From the NCBI RefSeq assembly GCF_000953015.1, contig NZ_LN794158.1, positions 1,426,001 through 1,490,000 of the forward strand: 64,000 nucleotides of DNA. Reading direction: 5' to 3'. The notes below the pieces were generated by a model, which was given only the letters and a program-made list of their open reading frames with translations, was not told where the DNA came from and did no database searches. This document shows, piece after piece, positions 1 through 64,000 of this stretch. How positions within the stretch are numbered: the stretch's first letter is position 1; each line of letters begins with the position of its first letter. This stretch comes from Candidatus Methylopumilus turicensis. Its GTDB lineage: Bacteria; Pseudomonadota; Gammaproteobacteria; Burkholderiales; Methylophilaceae. Made by a program: the position numbers and the translations under genes.

Positions 1-155
1 GCAAACTCAGACAGTTTTTCCGCTATTGGATCCGCTAGCGATGATGTTGGGGTAATCAACTCCATCTTAATATTTTCTTTGCCAAAAATACGCTCAACTG
101 CTTCGTTGTATTCATGTCCAAATAGGTAAAGCTTGGGTGTAAATACTTTAGTCAT
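1..155 (-). CDS. Hypothetical protein, truncated by the window edge
   Basis: An open frame runs leftward from an ATG at 153-155 and leaves the window without a stop, giving the first 51 residues (begins MTKVFTPKLYLFG). An AAGGA ribosome-binding site lies about 8 bases upstream of the ATG. The protein is not recognised. It has the same direction as the ATPase gene ending at 214 and is separated from it by a strong hairpin at 176-206, so it probably belongs to the same integrative-element backbone but may be a separate transcript. No function can be assigned from this fragment. Confidence 0.6.
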   Translation of the reverse strand, partial: MTKVFTPKLYLFGHEYNEAVERIFGKENIKMELITPTSSLADPIAEKLSEF

Positions 156-175
156 TTCTAAATTCCTTTTAGGTC

Positions 176-206
176 AGAGATTTGTCCTTTCACAGGACAA
201 ATCTCT
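176..206. promoter_or_regulatory. Perfect 13-bp hairpin with GGACAAAT arms
   Basis: Two 13-base arms (176-188 and 194-206) pair perfectly around a 5-base loop. It sits just after the stop of the ATPase gene (214) and before the next minus-strand gene (155). There is no long T run after it on either strand, so it is either a weak terminator or processing hairpin, or a protein-binding palindrome. The inner arms ATTTGTCCT / AGGACAAAT recur at 2824-2846. Confidence 0.6.
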
Positions 207-213
207 ATTGGGT

Positions 214-951
214 TTAAGTTGCAGACAATGGGTTAAAGACTTTCACAACTGCTTTTGGTGGCAAGGTAACTTTTGCTACAGGTTTTGGCGCTGCTGCTTT
301 GGCTGGCTGTGGATGCCTGATCTTAAAGACAACATCTTCTAGCTCACGCAGCAAACTACGATTACTAGAGTTAGCGCCAAGCTGCGTCGTTAAGAACTTT
401 AAGATCTTTGCATCACTTAACTTCACACCCTCTTGTTTGAGAATCCACTTAATGCGTGGCAACCAATCTTCCGGCTGTGCAGCAGGCACAAACACTTTTG
501 TACAGCGATCCAGCAAACCTGCATCTAGCAATTCAACATTGTTCGTTGTGAAGATGAACTGTGTTGCGAACATCATTTCATCGACAATATCGCGAAACGC
601 AACCGCCGCCTTATGTGTGAAGTTCACCTCATTACTCACCACATAATTACGATTCTGACCTTCAATCGTGAATAGCTTGTAAAAATTGTTAGTGCAGCCA
701 AACAATTCATTCACATCATTAATGGAGTTAAATTCCGTAGCGCGTAACAACTCAATCACTACCGGCTTTCCTTCCATTTCAGTCGGCAATAGCTTTGCTA
801 TCGTTGTCTTACCTGTTCCATAACTCCCATGCAGAATTAGCGGCTTAATGTTGTCACCACTAATGTAACTATCTAACTGATAGCGCACCTCCGAGTCTGA
901 AATAATCACGTCACTCAATTTCTGAGGCGCGTATTTGTATTCAAAATTCAT
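214..951 (-). CDS. AAA+ ATPase resembling a clamp-loader subunit
   Basis: A 245-residue protein with an N-terminal segment typical of clamp loaders (FEYKYAPQKLSDVI), a Walker A motif GSYGTGKTT at about 42-50, a sensor-1-like stretch FIFTTNN and an LLDRC stretch with a candidate arginine finger. This resembles the small subunit of replication factor C or phage T4 gp44 and suggests a DNA-linked ATPase. The Walker B position, normally hydrophobic residues followed by DE, appears to read VVSNEV, so hydrolysis may be altered. The C-terminus is Ala/Pro/Lys-rich. The ATG at 951 is preferred over the GTG at 954 because AAGGA lies about 8 bases upstream of it. Together with the gene at 1004-1777 it appears to form a minus-strand backbone operon of an integrative element. 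The fold is fairly sure; the function is inferred. Confidence 0.7.
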   Translation of the reverse strand: MNFEYKYAPQKLSDVIISDSEVRYQLDSYISGDNIKPLILHGSYGTGKTTIAKLLPTEMEGKPVVIELLRATEFNSINDVNELFGCTNNFYKLFTIEGQNRNYVVSNEVNFTHKAAVAFRDIVDEMMFATQFIFTTNNVELLDAGLLDRCTKVFVPAAQPEDWLPRIKWILKQEGVKLSDAKILKFLTTQLGANSSNRSLLRELEDVVFKIRHPQPAKAAAPKPVAKVTLPPKAVVKVFNPLSAT

Positions 952-1003
952 CACATATTCCTTTCCTAAAAGTTGGGGAGTGATTAGCTCCCCCTCAAAT
1001 CAA

Positions 1004-1777
1004 TTAAGCAGCCTCGAGCAGTTCCGCAGAGTTCAACACATCCAGCTTTGCTGTATCAGCCTCTTTTTCTAAACGCTCTTTCGTCACACGTTCTACGTGT
1101 GCGATTAGTGCTTCCGCAATTTTCTTAATTGAGGCTTGGATCATCGCGCTAGAGGCATCAGGTACTACGCTCAATACTTTCGTCTTGCCATCGACCTGCA
1201 TCTTGCCAATCAACAATGTGTACTCTGCAGTATCGACTGCACTGACTAGATGTGTTTTAGGCACAATCGCAAGTGGATGCTGTAACTGCTCAATAAGTAG
1301 GTCTTTTACATCCTCTACTTTTGCTTCCAAAGTCATACGTTTTTTAATCGTTGCTTCTGTAGCACCTTTAGAAGAGGTAATTTCCTCCAATCCTCCCGCT
1401 TGTTTAACCCACTCTACAAAGTTAGCTACTTCAATTTCTTCTTTAACAGCCACGCGAAGTACACGTGCATAGCCATGAATACGACGGCGATCTGAATCAA
1501 ATACGTAACGCACAATCAAATTCAATACTGAAGTACCTTCTTGCACTTTTAACTTACGCGCCTGAAGTGAATCTTTAATATTCTCGAGAAACACTTTTTC
1601 TGCTTTCGTGCCTTTAATGGCGTAATAAGAATCTAAACAACCTGCAAGCAATTCATATAAGGTGTTGTTCGTGCGGTCATAGTGCACTTGCCACTTATTA
1701 CGTTTAACTACTAGCTCATCTAACTTCACCATTACACCGTTAGCCACGTTCAATTTCATTTCTTTATCTACTTTCAT
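1004..1777 (-). CDS. Hypothetical protein, integrative-element backbone
   Basis: A 257-residue, Lys/Glu/Val-rich soluble protein that I do not recognise. No signal peptide, membrane helix or cysteine motif is visible. The C-terminal third (IKKIAEALIAHVERVTKERLEK is part of it) looks helical and possibly coiled. A clear AAGGAG ribosome-binding site precedes the ATG by 7 bases. It lies 50 bases upstream of the clamp-loader-like ATPase on the same strand and is divergent from the gene at 1904, so the 126-base gap between them should hold both promoters. By position it could be a DNA-binding or replication-associated partner of the ATPase, but the sequence gives no direct evidence. Confidence 0.65.
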   Translation of the reverse strand: MKVDKEMKLNVANGVMVKLDELVVKRNKWQVHYDRTNNTLYELLAGCLDSYYAIKGTKAEKVFLENIKDSLQARKLKVQEGTSVLNLIVRYVFDSDRRRIHGYARVLRVAVKEEIEVANFVEWVKQAGGLEEITSSKGATEATIKKRMTLEAKVEDVKDLLIEQLQHPLAIVPKTHLVSAVDTAEYTLLIGKMQVDGKTKVLSVVPDASSAMIQASIKKIAEALIAHVERVTKERLEKEADTAKLDVLNSAELLEAA

Positions 1778-1903
1778 TTAAAGCTCCTTATCATCAACGC
1801 ATCGTGTTGGCGAAATTGCCGAATTGCGTTGTACGAGCATTGAATCAAATTGGAACGGATAGTATTATGAACAAATACTTTTTATTCTTATTTGTAGACA
1901 TTC

Positions 1904-2824
1904 ATGCAAAAGAGACTTCCCTGGAAATTAAGGCCTGCAGATTTCAATCAGCCTGACTGGCATACAAGGCCAACCGTGGCTTATGAATTGATGTTTGAAT
2001 ATTTGAGATTGAGTCCTAGCTATGAGCTAGCCAGAAAAGCCAGTCAAGAAGGTCTGACCGAAGAAGATAAGAAAAAACTACCAAGCGATTTTGAGAAAGT
2101 ATTAAAGACCTATGACTTATTAGGTGATGTTCAAAAAATATTATTTAGATTCTGGTGGATTGAACGAGGACTGAAGGTATTTGGTAATCCCTATAAGAAA
2201 CCTAAAGTGCATCTAATCACTGACATTAAAGTTGGTAAAGAATTGGCAGCTAAGGATGTGCAAAGTGATTTAGATGGCTATCTAGAAGGAACAAGAATTG
2301 AGGAAGGTTTGGAGCGGACATTACTCTTAGCGTTACCTGTGGGTCTTAAAAAAACTGAATACAAAAAACAGATCGAGAAGATCCTCACTGAGCTTCAAGA
2401 TGAAACAGAACAAGAAACACAGTCCAGAATAAGACTTCACGGACAACGTTTAAGAGCACCTGTGCTATTTAAAGGATTGAGACTTCTTTGGTTTAAAGCT
2501 GCCAAACCTAAATGGGCAGCATGGCGACTGGGCGCACATTCCAGATTCAGTGATTCGTATTCCAAAGAGTTAGATGTCACTAGCACCCGACGGTTAGATC
2601 GTGAAAGTACTGAAATCTATGACCGCCTGATGATGACCAAGATAACAACTCGTGCACTCAAGAAATATGAGGCGATTGCTGAAAATGCTGCGAGAGGTAA
2701 ATTCCCCTGTGAAGATCCAGTTGAACAAGCCGACTTCAATTACCCAGCACTTGCCAAGCGAATAAAAAGTAAAAACACTTGGGAAGCAAATATTAAAAAG
2801 AAATTACAAGCTGAGCAAAGTTAA
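1904..2824 (+). CDS. Hypothetical protein, 306 residues
   Basis: A basic, Lys/Arg/Leu-rich soluble protein rich in predicted helix and tryptophan (for example FRFWWIERGL and LLWFKAAKPKWAAWRLGAHS). It has no signal peptide, membrane segment or recognised catalytic motif. The high positive charge is compatible with nucleic-acid binding. It is divergent from the gene at 1777, and its stop is followed at once by a hairpin (2824-2846) sharing arms with that at 176-206. No good ribosome-binding site is visible before the ATG, so the start is uncertain. It probably belongs to the integrative-element backbone. I do not recognise the family. Confidence 0.65.
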   Translation: MQKRLPWKLRPADFNQPDWHTRPTVAYELMFEYLRLSPSYELARKASQEGLTEEDKKKLPSDFEKVLKTYDLLGDVQKILFRFWWIERGLKVFGNPYKKPKVHLITDIKVGKELAAKDVQSDLDGYLEGTRIEEGLERTLLLALPVGLKKTEYKKQIEKILTELQDETEQETQSRIRLHGQRLRAPVLFKGLRLLWFKAAKPKWAAWRLGAHSRFSDSYSKELDVTSTRRLDRESTEIYDRLMMTKITTRALKKYEAIAENAARGKFPCEDPVEQADFNYPALAKRIKSKNTWEANIKKKLQAEQS

Positions 2825-2846
2825 TTTGTCCTGTTACAGGACAAAT
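2824..2846. promoter_or_regulatory. Palindrome with 10-bp arms, second copy of the GGACAAAT hairpin
   Basis: Arms ATTTGTCCTG (2824-2833) and CAGGACAAAT (2837-2846) pair perfectly around a TTA loop, directly after the stop of the gene ending at 2824. No T run follows. Compared with the minus strand of the hairpin at 176-206, the 23-base core differs only at three loop or loop-proximal positions, so the two sites are related. Confidence 0.6.
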
Positions 2847-2928
2847 CTAAGGTCATTGACTCTAATTGTCAAAGAGATAATCATTAGCGATGTAGGGATT
2901 TTCCTACTCAATTAATGGGGACATCATC

Positions 2929-3366
2929 ATGCCACTTCAGTGCAGCGATTGCCAAAACAAAGAACTCAAATTCCAACCATTGCAGTTTGAAGTTATTAAA
3001 GGTCAACCTAGAAGTGCATTTGGTTTAACTTGCACAAGCTGTGGTCATATTGAAGAAATCATCAAGATAAAAGCCCCTTCTAAACAGAGCCCTTCTGTCG
3101 ACATGAGGAACTATATAAAAATAGTCGATTACAATGCACTAAAAACAAAATACGAAGCACTAACAAGAAAGTTAAATAGCATCAATATAAAAGCTCATGA
3201 AGTGAGCGCCTCTGGAGAAATTCAACTTGAGCCAATTGATCCCAAGAAACCTGCTGGCATTCTCAACCCTAAACTTCAACAGCAAAATTTAAATGCACAA
3301 ACCCAAGCGGCACAGTCTTCCAACGCTGGCGCTAATCCTGCTGATCCAACAGCCCCTTCGTCTTAG
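2929..3366 (+). CDS. Zinc-ribbon protein with low-complexity tail
   Basis: A 145-residue protein with an N-terminal four-cysteine zinc ribbon: C5-x2-C8 and C35-x2-C38 (context LTCTSCGH). A Lys-rich middle that may be helical (about 58-75) is followed by a Gln/Ala/Pro/Ser-rich tail that looks disordered. A GGGGA ribosome-binding site precedes the ATG. Its last 35 bases overlap the 3' end of the convergent integrase gene. The ribbon suggests nucleic-acid or protein binding. It is probably an integrative-element accessory gene; the specific role is unknown. Confidence 0.65.
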   Translation: MPLQCSDCQNKELKFQPLQFEVIKGQPRSAFGLTCTSCGHIEEIIKIKAPSKQSPSVDMRNYIKIVDYNALKTKYEALTRKLNSINIKAHEVSASGEIQLEPIDPKKPAGILNPKLQQQNLNAQTQAAQSSNAGANPADPTAPSS

Positions 3367-4552
3367 TTCCCCGAAGCTGATCAATCGCTTGGATAACGCT
3401 TAAGTGAGAATAATGTTTTTCAATCATTAACACACTTGTTCCCATCTGCCTCGCTAGTGTGTGGATGGGAACATTATCATTAGTGAGTGCTAACGTTGCA
3501 TAGGTATGACGAAGGCTATAAAACACTCTATTCTGCTCAGTCTTGGGATCAACTAACAAGTCATTCTCTTTAAGGAATATCGAAAACGTTCTCTGAAAAC
3601 TGCCAATTGGATTGGTCTTATCAGGTGTTCTAAATATGAAGTCATTTGATGTCTTGGTAAGATTGATCAAAGCGTCATTAGTATTGACGGTGTAATTTCT
3701 AAGTGCGATTGCTCGAATGGAATTAACTGTTCGTTCCATACCTAATATTTGCCTAGCACCTGTCTTGCCACTTACCCTCAAAACAACACTAGTAAAATCT
3801 ACAGCAAATTCTATTTGTCGCCACTTGATACCAAATAGCTCAATGCCGGGTCTTGCTCCTGTATCTAATAAACAGAATACATAATCCCGAAGCAGAAAAC
3901 GGCAATCAATAAGATGTGCTGTTTTACCTCGTTCAGGCCAACCTACGAATGCTCGAATTAATCGTTTTACTTCTTCTAAGTCAAAGGCAGGTCTACGATC
4001 ACCACTTTTACCTTTAGCTTCCAATTTAGGCCTTGTGACGTCATTTAAATAACCACGCATGACTGCCTCATCAAGTACGCGATTAAGTGCTGCGTTGTGT
4101 GTCATTAACGTGCTTTGGGTAGGCGGCTTTTTCATATTAGCCAATCGCCACTCATCGAATTCATCAATAGCTTGATAGTTGATGTTGGTAATCATTCGAC
4201 TGCCAAAAAATGGGATGAGATATTTCTCAATGACGATCATGTAATCGGTATAGATAACCTTGCCAGTGCCAGCACGTTTCTCTTGCTGCATACGATCAAC
4301 GGCAAGTATGGCAATGTCTTTAAATCTACGGGTAACGACTGGAATGTTAGAGCGCTTGCGAATCTCAGCTTCTATCAATAACTCTTTAGCTTTGGCGCAG
4401 GCTAGGTCGAACTTGTATTCACGGGTACTGGCACGAAGCCACTTGTGATCAACTTTATATCTACACTGCCATACTTCACTTCGCGGGGACTTATAGAGTA
4501 CAAGCTCTCTGTTCATTAAGACATGTGTTGTTTCAGCTAGGGGTTTGCCCAT
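3332..4552 (-). CDS. Tyrosine recombinase / phage-type integrase
   Basis: A 406-residue site-specific recombinase, the length expected for integrases of tRNA-linked islands. An N-terminal arm-binding and core-binding region occupies about residues 1-175, and the catalytic domain runs from about 190 to the end. Visible catalytic residues are Arg at about 234 (TGARPG), a beta-hairpin Lys at about 263 (SGKTGAR), Arg-His at about 348-349 (YSLRHTYATLA) and the nucleophile Tyr at about 381 (MIEKHYSHL). The usual first His of HxxR is Tyr here, a common variant. All key residues are present, so it is probably active. It points away from tRNA-Lys at 9.8 kb, and its own attachment site is not obvious. 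The start is uncertain because no ribosome-binding site precedes the ATG at 4552; ATG at 4516 is the alternative. Confidence 0.93.
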   Translation of the reverse strand: MGKPLAETTHVLMNRELVLYKSPRSEVWQCRYKVDHKWLRASTREYKFDLACAKAKELLIEAEIRKRSNIPVVTRRFKDIAILAVDRMQQEKRAGTGKVIYTDYMIVIEKYLIPFFGSRMITNINYQAIDEFDEWRLANMKKPPTQSTLMTHNAALNRVLDEAVMRGYLNDVTRPKLEAKGKSGDRRPAFDLEEVKRLIRAFVGWPERGKTAHLIDCRFLLRDYVFCLLDTGARPGIELFGIKWRQIEFAVDFTSVVLRVSGKTGARQILGMERTVNSIRAIALRNYTVNTNDALINLTKTSNDFIFRTPDKTNPIGSFQRTFSIFLKENDLLVDPKTEQNRVFYSLRHTYATLALTNDNVPIHTLARQMGTSVLMIEKHYSHLSVIQAIDQLRGTKTKGLLDQQD

Positions 4553-4670
4553 ATAGGGCTAATTTATGGTCTTTTTAGGGAATGGACAACCAATTAGCAG
4601 CCAATTTGACAACTTATACCTGTAAGAGTAGGTTCATAGTTAATACGATTTAATAAATTACAGGAATGCT

Positions 4671-5117
4671 ATGAAACCATCCAATTTCTCATTAAAAATA
4701 TTAGCGCTAATTATTCTGTTTTTTACATCAAGCGCACATGCCGATTTAGCTTGTGAAAATGAGAAATCCTGGCGATATGATGATCAATGCCGGACTGGAG
4801 TTATTGAAGAGATGGATCTCGAACTTAAAACTAGATTGGCAAAATTAAGTAAGAATTTAGATTCACATCGAATGGAGTTAGTTAACAAATCTCAAAAATC
4901 TTGGGTTGAATATATGAGGTCTGAGTGTGAATCCGAGGGAGATCTAACAAGGAATATGAAGAGCGGGCGAATGGAATGGGGAACAATGCAAAGCTTTGAC
5001 ATAAGTTGGTGTAAAGGCAGAATGATCCAGCGAAGATTACATGAACTTCATTTAATTGAATTTAGAAGTAATATTGAACCAAGATCGCAACCTCCAAAAA
5101 AACGTTTTGAAGGCTAA
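4671..5117 (+). CDS. Secreted LprI-like (DUF1311) protein
   Basis: A 148-residue protein with a signal peptide (hydrophobic core about 8-20, cleavage near AHA-D at 24-25). The mature part has paired cysteines and the pattern L-x-K-L-SKNL-x-S-x-Q-K-SWVEYMRSECE, typical of the lysozyme-inhibitor LprI-like N-terminal domain (DUF1311). By family it would act in the periplasm or at the outer membrane, possibly against lysozyme; that role is inferred. An AGGAA ribosome-binding site lies 5 bases before the ATG. It lies just upstream of and divergent from the integrase and meets the next gene tail to tail with a 4-base overlap. Probable island cargo. Confidence 0.75.
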   Translation: MKPSNFSLKILALIILFFTSSAHADLACENEKSWRYDDQCRTGVIEEMDLELKTRLAKLSKNLDSHRMELVNKSQKSWVEYMRSECESEGDLTRNMKSGRMEWGTMQSFDISWCKGRMIQRRLHELHLIEFRSNIEPRSQPPKKRFEG

Positions 5118-5404
5118 AAGCTTGCAAACGAGTCCCAGTTATCTAAGCAAGCTTTGAGTATTTGCTTTCGGCCTGTGGTTATATCCTTTCCATTGTTTCT
5201 TGAGTATCGATCTATTTCTTGCAATTGAATAGTTAGATTCTTGACGCACTTATTCACACTCCAACCAGAACTTCTTGCCTTAGAAACAAAAGCAATAAAC
5301 TCTGGGTACTCTTCTAGATTTTCTGAACGGTTGCTTGCAGGAAGCTTTAACACAACACGAAATGCGTAAATTGAAGCCAAAGCTGGTTGGATAATATTGA
5401 TCAT
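5114..5404 (-). CDS. Hypothetical small protein
   Basis: An open frame of 96 residues with ordinary composition and no recognised domain. There is no clear signal peptide or membrane segment, and two cysteines are present. It ends in a 4-base tail-to-tail overlap with the LprI-like gene. No good ribosome-binding site is visible before the ATG. It lies among cargo genes of the integrative element. It is more likely a gene than a shadow, because nothing else covers 5118-5404, but confidence is limited. Confidence 0.45.
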   Translation of the reverse strand: MINIIQPALASIYAFRVVLKLPASNRSENLEEYPEFIAFVSKARSSGWSVNKCVKNLTIQLQEIDRYSRNNGKDITTGRKQILKACLDNWDSFASF

Positions 5405-5514
5405 AAGGTTAATCAGTTGAATATTTCTGATTTGATTATTCTACCCTGAAGTTGCGTAACAACCCCTCCATGCTTATGACTAGTCTTTTGAAATAATGGA
5501 CAACCGAACAGGCA

Positions 5515-6198
5515 TCAGAAATCTTTTAACCGATCTCTAAAAGGGTCTAAAACAGAGGGTTGGCTAATTTCATTATAAAAATAGTCGATAAAATTAATAG
5601 TTGAGCTAATTGCCCACACCGAGAAACTGTGAGACGCCCACGCTCTAGGGAATATTGGCTCTTCTGCCAAAAATTCAGATTGATGGAATTTGTGCTCTAG
5701 AAGTTTAGATAACTTTTCGTGCTTATCTTGCTCTTCCATCCACTCAGGACAAAAATGAACAATTGCATTTCTTAACTTGATAAGTGCTGATATGTTTTGT
5801 GTTATTGCCTCACCGATATCTAAACGCTTTCCTGATACTAGAGATAACGCTACTGAATACTTTCTTAGTATAGACTCCCTTTCCAAAATCTCACTCAACT
5901 CGATTGATGCAGAATCGTTCACAGTGGATTTTAAAATACCCCCCTCAAAGTAAACTTCATTTACAAATCCTTCTAAAGAAGCAACAGTTAATGTACAAAC
6001 GGCCATTGATTGCTGAAGAACCTCCTCCCAAAACCCACCAAATGGTTGTCCTTTATTCTCAATTTCGATGCACTTTATCCTGTTCGAATAACGACAGGCT
6101 GCAATCAAATGGTGTAAGGCAAGATTTACGCGTAGCTTTGCAGATACTGTTGCCACAGAACTTACGCCTACGGTTGCTTCAGCATTTACTATAGTCAT
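5515..6198 (-). CDS. HEPN-domain protein, possible RNase toxin
   Basis: A 227-residue, mainly helical soluble protein. Residues about 138-148 read LIKLRNAIVHF, containing RN-x3-H, the signature of HEPN domains, many of which are metal-independent RNases in toxin-antitoxin, Abi and CRISPR systems. A helix with Glu (about 70-80, SLEGFVNEVYFE) precedes it, as in HEPN four-helix bundles of the MAE_28990/MAE_18760-like group. The ATG has a good site (CGGAAG, 6 bases away). It follows the membrane-protein gene at 6218 by only 19 bases, so the two are almost certainly co-transcribed. HEPN assignment is from the motif; RNase activity and a defence role are inferred. Confidence 0.65.
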   Translation of the reverse strand: MTIVNAEATVGVSSVATVSAKLRVNLALHHLIAACRYSNRIKCIEIENKGQPFGGFWEEVLQQSMAVCTLTVASLEGFVNEVYFEGGILKSTVNDSASIELSEILERESILRKYSVALSLVSGKRLDIGEAITQNISALIKLRNAIVHFCPEWMEEQDKHEKLSKLLEHKFHQSEFLAEEPIFPRAWASHSFSVWAISSTINFIDYFYNEISQPSVLDPFRDRLKDF

Positions 6199-6217
6199 TT
6201 AAACTTCCGTAATAAAA

Positions 6218-6904
6218 TTAGGATAATGTCTCTCTCTTTAAGAGCTTTTGGAGTTTGATACAAAGTTCGCAGTAATCGTAAAATGATTCTGACCATGCTT
6301 CAAGGTTAGTATTTCTCACAGGCCACCTTACAGTTCCAGCAAGTGCCATAAAATGAATGCATTCATCGATGTTAGTGAGAGCCACTATCAGTTCGGTATC
6401 CAAGAATGGTAACTGAACAAACAAACGCTTAATAATTTCTTGTGTTCGATACTTATGATGATCAAAGAACTGAAGCCAGCTTGCGTATTGCTCTGGATTA
6501 ATTGCTATCATCAGCGGTGCCTTGGCATTAGGATCAATCCTGGTCATAGCTTGATTGAGCAAGCTTTTATCAAGACTTTCAATATTCAAAGAGATTGCAC
6601 TCTCTTTAGCAATCGAATTCACCTGTGCTGAGCAGATCCCAATTATCGATAAAATATGTTTTTCAATATATGGCGTTATATTTTCTTTATCCCTTATTTC
6701 TTTCTGATGAACTACAAAAAGATAAAAGATATAGCTGGATATAACGGAAAGCAAAATGCCATCTACAACCAGTCCCAACTGATATCCAAAGTTAAATAGC
6801 TCAGTAATTTGATTAAAACAAAATAACTTCAACAAGAGCAAAACCAAGGATATCGCTACCAAACGATTTGCCATAGGGGCAGCTGACCTAATAAGTTTGA
6901 GCAT
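6218..6904 (-). CDS. Two-helix membrane protein upstream of the HEPN gene
   Basis: A protein of 228 residues if it starts at the ATG at 6904, or 239 from a TTG at 6937. The ATG is preferred because GAGG/AAGGG lie just upstream of it while the TTG has no visible site. Two membrane helices follow (ISLVLLLLKLFCF and GILLSVISSYIFYLFVV), then a soluble cytoplasmic region of about 160 residues (hydrophilic, with charged helices and several cysteines). No enzymatic motif is recognised. It is the first gene of a tight pair with the HEPN protein (19-base gap). The pairing of a membrane protein with a HEPN protein is reminiscent of abortive-infection modules, but no named family is evident. Confidence 0.65.
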   Translation of the reverse strand: MLKLIRSAAPMANRLVAISLVLLLLKLFCFNQITELFNFGYQLGLVVDGILLSVISSYIFYLFVVHQKEIRDKENITPYIEKHILSIIGICSAQVNSIAKESAISLNIESLDKSLLNQAMTRIDPNAKAPLMIAINPEQYASWLQFFDHHKYRTQEIIKRLFVQLPFLDTELIVALTNIDECIHFMALAGTVRWPVRNTNLEAWSESFYDYCELCIKLQKLLKRETLS

Positions 6905-6992
6905 AGTCCTCAATTGCCCTTCAAGTAATTTTATCAATATGAAGAGTTTATTCGAACTCGATTAAAGAGTGCTAGTAAACATAACTAGAAAA

Positions 6993-7113
6993 GTCGGGAT
7001 TCCCGACTTTTTTGATCAAAGACCTCATGAAACTTACCCAACAAAAATCCACACATCAGGTACGTATTCAAATTTTGGACGAAAAAAAGGGCTACGTTTT
7101 CACGTAACCCTTT
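6993..7113. repeat. Left copy of a direct repeat flanking the metal cassette
   Basis: This 121-base segment matches 9640-9749 in the same orientation. Identical blocks include 25 bases at the left end (a GTCGGG/CCCGAC hairpin plus TTTTTTGATC), CACACATCAGGT in the middle, and 44 bases at the right end (7070-7113 = 9706-9749). The middle differs by substitutions and an insertion of about 11 bases. The right hairpin (about 7087-7113) reads as an intrinsic terminator on the minus strand for the cysteine-rich gene ending at 7132. The left hairpin would terminate plus-strand transcription, but no plus-strand gene is near. That suggests the copy arose by duplication of the tRNA-Lys flank. Confidence 0.85.
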
Positions 7114-7131
7114 CTTACAACTAACCTCTGA

Positions 7132-7353
7132 TTATTTGCAGCAAGAATTTTTTTCTGTGCCACAACTTTCTTTCTTACCATTGCAGCAAGAACAACCACA
7201 ATTGCAGCCGCAATTACAGCCACAGCCGCAACCAGATTTACCTTTGATAAGGTATTTGACTAACGCAGCAATGGATAGCACCAAAGCGACATTCATTAAA
7301 ATGCACATTGCAATTGCGTGCATAGGGATTGTTCCATTAAACATTTCATACAT
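7132..7353 (-). CDS. Small membrane protein with metallothionein-like Cys tail
   Basis: A 73-residue protein with one membrane helix (about 12-35) followed by a short basic linker and a tail containing CGCGCNCGCNCGCSCC plus further cysteines (SCGTEKNSCCK), about 14 cysteines in the last 35 residues. Such a tail should bind soft metal ions such as Cu(I) or Hg(II). AGGAGA precedes the ATG. It is the last gene of the minus-strand metal cassette and is followed by an intrinsic terminator in the repeat. The antisense frame encodes a Gln/Pro repeat that is a shadow. The family is not recognised; a metal-buffering role is inferred from composition. Confidence 0.75.
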   Translation of the reverse strand: MYEMFNGTIPMHAIAMCILMNVALVLSIAALVKYLIKGKSGCGCGCNCGCNCGCSCCNGKKESCGTEKNSCCK

Positions 7354-7410
7354 AATTCTCTCCTAAAGTTAAAAAACTTATAACGACAGACTTCTGATAC
7401 TTAATTCGAA

Positions 7411-7809
7411 TTAGTCTAGCCAATAAGGCGCAACAAAAGCGAACCAGGAACCCACTGCAAAAAACAATAATGAGATGCCATAAATCACATTCGACATCTT
7501 TCTTGCCTTCATACAAGCTTGCGCTAGTTGTTTATCTGCTGGACAAGGTAGCTTGGACGAACGCCACTGCATGAGCCCAGCAAGCAGTAATAACGTGCCT
7601 GCGATACCAAACACAAGTGGCTTATGCTCACTAATCCAAATCAGTTGTGGCACGTTACTCACCAATCCAATTAATACTGCCCCTAAGCCTAGGCTTACTA
7701 ACAGCGCTGGAATGGCACAACAAATAAGCGTCGCACTGCTGGTAAAAAGAATTAACCAGTTCACTGCTAATACTTTCTTCATCGATAAAAGTTGAGAATT
7801 CACAGTCAT
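7411..7809 (-). CDS. MerT-like inner-membrane metal transport protein
   Basis: A 132-residue protein with three to four membrane helices. The first helix carries a vicinal Cys-Cys pair (C30-C31, context TLICCAIPALLVSLGLG), as in MerT mercuric transporters. A loop pair of cysteines (about 89 and 98, LPCPADKQLAQAC) corresponds to the second MerT thiol site. Its ATG overlaps the stop of the HMA-protein gene as TAATG, implying translational coupling, as expected for a MerP/MerT-type pair. No merR, merA or merB is visible, so copper or another soft metal may be the substrate. Confident as a membrane metal-handling protein; MerT homology is by pattern only. Confidence 0.7.
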   Translation of the reverse strand: MTVNSQLLSMKKVLAVNWLILFTSSATLICCAIPALLVSLGLGAVLIGLVSNVPQLIWISEHKPLVFGIAGTLLLLAGLMQWRSSKLPCPADKQLAQACMKARKMSNVIYGISLLFFAVGSWFAFVAPYWLD

Positions 7810-8144
7810 TACTTCACCTCTTTCATATGGGTATGATCTGCCTTAATTTCAAGAAGCTTCTTATTGATATATTCAACACTTGCGACATCATAGCCAGCAT
7901 CCTTAATTAACTTTGTGAACGCTTCCAAGCTCATGGTCTTTTGGTCTTTAAGCTCAACCACCACCATACGGCTTTTTAAATCCACCCAAACATCTTGCGT
8001 GGAATCTTGCTCACGCAGTTTCTTACTAATGCCTTTCGCACAAAATGCACAGACCATGCCCTTTACCTCTGCGTGGATGGAAGTTGCAGCAAATGCTGTG
8101 TTGGTAAAAATTGCTAATACTGCGATAACAAATAGTTTTTTCAT
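7809..8144 (-). CDS. Periplasmic heavy-metal-associated (HMA) protein, MerP-like
   Basis: A 111-residue protein with a signal peptide (about 1-19, AFA-A) and an HMA ferredoxin-like domain. The metal loop is GMVCAFCAKGISKKL with C32-x2-C35, like MerP and CopZ (GMxCxxC). A downstream LIKDAGYDVASVEY matches the last strand of the fold. A basic/His tail follows (HTHMKEVK). It should capture a soft metal ion in the periplasm and pass it to the coupled MerT-like membrane protein (TAATG overlap). GGAACC precedes the ATG. Substrate, copper or mercury, cannot be decided from sequence. Confidence 0.85.
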   Translation of the reverse strand: MKKLFVIAVLAIFTNTAFAATSIHAEVKGMVCAFCAKGISKKLREQDSTQDVWVDLKSRMVVVELKDQKTMSLEAFTKLIKDAGYDVASVEYINKKLLEIKADHTHMKEVK

Positions 8145-8156
8145 GATGGTTCCTTA

Positions 8157-8798
8157 TCAAAAAGTGAGCATTAAATTGAGTCTGGGTGTGCGTGATTCGC
8201 TATCCCATGGGTTGGTAATCCCAAACTCAAGAAAGTAGTTTTGGTTGATGAGTCTTAGCGCTGGAGTAACTTCATTACGCATCGCCATGTTTTCTGTGGT
8301 GCGAGCTTCAACGACAAACCAAGGTTGAGTTTCCTCAAAACTTGTTTCATAGAAAGAAAAGCCGCCTTGCACACTATAGGTGTCATATTGAATATGAGGT
8401 GCACGTACCATTCTGGCTTTCGCCAAGAAATAGACACGTGTCGTTTCATAATCAAACTGAACGCTAGGTGAATAAGAAAACCCACTAGAATCACCAGAAG
8501 CTTCGCCTATGCCAGTCATAAACCATAAGTTAGCTTGACCACTCGGCATATTCCAGCGCTTGATAAGTCCTGTGTAATTGATGTTAGTAATGAGATTGGT
8601 TTGCTTCTCGCCTCTCATCCACATGGTTTCAACGCCAAAGGCGTGACCAACTGAGGGAGAGTAGTTCAGCATGAGTTCTTTTTTATCCACCGAGAACTCA
8701 CTCATTAACATTGCGCTATCTTTGAATCCCATTAGCGCAGCCGCTTGGGCTGGTAATGTGACCAATAGCAACAATGCAAGAAATAGTCTTGCAAGCAT
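8157..8798 (-). CDS. Outer-membrane beta-barrel protein of the metal cassette
   Basis: A 213-residue protein with a signal peptide (about 1-19, AQA-A) followed by alternating amphipathic strands. It ends in a C-terminal aromatic strand RLNLMLTF, with terminal Phe as recognised by the BAM machinery. This pattern fits a small outer-membrane barrel of 8-10 strands. CGGAGG precedes the ATG at ideal spacing. It lies 12 bases upstream of the HMA-protein gene in the same minus-strand operon. It is probably a pore or sensor for metal entry or efflux; the specific function is unknown. Confidence 0.7.
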   Translation of the reverse strand: MLARLFLALLLLVTLPAQAAALMGFKDSAMLMSEFSVDKKELMLNYSPSVGHAFGVETMWMRGEKQTNLITNINYTGLIKRWNMPSGQANLWFMTGIGEASGDSSGFSYSPSVQFDYETTRVYFLAKARMVRAPHIQYDTYSVQGGFSFYETSFEETQPWFVVEARTTENMAMRNEVTPALRLINQNYFLEFGITNPWDSESRTPRLNLMLTF

Positions 8799-8834
8799 GA
8801 TGCCTCCGAAAATAATTTAAAAAATTACGATGCG

Positions 8835-9197
8835 TTAAGCATCAATCGGAGGGCGATGGTCTGGAGTGATGTTGTGTGTGGAGGAAACCCACATAGCGTT
8901 GAAAGCTAGTGAAGTGGCTTGAGGAACAATATGAGTGTTAACTTCATTAAGTGGAGTAACAAATCCGACGCAGAAAGCACAATGCTGGCAATGTGCATCG
9001 CCAGTGTTGTGTTTCATATCTTGATGCGTAATCCCACTCTCGTTATGCATGTCATGACAAGAGTGCGAAGCTTTCGCAGTCTCGTGCGAAGCAGCATTTG
9101 CTAATTCCATCTGCGTTGCAGCGTAAGCCGCACCACTAAAAAATAGCGGCGTCCAAAGCAATAGCAACAAAGCGACGATTTTATGAATTGACTTCAT
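8835..9197 (-). CDS. Secreted His/Cys-rich protein, DUF2946-like
   Basis: From the ATG at 9197 the protein is 120 residues (132 from ATG 9233). It has a signal peptide (MKSIHKIVALLLLLWTPLFF then AYA-A) and a stretch dense in His, Met and Cys (SHSCHDMHNE, HQDMKH, HCQHCAFC), then a C-terminus DHRPPIDA. This layout matches small DUF2946-type proteins found near copper genes. The shorter start is chosen because the longer one lies only 10 bases from the divergent gene at 9244 and lacks a ribosome-binding site. It is first in the metal operon. Metal binding in the periplasm is inferred from composition. A comparable protein is encoded at 32521-32925. Confidence 0.65.
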   Translation of the reverse strand: MKSIHKIVALLLLLWTPLFFSGAAYAATQMELANAASHETAKASHSCHDMHNESGITHQDMKHNTGDAHCQHCAFCVGFVTPLNEVNTHIVPQATSLAFNAMWVSSTHNITPDHRPPIDA

Positions 9198-9243
9198 AAT
9201 ACTTATGATACGCTTCGTGAAGCTAAAGTTCATCTATTAATAA

Positions 9244-9606
9244 ATGGGAATAGAAATGCAGTGGATAATATTTAAATATGCAATTACAGCTGGGATGGTG
9301 GTATTAATTTCTGAAGTTGCAAAGCGTAGTGATAAATTAGGTGGACTGATTGCCGCATTGCCTACTGTGACAGTATTAACGTTAATTTGGCTATTTATGG
9401 AAAACCAATCCAGCGAGAAGATTGCCAATCATGCTTGGTATACCTTTTGGTATGTCATCCCAACCCTTCCAATGTTTTTAGCGTTTCCTTGGTTACTAAA
9501 GCGTTTTAGCTTTTGGTCAACAATGGGGATTTCTATCATCGTCACGCTTATTAGCTTTTATTTTTTTGCTAAGCTCATTAAAGGCTGGGGAATTGAATTA
9601 CTCTAA
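9244..9606 (+). CDS. DUF3147-type integral membrane protein
   Basis: A 120-residue protein with four predicted membrane helices and the conserved-looking stretch KLGGLIAALPTVTVLTLIW, typical of small DUF3147 membrane proteins. Function is unknown. It is transcribed divergently from the metal operon and is followed by the GTCGGG/CCCGAC-T6 hairpin of the right-hand repeat, which can serve as its terminator. It may be a passenger of the cassette or part of the original tRNA-Lys flank. Confidence 0.7.
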   Translation: MGIEMQWIIFKYAITAGMVVLISEVAKRSDKLGGLIAALPTVTVLTLIWLFMENQSSEKIANHAWYTFWYVIPTLPMFLAFPWLLKRFSFWSTMGISIIVTLISFYFFAKLIKGWGIELL

Positions 9607-9639
9607 GCGTGAAAACTTTTGACATTCCAATCCCAAAAC

Positions 9640-9749
9640 GTCGGGATTCCCGACTTTTTTGATCTAAGACCTTTTGAGTTAAAACCACACATCAGGTCTG
9701 CATTGAAATTTTGGACGAAAAAAAGGGCTACGTTTTCACGTAACCCTTT
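9640..9749. repeat. Right copy of the direct repeat, tRNA-Lys terminator region
   Basis: A 110-base segment matching 6993-7113. The left hairpin (about 9636-9660) is a plus-strand intrinsic terminator for the gene ending at 9606. The right hairpin (about 9717-9749, loop TTTTCA) read on the minus strand ends in a run of Ts and lies 10 bases after the 3' end of tRNA-Lys, so it terminates the tRNA transcript. Because both hairpins have a natural client here, this copy looks like the original. Confidence 0.85.
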
Positions 9750-9758
9750 TGTAATACT

Positions 9759-9834
9759 TGGTGGGCTGTGCGGGGATCGAACCCACGACAAACGGATTAA
9801 AAGTCCGCTGCTCTACCAGCTGAGCTAACAGCCC
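9759..9834 (-). tRNA. tRNA-Lys (anticodon TTT)
   Basis: A 76-nt tRNA on the minus strand with encoded CCA end. The acceptor stem GGGCTGT/ACAGCCC pairs perfectly, the D arm carries AGCTCAGCTGGTAGAGC, the anticodon loop is CTTTTAA (anticodon at 9801-9799), and the T arm contains GGTTCGATCC. It is followed on its own strand by an intrinsic terminator in the repeat. tRNA 3' ends are frequent integration sites, and this one borders the accessory region on its 3' side. Confidence 0.98.
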
Positions 9835-9910
9835 TTTAGTTATCTTGCAGGAAGCTAACTAACGAAAGGTCGCAATTATCTATAAAAAATGACCGCCCGT
9901 CAATCAAAGT

Positions 9911-11263
9911 CTAGCGTAAACCTGGAAATTTTCCTTGCATGGCGCGCATCATCTTGCCCATTCCACCTTTTGAGAACATTTTCATCATCTTTTGCGTCTC
10001 TTCAAATTGATTAAGCAGTCGATTGACATCTTGGACTTGAAGGCCGGCACCAGCGGCGATACGACGTTTACGTGTTGCTTTAATCAGCTCTGGTTTTTTA
10101 CGCTCTAATGGCGTCATGGCATTGATAATGCCTTCTATACGTCTAATGGCTTTATCGCCATCATCGCTATTCATTTTGCCCGCCATGCCTGACATTTGGC
10201 TGGGAAGCTTATCCATCAGCGCACTCATGCCGCCCATGTTACGCATTTGTACCATTTGCATTTTGAAGTCTTCTAAGTCGAAGCTTTTGCCAGACTTTAC
10301 TTTATCCGCGAATTTTTTAGCTTCGTCTAAATCAACATTTTTTTGCGCTTGCTCAATCAGCGAAAGCACATCGCCCATACCAAGCACGCGCGAAGCCATC
10401 CGTTCAGGGTGGAATGGCTCTAAGCCATCCACTTTTTCACTGACGCCAATAAACTTAATTGGCTGACCAGTGACATGACGCACCGAAAGCGCCGCACCAC
10501 CTCGTGAGTCGCCATCTAATTTGGTAAGCACCACACCTGTCAGCGGTAGCGTTTCGCCAAAGGCTTTTGCGGTGTTTACCGCATCTTGACCTTGCATCGC
10601 ATCGACCACAAAAAGGGTTTCAACTGGGTTAAGTAGCGTATGCAGATCTTTGATTTCGGCCATCATGGCTTCATCAATGCCCAAACGACCAGCGGTGTCG
10701 AAGATTAAGACATCGTAGTAAAACTTTTTAGCATGCGCCAAAGCATCGCGCGCAATGTCCTGGGGCTTCTGGCTCGCATTTGAATCGTAGCAATCGACTT
10801 CTAGGCTATTGGCGAGCGTTTTTAATTGTTCGATGGCGGCAGGACGGTAAATGTCCGCACTCGCAAGCAAGACTTTTTTCTTTTGCTCTTTTAATAATTT
10901 GGCTAATTTTGCCGAGGTAGTCGTTTTACCAGAGCCTTGCAAACCCGCCATGAGGATAATCGCTGGTGGCACCGCGGCAAGATTTAAGCCTGCGTTTTGT
11001 GCACCCATCAGCTTAGTAAGCTCATCATGCACCACTTGAATCACCGCTTGGCCTGGGGTCAGGCTATCAAGCACCTCACGTCCTTGCGCACGCACTTTGA
11101 CCTCAGCAATAAAGTCTTTAACGACGGGCAATGCCACATCCGCTTCCAAAAGCGCCATGCGCACTTCACGCATTGCATCGGCAATATTATCTTCACTAAG
11201 CCGAGCTTGGCCGCGCAAGTTTTTAATGACGCTTTGTAAGCGGCCGCTTAAGTTTTCTAACAT
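9911..11263 (-). CDS. ffh: Signal recognition particle protein Ffh
   Basis: The 450-residue GTPase of the bacterial SRP, which binds 4.5S RNA and signal sequences and delivers nascent membrane proteins to FtsY and SecYEG. An N domain (1-90) is followed by the G domain with G1 GLQGSGKTT (about 107-115), G3 DTAGR (189-193) and G4 TKLDGD (247-252). The C-terminal M domain is methionine-rich (MVQMRNMGGMSALMDK, GMGKMMRAMQGKF). Length is typical. AAGG precedes the ATG. It is divergent from the ypjD-like cytochrome assembly gene, an arrangement common in proteobacteria. Confidence 0.98.
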   Translation of the reverse strand: MLENLSGRLQSVIKNLRGQARLSEDNIADAMREVRMALLEADVALPVVKDFIAEVKVRAQGREVLDSLTPGQAVIQVVHDELTKLMGAQNAGLNLAAVPPAIILMAGLQGSGKTTTSAKLAKLLKEQKKKVLLASADIYRPAAIEQLKTLANSLEVDCYDSNASQKPQDIARDALAHAKKFYYDVLIFDTAGRLGIDEAMMAEIKDLHTLLNPVETLFVVDAMQGQDAVNTAKAFGETLPLTGVVLTKLDGDSRGGAALSVRHVTGQPIKFIGVSEKVDGLEPFHPERMASRVLGMGDVLSLIEQAQKNVDLDEAKKFADKVKSGKSFDLEDFKMQMVQMRNMGGMSALMDKLPSQMSGMAGKMNSDDGDKAIRRIEGIINAMTPLERKKPELIKATRKRRIAAGAGLQVQDVNRLLNQFEETQKMMKMFSKGGMGKMMRAMQGKFPGLR

Positions 11264-11392
11264 GTTGGGGGTTACCTTATTTTTCTTTCAAACAGTGGGC
11301 AGGTCTGGCATTAACCTGCCAGAGCGCTCATGCTATAGTATGAATTCATTTATCAACATTTTAACTCATATCATTACTTTGATATTAAACCT

Positions 11393-12196
11393 ATGCAAGC
11401 ATCAATCTACTTACCCTATTTAATTGTGATTGTTTTATATAGCGCTGTCGCTGTTCGTTTTTGGCGCACATCATCAATGCAATCAAAATCAAACAAACAT
11501 GCTGTTTTGATCGCACTTGGGCTCATTGTTCATGCCAGCTTGCTCTATCAAGACATTTTTATTGGTGATCTCAATCTTAATATTGCCAATACACTTTCGC
11601 TTATTTTATGGCTGACTGTCTTTATCTATTGGATTGCTAACTTTAAGCACGACCTTCAGAGCCTTCAAGCCTTTGTGTTGCCGCCAGCAGCTGCAAGCTT
11701 GGCCTTGCAAGCCTACTTTCATAATAATGTGATCGTGGCTTTTGCCAACGACCCGCTCTTTATGATCCACATTGCAATCGCATTACTTGCTTATAGCCTG
11801 TTTACGTTTGCCGCATTACATGCACTATTGATGGCTGCCGCTGAACGTAGCCTGCATCAAAAAACATCACTTATTAAGCTACCAAGCTTTCCGCCCATCA
11901 TGACCATGGAAACATTGCTGTTCAGAATTATTGGCTTGGGTTTTATCTTGCTCACATTGACGTTGATTAGCGGCATGCTGTTTTCTGAACAAATTTTTCA
12001 TCAGGCGCTAAAGCTCAACCATAAAAACATCTTTACGATTATTTCATGGCTGATTTTTGGTAGCTTGCTACTTGGCAGAGCCCGCTATGGCTGGCGAGGT
12101 CGCACAGCCATCCGCTGGACGCTGACAGGCTTTGCTGTACTACTGTTAGCCTATATTGGCAGTAAGTTTGTGCTAGAGGTGTTGCTTGGTCGTTAG
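11393..12196 (+). CDS. Inner-membrane cytochrome c assembly family protein (YpjD/CcsA-like)
   Basis: A 267-residue integral membrane protein with about eight helices. A conserved C-terminal segment (WLIFGSLLLGRARYGWRGRTAI) and the helical pattern match the YpjD/CorE branch of the cytochrome c assembly (CcsA) family. It is always found divergent from or near ffh in relatives, as here. The family handles heme or is proposed to affect cation transport; the exact role of YpjD is not settled. A hairpin (TCTGGCA/TGCCAGA at about 11304-11323) lies in the 129-base intergenic promoter region. Confidence 0.85.
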   Translation: MQASIYLPYLIVIVLYSAVAVRFWRTSSMQSKSNKHAVLIALGLIVHASLLYQDIFIGDLNLNIANTLSLILWLTVFIYWIANFKHDLQSLQAFVLPPAAASLALQAYFHNNVIVAFANDPLFMIHIAIALLAYSLFTFAALHALLMAAAERSLHQKTSLIKLPSFPPIMTMETLLFRIIGLGFILLTLTLISGMLFSEQIFHQALKLNHKNIFTIISWLIFGSLLLGRARYGWRGRTAIRWTLTGFAVLLLAYIGSKFVLEVLLGR

Positions 12197-12206
12197 GCTC
12201 AATTAA

Positions 12207-12872
12207 TTAGTTACGCAGACTGATGATTGGCCAGTCTTGATCTTTAGCATAAGCCTCTAGTACTGGGTCTGGGTTCACAGCCACAGGCTTGTCCACTCGC
12301 TTCATCAATGGCAAATCATTGTGTGAGTCGCTATAAAACCAAGTGGTATCAAAATCTTTTAAGGTCTCTCCGCGCTCAGCAAGCCACTCATTTAGGCGCG
12401 TAATCTTACCTTGCTGAAAGCTAGGCGTACCAACGACCTTACCTGTAAATTCTCCGTTCACTTCTTCAGGCACAGTACCAATTAAATTGGGGATGCCGAA
12501 AGCCTGGGCAATTGGGCCGGTCACAAAGCTATTTGTGGCAGTAATAATCAGCAATACATCGCCATTGGCTCGGTGCTTCTCAACCAATGCACGCGATTTT
12601 TCTGTCATCATCGGCTGGATTTTGGTTTGCATAAATTGCAAATGCCAAGCATCTAGCTGCGCTCTTGAGTTGTTGCTTAAAGGCTTAAGCTGGAACGCCA
12701 AGAACGCATCAATATCAAGCTTACCCACTTTGTAATCCGCATAAAATTGGTCGTTAATGCTTGCGTGTGCCGCACGATCGACCACGCCGATATCAATTAA
12801 AAACTCACCCCACTGATAATCGCTATCACCAGCTAACAAGGTGTTATCCAAATCAAAAATTGCTAAATCCAA
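12207..12872 (-). CDS. HAD-superfamily hydrolase (IB, SerB-like)
   Basis: A 221-residue phosphatase-type protein. The nucleophile motif DLDNT lies at residues 7-11 (FDLDNTLLAGDS), motif II at ITATNSF and motif IV at YSDSHNDLPLM. These define HAD subfamily IB, related to phosphoserine phosphatase. The substrate is not certain; this beta/gammaproteobacterial group is often annotated as histidinol-phosphatase-like or SerB-like. The start codon is TTG, supported by GGGAG 5-6 bases upstream. It follows the leuA terminator on the same strand. Confidence 0.88.
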   Translation of the reverse strand: MDLAIFDLDNTLLAGDSDYQWGEFLIDIGVVDRAAHASINDQFYADYKVGKLDIDAFLAFQLKPLSNNSRAQLDAWHLQFMQTKIQPMMTEKSRALVEKHRANGDVLLIITATNSFVTGPIAQAFGIPNLIGTVPEEVNGEFTGKVVGTPSFQQGKITRLNEWLAERGETLKDFDTTWFYSDSHNDLPLMKRVDKPVAVNPDPVLEAYAKDQDWPIISLRN

Positions 12873-12889
12873 TGCCTACTCCCTTGATG

Positions 12890-12919
12890 AAAAAAGCCCC
12901 CTAATTTTTGGGGGCTTTG
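12890..12919 (-). terminator. Intrinsic terminator of leuA
   Basis: AAAGCCCCC (12893-12901) pairs with GGGGGCTTT (12910-12918). On the minus strand the stem is followed by a run of six Ts. It lies between the leuA stop (12939) and the HAD gene start (12872). Confidence 0.85.
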
Positions 12920-12938
12920 CGCTTACTTGATGACTAAA

Positions 12939-14480
12939 TTAAATCTGCGGATGTGCCCGTTCTGATTTGGAATGAAGCTTGTTCAAAGCATTTAAATAAG
13001 CTTTTGCGGAAGCTATCACAATATCCGTATCAGCACCTTGACCATTCACAATACGGCCACCTTTAGCAAGACGAACGGTCACTTCACCTTGCGCATCCGT
13101 ACCGCTAGTAATGTTGTTAACTGAATACAAAAGCAATTCAGCGCCGCTATTTACAATCTTCTCAATCGCTTTAAATGCAGCATCTACAGGACCACCACCA
13201 TCGGCCTCCGCACGTTTTTCAGTGCCGCTATCAAGCACAGCCACCACTGCATGTGGCGTTTCGCCAGTTTGTGAGCAAACTTGCAAGTAAGCTAATTTAA
13301 AATATTCTGTATCGTCACTGACGAAATCATCGCTCACCAAGGCTTGGATGTCTTCATCAAAAATTTCAGATTTTTTATCAGCCAAAGTTTTAAAGCGAGC
13401 GAAAGCTGCATTCAATGCTTCTTCGCCATCCAAAGCGATGCCCAATTCATCTAAGCGAGAACGGAAAGCATTTCGGCCAGACAACTTACCTAAGGTTAAT
13501 TTGTTGGCGTTCCAACCCACATCTTCTGCACGCATAATTTCGTAAGTTTCACGGAACTTCAATACGCCATCTTGGTGAATGCCGCTCTCATGCGCGAAAG
13601 CATTGGCGCCAACCACAGCTTTATTTGGCTGCACTGGATAGCCAGTAATCGTAGAAACCAATTTTGATGTCGGCACAATTTGTGTCGCATCAATCGATGT
13701 TTCTAAATTAAACACGTCACGGCGGGTGCGCACTGCCATCACAATTTCTTCCAAGCTGGCATTACCTGCGCGCTCTCCCAAACCATTAATCGTACATTCC
13801 ACTTGACGCGCACCACACATCACCGCGGCCAAGGAGTTGGCTACTGCCATGCCTAAGTCGTTATGGCAATGGGTTGACCAGACCACTTTGTCTGAGTTCT
13901 TAACGCGCGCAATCAATTGTTGCATGCGCTCGCCCCAAAGCGCGGGAATTGAATAGCCAACAGTATCTGGCACGTTAATGGTTTTAGCGCCCGCCTCAAT
14001 CACAGCATCAAACACTTGCACTAAAAAGTCCATATCAGAGCGCACAGCATCTTCCGCAGAGAACTCAACGTCATCGGTATATTCCAACGCCCATTTAACA
14101 GCCTGCACCGCACGCGCCAACACTTGGTCTGGCGTCATGCGTAATTTGTTTTCCATATGGATAGGCGATGTTGCAATAAAAGTATGAATACGGCCTTTTT
14201 TCGCAGGTTTAATCGCTTCGCCCGCACGACGAATATCATTCTCATTCGCACGCGCTAATGAACAAACGGTCGATTCTTTAATGATTTCAGCCACAGCATG
14301 AATTGCGTCAAAGTCGCCAGGGCTTGCCGCGGCAAAACCTGCCTCGATCACGTTGACACCCAACTTTTCAAGTTGGCGCGCAATACGGATTTTCTCTTCT
14401 TTAGTCATTGCTGCGCCTGGGCTTTGTTCGCCATCGCGCAAGGTTGTATCAAATATGATTAATTGATTATTTGTTGTCAT
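12939..14480 (-). CDS. leuA: 2-isopropylmalate synthase
   Basis: A 513-residue enzyme condensing acetyl-CoA with 2-ketoisovalerate in the first committed step of leucine synthesis. The catalytic TIM barrel begins with [12 protein letters not shown] near residue 11 and carries the metal-binding HCHNDLGMA and the GERAGN motif. The C-terminal regulatory LeuA dimer domain (from about 390) contains [11 protein letters not shown] and is the site of leucine feedback. Length is typical of LeuA type 1. GGA precedes the ATG weakly. It has its own terminator and a 281-base leader region, so it is probably monocistronic. Confidence 0.98.
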
Positions 14481-14761
14481 TTTATTTTTCCATCTAAATT
14501 TCTATAGCTAAATTTTTATAGCAATACCCGCTATGCATTCGTCATAACGGCGTGGCAAATCTATATATGAGGTGTGCGTCAGTATACTGCCTAAGGCAGT
14601 AGCGCTAGACGTGATAAAGCGCCAGCCAAGATTTGGCTGGAATTTGAACAAGCTGATGTGTAATTGTTTAATAACATCAAGAAATAATATCATGCTTTTT
14701 TTCTAGCTCAAGACAATTAAATTGATGAGGCTGATAAGTTTTTATTACGAAAGCTTTATGG
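14481..14761. other. Intergenic region with two hairpins between pssA and leuA
   Basis: No convincing gene. It contains two perfect inverted repeats: TACTGCC/GGCAGTA at 14585-14601 and CCAGCCAA/TTGGCTGG at 14622-14640. Neither is followed by a long T run. They may end the pssA transcript or form part of the leuA leader. An open frame of 61 codons here has no ribosome-binding site and is not believed. Confidence 0.5.
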
Positions 14762-15577
14762 TCAATTTTCTGATTCACTGACTTGATTACCCAATACAGC
14801 CTTGGGCTTAGAAAAAAGCATCAACCACAACACATACCCAGATAAGGCATAAACCAATGCCACAAAGAACAAGACCTCTGGTGGACTATATGAAATCAGT
14901 ACGAACGCTAAGACGATTAAAAGAATCACCACAAAAGGAACACTATTTTTTAAGTTAATCTCTTTGCCACTGTAAAAACGCAAATCTGTCACCATCGACA
15001 AACCGGCAAATAAAGTCACTGACCAAGCAATCCATTTCATTTTGAACCATGGATAAAAAATGAAATCTCCAGCAATGTCATTATCGAAAGCCACCCAAAC
15101 CAAACCAGCTAACAATGCAGCAGCAGCAGGACTGGGCAAGCCTTGGAAATAACGTTTATCAGCAGTACCAAGTTTGGTGTTAAATCTAGCCAAGCGTAAT
15201 GCAGCACTCGCACAATAAATAAATGCCGCAATCCAGCCCAACTTACCCATAGGCTTTAATGCCCAAACATAAACCACTAATGCTGGCGCAACACCAAATG
15301 ACACCATGTCAGACAAACTATCGTATTCCGCACCAAACGCACTTTGCGTATTGGTCATGCGAGCCACTCGCCCATCCAAACCATCCATCACCATTGCGAT
15401 AAAAATCGCCACGGCGGCGTGTTCATACTTGCCATTCATGGCCTGTACGATAGCGTAAAAACCAGCGAACAAGGCAGCAGTGGTAAACAAATTGGGCAAA
15501 AGATAAATGCCGCGCTCACGCAAACTTGGCTCTAATGCGTTTCTTTTGCGACGAGGACGTGGAGTAGCTTCAGCCAT
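14762..15577 (-). CDS. pssA: CDP-diacylglycerol-serine O-phosphatidyltransferase
   Basis: A 271-residue integral membrane enzyme that makes phosphatidylserine, the precursor of phosphatidylethanolamine. The CDP-alcohol phosphatidyltransferase signature is complete: DGLDGRVAR, then GAEYDSLSD at the expected spacing (D-G-x2-A-R-x8-G-x3-D-x3-D). About eight hydrophobic helices follow. The ATG at 15577 is chosen because GGAAA lies about 8 bases upstream; a TTG at 15592 would add five residues. Confidence 0.95.
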   Translation of the reverse strand: MAEATPRPRRKRNALEPSLRERGIYLLPNLFTTAALFAGFYAIVQAMNGKYEHAAVAIFIAMVMDGLDGRVARMTNTQSAFGAEYDSLSDMVSFGVAPALVVYVWALKPMGKLGWIAAFIYCASAALRLARFNTKLGTADKRYFQGLPSPAAAALLAGLVWVAFDNDIAGDFIFYPWFKMKWIAWSVTLFAGLSMVTDLRFYSGKEINLKNSVPFVVILLIVLAFVLISYSPPEVLFFVALVYALSGYVLWLMLFSKPKAVLGNQVSESEN

Positions 15578-15665
15578 CTGGGTGATTTCCAATAGTAAAT
15601 TTTGTTTAGTATATCAAAGCCAAGCCAAATAGAGCATGGCTGACTATGATAGTATCGCGTTTTGA

Positions 15666-16814
<1,149 letters not shown>

Positions 16815-16908
16815 TAGGTAGGCATTGCCACTCTATGCTAAAATTTCTGTATTGAATAATTGTCTCAACCTCGCTATTTAAGCTCAATCTATAGAAAGGC
16901 TATATCTT

Positions 16909-17226
16909 ATGTTTATTAGTTCTGCATACGCGGCTACTAGCACTGCTCCATCAGATTGGACAAGTTTTGTTCCAATGATTGTGATTTTTGTATTGTTCTA
17001 TTTCATGCTGGTTCGCCCACAAATGAAACAAGCAAAAGAACAACGCGCCATGATTGAAGCATTAAAGGTGGGCGATGAAGTCGCTACTTCAAGCGGTATT
17101 CTTGGCAAAGTCACTAAAGTAGGTGATAACGTTGTGAGCCTTGAAATTGCTCCATCCATTATTATCAATGTACAAAAATCAGCCGTTCAAGCCCTGTTAG
17201 ATAAAGGCACCATTAAAGCACTCTGA
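16909..17226 (+). CDS. yajC: Sec translocon accessory protein YajC
   Basis: A 105-residue single-pass inner-membrane protein that associates with SecDF. A membrane helix (about 18-38, FVPMIVIFVLFYFMLVRPQ) is followed by a basic cytoplasmic domain with KVGDEVATSSGILGKV, the YajC hallmark. GAAAGG-type ribosome-binding site upstream. It lies between tgt and secD as in most proteobacteria. Confidence 0.97.
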   Translation: MFISSAYAATSTAPSDWTSFVPMIVIFVLFYFMLVRPQMKQAKEQRAMIEALKVGDEVATSSGILGKVTKVGDNVVSLEIAPSIIINVQKSAVQALLDKGTIKAL

Positions 17227-17248
17227 ACAACTTAACTCTCACCAAAAC

Positions 17249-17275
17249 CATAGGCTTGTGAGTCACAAGCCTATG
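17249..17275 (+). promoter_or_regulatory. Perfect 12-bp hairpin between yajC and secD
   Basis: CATAGGCTTGTG (17249-17260) and CACAAGCCTATG (17264-17275) pair perfectly around AGT. No T run follows, so it is not a standard intrinsic terminator. It lies just downstream of yajC and 27 bases before the favoured secD start, and could tune readthrough, mRNA processing or stability. Confidence 0.7.
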
Positions 17276-17302
17276 TCATTAGACCTTAACGCGAGCCGCA
17301 TT

Positions 17303-19120
17303 ATGAATCGTTATCCATTGTGGAAATATATCTTAGTTTTGACAGTCCTTTTATTAGGACTTGTTTATTCCATGCCCAATATTTTTGGCGAGTCTCCGGC
17401 GGTACAAATCACCACCGCGAAAGCAACGTCAAAATTAGATCCAGCGTTATTAGGCAAGGTGGAAGCAGTGCTCCAACAAGAAAACATCAAAATTGATGCG
17501 ATTTTTATGGATGCAACGGGTGTGAAAGTTAGATTCTCCGATGCTGATACCCAAATTAAAGCAAAAGACGTCCTCAAAAGTAGTTTTGGTAAAGATTATG
17601 TGATTGCATTGAATTTGATTTCTCGGTCACCAAGCTGGCTAACTAACATTCATGCGCGTCCAATGTATTTGGGCTTAGATTTACGTGGTGGGGTTCACTT
17701 TTTACTGCAAGTTGACATGAAGGCCGCGCTAGACAAGGCTGCAGATCGCTATGTCGGCGACTTCCGTGCATCACTTCGCAAAGAGCGTGTTTCCTATTCT
17801 GGTGTTGTTCGTGATGAGCAAAGCATACAAATCAAATTTAGCGATGCTAAAGAACTCGCCAAAGCAAAGAAAATTATTAGTAATGATTTTCCCGACTTAA
17901 CCCTCAAAGAAACGAGTGACTCCCTCACAGCTACTTTGAACTTACAGGCGCAAAAACGTATTCAAGAGTTCGCGCTGAAACAAAACATCCAGACCTTACA
18001 TAACCGTATCAATGAGCTTGGTGTGGCTGAGCCTATCATTCAACAACAAGGGCTAGATCGTGTTGTTGTTCAACTCCCGGGTGTTCAGGACACCGCAAAA
18101 GCGAAAGAAATTTTAGGCAGAACAGCCACCTTAGAAATTCGTTTAGTTGATGAAGACAAAAGTGATCCTACGACATTAGAACAAGCACGTAATGGCCAAG
18201 TCCCATTTGGTGATGAGTTCTTTATGGACCGCAACGGTCAACCAATCCTTGTGAAAAAGAAAGTGGAACTCACTGGTGAATACATTACTGATGCAGGCCC
18301 TGGTGCTGATCAGCAAAGTGGTCGTTCAGCGGTTAACGTGACGCTTGATGGTCGTGGCGCACGTATTTTCAGACAAGTGACTAAAGACAACGTCGGCAAA
18401 CGCATGGCTATTTTACTCATTGAAAAAGGCCAAGCCGAGGTAATCACTGCGCCAGTAATTAACGAAGAAATTGGTGGCGGTCGCGTCCAAATTTCTGGCA
18501 TGAATAACACACAAGAAGCCACTGACATTTCCTTACTTCTTCGGGCTGGCGCACTTGCTGCCCCAATGGACATTATTGAAGAACGTACTGTCGGCCCAAG
18601 CATGGGTGAAGAAAACATTAAACGCGGCATGCACTCTACGATGTGGGGATTTGCAGCAATCGCTGTATTTATGATTATTTACTACGTGATGTTTGGTGGC
18701 ATTTCGGTGGTCGCGCTTGGTATCAACTTATTGTTGTTGCTAGCAATCCTTTCAATGCTCCAAGCCACATTGACATTACCAGGCTTAGCCGCGATTGCAC
18801 TGACACTGGGGATGGCGATTGATGCGAACGTATTGATTAACGAACGTATACGTGAAGAGTTACGCAGCGGTAACTCAGCCCAAGCATCGATTCATGCTGG
18901 TTACGACCGGGCGTTCGATACGATTTTGGATTCCAACGTCACCACCATGATTGCAGGCTTAGCATTGTTTATGTTCGGCTCTGGCCCAGTGAAAGGCTTT
19001 GCTGTGGTGCACGTGCTTGGTATTTTGACTTCTATGTTCAGTGCGGTTGTTGTATCGCGCGCGATTGTGAACCTGGTGTATGGTTATCGCCGCAAAATCA
19101 ATCAATTGGCGATTGGCTAA
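17303..19120 (+). CDS. secD: Protein translocase subunit SecD
   Basis: A 605-residue inner-membrane component of the SecDF proton-driven complex that pulls exported proteins across the membrane. It begins MNRYPLWKYILVL, the usual SecD N-terminus, then a first helix, a large periplasmic part (LGLDLRGGVHFLLQVD; second P1 motifs including GRTATLEIRLV) and a C-terminal five-helix RND-like domain with ALTLGMAIDANVLINERIREE. The frame stays open to a GTG at 17258, but that codon lies inside the hairpin at 17249-17275, and homologues begin at the ATG at 17303. Confidence 0.97.
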   Translation: MNRYPLWKYILVLTVLLLGLVYSMPNIFGESPAVQITTAKATSKLDPALLGKVEAVLQQENIKIDAIFMDATGVKVRFSDADTQIKAKDVLKSSFGKDYVIALNLISRSPSWLTNIHARPMYLGLDLRGGVHFLLQVDMKAALDKAADRYVGDFRASLRKERVSYSGVVRDEQSIQIKFSDAKELAKAKKIISNDFPDLTLKETSDSLTATLNLQAQKRIQEFALKQNIQTLHNRINELGVAEPIIQQQGLDRVVVQLPGVQDTAKAKEILGRTATLEIRLVDEDKSDPTTLEQARNGQVPFGDEFFMDRNGQPILVKKKVELTGEYITDAGPGADQQSGRSAVNVTLDGRGARIFRQVTKDNVGKRMAILLIEKGQAEVITAPVINEEIGGGRVQISGMNNTQEATDISLLLRAGALAAPMDIIEERTVGPSMGEENIKRGMHSTMWGFAAIAVFMIIYYVMFGGISVVALGINLLLLLAILSMLQATLTLPGLAAIALTLGMAIDANVLINERIREELRSGNSAQASIHAGYDRAFDTILDSNVTTMIAGLALFMFGSGPVKGFAVVHVLGILTSMFSAVVVSRAIVNLVYGYRRKINQLAIG

Positions 19121-19174
19121 TTCCAAGCATCAAACTAACGCTTCTCTAACAAACGTTGATTAAGAGTAAAGATT

Positions 19175-20110
19175 ATGGAAATTTTTAAGATTAAAAAAGA
19201 CATTCCGTTTATGAGTTATGGCCGTCTGACCACAGCCATTTCATTGGTCACCTTCTTGTTTGCGGTGTTCTTTCTCGCAGCTAAAGGCTTAAACCTTGGT
19301 GTCGATTTTACTGGTGGCACGGTCGTTGAAGTCAGCTACCCACAATCCGCAGACCTTGTAAAAATACGCCATGCAGTGGACAGCATCGGACTGAATGAAG
19401 CCACCGTCCAAAACTTTGGTTCCAGTCATGACGTGATGATTCGCTTACCGCTTAAAAAGGGTGTGACTTCAGCACAACTTTCAGAGCAGGTCTTAACGGC
19501 GTTAAAACAAGAAGACAGTACTGTTGAAATGCGCCGGGTTGAAACCGTTGGTGCACAAGTGGGTCAAGAGCTTTACGAAAACGGTGCATTGGCTTTATTG
19601 CTTGTTTCAATCGGCATCATGGCTTACTTAGCATTACGTTTTGAATGGCGCTTTGCGGTTGCTGCCATTATCGCAAACATGCATGACGTGATTATCATTC
19701 TTGGCTTCTTTGCATTTTTCCAATGGGAATTTAACCTCACCGTGCTTGCAGCAATTTTAGCGGTACTCGGCTACTCAGTGAACGAATCAGTGGTGGTTTT
19801 TGATCGCGTGCGTGAGAACTTCAAAAAAATGCGTAAAGCAACTGTCACCACTGTAATTGATAACGCAATTACCCGCACCATGTCACGTACCGTGATTACC
19901 CACTTCTGTACTCAATTGATGGTGCTTTCAATGTTGTTGTTCGGTGGCGAAACGCTGCACAACTTCTCATTAGCGCTGACCATTGGGATTTTATTCGGGA
20001 TCTATTCTTCAGTATTGGTGGCATGTCCAATCGCTTTGTATTTAGGTGTTTCCCGCGAAAACCTAATTACGGGTGCTGAAAAGAAAGAAACCATCGACGA
20101 GATGCCTTGA
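19175..20110 (+). CDS. secF: Protein translocase subunit SecF
   Basis: The 311-residue partner of SecD. An N-terminal helix is followed by the periplasmic domain with LNLGVDFTGGTVVEVSYP, then five further helices with the motif LGYSVNESVVVFDRVREN and the conserved ARTMSRT-like NAITRTMSRTVITH. A 54-base gap separates it from secD in the same operon. Length is typical. Confidence 0.97.
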   Translation: MEIFKIKKDIPFMSYGRLTTAISLVTFLFAVFFLAAKGLNLGVDFTGGTVVEVSYPQSADLVKIRHAVDSIGLNEATVQNFGSSHDVMIRLPLKKGVTSAQLSEQVLTALKQEDSTVEMRRVETVGAQVGQELYENGALALLLVSIGIMAYLALRFEWRFAVAAIIANMHDVIIILGFFAFFQWEFNLTVLAAILAVLGYSVNESVVVFDRVRENFKKMRKATVTTVIDNAITRTMSRTVITHFCTQLMVLSMLLFGGETLHNFSLALTIGILFGIYSSVLVACPIALYLGVSRENLITGAEKKETIDEMP

Positions 20111-20164
20111 CAACTAAAGGCTAAAGCGTAGAAACTAAACTATTCTATTCAATAGCGATTTAAC

Positions 20165-21445
20165 TTGGACATCCCTCTACATTTGCAATTCATCGTACTA
20201 GGATTGCTACTTGGCTTATCAGCGTTTTTTTCAAGCGCTGAAACCAGCCTGATGACCCTCAATCGATATAGGTTGCGTCATCTCGCAAACGATGGCCATC
20301 GCGGGGCTAAATTAGCACAGGCGCTACTAAAAAAAACTGATCACCTACTTGGTGCAATTTTGTTAGGCAATACTTTTGCCGCAGTAGCTATCGCAACGAT
20401 TAGTGACGACATTAGTATGCAGATGCTTGGTGAGGGCAACACAGGTCTTATTGTTGGCACAGTTTCAGTCACATTTATTATTTTAATTTTTGGCGAAATC
20501 ACCCCTAAAGTAGTTGCTGCAGCACACGCCGAGAAAATAGCTTTTGCTTACAGCTACGTTCTATACCCGCTTACAAAAATACTCTACCCAGCCATTTGGT
20601 TTACTAATTTATTCGTGACTGGATTACTCAAGCTATTTCGTATTAAAGTCAATTTTTCTGAAGTGACGCAGGCCATTACGACTGAGGAGCTTAGAAGTAT
20701 TGTGACTGAATCAGGGCATTACATTCCTCATAAAAACCGTGCAATTTTGCTTAACTTGTTTGATTTAGAAAACGCTACGGTCGATGACGTGATGACCGCG
20801 CATACTCAAATTGAAGATGTTGATCTCGACACGCCTTTTGAAGAGCTGTTACAACAAATATCATCTAGCAACCACACGCGCTTATTAGTAAAACAAGGGG
20901 CTGAAGAAGAAATTGTAGGCATCATTCATATTCGCAAGGTGATCAATCAACTGCGCAATGGCGAACTCACCATCGAAGGATTGCGCGAAGTGATTAGTGA
21001 GCCCTACTTCATCCCATCCGGCACACCGCTTTACACCCAAATTCAGCAGTTCCAAGAACATCATCAGCGCATGGCATTGGTTGTGGATGAGTATGGTGAA
21101 CTCAAAGGCCTGGTGACACTCGAAGATATATTGGAAGAGATTATTGGCGACTTTACGACCCAATCACCACTCCGCGCCAATACGTTTCATCAAGAGGAAG
21201 ATGGCACTTGGGTTGTGGATGGTAGCTGCTCATTACGAGATTTGAACAAAAAACTAGGGCTTAATCTACCCATTGATGGCCCGAGAACACTCAATGGCCT
21301 TGTGCTTGAGCACTTTGAGGATATTCCTGAACCTGGCACCAGCATTCGCATTGGCGACTGCGCATTGGAGATTATGCAAACACAAGACAAAATTGTGAAA
21401 AGCGTGCGCTTGATGCCACTAAATCAAGAAGTCGAACTAGGCTAA
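20165..21445 (+). CDS. CNNM/CorC-HlyC family membrane protein with CBS pair
   Basis: A 426-residue protein with an N-terminal DUF21/CNNM membrane domain (about 1-180, four helices, FSSAETSLMTLNRYRLRHLA), a CBS domain pair (about 200-325, VDEYGELKGLVTLEDILEEIIG) and a C-terminal CorC/HlyC (transporter-associated) domain. Relatives such as YfjD, YtfL and CorC are linked to magnesium or cobalt efflux. The start is TTG; no better in-frame ATG precedes the conserved N-terminus. It follows secF by 54 bases on the same strand. Confidence 0.9.
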   Translation: MDIPLHLQFIVLGLLLGLSAFFSSAETSLMTLNRYRLRHLANDGHRGAKLAQALLKKTDHLLGAILLGNTFAAVAIATISDDISMQMLGEGNTGLIVGTVSVTFIILIFGEITPKVVAAAHAEKIAFAYSYVLYPLTKILYPAIWFTNLFVTGLLKLFRIKVNFSEVTQAITTEELRSIVTESGHYIPHKNRAILLNLFDLENATVDDVMTAHTQIEDVDLDTPFEELLQQISSSNHTRLLVKQGAEEEIVGIIHIRKVINQLRNGELTIEGLREVISEPYFIPSGTPLYTQIQQFQEHHQRMALVVDEYGELKGLVTLEDILEEIIGDFTTQSPLRANTFHQEEDGTWVVDGSCSLRDLNKKLGLNLPIDGPRTLNGLVLEHFEDIPEPGTSIRIGDCALEIMQTQDKIVKSVRLMPLNQEVELG

Positions 21446-21500
21446 TCGACAAGCACTTTAAGATTGAATTTTTTAGATCAAGCGCAATATAGGAAACATC

Positions 21501-21812
21501 ATGGCTGGCATTAAGCATCAAGAAAATACAATCGAGGCAACGAAAACCCAAAAACCAAAGCCGCCTTCGATGTATAGCGTGTTGATCTTTAACGACGATT
21601 ACACCCCAATGGAATTTGTCGTCGAAGTGCTCCAGCGTTTTTTTAATAAAAACCGTGAACAAGCGACGCAAATTATGCTCCAAGTACATACCAAAGGTTC
21701 AGGCGTATGCGGCATTTATCCGCTCGACATCGCTGAAACTAAAGTTGGGCAAGTCATTGCGTTTGCAACCGAGCATGGCCATCCTTTGCAATGTAATATG
21801 CAAGAAATTTAA
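21501..21812 (+). CDS. clpS: ATP-dependent Clp protease adaptor ClpS
   Basis: A 103-residue N-end rule adaptor that docks destabilising N-terminal residues on ClpA. It shows the conserved [21 protein letters not shown] and the AMxxH-type region replaced by [18 protein letters not shown], both typical of ClpS. It sits 29 bases before clpA, the usual pairing. Confidence 0.97.
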
Positions 21813-21841
21813 TTTAATCAGAAGTAATAAAGGTAGTAATC

Positions 21842-24136
21842 ATGATTGCTCAAGAATTAGAAGTTTCCCTACACATGGTCTTTATGGACGCCCGTCAGAA
21901 GCGTCACGAGCTCATCACTGTCGAACACTTGCTAGTGGCGATGATAGACAATCCAACGGCTGCTGACGTTTTGCGGGCATGTGGCGCTAACTTAGATAAC
22001 CTTCGCTCTGAGCTTAATCATTACATCGAAGAACATACCCCAATGGTGGGTGGCGATGAAGAAGTCGATACACAACCGACCTTAGGTTTTCAACGCGTGA
22101 TTCAACGTGCGATCTTGCATGTGCAATCATCGGGCAAAAAAGAGGTAACAGGCGCCAACGTATTAGTGGCAATCTACGGCGAAAAAGATTCACACGCAGT
22201 GTTCTTTTTGCAACAACAAGGCATTACACGTCTAGACGTGGTGAACTACATTTCTCATGGTGTAGCAAAAATGGCAGAAGAAGCTAAACGTGCTGACACT
22301 GACCAAGCAGCGGATACTGAAGCGCCTCCAGCAAGCGCTCTAGACAGCTATACACTCAACCTAAATGAACAAGTCCTCGCTGGAAAAATAGACCCAGTCA
22401 TCGGCCGCGACAAAGAACTCGAACGCGTCATTCAAACCCTTTGCCGTCGCCGCAAAAATAACCCGCTATTAGTTGGTGAAGCTGGCGTTGGCAAAACTGC
22501 TATTGCCGAAGGTCTAGCTCGTCGTATTGTTGAAAAATCTGTCCCAGAAGTGCTGGCTAATGCTGTCATTTACTCACTCGACATGGGCGCATTATTAGCT
22601 GGCACCAAATACCGCGGGGACTTTGAGCAACGCCTCAAAGCTGTAATGAAAAAATTAGAGGAACAGCCTGATGCTGTGTTATTTATTGATGAAATCCACA
22701 CCTTGATTGGCGCAGGTGCAGCCAGTGGCGGCACTTTAGATGCTTCAAACTTGCTCAAACCTGCCCTTTCAAACGGCTCGCTCAAATGCATAGGTGCAAC
22801 CACCTACCAAGAATATCGCGGTATTTTTGAAAAAGATCACGCACTGTCACGTCGCTTTCAAAAGGTAGACGTCGAAGAACCTAGTATTGCTGAAACGGTG
22901 CAAATTCTTAAGGGATTAAAATCACGCTTCGAGAAACATCACAGCGTGAAATACACCCTTGGCGCACTCAATACCGCCGCTGAGCTTTCAGCTAAATATA
23001 TTAATGACCGTCACTTACCAGACAAGGCGATTGACGTCATTGATGAAGCAGGTGCCGCACAGCGAATTTTGCCTAAATCCAAGCAAAAGAAAGTCATTGG
23101 CGATAAAGAGATTGAAGACATCATAGCTAAAATTGCGCGTATTCCGCCTAAGAATATTTCCAGCGATGACCGCAATGCACTCAAAACGCTAGACCGCGAC
23201 TTGAAAGCCGTTGTATTTGGCCAAGATAAAGCCATTGAATCGCTTGCGTCCGCCATCAAAATGGCCCGCAGCGGCTTAGGCAGTCAAAACAAACCTATCG
23301 GATCTTTCTTATTCTCAGGCCCAACAGGCGTTGGTAAAACTGAAGTGGCCAAGCAACTCGCCTATACCCTAGGCATCGAGTTAGTGCGATTTGATATGTC
23401 TGAGTATATGGAACGTCATGCCGTATCACGCTTGATTGGCGCGCCTCCTGGCTATGTAGGTTTTGAGCAAGGTGGCTTGATGACTGAGGCAATCACCAAA
23501 CATCCTTATTGCGTATTGCTACTCGACGAAATCGAAAAAGCACATCCTGATATTTACAATATCTTGTTACAAGTGATGGATCATGGCACGCTCACTGACA
23601 ATAATGGCCGCAAAGCTGACTTCCGCAACGTCACTATTATTATGACGACTAATGCTGGCGCAGAATCCCTTTCTAAAACCACCATCGGATTTACGCAAGG
23701 CAAGCAAGCAGGGGATGAAATGGCAGAGATTAAACGTCTATTCAGCCCTGAGTTCCGCAACCGCCTGGACGCAACTGTTTCATTTGCACCACTTTCACAA
23801 GAAATCATCATGCGCGTGGTGGATAAATTCTTGATGCAATTAGAAGATCAATTGCACGAGAAGAAAGTAGAGGCGAACTTTAGTGACAAGCTCAAAGCTT
23901 ATTTAGGTAAAAAAGGCTTCGATCCACTGATGGGTGCTCGCCCGATGTCTCGTTTAATTCAAGACACCATTAGACGTGGCCTGGCAGACGAGTTGTTATT
24001 TGGCAAGCTAGCGAATGGCGGTCATGTATTTGTAGATATTGATGACAAAGACCAAATCACTTTAGATTTTGAAGATATCGCATCGGATAAATCTGTTGGA
24101 AATTCGGATCAGCAGACAGCGGATTTGACGGACTAA
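21842..24136 (+). CDS. clpA: ATP-dependent Clp protease ATP-binding subunit ClpA
   Basis: A 764-residue double-AAA+ unfoldase that feeds ClpP. A Clp N-domain (1-145) is followed by the first AAA module with Walker [10 protein letters not shown] and Walker [10 protein letters not shown], and the second with Walker [10 protein letters not shown] and Walker [12 protein letters not shown]. It lacks the long coiled-coil middle domain that marks ClpB. A Glu/Ser/Asp-rich tail ends the protein. It follows clpS and is ended by a strong bidirectional terminator. Confidence 0.98.
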
Positions 24137-24149
24137 CAAAAGTAAAAAA

Positions 24150-24184
24150 ATAAGGGCGCAGTTCATTACTGCGCCCTTATTTTT
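24150..24184. terminator. Bidirectional terminator between clpA and the GST gene
   Basis: A 13-bp stem (24150-24162 with 24168-24180, GGGCGCAGT/ACTGCGCCC core) has a TCATT loop, T run on the plus side and A run upstream, so it serves clpA on the plus strand and the convergent GST-like gene on the minus strand. Confidence 0.92.
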
Positions 24185-24188
24185 ATGG

Positions 24189-24812
24189 TTAAGTCTCACG
24201 CCACACCGGATGCTTTTGCATCACATCAATAAATAATCGGCTACTTAATAAACCACTTAACCAAGTCTTCAGTGCTGGGTAATTGGCGCCCTCAAACCAA
24301 GCCTCATCCACCATACAAAACTGCCGCACAAAAGGAAAAATAGCGACGTCAGTTTTTGAAACTGTGTTGCGACACAAGTAGGCGTTTTGTTGAAGCAGTG
24401 ACTCTAAGCGCTCTAAAAATGCTTCGCCTTGCGCGCGATAAACATCAGGTGGATTTTCAGGAAAACGAATCGCGTATTTGTATTTATCCAAGGCCTGTTT
24501 AAAAGCACCATCGTTTACCTCAATCAAATCAGCACTAAATTTTTGTAGTTCCGGGTCTTGAATAATCCATGCATTTACATCGGATTGTTCTAAAGCCCAA
24601 TCCATAATATCCAAGCTCTGCTCAAGCACTTTGCCGCTAGCAAGTACTAACACAGGCACCGTGCCCTTGGGTGAAACTGCGAGCATATGAGCAGGCTTTT
24701 CTCTTAAAGCAATCTCACGAATTTCAACATCAATATTGGCATAATGGAGTGCCATACGAGCCCGCATGGCATAAGGGCAACGACGATAGGAATATAAAAT
24801 TGGCTGATGCAA
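24189..24812 (-). CDS. Glutathione S-transferase family protein
   Basis: A 207-residue protein with an N-terminal thioredoxin-fold domain starting PILYSYRRCPYAMRARMAL (CxxA-type active site as in glutaredoxin-2/GrxB-like and omega GSTs) and the cis-Pro motif GTVPVLVL, then a helical C-terminal GST domain. Likely cytoplasmic glutathione-dependent thiol chemistry; substrate unknown. The start is TTG because no in-frame ATG lies before the conserved strand. It is 3 bases after yjbQ, so co-transcribed with it. Confidence 0.88.
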   Translation of the reverse strand: MHQPILYSYRRCPYAMRARMALHYANIDVEIREIALREKPAHMLAVSPKGTVPVLVLASGKVLEQSLDIMDWALEQSDVNAWIIQDPELQKFSADLIEVNDGAFKQALDKYKYAIRFPENPPDVYRAQGEAFLERLESLLQQNAYLCRNTVSKTDVAIFPFVRQFCMVDEAWFEGANYPALKTWLSGLLSSRLFIDVMQKHPVWRET

Positions 24813-24815
24813 AAG

Positions 24816-25235
24816 CTACTCAGCGATCAAATGAAGCAATACATTACGGGTATGCGATGCCAAACGATGCTCATACAAAAAAATGCCTTGCCAGGTGCCA
24901 AGCGCCACTTTGCCATCAATAAAAGGAATAGAAATCGATGTTTGGGTAAGAGCGCTGCGAATATGCGCAGGCATATCATCAGGGCCTTCTGACGTATGAA
25001 TAAATAATTGATCGCCATCTGGCACCAGCCGTGCAAAAAAGCTTTCCATATCCACCAGCACATCTGAATCGTAATTCTCATTAATCAAAAGGCTGGCTGA
25101 GGTATGTTGAACATAAAGGGTCAACAAGCCCATTTTAAGGCCGCTGTTCTTCGCCCAAGTCAGCACTTGAGGCGTAAGGTCGTATAAACGACGACCGCTG
25201 GTTTTAACGCTGATTTTATGACTAAGCTGTTGCAT
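24816..25235 (-). CDS. yjbQ: YjbQ family (UPF0047) protein
   Basis: A 139-residue protein of the YjbQ/UPF0047 family. It shows LLTLYVQHTSASLLINENYDSDV, then SEGPDDMPAHIRSALTQTSISIPF and LGTWQGIFLYEHR, all family signatures including the His residues thought to bind metal. Members show weak thiamine-phosphate synthase activity; the true role is unsettled. The ATG at 25235 follows a TTG at 25238 and is preferred. Confidence 0.93.
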   Translation of the reverse strand: MQQLSHKISVKTSGRRLYDLTPQVLTWAKNSGLKMGLLTLYVQHTSASLLINENYDSDVLVDMESFFARLVPDGDQLFIHTSEGPDDMPAHIRSALTQTSISIPFIDGKVALGTWQGIFLYEHRLASHTRNVLLHLIAE

Positions 25236-25241
25236 CAACCA

Positions 25242-25766
25242 TTAAAACCCAAAGCGATAAAACATTCCCGGGCCATAATAAGGACGAGGGTAGCCCCAAT
25301 AAGGACTGCGAGAGTAGCCCCACCAAGGGTCATAATACGGTTTTCTTAATTGGTACTCGCGCTTCAGCTTTTGCTGTTCTTGGAGTTTCATTTGCTCGCG
25401 TTTATTTAACTCCTCGGCAAACCCGTCACGTATCGCTTGCTCATGGCTAGCTTGAATATAATCAAGCACTTTTGCGTCCACGCCTTTTTGACCCATCTCC
25501 AATACTTGAGATGGGGTTAAGGCATATTGCGATTGGCTCTCTTTGATTTTTTGAATAATTTGCTCGGCAGGTACTTTAGCTTGCGAAAGCTGAACAATTT
25601 CATCCAAGCTCAAATTAGGCACTTGCTTGGGCATGATGCGCTCAAGTTCTTCAGGCGAAATCCGCTGAATTTGTGGCGGTTGATCAGGAATGCTGGCACA
25701 GCCAACGACCAATATTACAGCCGCTAGCCATACCGCATGTTTAGCCAAAAAAATCAAACCATTCAT
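25242..25766 (-). CDS. Putative lipoprotein
   Basis: A 174-residue protein with a signal sequence and lipobox VVGC (Cys at about 23), so it is probably lipidated. The middle has a helical region (LSLDEIVQLSQAKVPAEQII, then TPSQVLEMGQKGVDAKVL) and a charged, coil-like stretch with many Gln and Glu. The C-terminus is rich in Tyr, Trp, Pro and Arg (PYYDPWWGYSRSPYWGYPRP). Function unknown. It starts 3 bases after the clpB stop and precedes yjbQ, so it is in the clpB transcript and could be envelope-stress related. Confidence 0.8.
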   Translation of the reverse strand: MNGLIFLAKHAVWLAAVILVVGCASIPDQPPQIQRISPEELERIMPKQVPNLSLDEIVQLSQAKVPAEQIIQKIKESQSQYALTPSQVLEMGQKGVDAKVLDYIQASHEQAIRDGFAEELNKREQMKLQEQQKLKREYQLRKPYYDPWWGYSRSPYWGYPRPYYGPGMFYRFGF

Positions 25767-25769
25767 TGA

Positions 25770-28358
25770 TTATCCTTGTTTAGTAAAAAGCATTTTTCCA
25801 GTTTTGAAGTCTACCTTAATGGTGTCTTTCGGTGCGAAAGTACCTGCCAAAATCTCGCGAGAAAGTGGGTTTTCAAGCTCACTTTGAATCGCACGTTTTA
25901 GCGGTCTTGCCCCGTAAACAGGATCAAAACCTGCATTAGCAATTTCAGACAATGCAGCTTCACTGACCTCTAGGTGCATATCCATCGCCGCCAAGCGTTT
26001 AGCCAAGTATTGCAATTGAATGCCAGCAATCGCTTTAATGTTGCTTTCACCCAATGCGTGGAACACCACAATTTCATCAATACGATTGATAAACTCAGGA
26101 CGGAAATGTGTTTTGACTTCCCCCATCACTGCCAACTTCACCACTTGGTAATCATCACCCTGCATGCCTTGTATCATCTGGCTACCTAAGTTAGAGGTCA
26201 TGATGATGACAGTGTTTTTAAAGTCCACAGTGCGTCCTTGACCATCCGTCAAACGACCATCATCCAACACTTGGAGCAAGACGTTAAATACATCAGGATG
26301 CGCTTTTTCAACCTCATCTAGCAAAATCACTGAGTAAGGTTTACGGCGAACAGCTTCCGTTAACGTGCCGCCTTCTTCATAGCCCACATAGCCAGGAGGC
26401 GCACCAATCAAGCGTGACACAGAATGCTTCTCCATAAACTCGCTCATATCGATACGAATTAAATGGTCTTCTGAATCAAACAAGAAGCCAGCCAGCGCCT
26501 TACAGAGCTCGGTTTTACCTACACCCGTTGGGCCTAAGAACAAAAACGAGCCATAAGGACGGTTCGGATCACTCAAACCTGAACGTGAACGGCGAATAGC
26601 GTCCGATACCAAACGCACTGCTTCATCTTGGCCGACCACACGTTCATGGAGCTTGGTTTCCATGGTGAGTAATTTTGCACGTTCGCCCGTCATCATTTTA
26701 GACACAGGAATCCCCGTGGCACGGCTCACCACTTCAGCAATCTCCTCCGCGCCAACTTGTGTGCGAAGTAGCTTGTTAAGCTTCACTTCGCCTTTATCTT
26801 CTTCAGCGGCAGCGTTTTTTAGCTGCGCTTCTAAGGCAGGCAACTTGCCGTATTGCAACTCAGATACTTTTTGCCATTCGCCTTTGCGAGTGGCTTCATC
26901 CATTTGCTGCTTAATCTTTTCAATTTCTTCTTTGATATGCGCAGAGCCTTGCACTTGCGCTTTTTCGGCTTTCCAAATGTCCTCTAAATCAGCCGATTCT
27001 TTCTCAAGGCGACCGATTTCATCTTCAATCAAAGCAAAGCGCTTTTTAGAAGCTTCGTCCTTTTCTTTACGCACGGCTTCACGCTCAATTTTTAATTGAA
27101 TCAAACGACGATCAAGTTTATCCAAAGCCTCTGGCTTACTGTCGATTTCCATCTTGATGCGCGCTGCCGCTTCATCAATCAAATCAATCGCCTTGTCAGG
27201 CAAGAAGCGGTCGGTAATATAACGATGGCTAAGCTCAGCTGCTGCTACAATCGCAGGATCAGTAATTTCTACGCCATGATGAAGCTCGTATTTTTCTTGC
27301 AAGCCACGCAAAATCGCAATAGTCGCTTCAACGGTAGGCTCATCCACCAAAACCTTTTGGAAACGACGCTCTAACGCTGCGTCTTTTTCAATGTATTTTC
27401 TGTATTCATCCAAAGTCGTTGCGCCTACACAATGCAACTCCCCACGGGCCAATGCAGGCTTAAGCATATTGCCAGCATCCATTGCGCCTTCGGCTTTACC
27501 AGCAGCCACCATGGTGTGCAGCTCGTCGATAAAGACAATGGTTTGACCTTCATCCATCGCCAATTCTTTTAACACAGATTTCAAGCGCTCCTCAAAATCA
27601 CCGCGGTATTTTGCACCAGCGAGCAAAGCAGCCATATCGAGTGACAGGACTTTTTTGCCTTTGAGTGATTCAGGTACTTCGCCATTTACAATCCGTTGCG
27701 CCAAGCCTTCTACAATTGCGGTCTTACCCACGCCTGGCTCACCAATGAGGACAGGGTTGTTTTTGGTACGACGTTGTAATACTTGGATAGCGCGACGAAT
27801 CTCATCATCACGTCCAATCACAGGGTCTAGCTTACCCATCCGAGCACGTTCGGTTAAATCCAAGGTGTATTTTTTGAGCGCTTCGCGTTGACCTTCTGCT
27901 TCTTGATTGTCCACAGACTCACCGCCACGGACAGCACTAATTGCCGCTTCCAAAGCAGCTTTATTCAAGCCGACTTGTTTGAGCAATTTTGCTGTATCGC
28001 CTTTATCTTCAGCTAATGCCAACAAGAACATTTCACTGGCAATATAGGCATCGCCACGTTTTTGAGCGTGCTTGTCGGTGAGGTTAAGGAGGTTATTAAG
28101 GTCGCGTGAAATCGCCACTTCGCCAGCGCTCTCACTCACTTTAGGAAGTTGTCTAATCGCAACTTGCAGGCCTGCTTTTAGCGGCTCAAGATTCACGCCC
28201 GCACGTGCCAGTATGGATGACGTGCCGCCATCTTCTTGACTCAATAAAGCGGATAGCAAATGTGCAGCCTCGATACTGGTATGGTCGTTGCCAACAGCTA
28301 AGCTCTGCGCATCGCTCAAGGCTTGTTGGAATTTGGTGGTTAGCTTATCAATTCTCAT
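25770..28358 (-). CDS. clpB: ATP-dependent chaperone ClpB
   Basis: An 862-residue disaggregase that rescues aggregated proteins with DnaK. A Clp N-domain (1-145) precedes AAA-1 (Walker [10 protein letters not shown], Walker [11 protein letters not shown]), then a long coiled-coil middle domain (about 400-525) that separates it from ClpA, and AAA-2 ([20 protein letters not shown]). GGAG lies 7 bases before the ATG, and an RpoH-type promoter lies 34 bases upstream of the gene. Confidence 0.99.
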
Positions 28359-28391
28359 TGCATTACTCCATCTAGGATGTTTGTAAATCTT

Positions 28392-28418
28392 ATATGGGGC
28401 AGATATCGATTATTTCAA
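28392..28418 (-). promoter_or_regulatory. Heat-shock (RpoH, sigma-32) promoter of clpB
   Basis: On the minus strand TTGAAA (28418-28413) is followed after 13 bases by CCCCATAT (28399-28392), matching the sigma-32 pattern CTTGAAA-N(11-16)-CCCCATNT at nearly every position. It lies just upstream of clpB. Confidence 0.85.
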
Positions 28419-28432
28419 TGGGGATCAGCGAT

Positions 28433-28909
28433 TTAGAATTGACTTGCCCAGCTTTTGAGCCAAAGCAAATCAGGACTACCGCTGATGGCTTTGACTTGAT
28501 GCGAGCGATCATAATAGTAAGTGCGTGGAAGCTCGCCATACCATGCTTTATCAACGCTGTATCTCAAGCGCTCTTCATCAGGCTCTGAAAATTGCCAGGC
28601 GTCATAAGCAACCGGCAATCGAATTTTTTTCAGCGCGTTGACCACTTCTTGTGAGGTGCTCAGGCCATCTGTATTGACTAATACCAAGTGAACTTTAGGA
28701 TGCTGTTTGACAAGCTCTCCTAGGGTGGTGAGTTCATCCAAGCAATAATTACAGTCCAAGGACCAAAAAGCCAAAATCAAGGGCTGGCCTTGGTAAGCCT
28801 TTTCAATGGCTAATCGGCTAGCACCAACAAATGGCTTGAGTGGCTTAGCGTCAACCTGATGACTTAACAACAAACCAAGAAGTAAAAAGAGCCTCAACAT
28901 TTGCTTCAT
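28433..28909 (-). CDS. Periplasmic thioredoxin-like protein (TlpA/redoxin type)
   Basis: A 158-residue protein with signal peptide (MKQMLRLFLLLGLLLSHQVDA). A thioredoxin-like fold follows with LILAFWSLDCNYCLDELTTL, active site CNYC. The start at 28909 overlaps the stop of the upstream gene as ATGA, which settles it against longer frames. It is last in the TonB-receptor operon and could reduce disulfides or deliver metal in the periplasm. Substrate unknown. Confidence 0.85.
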   Translation of the reverse strand: MKQMLRLFLLLGLLLSHQVDAKPLKPFVGASRLAIEKAYQGQPLILAFWSLDCNYCLDELTTLGELVKQHPKVHLVLVNTDGLSTSQEVVNALKKIRLPVAYDAWQFSEPDEERLRYSVDKAWYGELPRTYYYDRSHQVKAISGSPDLLWLKSWASQF

Positions 28910-30105
28910 AACGCAACCTTTAACCATACAAAACCATCGGATTCGGTATTCCACGCCAGATAGGCTTTTGCCTCTTTCAACAACAATTGTGGGTAATCCG
29001 ACTTGCCTTTGGTTTGCTTAATCACAATCGGCGCGTCCCAAGAGCGACCACCATCGTTGGACTTAGCAAGTTTTATTAGACTGGCTGTCTCCGTCATCTC
29101 CTTCCAAGCAAGCCACACCTGTTCCCCATCACTTATTAAAGCAGGATGTCCCGCCTGACTATTCGCATCGCCGAAGCGCTTTGCCGGAGAAGAAACCCAA
29201 GCTTCGCCATCCATGCGGGCATAAAACAAGCCAGCTTTATCACCGCCATCAAACCATGCCATGTGATAACCCCAGTCGCCACCTCTAGCAATAGCTGGGC
29301 CATGATGCGGACATGCATCAATCTTCCAATTGCCAAAACTAGCGCGATGAATTGTTGGATTCGTTGCGTTGACGCTTACTTTGGCCATTGCATGGTCGCG
29401 CACACCACCATCAAAAAGATGGCGCCACATCATCACCGCATCGCCTTGTTCATTTGCCATTATTGCAATGCGGCAACACTCACAGCTGCTATCTGCGACT
29501 TTACGTTCTGGACTAAAACTTGCCCCAGCGTCGTCTGAAAACGCATAATAAATCGCGGCACCTTCATAAGCTTGCTTGGCTTTTTTTGCTGCAATCAAAT
29601 CACGTTTATCTACCCAAGCCACATATATTCGGCCGGATGGCGAGACTGCTAGACCATCAAAGCGGTGGGTAATCTCAGCGCGGTCTTGATGCACAATACT
29701 CGGCTGTGAAAAGGTTTTGCCGCCATCAGTCGACCGCGAAAACCAAATATAACCGCTATAGGGCGTTGGTAAAGCTTGCGTCCAAGTCACATAAATATTG
29801 CCATTTTTAGCAATAGCCATTTTGGGACGTGCATCACCATCTGTGCCAACTTTGTGGGCTTGCTGATTTAGTTTTTTCGGTGCTGAAAATACTAAAGGCG
29901 AACTCGCTGTCGCCTTGTCGACCAGCACAAAGCCATCTTTAACACTCACACGCCAAAGATTATCTTGCCCATCAAGCGCGACTGAGACCGCCAATGGTGG
30001 TCCATGGTCGTGGCCCTCATGGGCCTCAGCATTGAATGCCAGCGCCATCACTAAAGCCAAACTCAATAGTAGTTTTATCGTTTTCATTACTTTCATAAAT
30101 CCCAT
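28906..30105 (-). CDS. Secreted BNR/sialidase-fold protein with CxCC motif
   Basis: A 399-residue protein with signal peptide (hydrophobic about 9-26, then AEAHEGHDHG, a His-rich start). The body has repeated Asp-box-like motifs (STDGGKTFSQ, SDDAGASFSP, SNDGGRSWDA), characteristic of the six-bladed sialidase/BNR propeller. A SCECCRIAI stretch at about 208-216 may bind a metal or form disulfides. The catalytic Arg triad and Tyr/Glu of true sialidases were not recognised. Sandwiched between a TonB receptor and a thioredoxin-like gene, it probably works in outer-membrane metal uptake. Start uncertain within the first seven residues. Confidence 0.78.
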   Translation of the reverse strand: MGFMKVMKTIKLLLSLALVMALAFNAEAHEGHDHGPPLAVSVALDGQDNLWRVSVKDGFVLVDKATASSPLVFSAPKKLNQQAHKVGTDGDARPKMAIAKNGNIYVTWTQALPTPYSGYIWFSRSTDGGKTFSQPSIVHQDRAEITHRFDGLAVSPSGRIYVAWVDKRDLIAAKKAKQAYEGAAIYYAFSDDAGASFSPERKVADSSCECCRIAIMANEQGDAVMMWRHLFDGGVRDHAMAKVSVNATNPTIHRASFGNWKIDACPHHGPAIARGGDWGYHMAWFDGGDKAGLFYARMDGEAWVSSPAKRFGDANSQAGHPALISDGEQVWLAWKEMTETASLIKLAKSNDGGRSWDAPIVIKQTKGKSDYPQLLLKEAKAYLAWNTESDGFVWLKVAL

Positions 30106-30114
30106 TATACAAAC

Positions 30115-32436
30115 TTAATAATCAAATTTAATTTGGGCGTACAAAGTACGTTGTGGCAATGGATGCGAAACATAAGCTTTATAGTTAGTCAGATTATCTA
30201 TCCCAACAGAAGCCATCCAGCGGTCAGCAAATTTATAGTTGGCTTTCACATCCATCAAGAAAAACTGACTCGCTGCTCGATAAGTGTCAGGGTTCACATC
30301 CGAGTTATCCAGGTTAATATATTGTCTGCCGCTATAACGCGCACCTACACTGACTGTGAAATCGTCACTCACATGGTAAGTGGCGACTGCTTTATACAGC
30401 TGTTTAGGAATTCTGGGTGCATTTTTGCCCACATAGACGGGGGCCGCATCATCCTGCAAAACTTTCGCATCAGTCCAAGTGGCATTGGCACGAATATCTA
30501 AGCCGGAAATAAAGACATCTTTCCACTCTGTTGCCGCCTCTAATCCGTAGGTACGAATATGGTCTACGTTTTGTGTAAATGTACAAGGAGTCATTGTGTT
30601 AACGGTTGGACAATTTAAAGTGTTTACCGTTTGAGTCTGCGAAAGCAAAGCATCGTATTTGTGCTCATTAAAAGCGCTTAGACGAATTAATCCATTAGAA
30701 AAACGCCTTTCTGCTGTTAACTCGGCTGATAGCACCTCCTCTGGTTTAAGATTTGGATTGTTGACGACCATACTGCCGCCTACGGTCAACTGCTGATAAA
30801 GTTCTGTCACTGTAGGGAAACGGAAAGCTTGTCCAAATGCAGCCCTAAAACCCCAAGCAGGCTGTGGTTCAAAGCTTAAAGAGATTTTCGGTGAAAATTT
30901 ATTAGAGTATTTATCTTGATAATTGGCAACACTTGTTGTGGATTGATTACGCCCTTCACTAGCCCGCCAAAACTCCTGACGCGCACCCAAGGTTAAAGCC
31001 CATCGGGGGTTGAGTTGCCATTTATCCTGCACATAGACAGCCTGAGTTTGCGTATCGCCTTGAGAAGATGCGTTAAAGTTACCCTTGCTAATCGCAGACC
31101 AGTCAGCACTATTCGTCGTTGTACTGCGTAATTGATAATCATCAATATGGTAGCCAACATCCAAGGTATGATTTCGTGGACGCAAAGTTCCACGCGCATC
31201 AAACACTGTCCAGCCTGTGCCTGACAAATCAGTCACGACACCACTGCGGTCGATATAGGGGTTGCCCGTACTGATTCTAGCGCTCGCATTAAGGTCTTTT
31301 TGATAATCATAATCAGACAAATTAAACTGCCAATCAAAAAAGCCTTTGGTATTCGATTTCAATTCCAGAGCTTGCATGATGTGCAAAGCATCTGTCTTTC
31401 CTGGGCTAATGGCAGGAAGTGTATATTTAGCGCCATTAAAGCTCACATCTCCTGCATATACAGGGTTTCCATTCGTATCCTTGAGATAACTTTGAACGTC
31501 AGTCTTTCCATCAATGTCCCATAAGCCGATGGTATAAGCCGCTTTAATTTCAGGTGTAAAGTCGTAAGTCGCCTTAAATTTGGTATTAATTTGCTCACTT
31601 TTATCAATGCTCGTTGCGCCAAAAATAACACGACTCTTATTTTTTTCGCTGATATCTTGGTATGCACCTGTTACAAGAGTTCCTCCAGCAGAAGGACTTT
31701 TTACGTCACTGAAGGCATAATCCATAGGCTGACCAGTATTTTCTAGCCTATCCACACCTAATCTAAAGCTAAAATCATTGATTTTATCTCCGACCGAAGC
31801 ACTTTGATGATTACCCCAATTCGTCACATCAGTGCCATACAACTTAAAGTTCTGTACAAAACTTTGTACATTGGCATGTGCCTCAAACTTTTCAGGCATA
31901 CGTGTATGAATACTGATCACACCGCCAAAGGAATTACCTGCATAAAGTGAAGAGAATGGTCCATACATCATGCTGATGCTTTCAATTTCTTCAGGACTTA
32001 CCATGCCCCAGCGAGGCGGATAGGAAAAGGAGTTACCAAGCAGGTTGGAAAGCAATATGCCATCGGCATAAAGCAAGCTTTGGGCACTAGAGATGGCGCC
32101 AATCGTGCGTGTCGCAATAATCCCATTACGGTCTCCAATGAAACGCTCACGCACTTGAATGCTTGGTAAATACTTCATTGTTTGGGCTGGTGTGGCGGCA
32201 TTCACGCTGTCTTGTATTTGTTGTCTATCGTAAGTTTCAACGGTAGCGGGATACTTCATAATGCGGCTATCAATCGCGGGTGCACGCACTTCAACATTTT
32301 GAATCTTAAGTTCCTCATCAATTGCGAGGGCTTGTTGGCTAAATGCAGTGAGAATAGTCAGCGCAGGAATTGTAATGTGGCGACCCCATGGGGCATTTTT
32401 TGCCTCAAAAAGCGCTTTAATTTGTAAGTGAGTCAT
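30115..32436 (-). CDS. TonB-dependent outer-membrane receptor
   Basis: A 773-residue receptor with signal peptide (about 1-38, QQALA-I). A plug domain follows (EIESISMMYGPFSSLYAGNSFGG is part of the conserved plug end) and then a 22-stranded barrel ending in the aromatic LYAQIKFDY. TonB-box-like residues EELKIQNVEV lie just after the signal. It resembles copper/other siderophore-free receptors of the OprC/copper type, by locus rather than by a diagnostic motif. ATG at 32436, with GAG 6 bases before it, is preferred over TTG at 32448. It starts 87 bases after the DUF2946-type gene. Confidence 0.9.
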   Translation of the reverse strand: MTHLQIKALFEAKNAPWGRHITIPALTILTAFSQQALAIDEELKIQNVEVRAPAIDSRIMKYPATVETYDRQQIQDSVNAATPAQTMKYLPSIQVRERFIGDRNGIIATRTIGAISSAQSLLYADGILLSNLLGNSFSYPPRWGMVSPEEIESISMMYGPFSSLYAGNSFGGVISIHTRMPEKFEAHANVQSFVQNFKLYGTDVTNWGNHQSASVGDKINDFSFRLGVDRLENTGQPMDYAFSDVKSPSAGGTLVTGAYQDISEKNKSRVIFGATSIDKSEQINTKFKATYDFTPEIKAAYTIGLWDIDGKTDVQSYLKDTNGNPVYAGDVSFNGAKYTLPAISPGKTDALHIMQALELKSNTKGFFDWQFNLSDYDYQKDLNASARISTGNPYIDRSGVVTDLSGTGWTVFDARGTLRPRNHTLDVGYHIDDYQLRSTTTNSADWSAISKGNFNASSQGDTQTQAVYVQDKWQLNPRWALTLGARQEFWRASEGRNQSTTSVANYQDKYSNKFSPKISLSFEPQPAWGFRAAFGQAFRFPTVTELYQQLTVGGSMVVNNPNLKPEEVLSAELTAERRFSNGLIRLSAFNEHKYDALLSQTQTVNTLNCPTVNTMTPCTFTQNVDHIRTYGLEAATEWKDVFISGLDIRANATWTDAKVLQDDAAPVYVGKNAPRIPKQLYKAVATYHVSDDFTVSVGARYSGRQYINLDNSDVNPDTYRAASQFFLMDVKANYKFADRWMASVGIDNLTNYKAYVSHPLPQRTLYAQIKFDY

Positions 32437-32520
32437 TGGGCATCTCAATCAAAAATCCAAAGAAAAGATGCGTTAATCGATAGGCGCGATTAAGCGCTTA
32501 CGCATCAATAAAAAAACTCA

Positions 32521-32925
32521 TTAGATTGAGAGTGCGGGTGGGGCGTGCGAGGGAGGGGTGACTTGGTGAAAGGCGCTTGGTAAAACTTGAGCATGAATTT
32601 CAATAAGCTGAGTTGCATTAATTTCTGCTAAGAATAATGTAATTGGGGAGGTTGGAATAGCAGTACTGCCCGCATGCGTTGCACAATAAGGGCAATGCTC
32701 AAAATGCATAGCCACTTGATTTTGGCTTGGGGCTTTTTGCGTATCTACGGCTAAATCAACCGCAATCAATCGCTTTGTGCCTTGCGCGCTACAAATCTCT
32801 TGCAACATGGTTGGCCGATTATTTTTTACTGAAAAAGCATGAGAAATGCTAGGGGCTAGCGACGCAAAAACGACTGCCGCGATGGCAATCCAGCTGGTTA
32901 ATCTCTTTGCATAGCGCGTAAACAT
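32521..32925 (-). CDS. DUF2946-type secreted protein
   Basis: A 134-residue protein with a signal peptide or anchor (about 10-29) and the segment HFEHCPYCATHAGS, a Cys-x2-Cys/His motif that fits DUF2946 proteins, then a Pro-rich C-terminus PPSHAPPALSI. DUF2946 genes commonly accompany TonB-dependent copper receptors and are thought to be copper-responsive. It immediately precedes the receptor gene on the same strand. The protein at 8835-9197 has a similar layout. Metal binding is inferred. Confidence 0.8.
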   Translation of the reverse strand: MFTRYAKRLTSWIAIAAVVFASLAPSISHAFSVKNNRPTMLQEICSAQGTKRLIAVDLAVDTQKAPSQNQVAMHFEHCPYCATHAGSTAIPTSPITLFLAEINATQLIEIHAQVLPSAFHQVTPPSHAPPALSI

Positions 32926-32965
32926 CAGATGATTATACTTTAGGGTGGGCTAAAAGCGCTATCGC

Positions 32966-33847
32966 CTAAAAAACTTTCAAATATCGCAAAGTAAGTCGCT
33001 GATCTTCAAAATAACCATTTTCTGTTTTGATATCACTACCATATTGCACAGTGAAGCGCCCAATAGGGTATTTGGCCCTGGCAAACACTTGATAGCGTTG
33101 GATGTCTTTTGCATTATCCTGTTTGACACCATCGATTGTTCCTTCTGCACCGAGTGTATAGAAGTAGCTCGCTGAGACCTCATAGACGGGTGTTAACGCG
33201 TAACTCAACCCCACTTGCGCATTATATTGCGCACTTTGTTGAAGCTTGGTTTGTCTTGCTTGGTATAAATACTCCGCATTATCTCCAGTCCACACTACAT
33301 CCAATGCGGCCATTACATTCAACTTATCAGCAATTGGCTGTTGATAAGCTGCCTGCAAAGCCGTTCTGTAGACATTCTCTCCAACGTTAAAGTAACGATT
33401 TTTATCGTAACTTCCTATGGGTAAAGAAAGATATGCCCCAAGGGCAAAATATCGATGGGTTTCACGATTGGCATAGGGCCAATAGGCTAATAAAAAAGTG
33501 GTGTCCCCTAATCCAGAGTCACTTGATAGTCCAGCAAGAGACTTTTGCGGGTGAACAGCTCCCATTGGCACATTCGCATAAACATAGGCGGGTTGGTTTG
33601 CAATGGTGAATGAATGACCCAAACGCCATTGGTAAACATCTGAAGAGATTTGCCCAGAACCATCTGTCTTAATCCCGGCTTTGAAAAAATCACTGCGCTC
33701 GGAATGCTGATAAGTCAATTGTATGGTACTGATGCCAGGAGGCGGCGGACGTGCATCGTTAGGCTGCAAATCAATCGCTAGCGCTTCATAAGATTGCAGC
33801 GCGAACAAAAAGCTGATGAGGGTAAATTTTAAGGAGTAACACTTCAT
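32966..33847 (-). CDS. Outer-membrane barrel, MetA-pathway/transporter-like
   Basis: A protein of 293 residues with signal peptide (MKCYSLKFTLISFLFALQSY, then EALA-I) followed by a beta-rich body (PPPPGISTIQLTYQHS, GLGDTTFLLAYWPY, YLSLPIGSYD) that resembles the PF13557 phenol_MetA_deg outer-membrane family, ending YLKVF. The role of the family is uncharacterised; a channel for hydrophobic or organic compounds is a guess. An ATG at 33871 would add eight residues; the shorter form gives a better signal peptide. It lies upstream of the DUF2946-type and TonB genes. Confidence 0.78.
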   Translation of the reverse strand: MKCYSLKFTLISFLFALQSYEALAIDLQPNDARPPPPGISTIQLTYQHSERSDFFKAGIKTDGSGQISSDVYQWRLGHSFTIANQPAYVYANVPMGAVHPQKSLAGLSSDSGLGDTTFLLAYWPYANRETHRYFALGAYLSLPIGSYDKNRYFNVGENVYRTALQAAYQQPIADKLNVMAALDVVWTGDNAEYLYQARQTKLQQSAQYNAQVGLSYALTPVYEVSASYFYTLGAEGTIDGVKQDNAKDIQRYQVFARAKYPIGRFTVQYGSDIKTENGYFEDQRLTLRYLKVF

Positions 33848-33886
33848 GCTAGGCTTTTCACAATCGCGCATTTAAAGACTTTGATT

Positions 33887-34345
33887 CTAGCGCTGAGGAT
33901 TTTTAAAACCATCAATCAATAGCAATACAACACCGCCAGTGATTGCGGAATCGGCCACATTAAATGCTGGCCAATAAAAAGCTTGGTAATGGAAGAATAG
34001 GAAATCCACCACATAGCCCAAAGTCAGCCTATCGTAGAGGTTGCCTAACGCCCCACCCAACACCAGCGCAATCGCAAAACAAAATAGCTTTTGCTCAGGA
34101 TTTTTACGCAGCAAATAGACCATAACAGCGGAAGCGACAATCGCCACAGCCGCAAAAAAGAAATGCTGCCAACCACCTTGATTTGCTAAAAAACTAAACG
34201 CCGCACCTTCATTATGAAAGCGAACCAAATCAAAGAACGAAGAGATTTGAACGCGTTCGCCATATTCAAACGCCTGCTGAATAAGATGTTTGGTGTAAAC
34301 GTCTATCGCAATCACAATCCCGCTAAGGCTTAACCATTTACGCAT
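33887..34345 (-). CDS. lspA: Lipoprotein signal peptidase (signal peptidase II)
   Basis: A 152-residue aspartyl protease with four membrane helices that removes signal peptides of lipoproteins. Conserved segments are [15 protein letters not shown] (first catalytic Asp) and [11 protein letters not shown] (second). The ATG at 34345 overlaps the ileS stop by 8 bases. It is in the ileS-lspA pair conserved in proteobacteria. A TTG at 34369 would add eight unlikely residues. Confidence 0.97.
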
Positions 34346-37160
34346 GGGTACGCTTTTCACCTTGACCAAATAAATTGCTCACACAGCGACCACAAATCGT
34401 TGGGTGCTCAGCGCTTGCGCCTACATCCTCACGATAATGCCAGCAACGGTCACATTTAGCGTGTTTGCTTGCCGCAACCTTGAATGTCAAACCTGAACCT
34501 GATTGCTTTTCAAGATTCGCTTGCGAAGTAATCAATACAAAATGAAGCGCATCTTCCATACGAGCAAGTGAATCATAAGCAGCGCCATCCGCAGCAATGC
34601 TGATTTCAGCCTGCAATGAAGAACCCACCTCACCTGCACCACGTTTTTCTTCAATTGCCTTATTGGCTAACGCACGCACTTCGATAATGTTTTTCCAGTC
34701 GTCGATTTGGGCATCGCTCAAACCATGCGCAGGCAAGTCATACCAAAGCTCTTCGAATACGGTTGCGTCTTTATCCAAGCCTAATGTTTGCCAAATCTCG
34801 TTAGCCGTAAAGCTCAAGATAGGCGCCATCAAACGCATCATGGTTTGGGTAATGTGATACAAAGCGCTTTGCGCCGCACGACGAGCATGTGACTTTTCAC
34901 CCGTGGTATAGAGACGGTCTTTAAGAATGTCTAAATAAAAACTGCCTAAATCTTCAGAGCAGAAGCCCACAAATTTTTGCACCGCCAAGTGAAACTCATA
35001 ACGATCAAAATCCGCCAAGACTTCTGTTTGTAATTTCGCTGTAAGCACAAGTGCATAACGGTCAATTTCAAGCCATTGGTCAACGGGCAGTAAATCTTTG
35101 CTTGCATCAAAGTCAGCTAAATTGGCCATTAAGAAACGTAAAGTATTACGAATGCGGCGATAGCTTTCTGCCACGCGCTTGAGAATCTCATCAGAAATCG
35201 TCAGTTCACCTGAGTAATCAGTCGATGCTACCCACAAACGTAAGATGTCGGCACCGTAAGTATCCATTACCTTTTGCGGCGCAACCACGTTGCCTTTGGA
35301 TTTACTCATTTTGTGACCAGCACCATCCACCACAAAACCATGCGTGAGCAGGGCTTCGTAAGGGGCGCGGCCATCAATCGCACACCCTGTTAAAAGTGAG
35401 CTTTGGAACCAACCACGATGTTGGTCTGAACCTTCTAAATACAAAGCAGCAGGGTGTTTTAATTCTGGACGACGTTTAAGCACAGCCGCATGCGTTGAGC
35501 CCGAATCAAACCAAACGTCTAAAGTATCAGTCACTTTTTTGTATTGGTCTGCGTTTTCTGGTGCATGTTTGGCCAAGAAAGCAGCGGCATCTAAACTAAA
35601 CCAAGCTTCAACGCCTGTTTGCTCTGTCAGCAAAGCAGCTTGTTCTAATAACTCAGCTGTTTTTGGATGTGGCTCGCCAGTTTCTTTGTGCACGAATAGT
35701 GGCATCGGCACGCCCCAATTTCGTTGGCGTGAAACACACCAATCAGGACGGTTTTTAATCATGGCCTCTAAACGCGCACGACCCCAACTCGGGAAAAACT
35801 CGGTTTCATCGACAGCTTTATTGGCATACTCACGCAGGCTTTTACCCGATGCGTCTGTTTCATTCATGCCAATAAACCATTGGTGTGTAGCCAATTGCAT
35901 GAGTGGCGTTTTATGGCGCCAGCAATGGGGGAAGCTATGGTTTAGGCGGGCGCTTGCAACTAAAGCGCCACTTTCTTGCATCAAACCTAAAATCACCTTA
36001 TTTGCGTCTTGACGACTTAAACCACGAATCGCCTCAAGCTCAACTAAATCACTAGTAAAAAATTTACCGTCTGCACCAATGAGAACACGTGGTTTTTCTT
36101 GCGGGAAGTTAGCACGCATGACCAACCAGTCATCATTACCATGCGCAGCAGCGGTATGCACCAAGCCAGTACCAGCTTCAGTGGTCACATGCTCGCCACA
36201 AATGACTGGCACTTGGCGCTTATCAAAAGGGTGATTTAACTGAATACCATTTAAGGCAGCACCTTTGCATGACGCGAGTGTTTTAGCATCCTCTTCACCA
36301 TATCGCGTTAATGTTGCTTGCGCTAAATCATGGCCAAGAATTAACAAACCTTTGCTGGTTTGAATGAGGTCATAATCCAACTCAGGATGCACACTCACGG
36401 CTTGGTTGGCAGGCAGAGTCCAAGGTGTCGTCGTCCAAATCACGGCAAAAACATCGCCCAAGATTTCAATGCCAAACGCTTTGTTTAAGTCAGGCTGATT
36501 GCCTGACACTTTAAAGCCCACATCAATCGCTGGTGAGTTCACATCTTCATATTCAACTTCAGCCTCTGCCAGTGCAGAACCACAATCTACGCACCAATGC
36601 ACAGGTTTACTGCCTTGATACAAATAGCCGTTTTTATAAATATCACCTAAAGCGCGCATGATGTCGGCTTCAGTTTTAAAATCCATGGTGAGATAAGGAT
36701 TATCCCAATCGCCCAACACGCCCAAACGTACGAAGTCTTTCTTTTGGCGTTCCACTTGTTCTTTTGCATAGTCACGGCAAAGCTCGCGGAATTTAGCTGG
36801 GGCAATTTCCTTACCGTGATTTTTCTCAACCACCAACTCAATCGGCAAGCCGTGGCAATCCCAACCTGGCACATAAGGGGCATCAAAACCGCTCATGGTT
36901 TTAGATTTAACGATAATGTCTTTAAGAATTTTATTCACCGCATGACCGATATGAATATCGCCGTTTGCGTAGGGCGGGCCATCATGCAAAATAAATTTAG
37001 GTTTACCCGCGCGCGCTTTGCGAATGCGCTCATAGAGCTTTTTATCTTGCCATTCTTTAAGCCACGCTGGTTCACGCTTAGCCAAGTCGCCACGCATAGG
37101 GAAGCTGGTCTCAGGGAGATTGAGCTTATATTTCGAGTCTTGTTTTGAATCTTCAGTCAT
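34338..37160 (-). CDS. ileS: Isoleucyl-tRNA synthetase
   Basis: A 940-residue class I aminoacyl-tRNA synthetase. The HIGH motif appears as [11 protein letters not shown] near residue 70, KMSKSKGN near 605, the editing CP1 domain lies between, and a C-terminal zinc finger reads [10 protein letters not shown]...CGRCV. Length is typical. The ribF gene begins upstream on the same strand, a conserved order (ribF-ileS-lspA). Confidence 0.99.
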
Positions 37161-37198
37161 GACGAACTTTCGGTTTTTTACTTTTAATTATCTAAATT

Positions 37199-38119
37199 TT
37201 ATTTGAAAAAATGACGTGCCACTTGCACGTCTTTTGCGATTTGGGCTTTTAACGCGTCTAAACCGTCAAATTTCATTTCATCTCGAATTTTATGGAAAAA
37301 CTCGACATGCACATGCTTGTCGTATAAATCACCATCAAAATCAAATAAGTGCACTTCTAACAGCAACTTAGGCACACCAGCAATGGTCGGCCTCACGCCT
37401 AAATTGGCAACGCCATTCAAACCGTTTAATTTTACTGCATACACACCGGTTAAGGCAGGTCGTTCGTGCCGCATATGCACATTTGCTGTCGGAAACCCTA
37501 GCTTTCTACCTAATTGCGCTCCGTGAATCACTTTGCCACTAATACTATAAGGACGACCAAGTAGATTTTTAGCGACATCAAGCCGACCTGCCGCAAGCGC
37601 ATTTCTTATGCGGGTGCTAGAAACACGCTCACTATCGCCAAGGGATTGCACATCTTCATCGCTTAAATTAACTTGCGGCAGGCTAATGAGATTTAATCCT
37701 GCATTAGCAATATCAACAACGCCGCCACGGCGACCTGCACCGAAACTAAAATCTTCACCCACTAAAACAGTTTTAGCATTGAGCGATTTAATCAAAATAT
37801 CGTTGATAAAAGCTTCACCACTCAAGCTGGCAAAGCGCTGATTAAATCGGCACAAATACACAACATCAACGCCAGCATCTGCAAAGCGCTCTAACTTTTC
37901 TCTTAGTGAGGCTAATCTCGCTGGCGCTTTTTCTGGTGAAAAAAACTCGCGCGGATGCGGATCAAACGTCATCACTGCCATTTGTAATGATTGCGCGCTT
38001 GCCACTGCTTTAAGCTCTTTGAGCAAAGCTTGATGACCTAAATGCACTCCATCAAAATTGCCTATCGCCAATGCACATGGCTGATTACTCTCACTAGGGA
38101 AATGTCTAAGGATTTGCAT
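37199..38119 (-). CDS. ribF: Bifunctional riboflavin kinase/FMN adenylyltransferase
   Basis: A 306-residue enzyme making FMN and FAD. The N-terminal nucleotidyltransferase carries GNFDGVHLGHQALL and VLVGEDFSFG, and SSTRIRNAL. The C-terminal riboflavin kinase part carries GKVIHGAQLGRKLGFPTANV and the family's GVYAVK. Size is normal. It lies between murJ (5-base gap) and ileS. Confidence 0.98.
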   Translation of the reverse strand: MQILRHFPSESNQPCALAIGNFDGVHLGHQALLKELKAVASAQSLQMAVMTFDPHPREFFSPEKAPARLASLREKLERFADAGVDVVYLCRFNQRFASLSGEAFINDILIKSLNAKTVLVGEDFSFGAGRRGGVVDIANAGLNLISLPQVNLSDEDVQSLGDSERVSSTRIRNALAAGRLDVAKNLLGRPYSISGKVIHGAQLGRKLGFPTANVHMRHERPALTGVYAVKLNGLNGVANLGVRPTIAGVPKLLLEVHLFDFDGDLYDKHVHVEFFHKIRDEMKFDGLDALKAQIAKDVQVARHFFK

Positions 38120-38123
38120 TGGA

Positions 38124-39662
38124 CTAAATAACAGTGCGCTTCATAAAGTCTTTGAGGCGAATACCCAATGCCCATAGCACAAAGAAATAGGTGCCAGAGC
38201 CCAGCACAAGCAATATCAATAAATGCAACAATTTCGGCACCAACTTATAAGCCATCCAAGTAGCGTCTGAACCAGCAGCAAAATGTAAGACCAAAGCCAT
38301 AGCACCAACCGCTAGCGCAAGTTTTGCCATAAAGGCATACCAACCAGGCTGTGGCTTAAACACACCCGCTTTACGCAAATAAAAATAGAGCAAGCCCGCA
38401 TTCATACAAGCGCCTAGACCAATCGCCAAGGCTAAACCAGCGTGTTTAAACGGGCCAATAAAAGCCAGATTCATGAGCTGTGTTGATGCCAAGGTAAACA
38501 AGGCAATTTTGACTGGGGTTTTAATGTTTTGGCGTGAGTAAAATGCTGGCGCAAGCACTTTTACCAAAATCAGCCCTAACAAACCTAGGCTGTACGCCAT
38601 CAACGCTTGACGGGTCATCTCTACGTCTAAAGCACTAAATGCCCCATAGTGGAATAAGCCCGTCACTAGTGGCACCGAAAGCACCGCCAAAGCAACTGCC
38701 GCTGGCAATGCAAGAATGAATGTGAGTCTCAAGCCCCAGTCCAATAATTGGGAGTACTCACCGTCGGATTTATCAGCGTAGCTTTTCGCCAAACTAGGTA
38801 ACAAAATGGTACCCAAGGCCACGCCTAAAATTCCGGTAGGAAACTCCATTAGACGGTCCGCATAATAAAGCCAAGAAACACTACCCGTGACTAAAAAAGA
38901 AGCAAAAATGGTGTTGATGAGCAGTGAAATTTGCGCAATTGATACGCCGAAAATTGCTGGACCCATCAATTTGAGAATGCGCCAAACACCGGCATCTTTT
39001 AAGTTAATCTCAAACCTTGGCAACAAGCCTAGTTTTCGCAGGTAAGGGAGTTGATAGATTAATTGTGCGATACCGCCCGCAAAAACCGCCCAGCCCAAGA
39101 CCATCACTGAATGATCAAAATAAGGCGCAACAAACATCACTGCGGCAATAAACGAAAGATTCAACCAAACAGGCGTCATGGCTGGCACACGGAAATTACC
39201 GAAAGTGTTGAGTACGCCACCCGCCAGCGAAACCAATGAAATAAAGAAAATATACGGGAAGGTGACACGCAGTAAATCGACCGTTAAATCAAATTTGGCT
39301 TTATCGGCCGCGAACCCTGGTGCACTTACTTGCACCACCCAAGGGGCAGCTAACATCCCTAGAATGGTAATGACGACTAAAAAAAGCCCCAGCAAGGTAG
39401 CCACATGGTTAATCAAGGCCTTGGTTTCATCGACACTGCGCTGTTTTTTATACTCAGCCAGAATAGGTACAAAGGCCTGCGAAAAAGCACCTTCAGCTGA
39501 AATTCGACGTAAGAGATTCGGTATTTTGAAGGCAACAAAAAAAGCATCTGTTGCAACACCAGCACCGAACACGCGTGCAATCAAGGTGTCGCGAACGAAA
39601 CCCAAGATGCGCGAGAGAAATGTCATACTCCCAACGGTGGCAAGTGCTTTAAGCAGATTCAT
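38124..39662 (-). CDS. murJ: Lipid II flippase MurJ
   Basis: A 512-residue, 14-helix MOP-family flippase that moves lipid II across the inner membrane. The N-terminus [25 protein letters not shown] and [16 protein letters not shown] are family signatures. The ATG at 39662 is preferred; a longer frame to 39716 adds an atypical 18-residue extension. No strong ribosome-binding site is seen. Upstream of ribF. Confidence 0.96.
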
Positions 39663-39820
39663 GCGTGTGTTTGTTGTCGTGTAAAATACTGTTGAAATTA
39701 ATGGCGATTTTAGCATGCGAAGGGCTAAAACCCCGAACGCAATTGATTACAAGCTGCTCACAAGCACATCGCCCACAGCAACATTATTGCAAATAAGCGC
39801 AATTTAACGCTGACAATATA

Positions 39821-39849
39821 TTGCAAAAGCTTTAATAAAACGTTAAGAT
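39821..39849 (+). promoter_or_regulatory. Predicted sigma-70 promoter of rpsT
   Basis: TTGCAA (39821-39826) and TAAGAT (39844-39849) are separated by 17 bases and lie about 35 bases before the rpsT ATG. Good spacing, moderate match to consensus. Confidence 0.5.
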
Positions 39850-39883
39850 GTTCGGCTTCGTATTTTGTTAATTAGGAAAATTC

Positions 39884-40147
39884 ATGGCTAATACCGCGCA
39901 GGCAAGAAAACGTGCTCGTCAGGCAGTTAAGCAACGCGCCCATAACGCCAGCTTGCGTTCTACTTTGCGCACCGCGATCAAAAAGATCATTAAAGCGGTA
40001 GAAGCTGGTGACAAAGGTGCTGCTCAAGCTGCATACTCTGAAAATGTGAGTGTTATTGATCGCATTGCAGACAAGAACATTATTCACAAAAATAAAGCTG
40101 CTCGTCATAAGAGCCGTTTGAACGCTTCAATTAAGGCAATGGCTTAA
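39884..40147 (+). CDS. rpsT: 30S ribosomal protein S20
   Basis: An 87-residue, strongly basic ribosomal protein ([28 protein letters not shown], typical S20). It binds 16S rRNA early in 30S assembly. AGGAAAA precedes the ATG. A single gene with its own promoter and terminator; opposite direction to murJ. Confidence 0.98.
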
Positions 40148-40173
40148 TCAGTCTAGTTTTAATGAGCGTCAAA

Positions 40174-40207
40174 CAAAAAAGCCGGACTAAATGTTCGGCT
40201 TTTTTGT
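40174..40207. terminator. Bidirectional terminator between rpsT and purK
   Basis: GCCGGAC pairs with GTTCGGC around TAAAT, extended by flanking A and T runs of six, so it can act on both strands and separates convergent rpsT and purK. Confidence 0.92.
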
Positions 40208-40231
40208 TGTCTATCACTCGATAGTTTTAAG

Positions 40232-41371
40232 TTACCCAATCCCTAACTCTTCACGCGCTTTGATTGCATTCACAATCACCGTCTCTTGATCTGCACCAAT
40301 GACAGTATAGTGGCCCATCTTACGCCCCGGGCGTGGCTCATGCTTGCCATACAAATGCAGTTTTAGTTCTGGTCTGGCGAAAATCTTATCCCAAGCAGGC
40401 TCAGTACCGTTTTTCCAAACGTCGCCAAGAATATTGACCATCACTGCCTGGCTATGCAAACGACTGTCACCCAAAGGCAAACCCACTAAAGCTCGCAATT
40501 GTTGTTCAAACTGATTGGTAACATTTGAATCAATAGTGTAATGGCCTGAATTGTGAGGGCGCGGGGCCATTTCATTGGCTAACAACTCGCCATTGCTCAC
40601 AAAAAACTCAACTGCTAGCACACCAACGTACTCCAACTTCTCAGCAATCTTAATCGCCAATTGACGCGCCTGGTCTTGAATGGCTTTTGGCGCACGCGCT
40701 GGCACAATACTGACATCCAAAATGCCATTTAAGTGACTATTTTCAGCCAAAGGATAAGCCGCAACATTACCTTGCGCATCGCGAGCTAACACTACTGAAA
40801 CTTCATAATCCAAGCTCAACATTTTTTCTAATACGCACTGCTCGCCTTTGAATGCTTCAAAAGCTGTTTGCGCTTGCGCTTTGTCGGCAACACGCGCTTG
40901 GCCTTTGCCGTCATAGCCAAAACGCGCCACTTTTAAAATGGCAGGATAAATTGCATCAGCATCTGCTGGCAAATCTGATGCCGCATTCACCACGACAAAT
41001 GGCGCAACTGGAATGCCGGCGTCACGGATAAATTGTTTTTCTAATACGCGATGTTGCGCAATTGAAACTGCTTTAGCTGATGGACGAACAGTACGTGTCT
41101 GCGCCAAATTTTCCAAGGTGCTTGCAGGAACGTTTTCGAATTCAGTTGTAATCGCTTGGCAAGTTTCTGCCATGGTTTTTAATGCAGCAGCGTCATCATA
41201 ATCAGCACATAAATGCACATCCGCAATTTTGCCTGCAGGGCTATTTTTATCTGGATCTAGCACGGTAACGCGATAACCCATTTCGTGGGCAGCAATCACA
41301 AAAAACCGACCAAGCTGGCCGCCGCCCAACATTCCCAGCATTGCTGGAGGAAGGATGATATGAGAACTCAA
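40232..41371 (-). CDS. purK: 5-(carboxyamino)imidazole ribonucleotide synthase
   Basis: A 379-residue ATP-grasp enzyme making N5-CAIR in purine synthesis. The N-terminal [13 protein letters not shown] and ATP-grasp segments ([27 protein letters not shown]) are clear. The start is TTG, whose last bases overlap the purE stop as TTGA; GGAG lies 5 bases upstream, which supports it. It is coupled to purE. Confidence 0.97.
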
Positions 41372-41868
41372 GGCTGCTCCGTTAATGTCATATTCAATAC
41401 TTTTGCGGTTTGTGCCGCACGAAAATCTTCTAGTTTTTTAGCCAAATCTACATCACTATTCGCCAAAATAGACACAGCGAACAAGCCAGCATTCGTTGCT
41501 CCGGCATCGCCAATCGCAAAAGTAGCCACTGGAATGCCTTTTGGCATTTGCACAATAGAGAGTAAAGAGTCGTTACCTTGTAAGTGTTTACTCGCAACAG
41601 GAACGCCTAACACAGGCAATGTAGTCTTAGCAGCAACCATCCCAGGCAAGTGTGCAGCACCCCCCGCACCAGCGATAATCACTTGAATGCCTTTAGCTGA
41701 AGCTGTTTCGGCAAATTCAAACATCAAGTCTGGTGTGCGATGTGCAGAAACCACTTGCGCTTCATACGGCACACCGAAATCTGCCAACATTTGCGCAGCC
41801 AATTTCATGGTTGGCCAGTCGCTGTCAGACCCCATAATAATGGCTACTTTTGGTGATGTTTTAGTCAT
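41368..41868 (-). CDS. purE: N5-CAIR mutase (class I PurE)
   Basis: A 166-residue enzyme converting N5-CAIR to CAIR. It begins with [13 protein letters not shown] and has SAHRTPD (catalytic His) and [12 protein letters not shown]. Size is typical of the octameric class I enzyme. Translationally coupled to purK through a 4-base overlap. Confidence 0.98.
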
Positions 41869-41895
41869 GGTTGCCCCAGTACTTAAATGTAAATC

Positions 41896-43041
41896 TTACA
41901 AAAGAATAAGGTTATCTCGGTGTATCAATTCAGCTTCATCCACATAACCCAAAATGGATGCAATCTCACTGCTCGGCTGACGCAAAATTCGCGCTGTTTC
42001 AGCTGAAGAATAATTCACTAATCCGCGGGCGATTTCTTTGCCTTGCTCATCTAAACAAGCCACAACATCGCCACGTTCAAAACTGCCTTCAACCGCTACA
42101 ACCCCGACTGGTAATAAACTTTTACCGTCAGTCCGCAACACTTTTACTGCGCCAGTATCGAGTTTTAATTGGCCAGAAACACGCAAATGGTCTGCCATCC
42201 ACTGTTTCTTAGCAAGCATTTTGCCTTGCTCTGTGTGCAGGTGCGTGCCAATGACTTCGCCAGAAGCCAACTTAATGAGCACTTCTTTCTCACGACCAGA
42301 AGCAATAATTGTATGTGCGCCACTTCGCGCTGCTCGCTTAGCCGCCAAAACTTTAGTCAACATACCGCCAGTCCCTACGCTACTGCCAGCACCACCCGCC
42401 ATTTGCTCCAAAGCTTCGTCACCGGCTGTTGCGTGCTGAATAAACTTGGCATCAGGATTTTTGCGTGGGTCAGCTGAATAGAGGCCGGCTTGGTCAGTCA
42501 AAATCACTAAAGCATCCGCTTCGATTAGATTAGCGACCAAAGAAGCTAAGGTATCATTGTCCCCAAAACGAATCTCATCAGTGACGACAGTATCGTTCTC
42601 ATTAATAATTGGAATCACACCTAAATCAAGCAGCGTACGCAAAGTGCTACGCGCATTGAGATAACGCTTACGGTCAGCCAAATCATCATGAGTCAGTAAG
42701 ACTTGCGCTGTATGTAGTGAGTGCTGAGCAAAACATGACTCATACATTTGCACTAAGCCCATTTGGCCAACTGCCGCCGCAGCTTGCAACTCATTCACCG
42801 CTGTTGGACGCTTTTTCCAGCCCAAGCGCTGCATACCTTCGGCCACTGCGCCACTAGAAACCAACACTACTTTTCTTGCTTGAATATCGCCATTCGCTGG
42901 ACGCACTAATTGGGCGATTTGAGCCGCCCAAGCAGCAATCGCCATTTGGTCTAAACCCTCGCCATTGTTCGTGACTAGGCTAGAACCTACCTTAATCACA
43001 ATACATTTTGCGTCAGCTAATAATGATTTCATCTCACTCAA
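41896..43041 (-). CDS. proB: Glutamate 5-kinase
   Basis: A 381-residue enzyme phosphorylating glutamate in proline synthesis. The amino-acid kinase domain starts [21 protein letters not shown] and the [15 protein letters not shown] loop follow. A C-terminal PUA domain spans about 280-370. The frame starts with TTG at 43041; the ATG at 43032 is a close alternative (378 residues). It lies 3 bases after obgE. Confidence 0.97.
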
Positions 43042-43044
43042 ACT

Positions 43045-44157
<1,113 letters not shown>

Positions 44158-44263
44158 TCACCGCATAATTGATATAACACTTCGGACTCAGCATTGGAAC
44201 TCAAGCTTAAAATCCATTTTGAACTAACCGTATCATACCGCCAAGTTAGCCCCATATAAAACA

Positions 44264-44294
44264 AAAAAGCCCTACCAAGCGATAGGGCTTTTTA
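44264..44294 (-). terminator. Intrinsic terminator after rpmA
   Basis: AAAAAGCCCTA (44264-44274) pairs with TAGGGCTTTTT (44283-44293). Read on the minus strand it ends in a T run. It separates rpmA from obgE, so some readthrough or a separate obgE promoter is implied. Confidence 0.88.
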
Positions 44295-44309
44295 TAGTGC
44301 TCGATAGCA

Positions 44310-44567
44310 TTAAAGTGGGATGATGCTTACCATCTTACGACGCAACGCACCTTTAATAGCGAAAGCAACTTTACCGTCTACTTTTGCATATAGTGTGTGG
44401 TCTTTACCCATGCCGACATTTTCACCAGCGTGCATACGTGTGCCACGTTGACGAACGATGATGCTACCAGCTGAAACTTCTTGCTCACCAAAGGCTTTAA
44501 CACCTAATCGTTGGGCCTGTGAGTCACGACCGTTACGGGAACTCCCGCCAGCTTTCTTATGTGCCAT
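44310..44567 (-). CDS. rpmA: 50S ribosomal protein L27
   Basis: An 85-residue ribosomal protein ([17 protein letters not shown], the L27 N-terminus reaching the peptidyl-transferase centre). GAG precedes the ATG. It is 10 bases after rplU. Confidence 0.98.
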
Positions 44568-44577
44568 TTTCTACTCC

Positions 44578-44940
44578 TTATTCAGCTGCTTTAGCTTTTG
44601 CAGCTTTAGCTTTTGCTGGTTTAGTTGAAGCGCCACCGAAATCTGCAATTTGGATTTCTGTATAGCTTTGACGATGACCTTGTGTCTTACGGTAGTGTTT
44701 ACGACGACGGAATTTGAAAATCATTACCTTGTCGCCACGGCCGTGTGATAACACTTTAGCTGTCACGCTAGCGCCAGCGATTAATGGCGCACCAATAGTG
44801 ACATTCTCACCATCAGCCAACACTAATACTTGATCGATAGTAACGTCGCTACCGACATCACCCGTTAATTTTTCTACCTTAAGCCTTAGGCCAGGAGTTA
44901 CGCGGTACTGTTTACCGCCAGTCTTGATGACTGCATACAT
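44578..44940 (-). CDS. rplU: 50S ribosomal protein L21
   Basis: A 120-residue ribosomal protein starting [17 protein letters not shown], with [17 protein letters not shown] and an Ala/Lys-rich tail. The ATG at 44940 has GAGG 8 bases upstream and gives the conserved N-terminus; the frame continues upstream but is not used. Confidence 0.98.
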
Positions 44941-45179
44941 GATTAAGCCTCGTTTGCTACGCATTCAAATGAACTGCGCATTATACGTAAAATTCGGACT
45001 TAAGCAAATACAAAATAGGCTTTATCTAAAAAACCTTAAGCACCTAAATCAAGCTACACATCATATTTTAACCTAAGTAAGCTTATCACCAGGTTTTTAG
45101 CGCTTTATCCGCATAAAAAGTCCGGCGAAACAGGCCTTATAAATGCTAAAATTGCTATAAATTTTATTGGTAGCTTCAA

Positions 45180-46148
45180 TTGTCACTTAGCCTTATTCAA
45201 TCAAGCATTGCAGACGACATGCGTGCCGTCGATGACGTCATCCGTCAATCACTCCATTCTGAAGTCGTCCTCATTAATCAAGTGGCGGATTACATCATTA
45301 ATAGCGGTGGCAAACGCTTGCGTCCTGCTTTAGTGCTTTTATCTGCAGGCGTTTTCGGAAAAATTGAGCCGCACCACCACATGCTCTCTGCAGTTGTGGA
45401 ATTCATCCACACCGCGACCTTATTACATGATGACGTTGTTGATGAGTCTGCCATGCGTCGCGGCCGCGCAACCGCAAATACCCTATTTGGTAACGCCGCC
45501 AGCGTGTTAGTAGGTGATTTTGTTTATTCGCGCGCCTTCCAAATGATGGTAAGCGTTCAGAATATGCGCGTCATGGATATTTTGGCTGAAGCCACCAACA
45601 TCATTGCTGAAGGCGAAGTGTTACAACTGCTCAACATTAATGATGCTGATATTAGCGATGAAGACTATCTTCGCGTCATTCATTACAAAACGGCTAAATT
45701 ATTTGAGGCCGCCACTCGATTAGGCGCTGTAATTTGCCAAGCATCAGCCCACGATGAACAGGCCATGGCAGAGTATGGCATGCGCTTAGGCACAGCCTTC
45801 CAACTCATTGACGATGTGCTTGATTTAAGCGGCGAGAGCGAAGATATCGGTAAGAATCTTGGCGACGACATCGCTGAAGGAAAGCCAACGCTACCGCTAC
45901 TATATGCGATGAGAAACGGCAACGAAGCCCAGCGCAATCTTATTCGTAACGCCATTGAACAAGGGGGCTTGGAGGATTTAGCTGCTGTGACACAAGCGGT
46001 TAAAGAGACGGGTGCCTTAGACTACGTGAGAGGCCTTGCAAAACAAGAAGCGACGCTTGCATGCCAAGCGATTGCACATTTACCAAAGACAGCCCAACAC
46101 CAAGCACTGATTGATTTAGCAGAATTTTCCGTCGCCAGAACCTATTAA
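45180..46148 (+). CDS. ispB: Octaprenyl diphosphate synthase
   Basis: A 322-residue trans-prenyltransferase that makes the quinone side chain. The first Asp-rich motif LLHDDVVDESAMRRGR and the second FQLIDDVLDLSGE are both present, with GGKRLRPALVLL. The start is TTG; the conserved N-terminal region begins soon after. It is divergent from rplU, a common arrangement. Confidence 0.96.
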   Translation: MSLSLIQSSIADDMRAVDDVIRQSLHSEVVLINQVADYIINSGGKRLRPALVLLSAGVFGKIEPHHHMLSAVVEFIHTATLLHDDVVDESAMRRGRATANTLFGNAASVLVGDFVYSRAFQMMVSVQNMRVMDILAEATNIIAEGEVLQLLNINDADISDEDYLRVIHYKTAKLFEAATRLGAVICQASAHDEQAMAEYGMRLGTAFQLIDDVLDLSGESEDIGKNLGDDIAEGKPTLPLLYAMRNGNEAQRNLIRNAIEQGGLEDLAAVTQAVKETGALDYVRGLAKQEATLACQAIAHLPKTAQHQALIDLAEFSVARTY

Positions 46149-46501
46149 TTAAGGGTAATAGGCTCGCCGTTTTCTGGGTTGAAGTAAGTCAATTGCGCGC
46201 AAGCATTCTTGCCATTCGTGAGTGTGCCGTTAAATAAGGACTCCCCGTCCACATCGACCACGGCATAACCGCTGTGATATAGAGTCACTTCAGCCTCTTG
46301 ACGACCCAAGCGCATCGCATAGCTCATATAATCGTCAGTTTCCTCTTCATTAAATACTTCCCAGTTTTTATGGCCCGTCAGCTGGGCCATCCAATTAGGC
46401 AAATCTACCTCTACGCGGCAGACAACAGGCTTAGTCCAAGCTTCCACTTGGGTTTCATCCATTTCTAATATTGAGGCTTCTACATTTGGCTCAGGGCGCA
46501 T
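46145..46501 (-). CDS. Hypothetical protein
   Basis: A 118-residue acidic soluble protein (Glu/Asp-rich, e.g. EVFNEEETDDYMSYAMRL) with no recognised domain, signal peptide or membrane segment. It overlaps the 3' end of ispB by 4 bases tail to tail and is divergent from pilD. Compact, codon use like neighbours. Probably a real conserved hypothetical. Confidence 0.65.
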   Translation of the reverse strand: MRPEPNVEASILEMDETQVEAWTKPVVCRVEVDLPNWMAQLTGHKNWEVFNEEETDDYMSYAMRLGRQEAEVTLYHSGYAVVDVDGESLFNGTLTNGKNACAQLTYFNPENGEPITLN

Positions 46502-46653
46502 ACAATCTTTTCCTAACAGCAGTTTTATTCATTATATATTGGAGACTGTTTTTTGCATTTCAATAGCGCATATTATTTATGGAGTTGCCCTGACCAATAT
46601 TCAATGCGAATATGCTCTTCATTAAGATCAACCAATAAACAAAAGAAAGTCTC

Positions 46654-47517
46654 ATGTCCGAATTAATTGCGCTCATTCAACAAAACTCAACCATTTTCAT
46701 CATTATCGCCAGCCTCTTAGGCCTTGTGACTGGTAGCTTCTTGAATGTGGTGATACACAGATTGCCCATCATGATGGAGATGAATTGGCGCGAACAATGT
46801 GCCTCACTTAACGGTATTGATCATGCCGAAAAAACCAAAAAATATAATTTAATCAATCCGCGATCAACCTGCCCGCATTGCCAAAAAGCCATCGCAGCAT
46901 GGCACAATATTCCTGTCATTAGCTTTCTAGTACTTGGCGGTAGATGCAAAGAATGTAAAGCTACTATTAGCTGGCGTTACCCTGCTGTTGAAATCATCAG
47001 TGCATTAATAGTGGGCCTAACTGCCTATCAGTTCGGCTTTTCGATCAACGCCTTGGCCGCATCAGCGTTTGTTCTAGCGCTGTTAACACTCACCTTGATA
47101 GATTTAGACACCCAGCTTTTACCAGACGACATCACCCTGCCGCTACTTTGGCTAGGCTTGCTTTTCAACCTAAATGGCGGCTTCACAGATATTCAATCAG
47201 CCATCATCGGTGCAGTAGCGGGCTATTTAATCTTGTGGATCGTTTATTGGGCATTTAAGCTGATTACGGGCAAAGAAGGCATGGGCTATGGTGACTTTAA
47301 AATGCTAGCGGCAATAGGCGCTTGGTTTGGCTGGGCGATGCTCCCAGCGGTCATCCTGCTCTCCTCCATTGCCGGCTCAATTATCGGGATTGGCTTGATT
47401 ATTTTCGCTAAAAAGGGAAGAAACACCGCCATTCCTTTTGGGCCTTATCTCGCACTCGGTGGCATTGCAGCCTTGTTTTGGGGCACGCAACTTTCACACT
47501 TATATTTGGGTGGCTAA
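46654..47517 (+). CDS. pilD: Prepilin peptidase/N-methyltransferase
   Basis: A 287-residue bifunctional membrane enzyme that cleaves and methylates type IV prepilins or type II pseudopilins. The N-terminal methyltransferase region has a zinc site of two CxxC pairs (CPHCQKA and CKECKA), and catalytic Asp residues lie in LIDLDTQLLPDDI and GYGDFKML. Eight helices. It leads the pilD-coaE-zapD-yacG cluster. No pil or gsp structural gene is in the window. Confidence 0.96.
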   Translation: MSELIALIQQNSTIFIIIASLLGLVTGSFLNVVIHRLPIMMEMNWREQCASLNGIDHAEKTKKYNLINPRSTCPHCQKAIAAWHNIPVISFLVLGGRCKECKATISWRYPAVEIISALIVGLTAYQFGFSINALAASAFVLALLTLTLIDLDTQLLPDDITLPLLWLGLLFNLNGGFTDIQSAIIGAVAGYLILWIVYWAFKLITGKEGMGYGDFKMLAAIGAWFGWAMLPAVILLSSIAGSIIGIGLIIFAKKGRNTAIPFGPYLALGGIAALFWGTQLSHLYLGG

Positions 47518-47520
47518 GCG

Positions 47521-48138
47521 ATGTATGTTGTTGGACTCACAGGTGGCATAGGTAGCGGAAAAAGTGAAGCAGCAAGGCTATTTGCTGAGCTAGGGGTGCC
47601 TATCGTGGACGTCGACATCATCAGCCATGAATTAACCGCCAGCGGCCAAGGCACTTTGGAAGAAATTACCCAGGTTTTTGGTAAAGATATGCTAAATAGC
47701 GATGGCAGCCTCAATAGAGCAGCTTTACGCCAAAAAGTGTTTGCAGATCGCGAAGCTAGAAAAAAACTAGAAACCATTCTCCATCCAGCCATTTACAACA
47801 AGGCAATGGAAGCGCTTAATAAAAATGCTACAGCTCCTTATCAAGTTTTAGCCATTCCGCTTTTGTTTGAAAGTGACCGTTACTTAAAAATCATCAATCG
47901 CAGTCTAGTGATTGATAGTAGTCCTGAGATGCAAATTTCCAGAGCAAGCAAGCGAGACGGCCTTTCAGAGTCGGATATTCAGAAAATCATTGATATCCAA
48001 ATACCACGTGAAAAGCGAAACGCACTCGCAGACGATATCATTTTAAATGACGGCTTAATTGAAGAATTAAAAGAGAAAATTAAGCGCGTACATGAGAAAT
48101 ATATCAATACTTGCGTAATTGACAATTCAAACCCATAA
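47521..48138 (+). CDS. coaE: Dephospho-CoA kinase
   Basis: A 205-residue P-loop kinase for the last step of CoA synthesis. The Walker A is GGIGSGKSEA; VDVDIISHEL and the LID region (SKRDGLSES) follow. 3 bases after pilD. Confidence 0.97.
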   Translation: MYVVGLTGGIGSGKSEAARLFAELGVPIVDVDIISHELTASGQGTLEEITQVFGKDMLNSDGSLNRAALRQKVFADREARKKLETILHPAIYNKAMEALNKNATAPYQVLAIPLLFESDRYLKIINRSLVIDSSPEMQISRASKRDGLSESDIQKIIDIQIPREKRNALADDIILNDGLIEELKEKIKRVHEKYINTCVIDNSNP

Positions 48139-48184
48139 TCTGACGTATCTAAGTGTTTAATAAAATATTTAAGCGAAAACTAAA

Positions 48185-48943
48185 GTGGCGATTTACGAAT
48201 TTCCTTTTAACGAAAGAATCAGAACTCTGCTTCGTCTAGAGGATTTATTCTCTAAGGTTTTGCTTAATATCGCTTCAGAACACCCAAGCCATCACCATAA
48301 TGCCATTGTGTCTTTTTTCCAGATTCTGGATATTCTTGACCGTACAGATTTAAAAACTGACCTACTACAAGAGTTAGATCGCCAAAAAGTCATCATGACA
48401 AGTTTAGTAGGCAATCCAAACATCGCATCTGAAGTGCTTCAGCCTATTTTAGACAAAATCATTGGCACGTCAGCGCGACTTAGAACCATTAGCACCAGAA
48501 TAGGCCAGCCGCTCAAAGAAAACGAGTGGCTGATGTCGATTAAACAGCGCGCTGTTATTCCTGGCGGCTTGTGCGAGTTTGATTTGCCCTCTTACCATTA
48601 TTGGTTAGAAAGTCCTGCGGAGGAACGAAAGCAGGATTTAGAAAAATGGTTAGGTCACGTCACGCCAATCTATGACGCACTAGGAATCATTCTAAACATC
48701 CTCAGAGGAAGCGGTAAAGGCGTTGCAAATATTGCTGTCAATGGGGCTTACCAGCAAATGCTTGGTAATGCAAAACCAGCCCAAATGTTGCAAGTAAAAG
48801 TCGATGACGACTTAAATTGCTATCCTGAAATTAGTGCTAATAAATATGCAATCAATTTGCGCTTTATCTCCATGAGCCGCACTGAAAAACCACATCCATG
48901 TGAATTTGATATTCCATTCTCACTCACACTCGGCAACCTTTAA
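48185..48943 (+). CDS. zapD: Cell division protein ZapD
   Basis: A 252-residue protein that bundles FtsZ filaments. It begins AIYEFPFNERIRTLLRLEDL, the DUF1342/ZapD signature, and has FDLPSYHYWL. The start is GTG. It lies between coaE and yacG, the order conserved in beta- and gammaproteobacteria. Confidence 0.95.
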   Translation: MAIYEFPFNERIRTLLRLEDLFSKVLLNIASEHPSHHHNAIVSFFQILDILDRTDLKTDLLQELDRQKVIMTSLVGNPNIASEVLQPILDKIIGTSARLRTISTRIGQPLKENEWLMSIKQRAVIPGGLCEFDLPSYHYWLESPAEERKQDLEKWLGHVTPIYDALGIILNILRGSGKGVANIAVNGAYQQMLGNAKPAQMLQVKVDDDLNCYPEISANKYAINLRFISMSRTEKPHPCEFDIPFSLTLGNL

Positions 48944-48966
48944 TTCTTTTTTAAGTTTAGTCCCCA

Positions 48967-49164
48967 ATGCAATCTGTCGAAAAAAAACGTCTAGTCCCAT
49001 GCCCAGAATGTGGAAAACTTTCTGAATTTAGTCCTAGCAATGCGTTTAGACCCTTTTGCTCTGAGCGATGCAAAATGATTGATTTAGGCATTTGGGCAAG
49101 TGAAGGCTATCGCATTGAAACACCTATCACTGCAGATGATTTAGATACAGAAGGTCTGAATTAA
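48967..49164 (+). CDS. yacG: DNA gyrase inhibitor YacG
   Basis: A 65-residue zinc protein with C-x2-C (CPECGKL) and C-x3-C (FCSERCKMIDLG), an exact YacG pattern. It binds and inhibits GyrB in E. coli. 23 bases after zapD. Confidence 0.95.
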   Translation: MQSVEKKRLVPCPECGKLSEFSPSNAFRPFCSERCKMIDLGIWASEGYRIETPITADDLDTEGLN

Positions 49165-49165
49165 G

Positions 49166-49612
49166 ATGCTAAAAAAGAAGCTATATTTTGTATTAACAAT
49201 CTTAGTGACAATGTTGCTGGCTTGCAGCAAACAAGCGCCCGAAATTTCCATCACTGACAATTGGGTCCGTGCAACAGCTGAAGGCCAAGAGGTAGGCGCG
49301 GCTTATATGACCATCACCAGCACATCAGACACCCGCCTGGTCAAAGTGGAAAGCTCTGCTTCAGATAGTGTCGAAATTCATAGCATGATCATGGAAAATG
49401 GCGTCATGAAAATGCGCATGCTTGAACAATTAGATTTAAAAGCGAACACACCCAACAAGCTTGCGCCGGGGGAATTCCATTTAATGTTATTTGATTTGAA
49501 GAAACCGCTAAAAGCTGGCGAAACCGTTTCATTTGCTTTGCATTTCAAAAATCAAGCTGGCAAAGAAAGTTTGGTTACAGTCAGCAGTCCCATCCTTGCT
49601 GAACAGCCATAA
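49166..49612 (+). CDS. Copper chaperone PCu(A)C-type lipoprotein
   Basis: A 148-residue protein with signal peptide and lipobox (LLACS, Cys at about 18). The PCu(A)C domain shows SITDNWVRAT...GAAYMTI, EIHSMIMENGVMKMR and the HLMLF motif with the His/Met ligands that bind Cu(I). It may supply copper to cytochrome oxidase assembly. It starts 1 base after yacG. Confidence 0.9.
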   Translation: MLKKKLYFVLTILVTMLLACSKQAPEISITDNWVRATAEGQEVGAAYMTITSTSDTRLVKVESSASDSVEIHSMIMENGVMKMRMLEQLDLKANTPNKLAPGEFHLMLFDLKKPLKAGETVSFALHFKNQAGKESLVTVSSPILAEQP

Positions 49613-49617
49613 GCTAG

Positions 49618-50058
49618 TTAATTAGCGCGATTAGCCATAACTGAAAATGGCAACTGAAGGCGCTGGATCCCATTGCCAGCTTCAATCTCAAGCAACATAT
49701 TCCAATCACTACGCCCCTGCATACAAATAGGCAAAGTCACCTCTGTTTTCCAATCGCCAGATTGATTCACTTGGATTAAGCGGTAACGATTTAAGCCCAT
49801 TTCCATATCTTGCATCGCAAAATCAACATGAATGTTTTTAACGGCTTCAGCTCGATTAAGATGCAAATTTAAATGCAACGGCTTCATCACTTGCGGCGCT
49901 TCGGCAAACTGAACCGTGAACACCTCATTGCCACATGACTGAGTAATATCAGCACAAGATAAAACGCTAATGGGCGCCAACTCTGGCTTAGCAAAATAAA
50001 ACTTCGCCCCAAAGCCTAGTGCAATCAACAAAACTAGTAGTAAAAAAAATTTCTTCAT
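49618..50058 (-). CDS. Hypothetical exported protein
   Basis: A 146-residue protein with a short N-terminal membrane anchor or signal (about 3-20) and a beta-rich periplasmic part (LNLHLNRAEAVKNIHVDF; TEVTLPICMQGR). Three cysteines lie at about 35, 42 and 111. It follows the Nudix gene by 0 bases on the same strand. It faces the PCu(A)C gene tail to tail. Function unknown. Confidence 0.75.
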   Translation of the reverse strand: MKKFFLLLVLLIALGFGAKFYFAKPELAPISVLSCADITQSCGNEVFTVQFAEAPQVMKPLHLNLHLNRAEAVKNIHVDFAMQDMEMGLNRYRLIQVNQSGDWKTEVTLPICMQGRSDWNMLLEIEAGNGIQRLQLPFSVMANRAN

Positions 50059-51000
50059 TTATTCCCAAACGGCTCTCTGCATGGCGATGCCATGGCCACC
50101 TGCTTGCCAAGCATTTTTAAGCGCTGAATATTGCATGCCGCCAAGTGCATAAACAGGTAATGGATAATCTTGTTTCATCTTCGCAAACGCTTCCCAGCCC
50201 ATGGCTTGAGTTTCCGGATGACTGCGGGTTGGCAATACTGGAGAGAGCATCACAAAATCTACATTCATTTGGACTGCTTTTGCCATTTCTTGAGTATTGT
50301 GACAAGACGCAGCGACCAACAAACCATGAGGCTTCTCACTCAAATTCATTAGCGCATGACTATTCAAATGCATGCCATCGGCGCCTGCTTTCATCACATC
50401 ATCCCAATCTGCATTCATCAGCACTCTAGCGCCGAAGGGACGTGCGAGCGCAATTACTTTATGTGCAAATGCAATTAATGCCTCTCGACCCAGTTGTTTT
50501 TCACGCACTTGGATCAACTTCAATCCTTTTTCCAATTGGAGTGCTAAAGCCTTGAAAAAAGATGCTTCACCCATCTCCATCATATTAGTAATCGCGTAAA
50601 CAGCTGGCAAACTTAAGGCACTGAGAATAGGAATATTAGCAGGCAACATAGGCTCAACCGTTAAGGCTGCAGGGTTTTGCCAACTAAGTTGCTGACCTTC
50701 ACGCCCAACAGGCTCGCCTTGCCACGACTTTACGATAAAGAAGTTGAGCTTGACGGTTTTTTCTGGGTAGTCAAAGGTACGAACAAGCCATGGGTAGGCT
50801 TCAGTCGCTTGCACGCCAAGCTCTTCATCTAGCTCACGTTGCAGGGCTTCAAGTGGCGTTTCGCCGTCTTCAATCTTACCGCCTGGGAATTCCCACCAAC
50901 CAGCCCAGGCCTTCCCTGCAGGCCGATTACCCAATAAGACCATCCCATCTTCGCGCATCAAAACTGCTACTGCGGCATGGACTACTTTGTTAGTGTTCAA
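50059..51000 (-). CDS. Nudix hydrolase fused to a ThiE-like domain
   Basis: A 313-residue fusion. The N-terminal Nudix domain (1-130, Nudix box GGKIEDGETPLEALQREL-DEEL) resembles MutT, which clears 8-oxo-dGTP. The C-terminal part (about 135-313) is a thiamine-phosphate-synthase-like TIM barrel (LKLIQVREKQLGREALIAFA; DGMHLNSHAL; FVMLSPVLPTRSHP). This fusion is common in betaproteobacteria. TTG start overlaps the AAA-gene stop as TTGA. Whether the second domain is active is unknown. Confidence 0.9.
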   Translation of the reverse strand: MNTNKVVHAAVAVLMREDGMVLLGNRPAGKAWAGWWEFPGGKIEDGETPLEALQRELDEELGVQATEAYPWLVRTFDYPEKTVKLNFFIVKSWQGEPVGREGQQLSWQNPAALTVEPMLPANIPILSALSLPAVYAITNMMEMGEASFFKALALQLEKGLKLIQVREKQLGREALIAFAHKVIALARPFGARVLMNADWDDVMKAGADGMHLNSHALMNLSEKPHGLLVAASCHNTQEMAKAVQMNVDFVMLSPVLPTRSHPETQAMGWEAFAKMKQDYPLPVYALGGMQYSALKNAWQAGGHGIAMQRAVWE

Positions 51001-51878
51001 GATGCTGACTTTTGATTAGCCAAAGCCTGACGGCCCGCATAGTCACGTGCGAATTGATAGGCAACACGGCCACTTCGGGCGCCGCGCGTTAAAGAAAAAG
51101 TTAATGCAGCACGTCTTACTTCGTCGTTCATTTCAGCAATGCCATATTCGGATAACCAATAAGCTGCGACTGTTAAATATTCATCTTGGTCAAACGCGTA
51201 AAAAGAGAGCCACAAGCCAAAACGTTCCGACAACGAGACCTTCTCTTCTGAGGTTTCACCTGGACGAATTTCCTCACCCACATACTGGGTTTCTAAGTTT
51301 TCCGCCATGTATTCAGGCATGAGGTGCCGACGGTTAGAAGTAGCATAAACCACGACATTATCTGAAGTGGTTGCGATGGAGCCATCCAGCACCACTTTAA
51401 GCGTTTTATAACCTGGGTCTGTCGCTTCAAAGGAAAGGTCATCGCAAAATATAATAAATCGCTCAGGCCTTGCGCGAAGCAAACTGACAATCTCGGGCAA
51501 GGCAACCAAGTCCTGTTTCTCAACCTCGACAATACGCAATCCATCTTTTGCAAACTCACTCAACAACGCTTTTACAAGGGTGGATTTTCCCGTGCCCCGC
51601 GCGCCTGTTAGCAACACACTATTCGCAGGAAAGCCGCTGACGAACTGCGCTGTGTTACGCACAACTTCAGCTTTTTGGGCATCTACATTGCAAATGGCTT
51701 CTAGCTTGATTTGGTGGGGATGTGGAACAGCTTGCAGACAACCTCGGCCATTCATGATTTGCCAACGCCAAGCTAAAGCATTCCAATCAACATCTTGCTG
51801 AATTGATGGTAGATAGGCTGAAAGCCTTTCTAAAATAGACTCCGCACGATTAATCAGGCTTTCAATATTCGCCATCAT
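50997..51878 (-). CDS. DUF815 AAA ATPase
   Basis: A 293-residue AAA protein (COG2607/DUF815) with Walker A GARGTGKST at about 95-103 and Walker B FIIFCDDLSFE. Function unknown; always linked to argJ and mutT in relatives. Start ATG overlaps the argJ stop as TAATG (51878), and stop overlaps the Nudix start. Confidence 0.93.
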   Translation of the reverse strand: MMANIESLINRAESILERLSAYLPSIQQDVDWNALAWRWQIMNGRGCLQAVPHPHQIKLEAICNVDAQKAEVVRNTAQFVSGFPANSVLLTGARGTGKSTLVKALLSEFAKDGLRIVEVEKQDLVALPEIVSLLRARPERFIIFCDDLSFEATDPGYKTLKVVLDGSIATTSDNVVVYATSNRRHLMPEYMAENLETQYVGEEIRPGETSEEKVSLSERFGLWLSFYAFDQDEYLTVAAYWLSEYGIAEMNDEVRRAALTFSLTRGARSGRVAYQFARDYAGRQALANQKSAS

Positions 51879-53107
51879 TAAGAGCGATAATCCGCGTTAA
51901 TTTTTACGTAATCGTATGAGAAGTCGCAAGTCCAAACGGTTGCACTGGCTTCGCCGCGATTAAGCACGACGCGCACTAAAATCTCTGGCTCTTTCATCAC
52001 CGCCGCACCCTGCTCTTCTTGATAGGCTTGTGCACGACCGCCATTTTCAGCCACTAACACATCACCTAAATAAAGCTGCATGGCATTGACATCTAAACTA
52101 TCAACGCCGGCGTAACCAATTGCCGCCAAGATACGGCCTAAATTAGGGTCTGATGCAAAGAAAGCCGTTTTAATTAGTGGAGAATGCGAAATGGCATAAG
52201 CCACTTTGCGACACTCCTCGAGATCTCGACCTGCCTCCACTTGCACCGTCATAAATTTAGTAGCGCCTTCTCCATCACGTACAATCGCTTGCGCTAGCAA
52301 TGTGGCGACTTCAGTCATGGCATCGCGAAGAGCCAGATAATCGGCCGTATCTGCTTGAATCTCAGCAATCCCAGATTGACCAGTCGCCATCAAAATTAAA
52401 GAATCATTTGTGGAGGTATCACCATCTACCGTAATGCAATTAAATGAGCGATTGACCGCGTAATCAATCAACTGCTCCAACGCTAATTGGCTGATGGCCG
52501 CATCGGTTGCGATATAACCCAACATGGTCGCCATGTTGGGATGAATCATGCCTGAGCCTTTAGAAATACCTGTAATGGTAATGGTCTTACCTTCTAAAGA
52601 AATCCGTTTGGAATACCCTTTTGCCACAATATCCGTCGTCATAATGGCTTCGGCAGCATTGAGCCAGTTATCTTCCTTTAGGTTCTCAATGCATGCGGGC
52701 AAACCAGCAATCACACGATCCACAGGCAAGGATTCTAAAATAACACCTGTCGAAAACGGTAAAATTTGTGATGCAGATTTCGCCCCCAACAAATCAGCTA
52801 ACGCCACACAAGTTTGTTTGGCATGTTGCATACCTGGCTCACCAGTTCCCGCATTGGCATTGCCCGTATTAACCACAAGCGCACGAATTTCATTACCGCT
52901 TGCGAGGTGATCTTTAGACAAAGTCACGGGCGCAGCGCAAAATTGATTTTTGGTAAAGACACCAGCAACGCGTGTGCCTTCACTGAGCTTAATCACTAAC
53001 AAATCTTTGCGGTTTTGCTTGCGGATATTAGCTTCCGCAAACCCGAGTTGAACACCTTTCACAGGCAATAAAGAATTGGCTTGCGGTGCTGATAAATTAA
53101 CTGGCAT
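51878..53107 (-). CDS. argJ: Bifunctional ornithine acetyltransferase/N-acetylglutamate synthase
   Basis: A 409-residue enzyme of the cyclic arginine pathway. The self-cleavage site [14 protein letters not shown] (between Ala and Thr) and the C-terminal [12 protein letters not shown] are present. Full length is normal. Translationally coupled to the DUF815 gene. Confidence 0.98.
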
Positions 53108-53194
53108 TTTTGTGAGCTCTAAGTCATCAAGGAATAGTAGGATTTTAACCGATAGACAAAACTTGCATGAAGCAAAACACAGATTCTGAGTATA

Positions 53195-53223
53195 AAAAAA
53201 GCGGCTTTAAAGCCGCTTTTTAT
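53195..53223 (-). terminator. Intrinsic terminator after the DUF1289 gene
   Basis: AAAGCGGC/GCCGCTTT around TTTAAA (53198-53219), followed on the minus strand by a T run. It ends the secA-DUF1289 transcript before argJ. Confidence 0.88.
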
Positions 53224-53409
53224 TTAGAACGTGGTGTTATCTAACAAACGCTGGTCTAAAGTACCCATCACTTTATCTCGCTCTTGGTCAGATATATTCC
53301 ACCACTCACGAATTTCTTCAACCGTGCGATAACAGCCCTGGCAAAAACCATTGCTATCATTGATTGCACAAACGCCAATACAAGGCGAAACGATATCTTC
53401 AATACCCAT
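53224..53409 (-). CDS. DUF1289 family small zinc-type protein
   Basis: A 61-residue protein with SPCIGVCAI...FCQGCYRTVEEI, the four-cysteine DUF1289 pattern (Cys at about 9, 13, 23 and 26). It is 3 bases downstream of secA. Function unknown; likely binds a metal. Confidence 0.93.
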   Translation of the reverse strand: MGIEDIVSPCIGVCAINDSNGFCQGCYRTVEEIREWWNISDQERDKVMGTLDQRLLDNTTF

Positions 53410-53412
53410 AAA

Positions 53413-56121
53413 TTAGTTTAACTTTCCGTGACATTGTTTGTACTTTTGTCCTGAGCCGCATGGACATGGATCATTGCGGCCAATCTTCACACCTTCGCGT
53501 TCAAATGGCGCACTATCTTCAACCGCTGACGAGGCTAAAGCTTCGTCATAGTCTGTATGTTGATACTGCACATTCTCCAGCTCTGTTGGCTTTTCAACGG
53601 CTTCTAAATCGGCAGCGCTCTTGACTTGAACTTGCATGGTGACTTGCGTCACTTCATGCTTCACCGTATCAAGCAAAGCGGCAAATAACTCAAAAGCTTC
53701 ACGTTTGTATTCTTGCTTAGGATTCTTTTGCGCATATGAACGTAAATGAATACCTTGACGTAAATGATCCAAACCAGCCAAGTGCTCGCGCCAATGATTG
53801 TCTAAACTTTGCAACATGACCGCACGCTCAAATTGACGCATCGTGTCCGCGCCAGCCATTTGTTCTTTGGCTGTGTAAGCTTCTTCGGCAGCACCTTGGA
53901 TAGTGTCGCGTAATGTTTCTTCGTGCAATTCTGGATTTTCTTCCAACATTTTTTGCAATGGCAGAGATAAATTAAACTCACCTTGCAACACTTTCTCTAA
54001 CGAAGCGACATCCCACTGCTCTTCCACGCTACCTGGTGGCACGTAGGTTGCAATGATGTTGTTAATGACGTCATGACGCATTGCACCAATCGTTTCACCC
54101 ACATCCGTCACTTCCAAGAGCTCATTACGTTGCTCGTAAATCACTTTACGCTGATCATTGGCTACATCATCGTATTCCAAAAGTTGCTTACGAATATCGA
54201 AGTTACGGCCTTCTACTTTACGCTGTGCATTTTCAATCGCACGGGTGACCCATGGATGCTCAATCGCTTCACCTTCAGGCATTTTGAGCCGTTCCATAAT
54301 CGCTGAAACACGATCAGATGCAAAAATACGTAATAATTGATCTTCAAGAGACAAATAAAAGCGGCTAGAGCCTGTATCGCCCTGACGACCTGAACGTCCA
54401 CGCAATTGGTTATCCACGCGACGAGACTCGTGACGCTCTGTACCAATAATATGCAAACCACCTGCAGCCAATACCGCATCGTGGCGAATTTGCCATTCTG
54501 CTTTAATGTTTGCAATCTTAGTTTGCTTCTCTGCTTCTGAAAGACCCTCGTCTGCACGAACAAGATCAATTTTAGGTTCTGGATTGCCACCTAAGACAAT
54601 ATCCGTTCCACGACCAGCCATATTAGTGGCGATTGTAATCATCCCTGGGCGACCAGCCTGCACAATAATGTGGGCTTCTCGCTCATGTTGTTTTGCATTC
54701 AATACTTGATGATCTAGTTTTGCCTTAGTCAGCAAATCAGCAATCAATTCAGAATTTTCGATCGAAGTAGTGCCGACTAATACTGGTTGGCCACGACCTT
54801 GGCATTCTTTAATATCTTCGATCACCGCATTGTATTTTTCACGCCCAGTGCGATAAACCTTATCCATCTGATCTTTACGTTGCATGATGCGATGCGTTGG
54901 AATCACAACGGTTTCTAAACCGTAAATTTGATTAAACTCATACGCTTCCGTATCAGCAGTGCCTGTCATGCCAGATAATTTGCCATACATGCGGAAATAA
55001 TTTTGGAAAGTAATAGAAGCAAGCGTTTGATTCTCTTTTTGAATCGCCACACCCTCTTTCGCTTCAACGGCTTGATGCAAGCCATCAGACCAACGACGGC
55101 CTGTCATCATACGGCCTGTGAATTCATCAACGATGACAATCTCGCCATCACGCACAACATAGTGCTGGTCTTTATGAAATAAAGACTGGGCGCGCAAAGA
55201 TGCATACAAATGATGGATCAAACTAATACTTGCAGCGTCGTACAAGCTAACACCTTCTGCCAACAGTCCTGATTTTTCAAGTAACTGCTCTGCATGCTCA
55301 TGGCCCTGCTCGGACATAATGACTTGTTGGGATTTTTCATCAACCCAGTAATCGCCTTCGCCCTCTTCTTCCGTTTGACGGACCAACTGAGCAGCGATAC
55401 CGTGCATTTGATTGTATAAGTCGATGCTATCGTCGGCTTGACCTGAGATGATCAGCGGGGTTCGCGCCTCATCAATCAAAATCGAATCCACCTCGTCGAT
55501 CAAGGCATAGCTTAGGCTGCGTTGTACCCGCTCCTCAGCTGTATACACCATGTTGTCACGAAGGTAATCAAAACCAAACTCATTATTGGTACCGTAGGTG
55601 ATGTCTGCAGCATAGGCTTGTTGCTTTACATCATGAGGCATCTGTGACAGGTTAATACCAACCGTTAAACCCAAGAAATTGTAAAGTCTAGACATCCACT
55701 CAGCATCACGCTTTGCCAAGTAATCATTCACGGTAATGACGTGAACACCCTTCCCTGTTAGCGCGTTAAGATAGGCTGGCAGTGTTGCCACTAAGGTCTT
55801 GCCTTCACCCGTCCGCATTTCTGCAATTTTGCCTGCATTGAGCACCATGCCACCGATCAATTGCACGTCAAAATGGCGCATTTGGAATACACGGCGACCG
55901 CCTTCGCGCACCACTGCAAACGCTTCTGGTAGAAGCTGATCTAGCGTTTCGCCTGCCTGAAAACGGCCCTTGAATTCTTCTGTTTTTGCACGCAATTGGT
56001 CATCGCTGAGCGCTTGCATTTGAGGCTCAAGGGCATTAATCACCGCCACTTGCTCAAAATATTGCTTCACTAGGCGATCGTTACGACTACCAAATAATTT
56101 TCTAAAAAGCTTGGATAACAT
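53413..56121 (-). CDS. secA: Preprotein translocase ATPase SecA
   Basis: A 902-residue motor of the Sec pathway. Walker [14 protein letters not shown] near residue 103, [15 protein letters not shown] (Walker B), [10 protein letters not shown] and the C-terminal zinc motif [17 protein letters not shown] that binds SecB. Length is typical. Co-transcribed with DUF1289. Confidence 0.99.
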
Positions 56122-56320
56122 AGAGTGACACCAACTTTCCGCTATCGCGGAACCTTCTTTAAGGTTGACTTAAAAATAAATTCTTGCGATTTTACCATAC
56201 TCAAGCCACCTCTCGGCAGCCATTACAACGACACTTAAAACACGAACAGCCTTACAGACGATATAATATTAATAGGAACAATCTACCATTATTTAATTTC
56301 ACTTGCGCGAGGGCTTAATT

Positions 56321-56734
56321 TTGCAATTAATCAATGCAATACTTAAAAACAGCGCACTGTCAAAAATGGCTGAAAAAGCCAAAGACCTGACCTCCATCCA
56401 AAAAATTTGGAATGAAATCGTCCCGACTCAACTCAAGCCCTATTCGCAGGCAGGTAATATTGAACACAAACGTCTGACTGTGCATGTTGAAAATGGTGCA
56501 ATTGCTGCCAAAATTAAGCTTTTATTGCCTAGCTTGATTACCAAGCTACAAAAGCAGGGTGTAGAAGTCACCTCGATCAGAGTGCAAGTAGACGTCCAGT
56601 CTAAGCAAGATAAAGCAGTAAAACCCTCTCGCCACATCAGCGAAAATGCCTCAACCAGTCTACAATCATTAGCGAAGCAATTAGAGGGCTCTGAGCTGGG
56701 CGATGTCTTAACCAGACTGTCAAAACGCACCTAA
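56321..56734 (+). CDS. DUF721 (DciA-like) protein
   Basis: A protein of 137 residues if TTG at 56321 is used; GAGGG 7 bases upstream supports that, while an earlier TTG at 56303 would place the site inside the frame. KIWNEIVPTQLKPYSQAGNI and LTVHVENGAIAAKIKLLLPSLITKL match the DUF721 KH-like domain; some members (DciA) load DnaB helicase. Divergent from secA, as in relatives. Confidence 0.85.
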   Translation: MQLINAILKNSALSKMAEKAKDLTSIQKIWNEIVPTQLKPYSQAGNIEHKRLTVHVENGAIAAKIKLLLPSLITKLQKQGVEVTSIRVQVDVQSKQDKAVKPSRHISENASTSLQSLAKQLEGSELGDVLTRLSKRT

Positions 56735-56762
56735 AAAAACGGCCACTAAAAAGTGGCCATTG
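56732..56762 (-). terminator. Intrinsic terminator of ppa
   Basis: GGCCACT (56741-56747) and AGTGGCC (56752-56758) pair; read on the minus strand the stem ends in seven Ts. It also lies just after the DUF721 stop on the plus strand. Confidence 0.85.
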
Positions 56763-56786
56763 TTCTCTCAAAACTCAAGCTTTTGA

Positions 56787-57311
56787 TTATTTGGCGCGTG
56801 CTACGCTAGCAACGATTTCAGCTTTTGCAGCATCGACTCCCTGCCATTGGCCAACCTTAACCCATTTGCCTTTTTCTAAATCTTTGTAATGCTCAAAGAA
56901 ATGCGCAATTGGCGCTAATTGGAAATCAGGAATATCTTCATAGCTTTTTACGTTTTTGTATTGCGGGCAGATTTTATCTACTGGCACCGCCAATACTTTA
57001 GCATCCATGCCTGATTCATCTTCCATCATCAACACGCCAATGGCGCGGCAACGAATCACTACGCCAGGTTGCAATGGGATAGGTGTAATAACAAGCACAT
57101 CCGTTGGGTCGCCATCTTCTGAAAGTGTTTGCGGAATATAGCCGTAGTTACACGGGTAATGCATAGATGTTCCCATGAAACGATCTACAAATATCGCTCC
57201 AGATTCTTTATCAACTTCAAACTTAATCGGCTCGCCACGCATCGGGATTTCAATAATGACGTTAAAATCATTTGGCACATCTTTGCCCGCAGGCACATTA
57301 CTTAATGACAT
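56787..57311 (-). CDS. ppa: Inorganic pyrophosphatase
   Basis: A 174-residue family I soluble pyrophosphatase. Conserved [40 protein letters not shown] (metal-binding DGDPxDVL) and [14 protein letters not shown] are present. Own terminator. GAAAAACG upstream, weak site. Confidence 0.98.
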
Positions 57312-57338
57312 CGTTTTTCCTTAAGCAGTTTTAAAAAA

Positions 57339-57971
57339 TTATAACAATGGTGCAAATTTTAATGTTTTAGGATCATAAGCAGACATGACCCCAGTTTCAA
57401 TATCAAAATACCAACCATGCAAGGTCAAGGTGCCTTCATCAATACGCTTTTTGATAAAAGGGAAGGTGGCTAGGTTCTCAAGAGAAACAATGATGCCTGC
57501 TAACTCACAATGGCAAGCCATTTCTCCGGCACTTGCATTTGGAAAGTCTGCCTTTACACGTCGGTAAGCATGGCTAGCCATGCTTACCCAAGGACGAATA
57601 AATTCACCATCAATCCCCTCTGGCACCCCTTCGGTTAGCGCTTTGATACCACCACATTGTCTGTGACCCATCACCATAATGTGACGAACACCCAACCCAC
57701 AAACACCGAACTCGAGTGCAGCGCTCACACCGTGATATCCACCACCCTTTTCATAAGGCGGTACAAGATTGGCTACATTACGCACCACAAACAAATCACC
57801 CGGCTTTGCATCCATCACAATGGCTGGGTCTACCCTAGAGTCCGAACAAGCAATAATCATTGTGCTCGGGTTTTGTCCTTGGCTCAATTCACCGAATAAT
57901 GGCGTATCACCGGCAAAGTAATTTTCATGGAAGCGCTCGTACCCTGCAACAAATTGATCAATATTACTCAT
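57339..57971 (-). CDS. can: Beta-class carbonic anhydrase
   Basis: A 210-residue zinc enzyme interconverting CO2 and bicarbonate. The zinc ligands are in ACSDSRVDP (Cys, with Asp/Arg dyad) and MGHRQCGG (His, Cys). Length typical of the SulP-free cytoplasmic form. It overlaps the YkvA-like gene by 8 bases. In a methylotroph it could supply bicarbonate for anaplerotic carboxylation; inference. Confidence 0.95.
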   Translation of the reverse strand: MSNIDQFVAGYERFHENYFAGDTPLFGELSQGQNPSTMIIACSDSRVDPAIVMDAKPGDLFVVRNVANLVPPYEKGGGYHGVSAALEFGVCGLGVRHIMVMGHRQCGGIKALTEGVPEGIDGEFIRPWVSMASHAYRRVKADFPNASAGEMACHCELAGIIVSLENLATFPFIKKRIDEGTLTLHGWYFDIETGVMSAYDPKTLKFAPLL

Positions 57972-58254
57972 TCGTTTTTTCTCTTTTTATCAGTTCACGA
58001 CACTCACTGACTAAGCCATCTGGAATTATTTTTATGGCGATATAGACTAATAAAGGCACAATCACTAAGTCATCCAATTGGCCAATCAACGGAATAAAAT
58101 CTGGAATTAAATCAAAAGGCATCAATACATAGCCTATCGCCAAGCCTAAAAAAAACTTCGCCACCATTGGCGTCTCAGGATGCTTTAAAACAAGTCGATA
58201 AACTTCAAACTCCTGCTTTAGTTGTGCCGCAACCGTCTTAAGCTGACTTAGCAT
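57964..58254 (-). CDS. YkvA/DUF1232 small membrane protein
   Basis: A 96-residue protein with the DUF1232 signature PFDLIPDFIPLIGQLDDLVIV between two membrane helices. Function unknown. It overlaps the start of the carbonic anhydrase gene by 8 bases and is 6 bases after purC, so the three form an operon. Confidence 0.9.
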   Translation of the reverse strand: MLSQLKTVAAQLKQEFEVYRLVLKHPETPMVAKFFLGLAIGYVLMPFDLIPDFIPLIGQLDDLVIVPLLVYIAIKIIPDGLVSECRELIKREKTNE

Positions 58255-58260
58255 GAGCGT

Positions 58261-59160
58261 CTAAACAACCAAGTCTAAACCTGTCAGCTTGGTATAAGCT
58301 TCGCGATATTTCTCACTGGTTTTTTCTGCCACATCATCAGGCAATATAGGCGCTGGCGGAGTTTTATTCCATCCAGAAGCCTCAAGCCAATCACGAACGT
58401 ATTGTTTGTCAAAGCTTGGCGGGTTCTTGCCTACAACATACTGATCTGCAGGCCAGAAACGAGATGAATCTGGCGTCAGCGCTTCATCAATGAGATAAAG
58501 CTCACCGACTGCATCGAGTCCAAATTCAAATTTAGTGTCGGCAATAATAATACCTCGTGTTAATGCATATTCAGCCGCTTCTTTGTATAACCGAAGACTC
58601 ACGCTTGAGACCTTTTCGGCGAGCGTTTGGCCTAAAAGTGATGCACATTTTTCTAAAGTAATGTTTTCATCATGATCGCCAACATCCGCTTTGCTAGATG
58701 GCGTGAAAATTGGCGCAGGCAATTTTGATGCCTCTTTTAAGCCCTCGGGAAGTTCAATCCCACACACAGTGCCACTGGTTTGATATTCTTTCCACCCACT
58801 ACCTACCAAATACCCACGCACAATCGCTTCGATTGGCAAAGGCTTGAGTTTCTTAACGACAAGTGCACGCTTTCCTAATTGCGCTTTTTCAGCAGGATCG
58901 CTCACGAGCGTGTCTGGGTTGATACCGGTCAAATGGTTAGGAATAATGTGCCCAAGTTTCGCAAACCAGAAGTTAGCGATTTCAGTCAAAATCGCACCTT
59001 TGTCTTTGATCGGCGTAGGCAAAATAACGTCAAATGCAGATAGCCTATCTGTGGCAATCAATAGCATAGTATCAGCATCGATATCGTAGATATCACGAAC
59101 CTTCCCTTGATGTAACAGCGGCAGACTCTTGATACTTGATTGCGTAAGCGTAGTAGACAA
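58261..59160 (-). CDS. purC: Phosphoribosylaminoimidazole-succinocarboxamide synthase
   Basis: A 299-residue SAICAR synthase of purine synthesis, of the longer (about 300-residue) form. [44 protein letters not shown] and [25 protein letters not shown] are clear signatures. TTG start with AGGAAAA 6 bases upstream. First gene of the purC-ykvA-can operon. Confidence 0.97.
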
Positions 59161-59292
59161 TGCATTTTCCTAATGAATAATTCACGAAGACCCATTTAAA
59201 AGCGTTTGAGCATACAAAATAAGATGTTCAAGCCATTAATCCGTTAGGATTGATTATACCTTAAGTGTGCATATCTCTAAAAACCAAGGAGA

Positions 59293-61350
59293 TTAAGCAG
59301 CAGAATATTGTTTAGCAAAAGCGGGAATTAAATCTGGGGGCAGCGCTTTACTATAGAGCCATCCCTGAACAGAGAATGGGACATTCTTTGGAATTTTGGA
59401 CAGTTGCTCTTCGCTCTCAACCCCTTCAACCACTAGAGATAGGCCCAAAGCTTCAGCAAAGTTGAAGATGCCGGACATGACTTTCTGCCCCCCCTCGGTT
59501 TCGAGGGCGAGGACAAAACTTCTATCCACTTTAATATAATCTGCATGCAAACTATTTAAATAACTTAATGATGAATAACCAGTTCCAAAGTCATCAATAT
59601 AAACCTTCCCGCCAAATGCATGAATACGTTTAATTGCATCAACCACTTCAACTAATCCTGTTGAAAAGTCCTGCTCAACAATTTCAATTGAAATTCTGCC
59701 TTTTGCTTGGCTGATTTTATTAATCAGCTCATTGGTCGCTACTTTTTCGCTTAACGTGGCACCGGTCACATTAATTTTTATTGGCACATCAACCCCCATT
59801 TCTTGCCAAATTGCATCTTGTTCTAGCACTTCACCCGCGACCCATAAATCAATACTTTTCATCAAACCAGCCTCGTCCAACCATGGTAAAAACTCGAAAG
59901 GCATAATCGTTTTTCCTGATTTTTCACGCGCGCGAGGTAAGGCTTCAGCCCCAACAAAATGCTTGGTTTGCACGGATACCTGGGGCTGATACTCCAAAAA
60001 GAAATCAAGCTCTGCTAAACGCTCTAGCTGCTGACGTTTGCGATTCTTTGCATGACGTAAGGTATTTGATTGCTGTACAACGTCATCCGAAAATAAGGAT
60101 GCCTCTTCTTGAAAGTGTGTATAAGTCATTTTCAATGACTTTAAATAAACATTCAGAGATTTTGAGCTCTCTCGTTCAATGACTTTTATAAAAGGACTGT
60201 AAATCATAGAACCAAGCATAATATTAAATAACTGTAAGGCGACTGCGTGAATGTCGTGATGCGTTGCAAAAAAAGCATTGAAGCCAATTAGACTATTGAG
60301 TGGAATAGTTGCATTAGGGATCGCCACCCAACCGAAGTTGATAACCGTCAAGGCAACCACAACATTCACCACTGGAACAACTAAAAATGGCACTAACATT
60401 TTTGGGTTTAAAATAATGGGAAGGCCGAATAGCAGTAGCTCATTGACGTTTAGTAGGCCGATTGGCACGCTAGCAACTGCTAGCAAACGTAATGTTTTAC
60501 TTCTAGAAAAAATTAATATTGAAATAATTAACGAGAACGTTGCGCCACACCCTCCCATAAATACAAAAGCACCCAAAAATGACTCGTTTACCAGGCCAAG
60601 TCCTGCGGCTGAGTTCTCTGTCAATTGCACCATTAATGGGTGTAAGACATTTGCCCCATGAATACCAAAAAACCACAATATAGAATTCAAACTCGTATAA
60701 AGAACACCCCCTAAGTAAGATGCACCAATCGATGCATCACTCAGAAAATCAGGAAAAATAAAAAAAGAACTGACATAAATCAACGCTTTGAGCGTGACGA
60801 AAATAATCGAAAAAACCACAATTCCAGGAATGGTCAAATTAAGCGCACCCTTCACATTCCCACCCGCAAAGTCAGCATCAGTAATTCTTGCCCACTTTTT
60901 TTGGTATAACCAATAAACTAAAGGCACCACAACAAAAGGAATAATGATGCCAATGATCAACATAAAAGTATCGGCGCGACTAGAGTCACCACCAAGCTGC
61001 TGTTTAGCAACAAGCGTAGAAATCAGAGCCAATAGAGAAACTGGCATGGGGGGTAAGCGCTTTTTAACGCTTAATATATAAGCAAGCGCACTCGTTGCGA
61101 TGATTGGTATCAAGCCTGAAAATATCTTATTTAAACTCGACAAATTAGCAACGAACTCAGGCGCAATTCCTATCAACTGAAACATAAAGGCGGTAGCAAC
61201 AAAAATGGCAGACATAATTGCGCATGGCAAAGTCCAAATCATCGCCTCTCTTAAATAAAAGATTGACTCGGTAGGTATCAGACGAATGAAATTCGCTCGG
61301 GCTAGCACCAAGACTCTCTTTAAATTACGTGCCGTCGATGTATGGTTCAA
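59293..61350 (-). CDS. PTS EIIC-like membrane domain fused to a c-di-GMP EAL phosphodiesterase
   Basis: A 685-residue fusion. Residues about 30-395 form a membrane domain like cellobiose/lactose PTS EIIC: GIHG (about 228-231, sugar-binding His) and LLNVNELLLFGLPIILNP (about 298-315, equivalent to the NEPxxFGxP signature with Glu kept). No EIIA or EIIB is attached. A linker of about 50 charged residues follows. The EAL domain runs from about 445: EAL (AEALPRARE, about 467), Asn of INVTG (about 526), Glu of IEIVEQD, DDFGTGYSSL (about 585-594), Lys of YIKVD, EGVE (about 642) and QG (about 661). All catalytic residues are present, so c-di-GMP hydrolysis is likely. TTG start with GAG upstream. A sugar-sensing role for the membrane half is inferred. 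Monocistronic; unusual. Confidence 0.9.
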   Translation of the reverse strand: MNHTSTARNLKRVLVLARANFIRLIPTESIFYLREAMIWTLPCAIMSAIFVATAFMFQLIGIAPEFVANLSSLNKIFSGLIPIIATSALAYILSVKKRLPPMPVSLLALISTLVAKQQLGGDSSRADTFMLIIGIIIPFVVVPLVYWLYQKKWARITDADFAGGNVKGALNLTIPGIVVFSIIFVTLKALIYVSSFFIFPDFLSDASIGASYLGGVLYTSLNSILWFFGIHGANVLHPLMVQLTENSAAGLGLVNESFLGAFVFMGGCGATFSLIISILIFSRSKTLRLLAVASVPIGLLNVNELLLFGLPIILNPKMLVPFLVVPVVNVVVALTVINFGWVAIPNATIPLNSLIGFNAFFATHHDIHAVALQLFNIMLGSMIYSPFIKVIERESSKSLNVYLKSLKMTYTHFQEEASLFSDDVVQQSNTLRHAKNRKRQQLERLAELDFFLEYQPQVSVQTKHFVGAEALPRAREKSGKTIMPFEFLPWLDEAGLMKSIDLWVAGEVLEQDAIWQEMGVDVPIKINVTGATLSEKVATNELINKISQAKGRISIEIVEQDFSTGLVEVVDAIKRIHAFGGKVYIDDFGTGYSSLSYLNSLHADYIKVDRSFVLALETEGGQKVMSGIFNFAEALGLSLVVEGVESEEQLSKIPKNVPFSVQGWLYSKALPPDLIPAFAKQYSAA

Positions 61351-61477
61351 AATTTTTGCTCAACAATTCGTGTGGATTAATGATACTAATCTACGTCAGG
61401 ATGATGGATTCTATCAGAAAATATAATTTACAATAAAATTTAAAATTCATAATTTTCAGATTGTTAAATATTAAACT

Positions 61478-61510
61478 TAAAGAAAAAGGGCCCGTAGGCC
61501 CTTTTTCTTT
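61478..61510 (-). terminator. Intrinsic terminator after pgk
   Basis: AGAAAAAGGGCC (61481-61492) pairs with GGCCCTTTTTCT (61497-61508) around CGTA. On the minus strand a T-rich tail follows the stem. It closes the tkt-gap-pgk run. Confidence 0.9.
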
Positions 61511-61530
61511 TTTTCATCCAAATTGTTGAT

Positions 61531-62706
61531 TTAGCTCCGTGATTCTAGAATCTCAACGGCGGGTAGTTTCTTACCCTCTAAAAACTCTAAGAAAGCACCA
61601 CCAGCGGTCGAAATGTATGAAACCTGATCGTAAATATTATATTTTTGGATCGCGGCGATCGTATCGCCACCTCCAGCCAAAGTGAATGCTTTAGTGTGAG
61701 CAATAGCCATTGCAATCGTCTTTGTACCTTCACCAAACTGATCAAACTCGAACACACCCAGCGGGCCATTCCAAACCACAGTACCCGCATTCATAATAAT
61801 ATTAGCAAGCTCCTGGGCAGACTTTGGACCAATATCAAAAATCATGTCATCAGGCGCAATCTTGCCAGCATCCTTAATCACCGCCGGTTCATTTGCATCA
61901 AAATGCTTTCCCGTCACCACATCAACAGCAATTGGCACAGCAGCACCGCGCTCAGCCATTTTGCTAATGAGTGCACGAGCCGTAGGAAGAAGGTCATCCT
62001 CACATAGCGAGTGACCAATCTCATGCCCTGTTGCTTTTAGAAATGTATTGGCGATGCCCCCGCCGACCACTAACTGATCTACTTTTTCAGATAAGCTTTC
62101 AAGTACGGTCAGTTTTGTAGAGACTTTAGATCCGCCGACAATGGCGACCATCGGACGAGCAGGGTTGAGCAAAGCCTTGCTTAAGGCGTCCAACTCCTGA
62201 GTAAGCAAAATACCGGCAGCAGCCACTGGCGCAAATTTAGCTACGCCGTAAGTCGAGGCCTCGGCACGATGGGCTGTTCCAAACGCATCCATTACAAACA
62301 CATCACAAAGTTTGGCATAAGCCTGCGCAGTTTCGTCTAGGTTCTTTTTTTCACCTGGATTAAAGCGACAGTTTTCTAACAAAACTAACTCACCATCCGC
62401 AATATCAAATCCACCAGCCACCCAATCTTTGATTAAGCGAACAGATTTTCCTAACTTAGCAGAAATAATGTCAGCAACAGGCTGAAGTGAATTCTCCTCA
62501 GAATAAACACCTTCTTCAGGACGACCAAGGTGCGATGTCACCATCACTTTTGCACCAGCATTGAGCGCGAACTCAATCGTCGCCATGGAGGCTGTAATAC
62601 GCGCATCGGAAGTCACTTGCCCATCTTTCACAGGCACATTTAAATCCGCACGAATAAATACACGCTTCCCCGACAAATCTAAATCGGTCATTTTAATAAT
62701 TGCCAT
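61531..62706 (-). CDS. pgk: Phosphoglycerate kinase
   Basis: A 391-residue glycolytic/gluconeogenic kinase. [31 protein letters not shown] and [12 protein letters not shown] are conserved signatures. Normal length. 9 bases after gap, so co-transcribed. Confidence 0.99.
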
Positions 62707-62715
62707 GATGCTTCC

Positions 62716-63777
<1,062 letters not shown>

Positions 63778-63789
63778 TTATTTCAATAA

Positions 63790-64000
63790 TTACAGTACTG
63801 ACTTAACAGTTTTCACTACGTTTTCAACAGTGAAACCAAAGTGCTTCATCAATACGCCACCAGGTGCAGACTCACCAAATGTGTCGATACCAACGACAGC
63901 ACCCTCTAAGCCAACATACTTGCGCCAGAAGTCAGGGTGAGCAGCTTCAACAGCCACGCGCTTAACGCCTGCAGTTAACACGCTGTCACGGTATGCTTTG
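63790..64000 (-). CDS. tkt: Transketolase, C-terminal fragment (partial)
   Basis: The last 69 residues or so of transketolase, cut by the right window edge ([40 protein letters not shown], which match the C-terminal transketolase domain). It transfers two-carbon ketol groups with thiamine diphosphate in the pentose phosphate or RuMP cycle. Upstream of gap-pgk. Confidence 0.95.

Follow-up and report, generated by a model that had tools for sequence, protein, structure and literature searches.

Membrane domains of the PTS_EIIC type linked to GGDEF, EAL and/or HD domains are mentioned in a 2022 review, where they appear as a rare 'receiver' of c-di-GMP proteins (PMC8846402). Our searches of the open-access literature found no functional study of any EIIC-EAL fusion. 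A 2011 paper by Bordeleau on c-di-GMP in Clostridium difficile may mention the fusion. The EIIC-EAL architecture is already known, and the protein analysed here, from the lake methylotroph Candidatus Methylopumilus turicensis, is a little-studied member of it. It is not peculiar to methylotrophs, the setting in which the preliminary description of this gene had thought it striking: Vibrio, Tritonibacter and C. difficile are among the other bacteria that have relatives. In plasmid records, tblastn matches covering at least 80% of the query were obtained from Vibrio sp. THAF190c (36.6%), at least three Tritonibacter records and Pseudoalteromonas and, among the matches listed, shorter ones from a C. 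difficile plasmid record, Photobacterium and Acetoanaerobium. The six plasmid relatives that were fetched are all single frames of 673-703 aa carrying both domains. A class-wide search with the EIIC alignment matched 2 of 369 genomes, the genome studied here being one of them, and a phylum-wide search gave an EIIC match in 30 of 398 genomes with a verified fusion in 16 of these (this one plus 15 others, one of which comes from the same order; G794, a 689-aa frame, stands outside the fusion count), but the two samples differ and neither count represents a true frequency. In viral contigs, none of 41 pattern-fitting stretches encoded a relative.

The stretch of 64 kb analysed here (the window) lies in a single contig of 1,754,988 bases and has a GC content of 44.0%. 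Within it, the fusion gene is an uninterrupted frame over its full length (ORF check, Table 1), and both the coordinates and the two-domain composition proposed initially proved exact by ORF and Pfam analysis. The PTS_EIIC profile (PF02378) is matched from end to end (positions 1-319 of 319) with 75.6 bits for a cut-off of 30.7, and the EAL domain scores 174.5 bits for a cut-off of 31.3. Both domains are in a single open frame with the EIIC at the N-terminus, which makes the protein a member of the EIIC-EAL fusion family. By type, the EIIC half belongs with the lactose/cellobiose (Chb/Lac) domains, with a TIGR00410 match spanning aa 32-395; its best NCBIfam matches, cello_pts_IIC and lacE, reach 139.8 bits each, below their respective cut-offs of 434 and 236. 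From the end of the EIIC to a YQP-like motif of the EAL domain, the linker of every one of the 26 fusions compared measures 62-66 residues, while its sequence is variable. A chance ORF was ruled out by the presence of the gene in two other assemblies and by low dN. An AlphaFold2 model computed with the rows of the window protein, L001 and L002 was discarded (pLDDT 34.3, pTM 0.22).

Table 1. Features of the fusion gene and its immediate surroundings (positions are those of the window).
Feature	Position	Strand	Description	Basis
EIIC-EAL fusion gene	59293..61350	-	685 aa, TTG start	ORF + Pfam
PTS_EIIC domain	60373..61251	-	aa 34-326	Pfam
EAL phosphodiesterase domain (predicted)	59347..60024	-	aa 443-668	Pfam + residue alignment
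Linker	59992..60189	-	aa 388-453, 66 residues	alignment of fusions
GIHG motif	60655..60666	-	aa 229-232; His231 aligns with 3qnq H250	
NELLLFGLP motif	60418..60444	-	aa 303-311; Glu304 aligns with 3qnq E334	
Loop aa 159-177	60820..60876	-	transporter PxxVP + F missing; A159, A162, G163, L170 here	
pgk	61531..62706	-	upstream neighbour, conserved in genus	
purC	58261..59160	-	downstream neighbour, conserved in genus	
14-pair inverted repeat, terminator-like	61479..61510	.	between pgk and fusion gene	

How far the EIIC half has diverged from transporters was assessed by column comparisons, in which 'transporter' designates an EIIC without an EAL domain, by annotation or by EAL profile, some having a fused EIIB. 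Transporters were collected by accession (L061), with the window EIIC as query (L075, L076), with a ChbC query (L077-L082, L112-L117) or with a fusion profile (L095, L097-L099, L101-L108, L110, L111), and fusions were gathered by window or fusion queries, so that sampling was not blind. Columns were chosen on 11 fusions (window included) and 9 transporters and then tested on 15 and 20 held-out sequences, respectively, sets which contain close groups (e.g. L097-L099). Forty-five columns are common to at least 8 of the 9 transporters. Of these, 17 were classed as kept, being found in at least 10 of 11 fusions, 16 as absent, being found in at most 3 of 11, and 12 fall between. In the held-out sets, the kept columns match in 95% of fusion cells and 93% of transporter cells and the absent columns in 12% of fusion cells versus 80% of transporter cells; per sequence, 1-4 of the 16 absent columns are matched in held-out fusions versus 7-15 in held-out transporters. 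There are exceptions: 10 of the 15 held-out fusions do have the ChbC A27 column, although it is counted as absent, and the N170, L226 and G397 columns are found in only 9-11 of the 20 held-out transporters. The kept set includes W226, G229, H231, G232, the GGxG at 266-269, E304, G309, P311 and N315. The absent set includes the PxxVP and the F in a loop that has positive flanks and is probably cytosolic, the Pro of NEP, and the loop after GIHG, which is shortened in most fusions and which we judge to be periplasmic. Since the absent columns thus include a loop judged periplasmic, they cannot all be EIIB contacts. The Pro of NEP is not diagnostic on its own because 3qnq, in which PxxVP...F is present, has a Met at this position.

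By sequence, a single relative of solved structure was identified, 3qnq_A ('PTS system, cellobiose-specific IIC component', E 1.3e-29), which we take to be ChbC of B. cereus, and in which H250, N333/E334, W245 and W382 presumably have sugar-site roles. The GIHG and NELLLFGLP motifs, noted from the start as retained in the EIIC half, both align with this structure, NELLLFGLP covering N333 in addition to E334. W245 of 3qnq is conserved in the window protein and W382 is replaced by Leu. In the held-out fusions, the sugar-site Glu and the GGxG are found in 15 of 15 and the Trp in 14; His231 is replaced by N or Q in 3 of 15 and is not a His in 7 of the 20 held-out transporters, and is therefore not decisive. 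One could imagine that the membrane half has retained its EIIC fold for folding only and does no more than anchor the EAL enzyme to the membrane and bring two copies together, either lacking a ligand or responding to membrane state or to partner proteins, as the varying parts of the sugar site (W382 to Leu, N or Q for His231) would allow. We find this unlikely: the 17 core columns are conserved in held-out fusions whose EIIC identity to the window protein is only 22-37%, which is beyond the needs of an anchor. These core columns may nevertheless serve folding, not sugar binding.

As was initially proposed, the EAL half has every catalytic residue: the 11 positions to which we assign catalytic roles (E469, R473, N527, E556, E559, D586, D587, K607, E642, E645 and Q662) are all filled as expected. 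The set is also complete in 10 of 10 aligned first-set fusions (the eleventh, L074, lies outside the alignment), in 15 of 15 held-out fusions, and in the close homologues L001 and L002, where the preliminary description had suggested looking for losses. A degenerate EAL domain acting as a c-di-GMP receptor (LapD/FimX type) was rejected because the catalytic set is complete. The domain should hydrolyse c-di-GMP, as predicted from these residues. The x of the EALxR motif is Pro472 in the window protein (59935-59937), and Leu in both L001 and L002, and all 15 held-out fusions have I, L, V or M there; a proline beside the EAL motif is unusual and may affect activity.

The fusion is the only PTS_EIIC of the genome according to a profile search that matches 7 of 14 control genomes. 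The search for EIIA and EIIB across the genome, which had been called for initially, returned no PTS_IIB (PF02302) and no PTS_IIA (PF02255) in profile searches that are positive in 6 and 3 of the 14 control genomes, respectively; it covered these two families. In the window, tblastn with seven queries matched no EIIA or EIIB, in agreement with the first impression that none is fused or encoded nearby. With the same seven queries, EIIA or EIIB was found near 0 of 26 fusion loci versus 18 of 29 transporter loci. In the first set, where flanks extend up to 6 kb (only 0.3-1.5 kb for L008 and L074), the split is 0 of 10 fusion loci, the window being likewise negative, versus 8 of 9 transporter loci; in the held-out set it is 0 of 15 versus 10 of 20, a weaker test for the fusions because their loci comprise about 1.4 kb upstream of the frame and only 0.2-0.7 kb downstream.

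Parts of the general PTS are nonetheless encoded. The N-terminal domain of EI is present in the genome, and adjoining genes are, as we read their sequences, HPr-like, mannose-type EIIA-like and RapZ-like. The EI (ptsI-like) gene (L035:1061-1420, at about 109 kb of C1 of the same genome) loses its reading frame immediately ahead of the GGATSH motif, where the alignment with eight relatives shows a one-base gap. The open frame spans 224 aa, versus 575-589 in 8 of 9 other genus genomes and 416 in the ninth. The frameshift may be real or an assembly error. Salcher et al. 2019 (PMC6794327) credit 'Ca. Methylosemipumilus turicensis' MMS-10A-171 (1.75 Mbp, 44.5% GC) with a PTS for cellobiose. Because the genome has a single PTS_EIIC and neither PF02302 nor PF02255, this published statement probably rests on the fusion gene. 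The protein could still be a transporter, either a facilitator for unphosphorylated sugar or an EIIC that works with an EIIB not recognised as such, the EAL domain then reporting flux; the retained core motifs, the genes adjoining EI and the published cellobiose PTS all speak for it. However, IIB and IIA of the two families searched are missing genome-wide, EI is frameshifted in this assembly, the lacE score falls below its cut-off and columns common to transporter EIICs are missing, and we hold continued transport to be improbable.

We consider it fairly probable that the protein is instead a transporter-derived membrane receptor that would couple putative sugar binding to c-di-GMP hydrolysis. 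The EIIC half would bind a sugar in the former transport site, the natural guess for the ligand being a beta-linked disaccharide of the cellobiose/chitobiose kind. Without EIIB, this sugar could not be phosphorylated, so that neither its binding nor a rocking motion of the EIIC transport domain would serve PTS uptake; the resulting signal would instead reach the cytosolic EAL domain through the linker of near-fixed length. Both ChbC-type EIICs and EAL domains function as dimers, and an EIIC dimer would therefore place two EAL domains next to each other and may set their activity, which would then set the c-di-GMP level near the membrane. For such a receptor, sugar binding, coupling, enzyme activity and the direction of control are what we infer. 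The original suggestion of a sensor, not a transporter, fits the absence of PF02302 and PF02255 from the genome, the missing transporter columns beside retained core and sugar-motif columns, the narrow range of linker lengths and the fusion loci devoid of EIIA and EIIB.

The genome has 5 GGDEF matches and 5 EAL matches, fusion gene included, and no PilZ match genome-wide. Elsewhere in it, a PAS protein which from its motifs we take to be HD-GYP-like (L054, 100-1125) lies beside a GGDEF protein (1177-2130). In another protein, of 611 aa (L060:427-2259), an EAL match precedes a partial GGDEF match; several of its EAL motif residues look altered and, for this reason, it is probably not an active phosphodiesterase. 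Motility is stated to be lost in planktonic Methylophilaceae in the same study by Salcher et al. 2019 (PMC6794327). Given this published loss and the lack of a PilZ match, the other half of the original suggestion, a striking link between sugars and biofilm control, is speculation.

The fusion gene lies between two genes that we name pgk and purC from sequence. The repeat that separates it from pgk is listed on the plus strand but, being nearly symmetric, may also end pgk on the minus strand, and promoter-like sites around the pgk-fusion region show no excess (5 found for a shuffle mean of 6.2). Among 10 genus genomes, the pgk-purC site holds an intact fusion in 3 (G000, G099 and G100), a decayed one in 2 (a two-piece remnant, aa 542-684, in G104 and a 57-residue remnant in G105) and none in 5, where the aligned ends of pgk and purC are about 144-210 bases apart. 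Loss of the fusion gene across the genus fits genome streamlining. A search of 187 genomes of the family, in which six candidates were scored per genome, gave only three near full-length copies of high identity among the matches listed, and a distant EIIC-EAL protein in G072. Comparison of the three intact copies gives a dN of 0.07-0.11 for the domains (dS saturated or at least 1.29), 0.08-0.10 at full length (dS saturated or above 2.8) and 0.08-0.18 for the short linker; most pairs gave no usable YN00 estimate, and dS by NG86 often reached saturation. Low dN together with high dS indicates purifying selection on both halves in the genomes that retain the gene. This bears on the idea of a relic gene that is being lost as the genomes of the genus shrink, and that in this strain has an open frame but no selected function: the scatter of intact, remnant and absent copies, Pro472 and the lack of PilZ all point that way, but the full-length dN and dS values of the intact copies do not, and we regard a relic as very unlikely.

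In an EIIC tree of 54 rows, a single branch splits 26 fusions from 28 transporters with a support of 95/97 (L111, 377 aa at a locus end, was dropped from this tree and kept in the column and neighbour tests); the same split is seen at 55/91 with 20 rows. Midpoint rooting leaves four fusions (L008, L040, L041 and L096) on the transporter side of the root and, as a result, a fusion clade is not established. The EIIC tree needs 1 change; the EAL tree, from which L060 was left out (it was missed by the motif search), needs at least 2, forced by starred branches, and only 2% of its bootstrap trees need 1. Judging from these trees, the EAL halves give no support for a single fusion event. In both domain trees with few rows, the three Methylophilaceae copies group with the Vibrio protein (100/98); the larger EIIC tree places them in a clade of 13 fusions (100/100) whose internal branching is not firm and which includes L090, from the window's own order. 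Because the fusion is rare in the family, our guess is that the gene was transferred into the genus ancestor, vertical descent with many losses being a possible alternative.

Several observations count against a sugar receptor, namely the Leu in place of W382, the variable His231, the two changes of the EAL tree, Pro472, the lack of PilZ and the decay or absence of the gene in 7 of 10 genus genomes. It is tempting to go further, and we do so tentatively: EIIC-EAL proteins may form a separate and old receptor family, present in Proteobacteria and Clostridia, in which a permease became a 'transceptor' once or twice, signalling by c-di-GMP hydrolysis without PTS phosphate, and of which at least one member has been misread in print as a transporter. 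If this is true, sugar would be the signal to which c-di-GMP enzymes of this class respond, an input that we found described nowhere, and the family would show cleanly how a transporter can become a receptor, besides providing a correction to the published cellobiose-PTS statement. The column signature could also help annotators to separate sensors from transporters.

The closest known relatives of the membrane half are ChbC and the lactose-cellobiose EIICs (3qnq_A and E. coli ChbC), which belong to the same family and share the GIHG and NE motifs at 26-30% identity. Unlike them, the window protein is fused to an EAL domain, and no EIIB partner was found for it; the fusion lacks the PxxVP...F loop and the N270/G287 loop, and the Pro of NEP is replaced. 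The Vibrio sp. THAF190c protein (L036) and its near twin L083 are full-length homologues (36-37% identity in the EIIC, 40-41% in the EAL) and share the clade of the window protein in the domain trees, but they come from another host and L036 has other gene neighbours. EIIC domains are not known to be phospho-acceptors. Since no EIIB was found, sugar binding seems a likelier input than phosphate, and for both reasons we set aside the phosphorylation reading given in the 2022 review (PMC8846402): its proteins resemble the window protein in having a PTS_EIIC in a c-di-GMP protein, but it treats the EIIC as a phospho-receiver, whereas no EIIB was found in the window's genome to pass the phosphate. 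A functional parallel may be found in Vibrio cholerae where, according to a study of PdeS and EIIA-Glc (PMC6877527), the sugar state controls a c-di-GMP phosphodiesterase via a PTS protein. There, the soluble EIIA-Glc interacts with PdeS in a way that is modulated by the phosphorylation state of EIIA-Glc, whereas the window protein carries its own fused EIIC and would need no EIIA.
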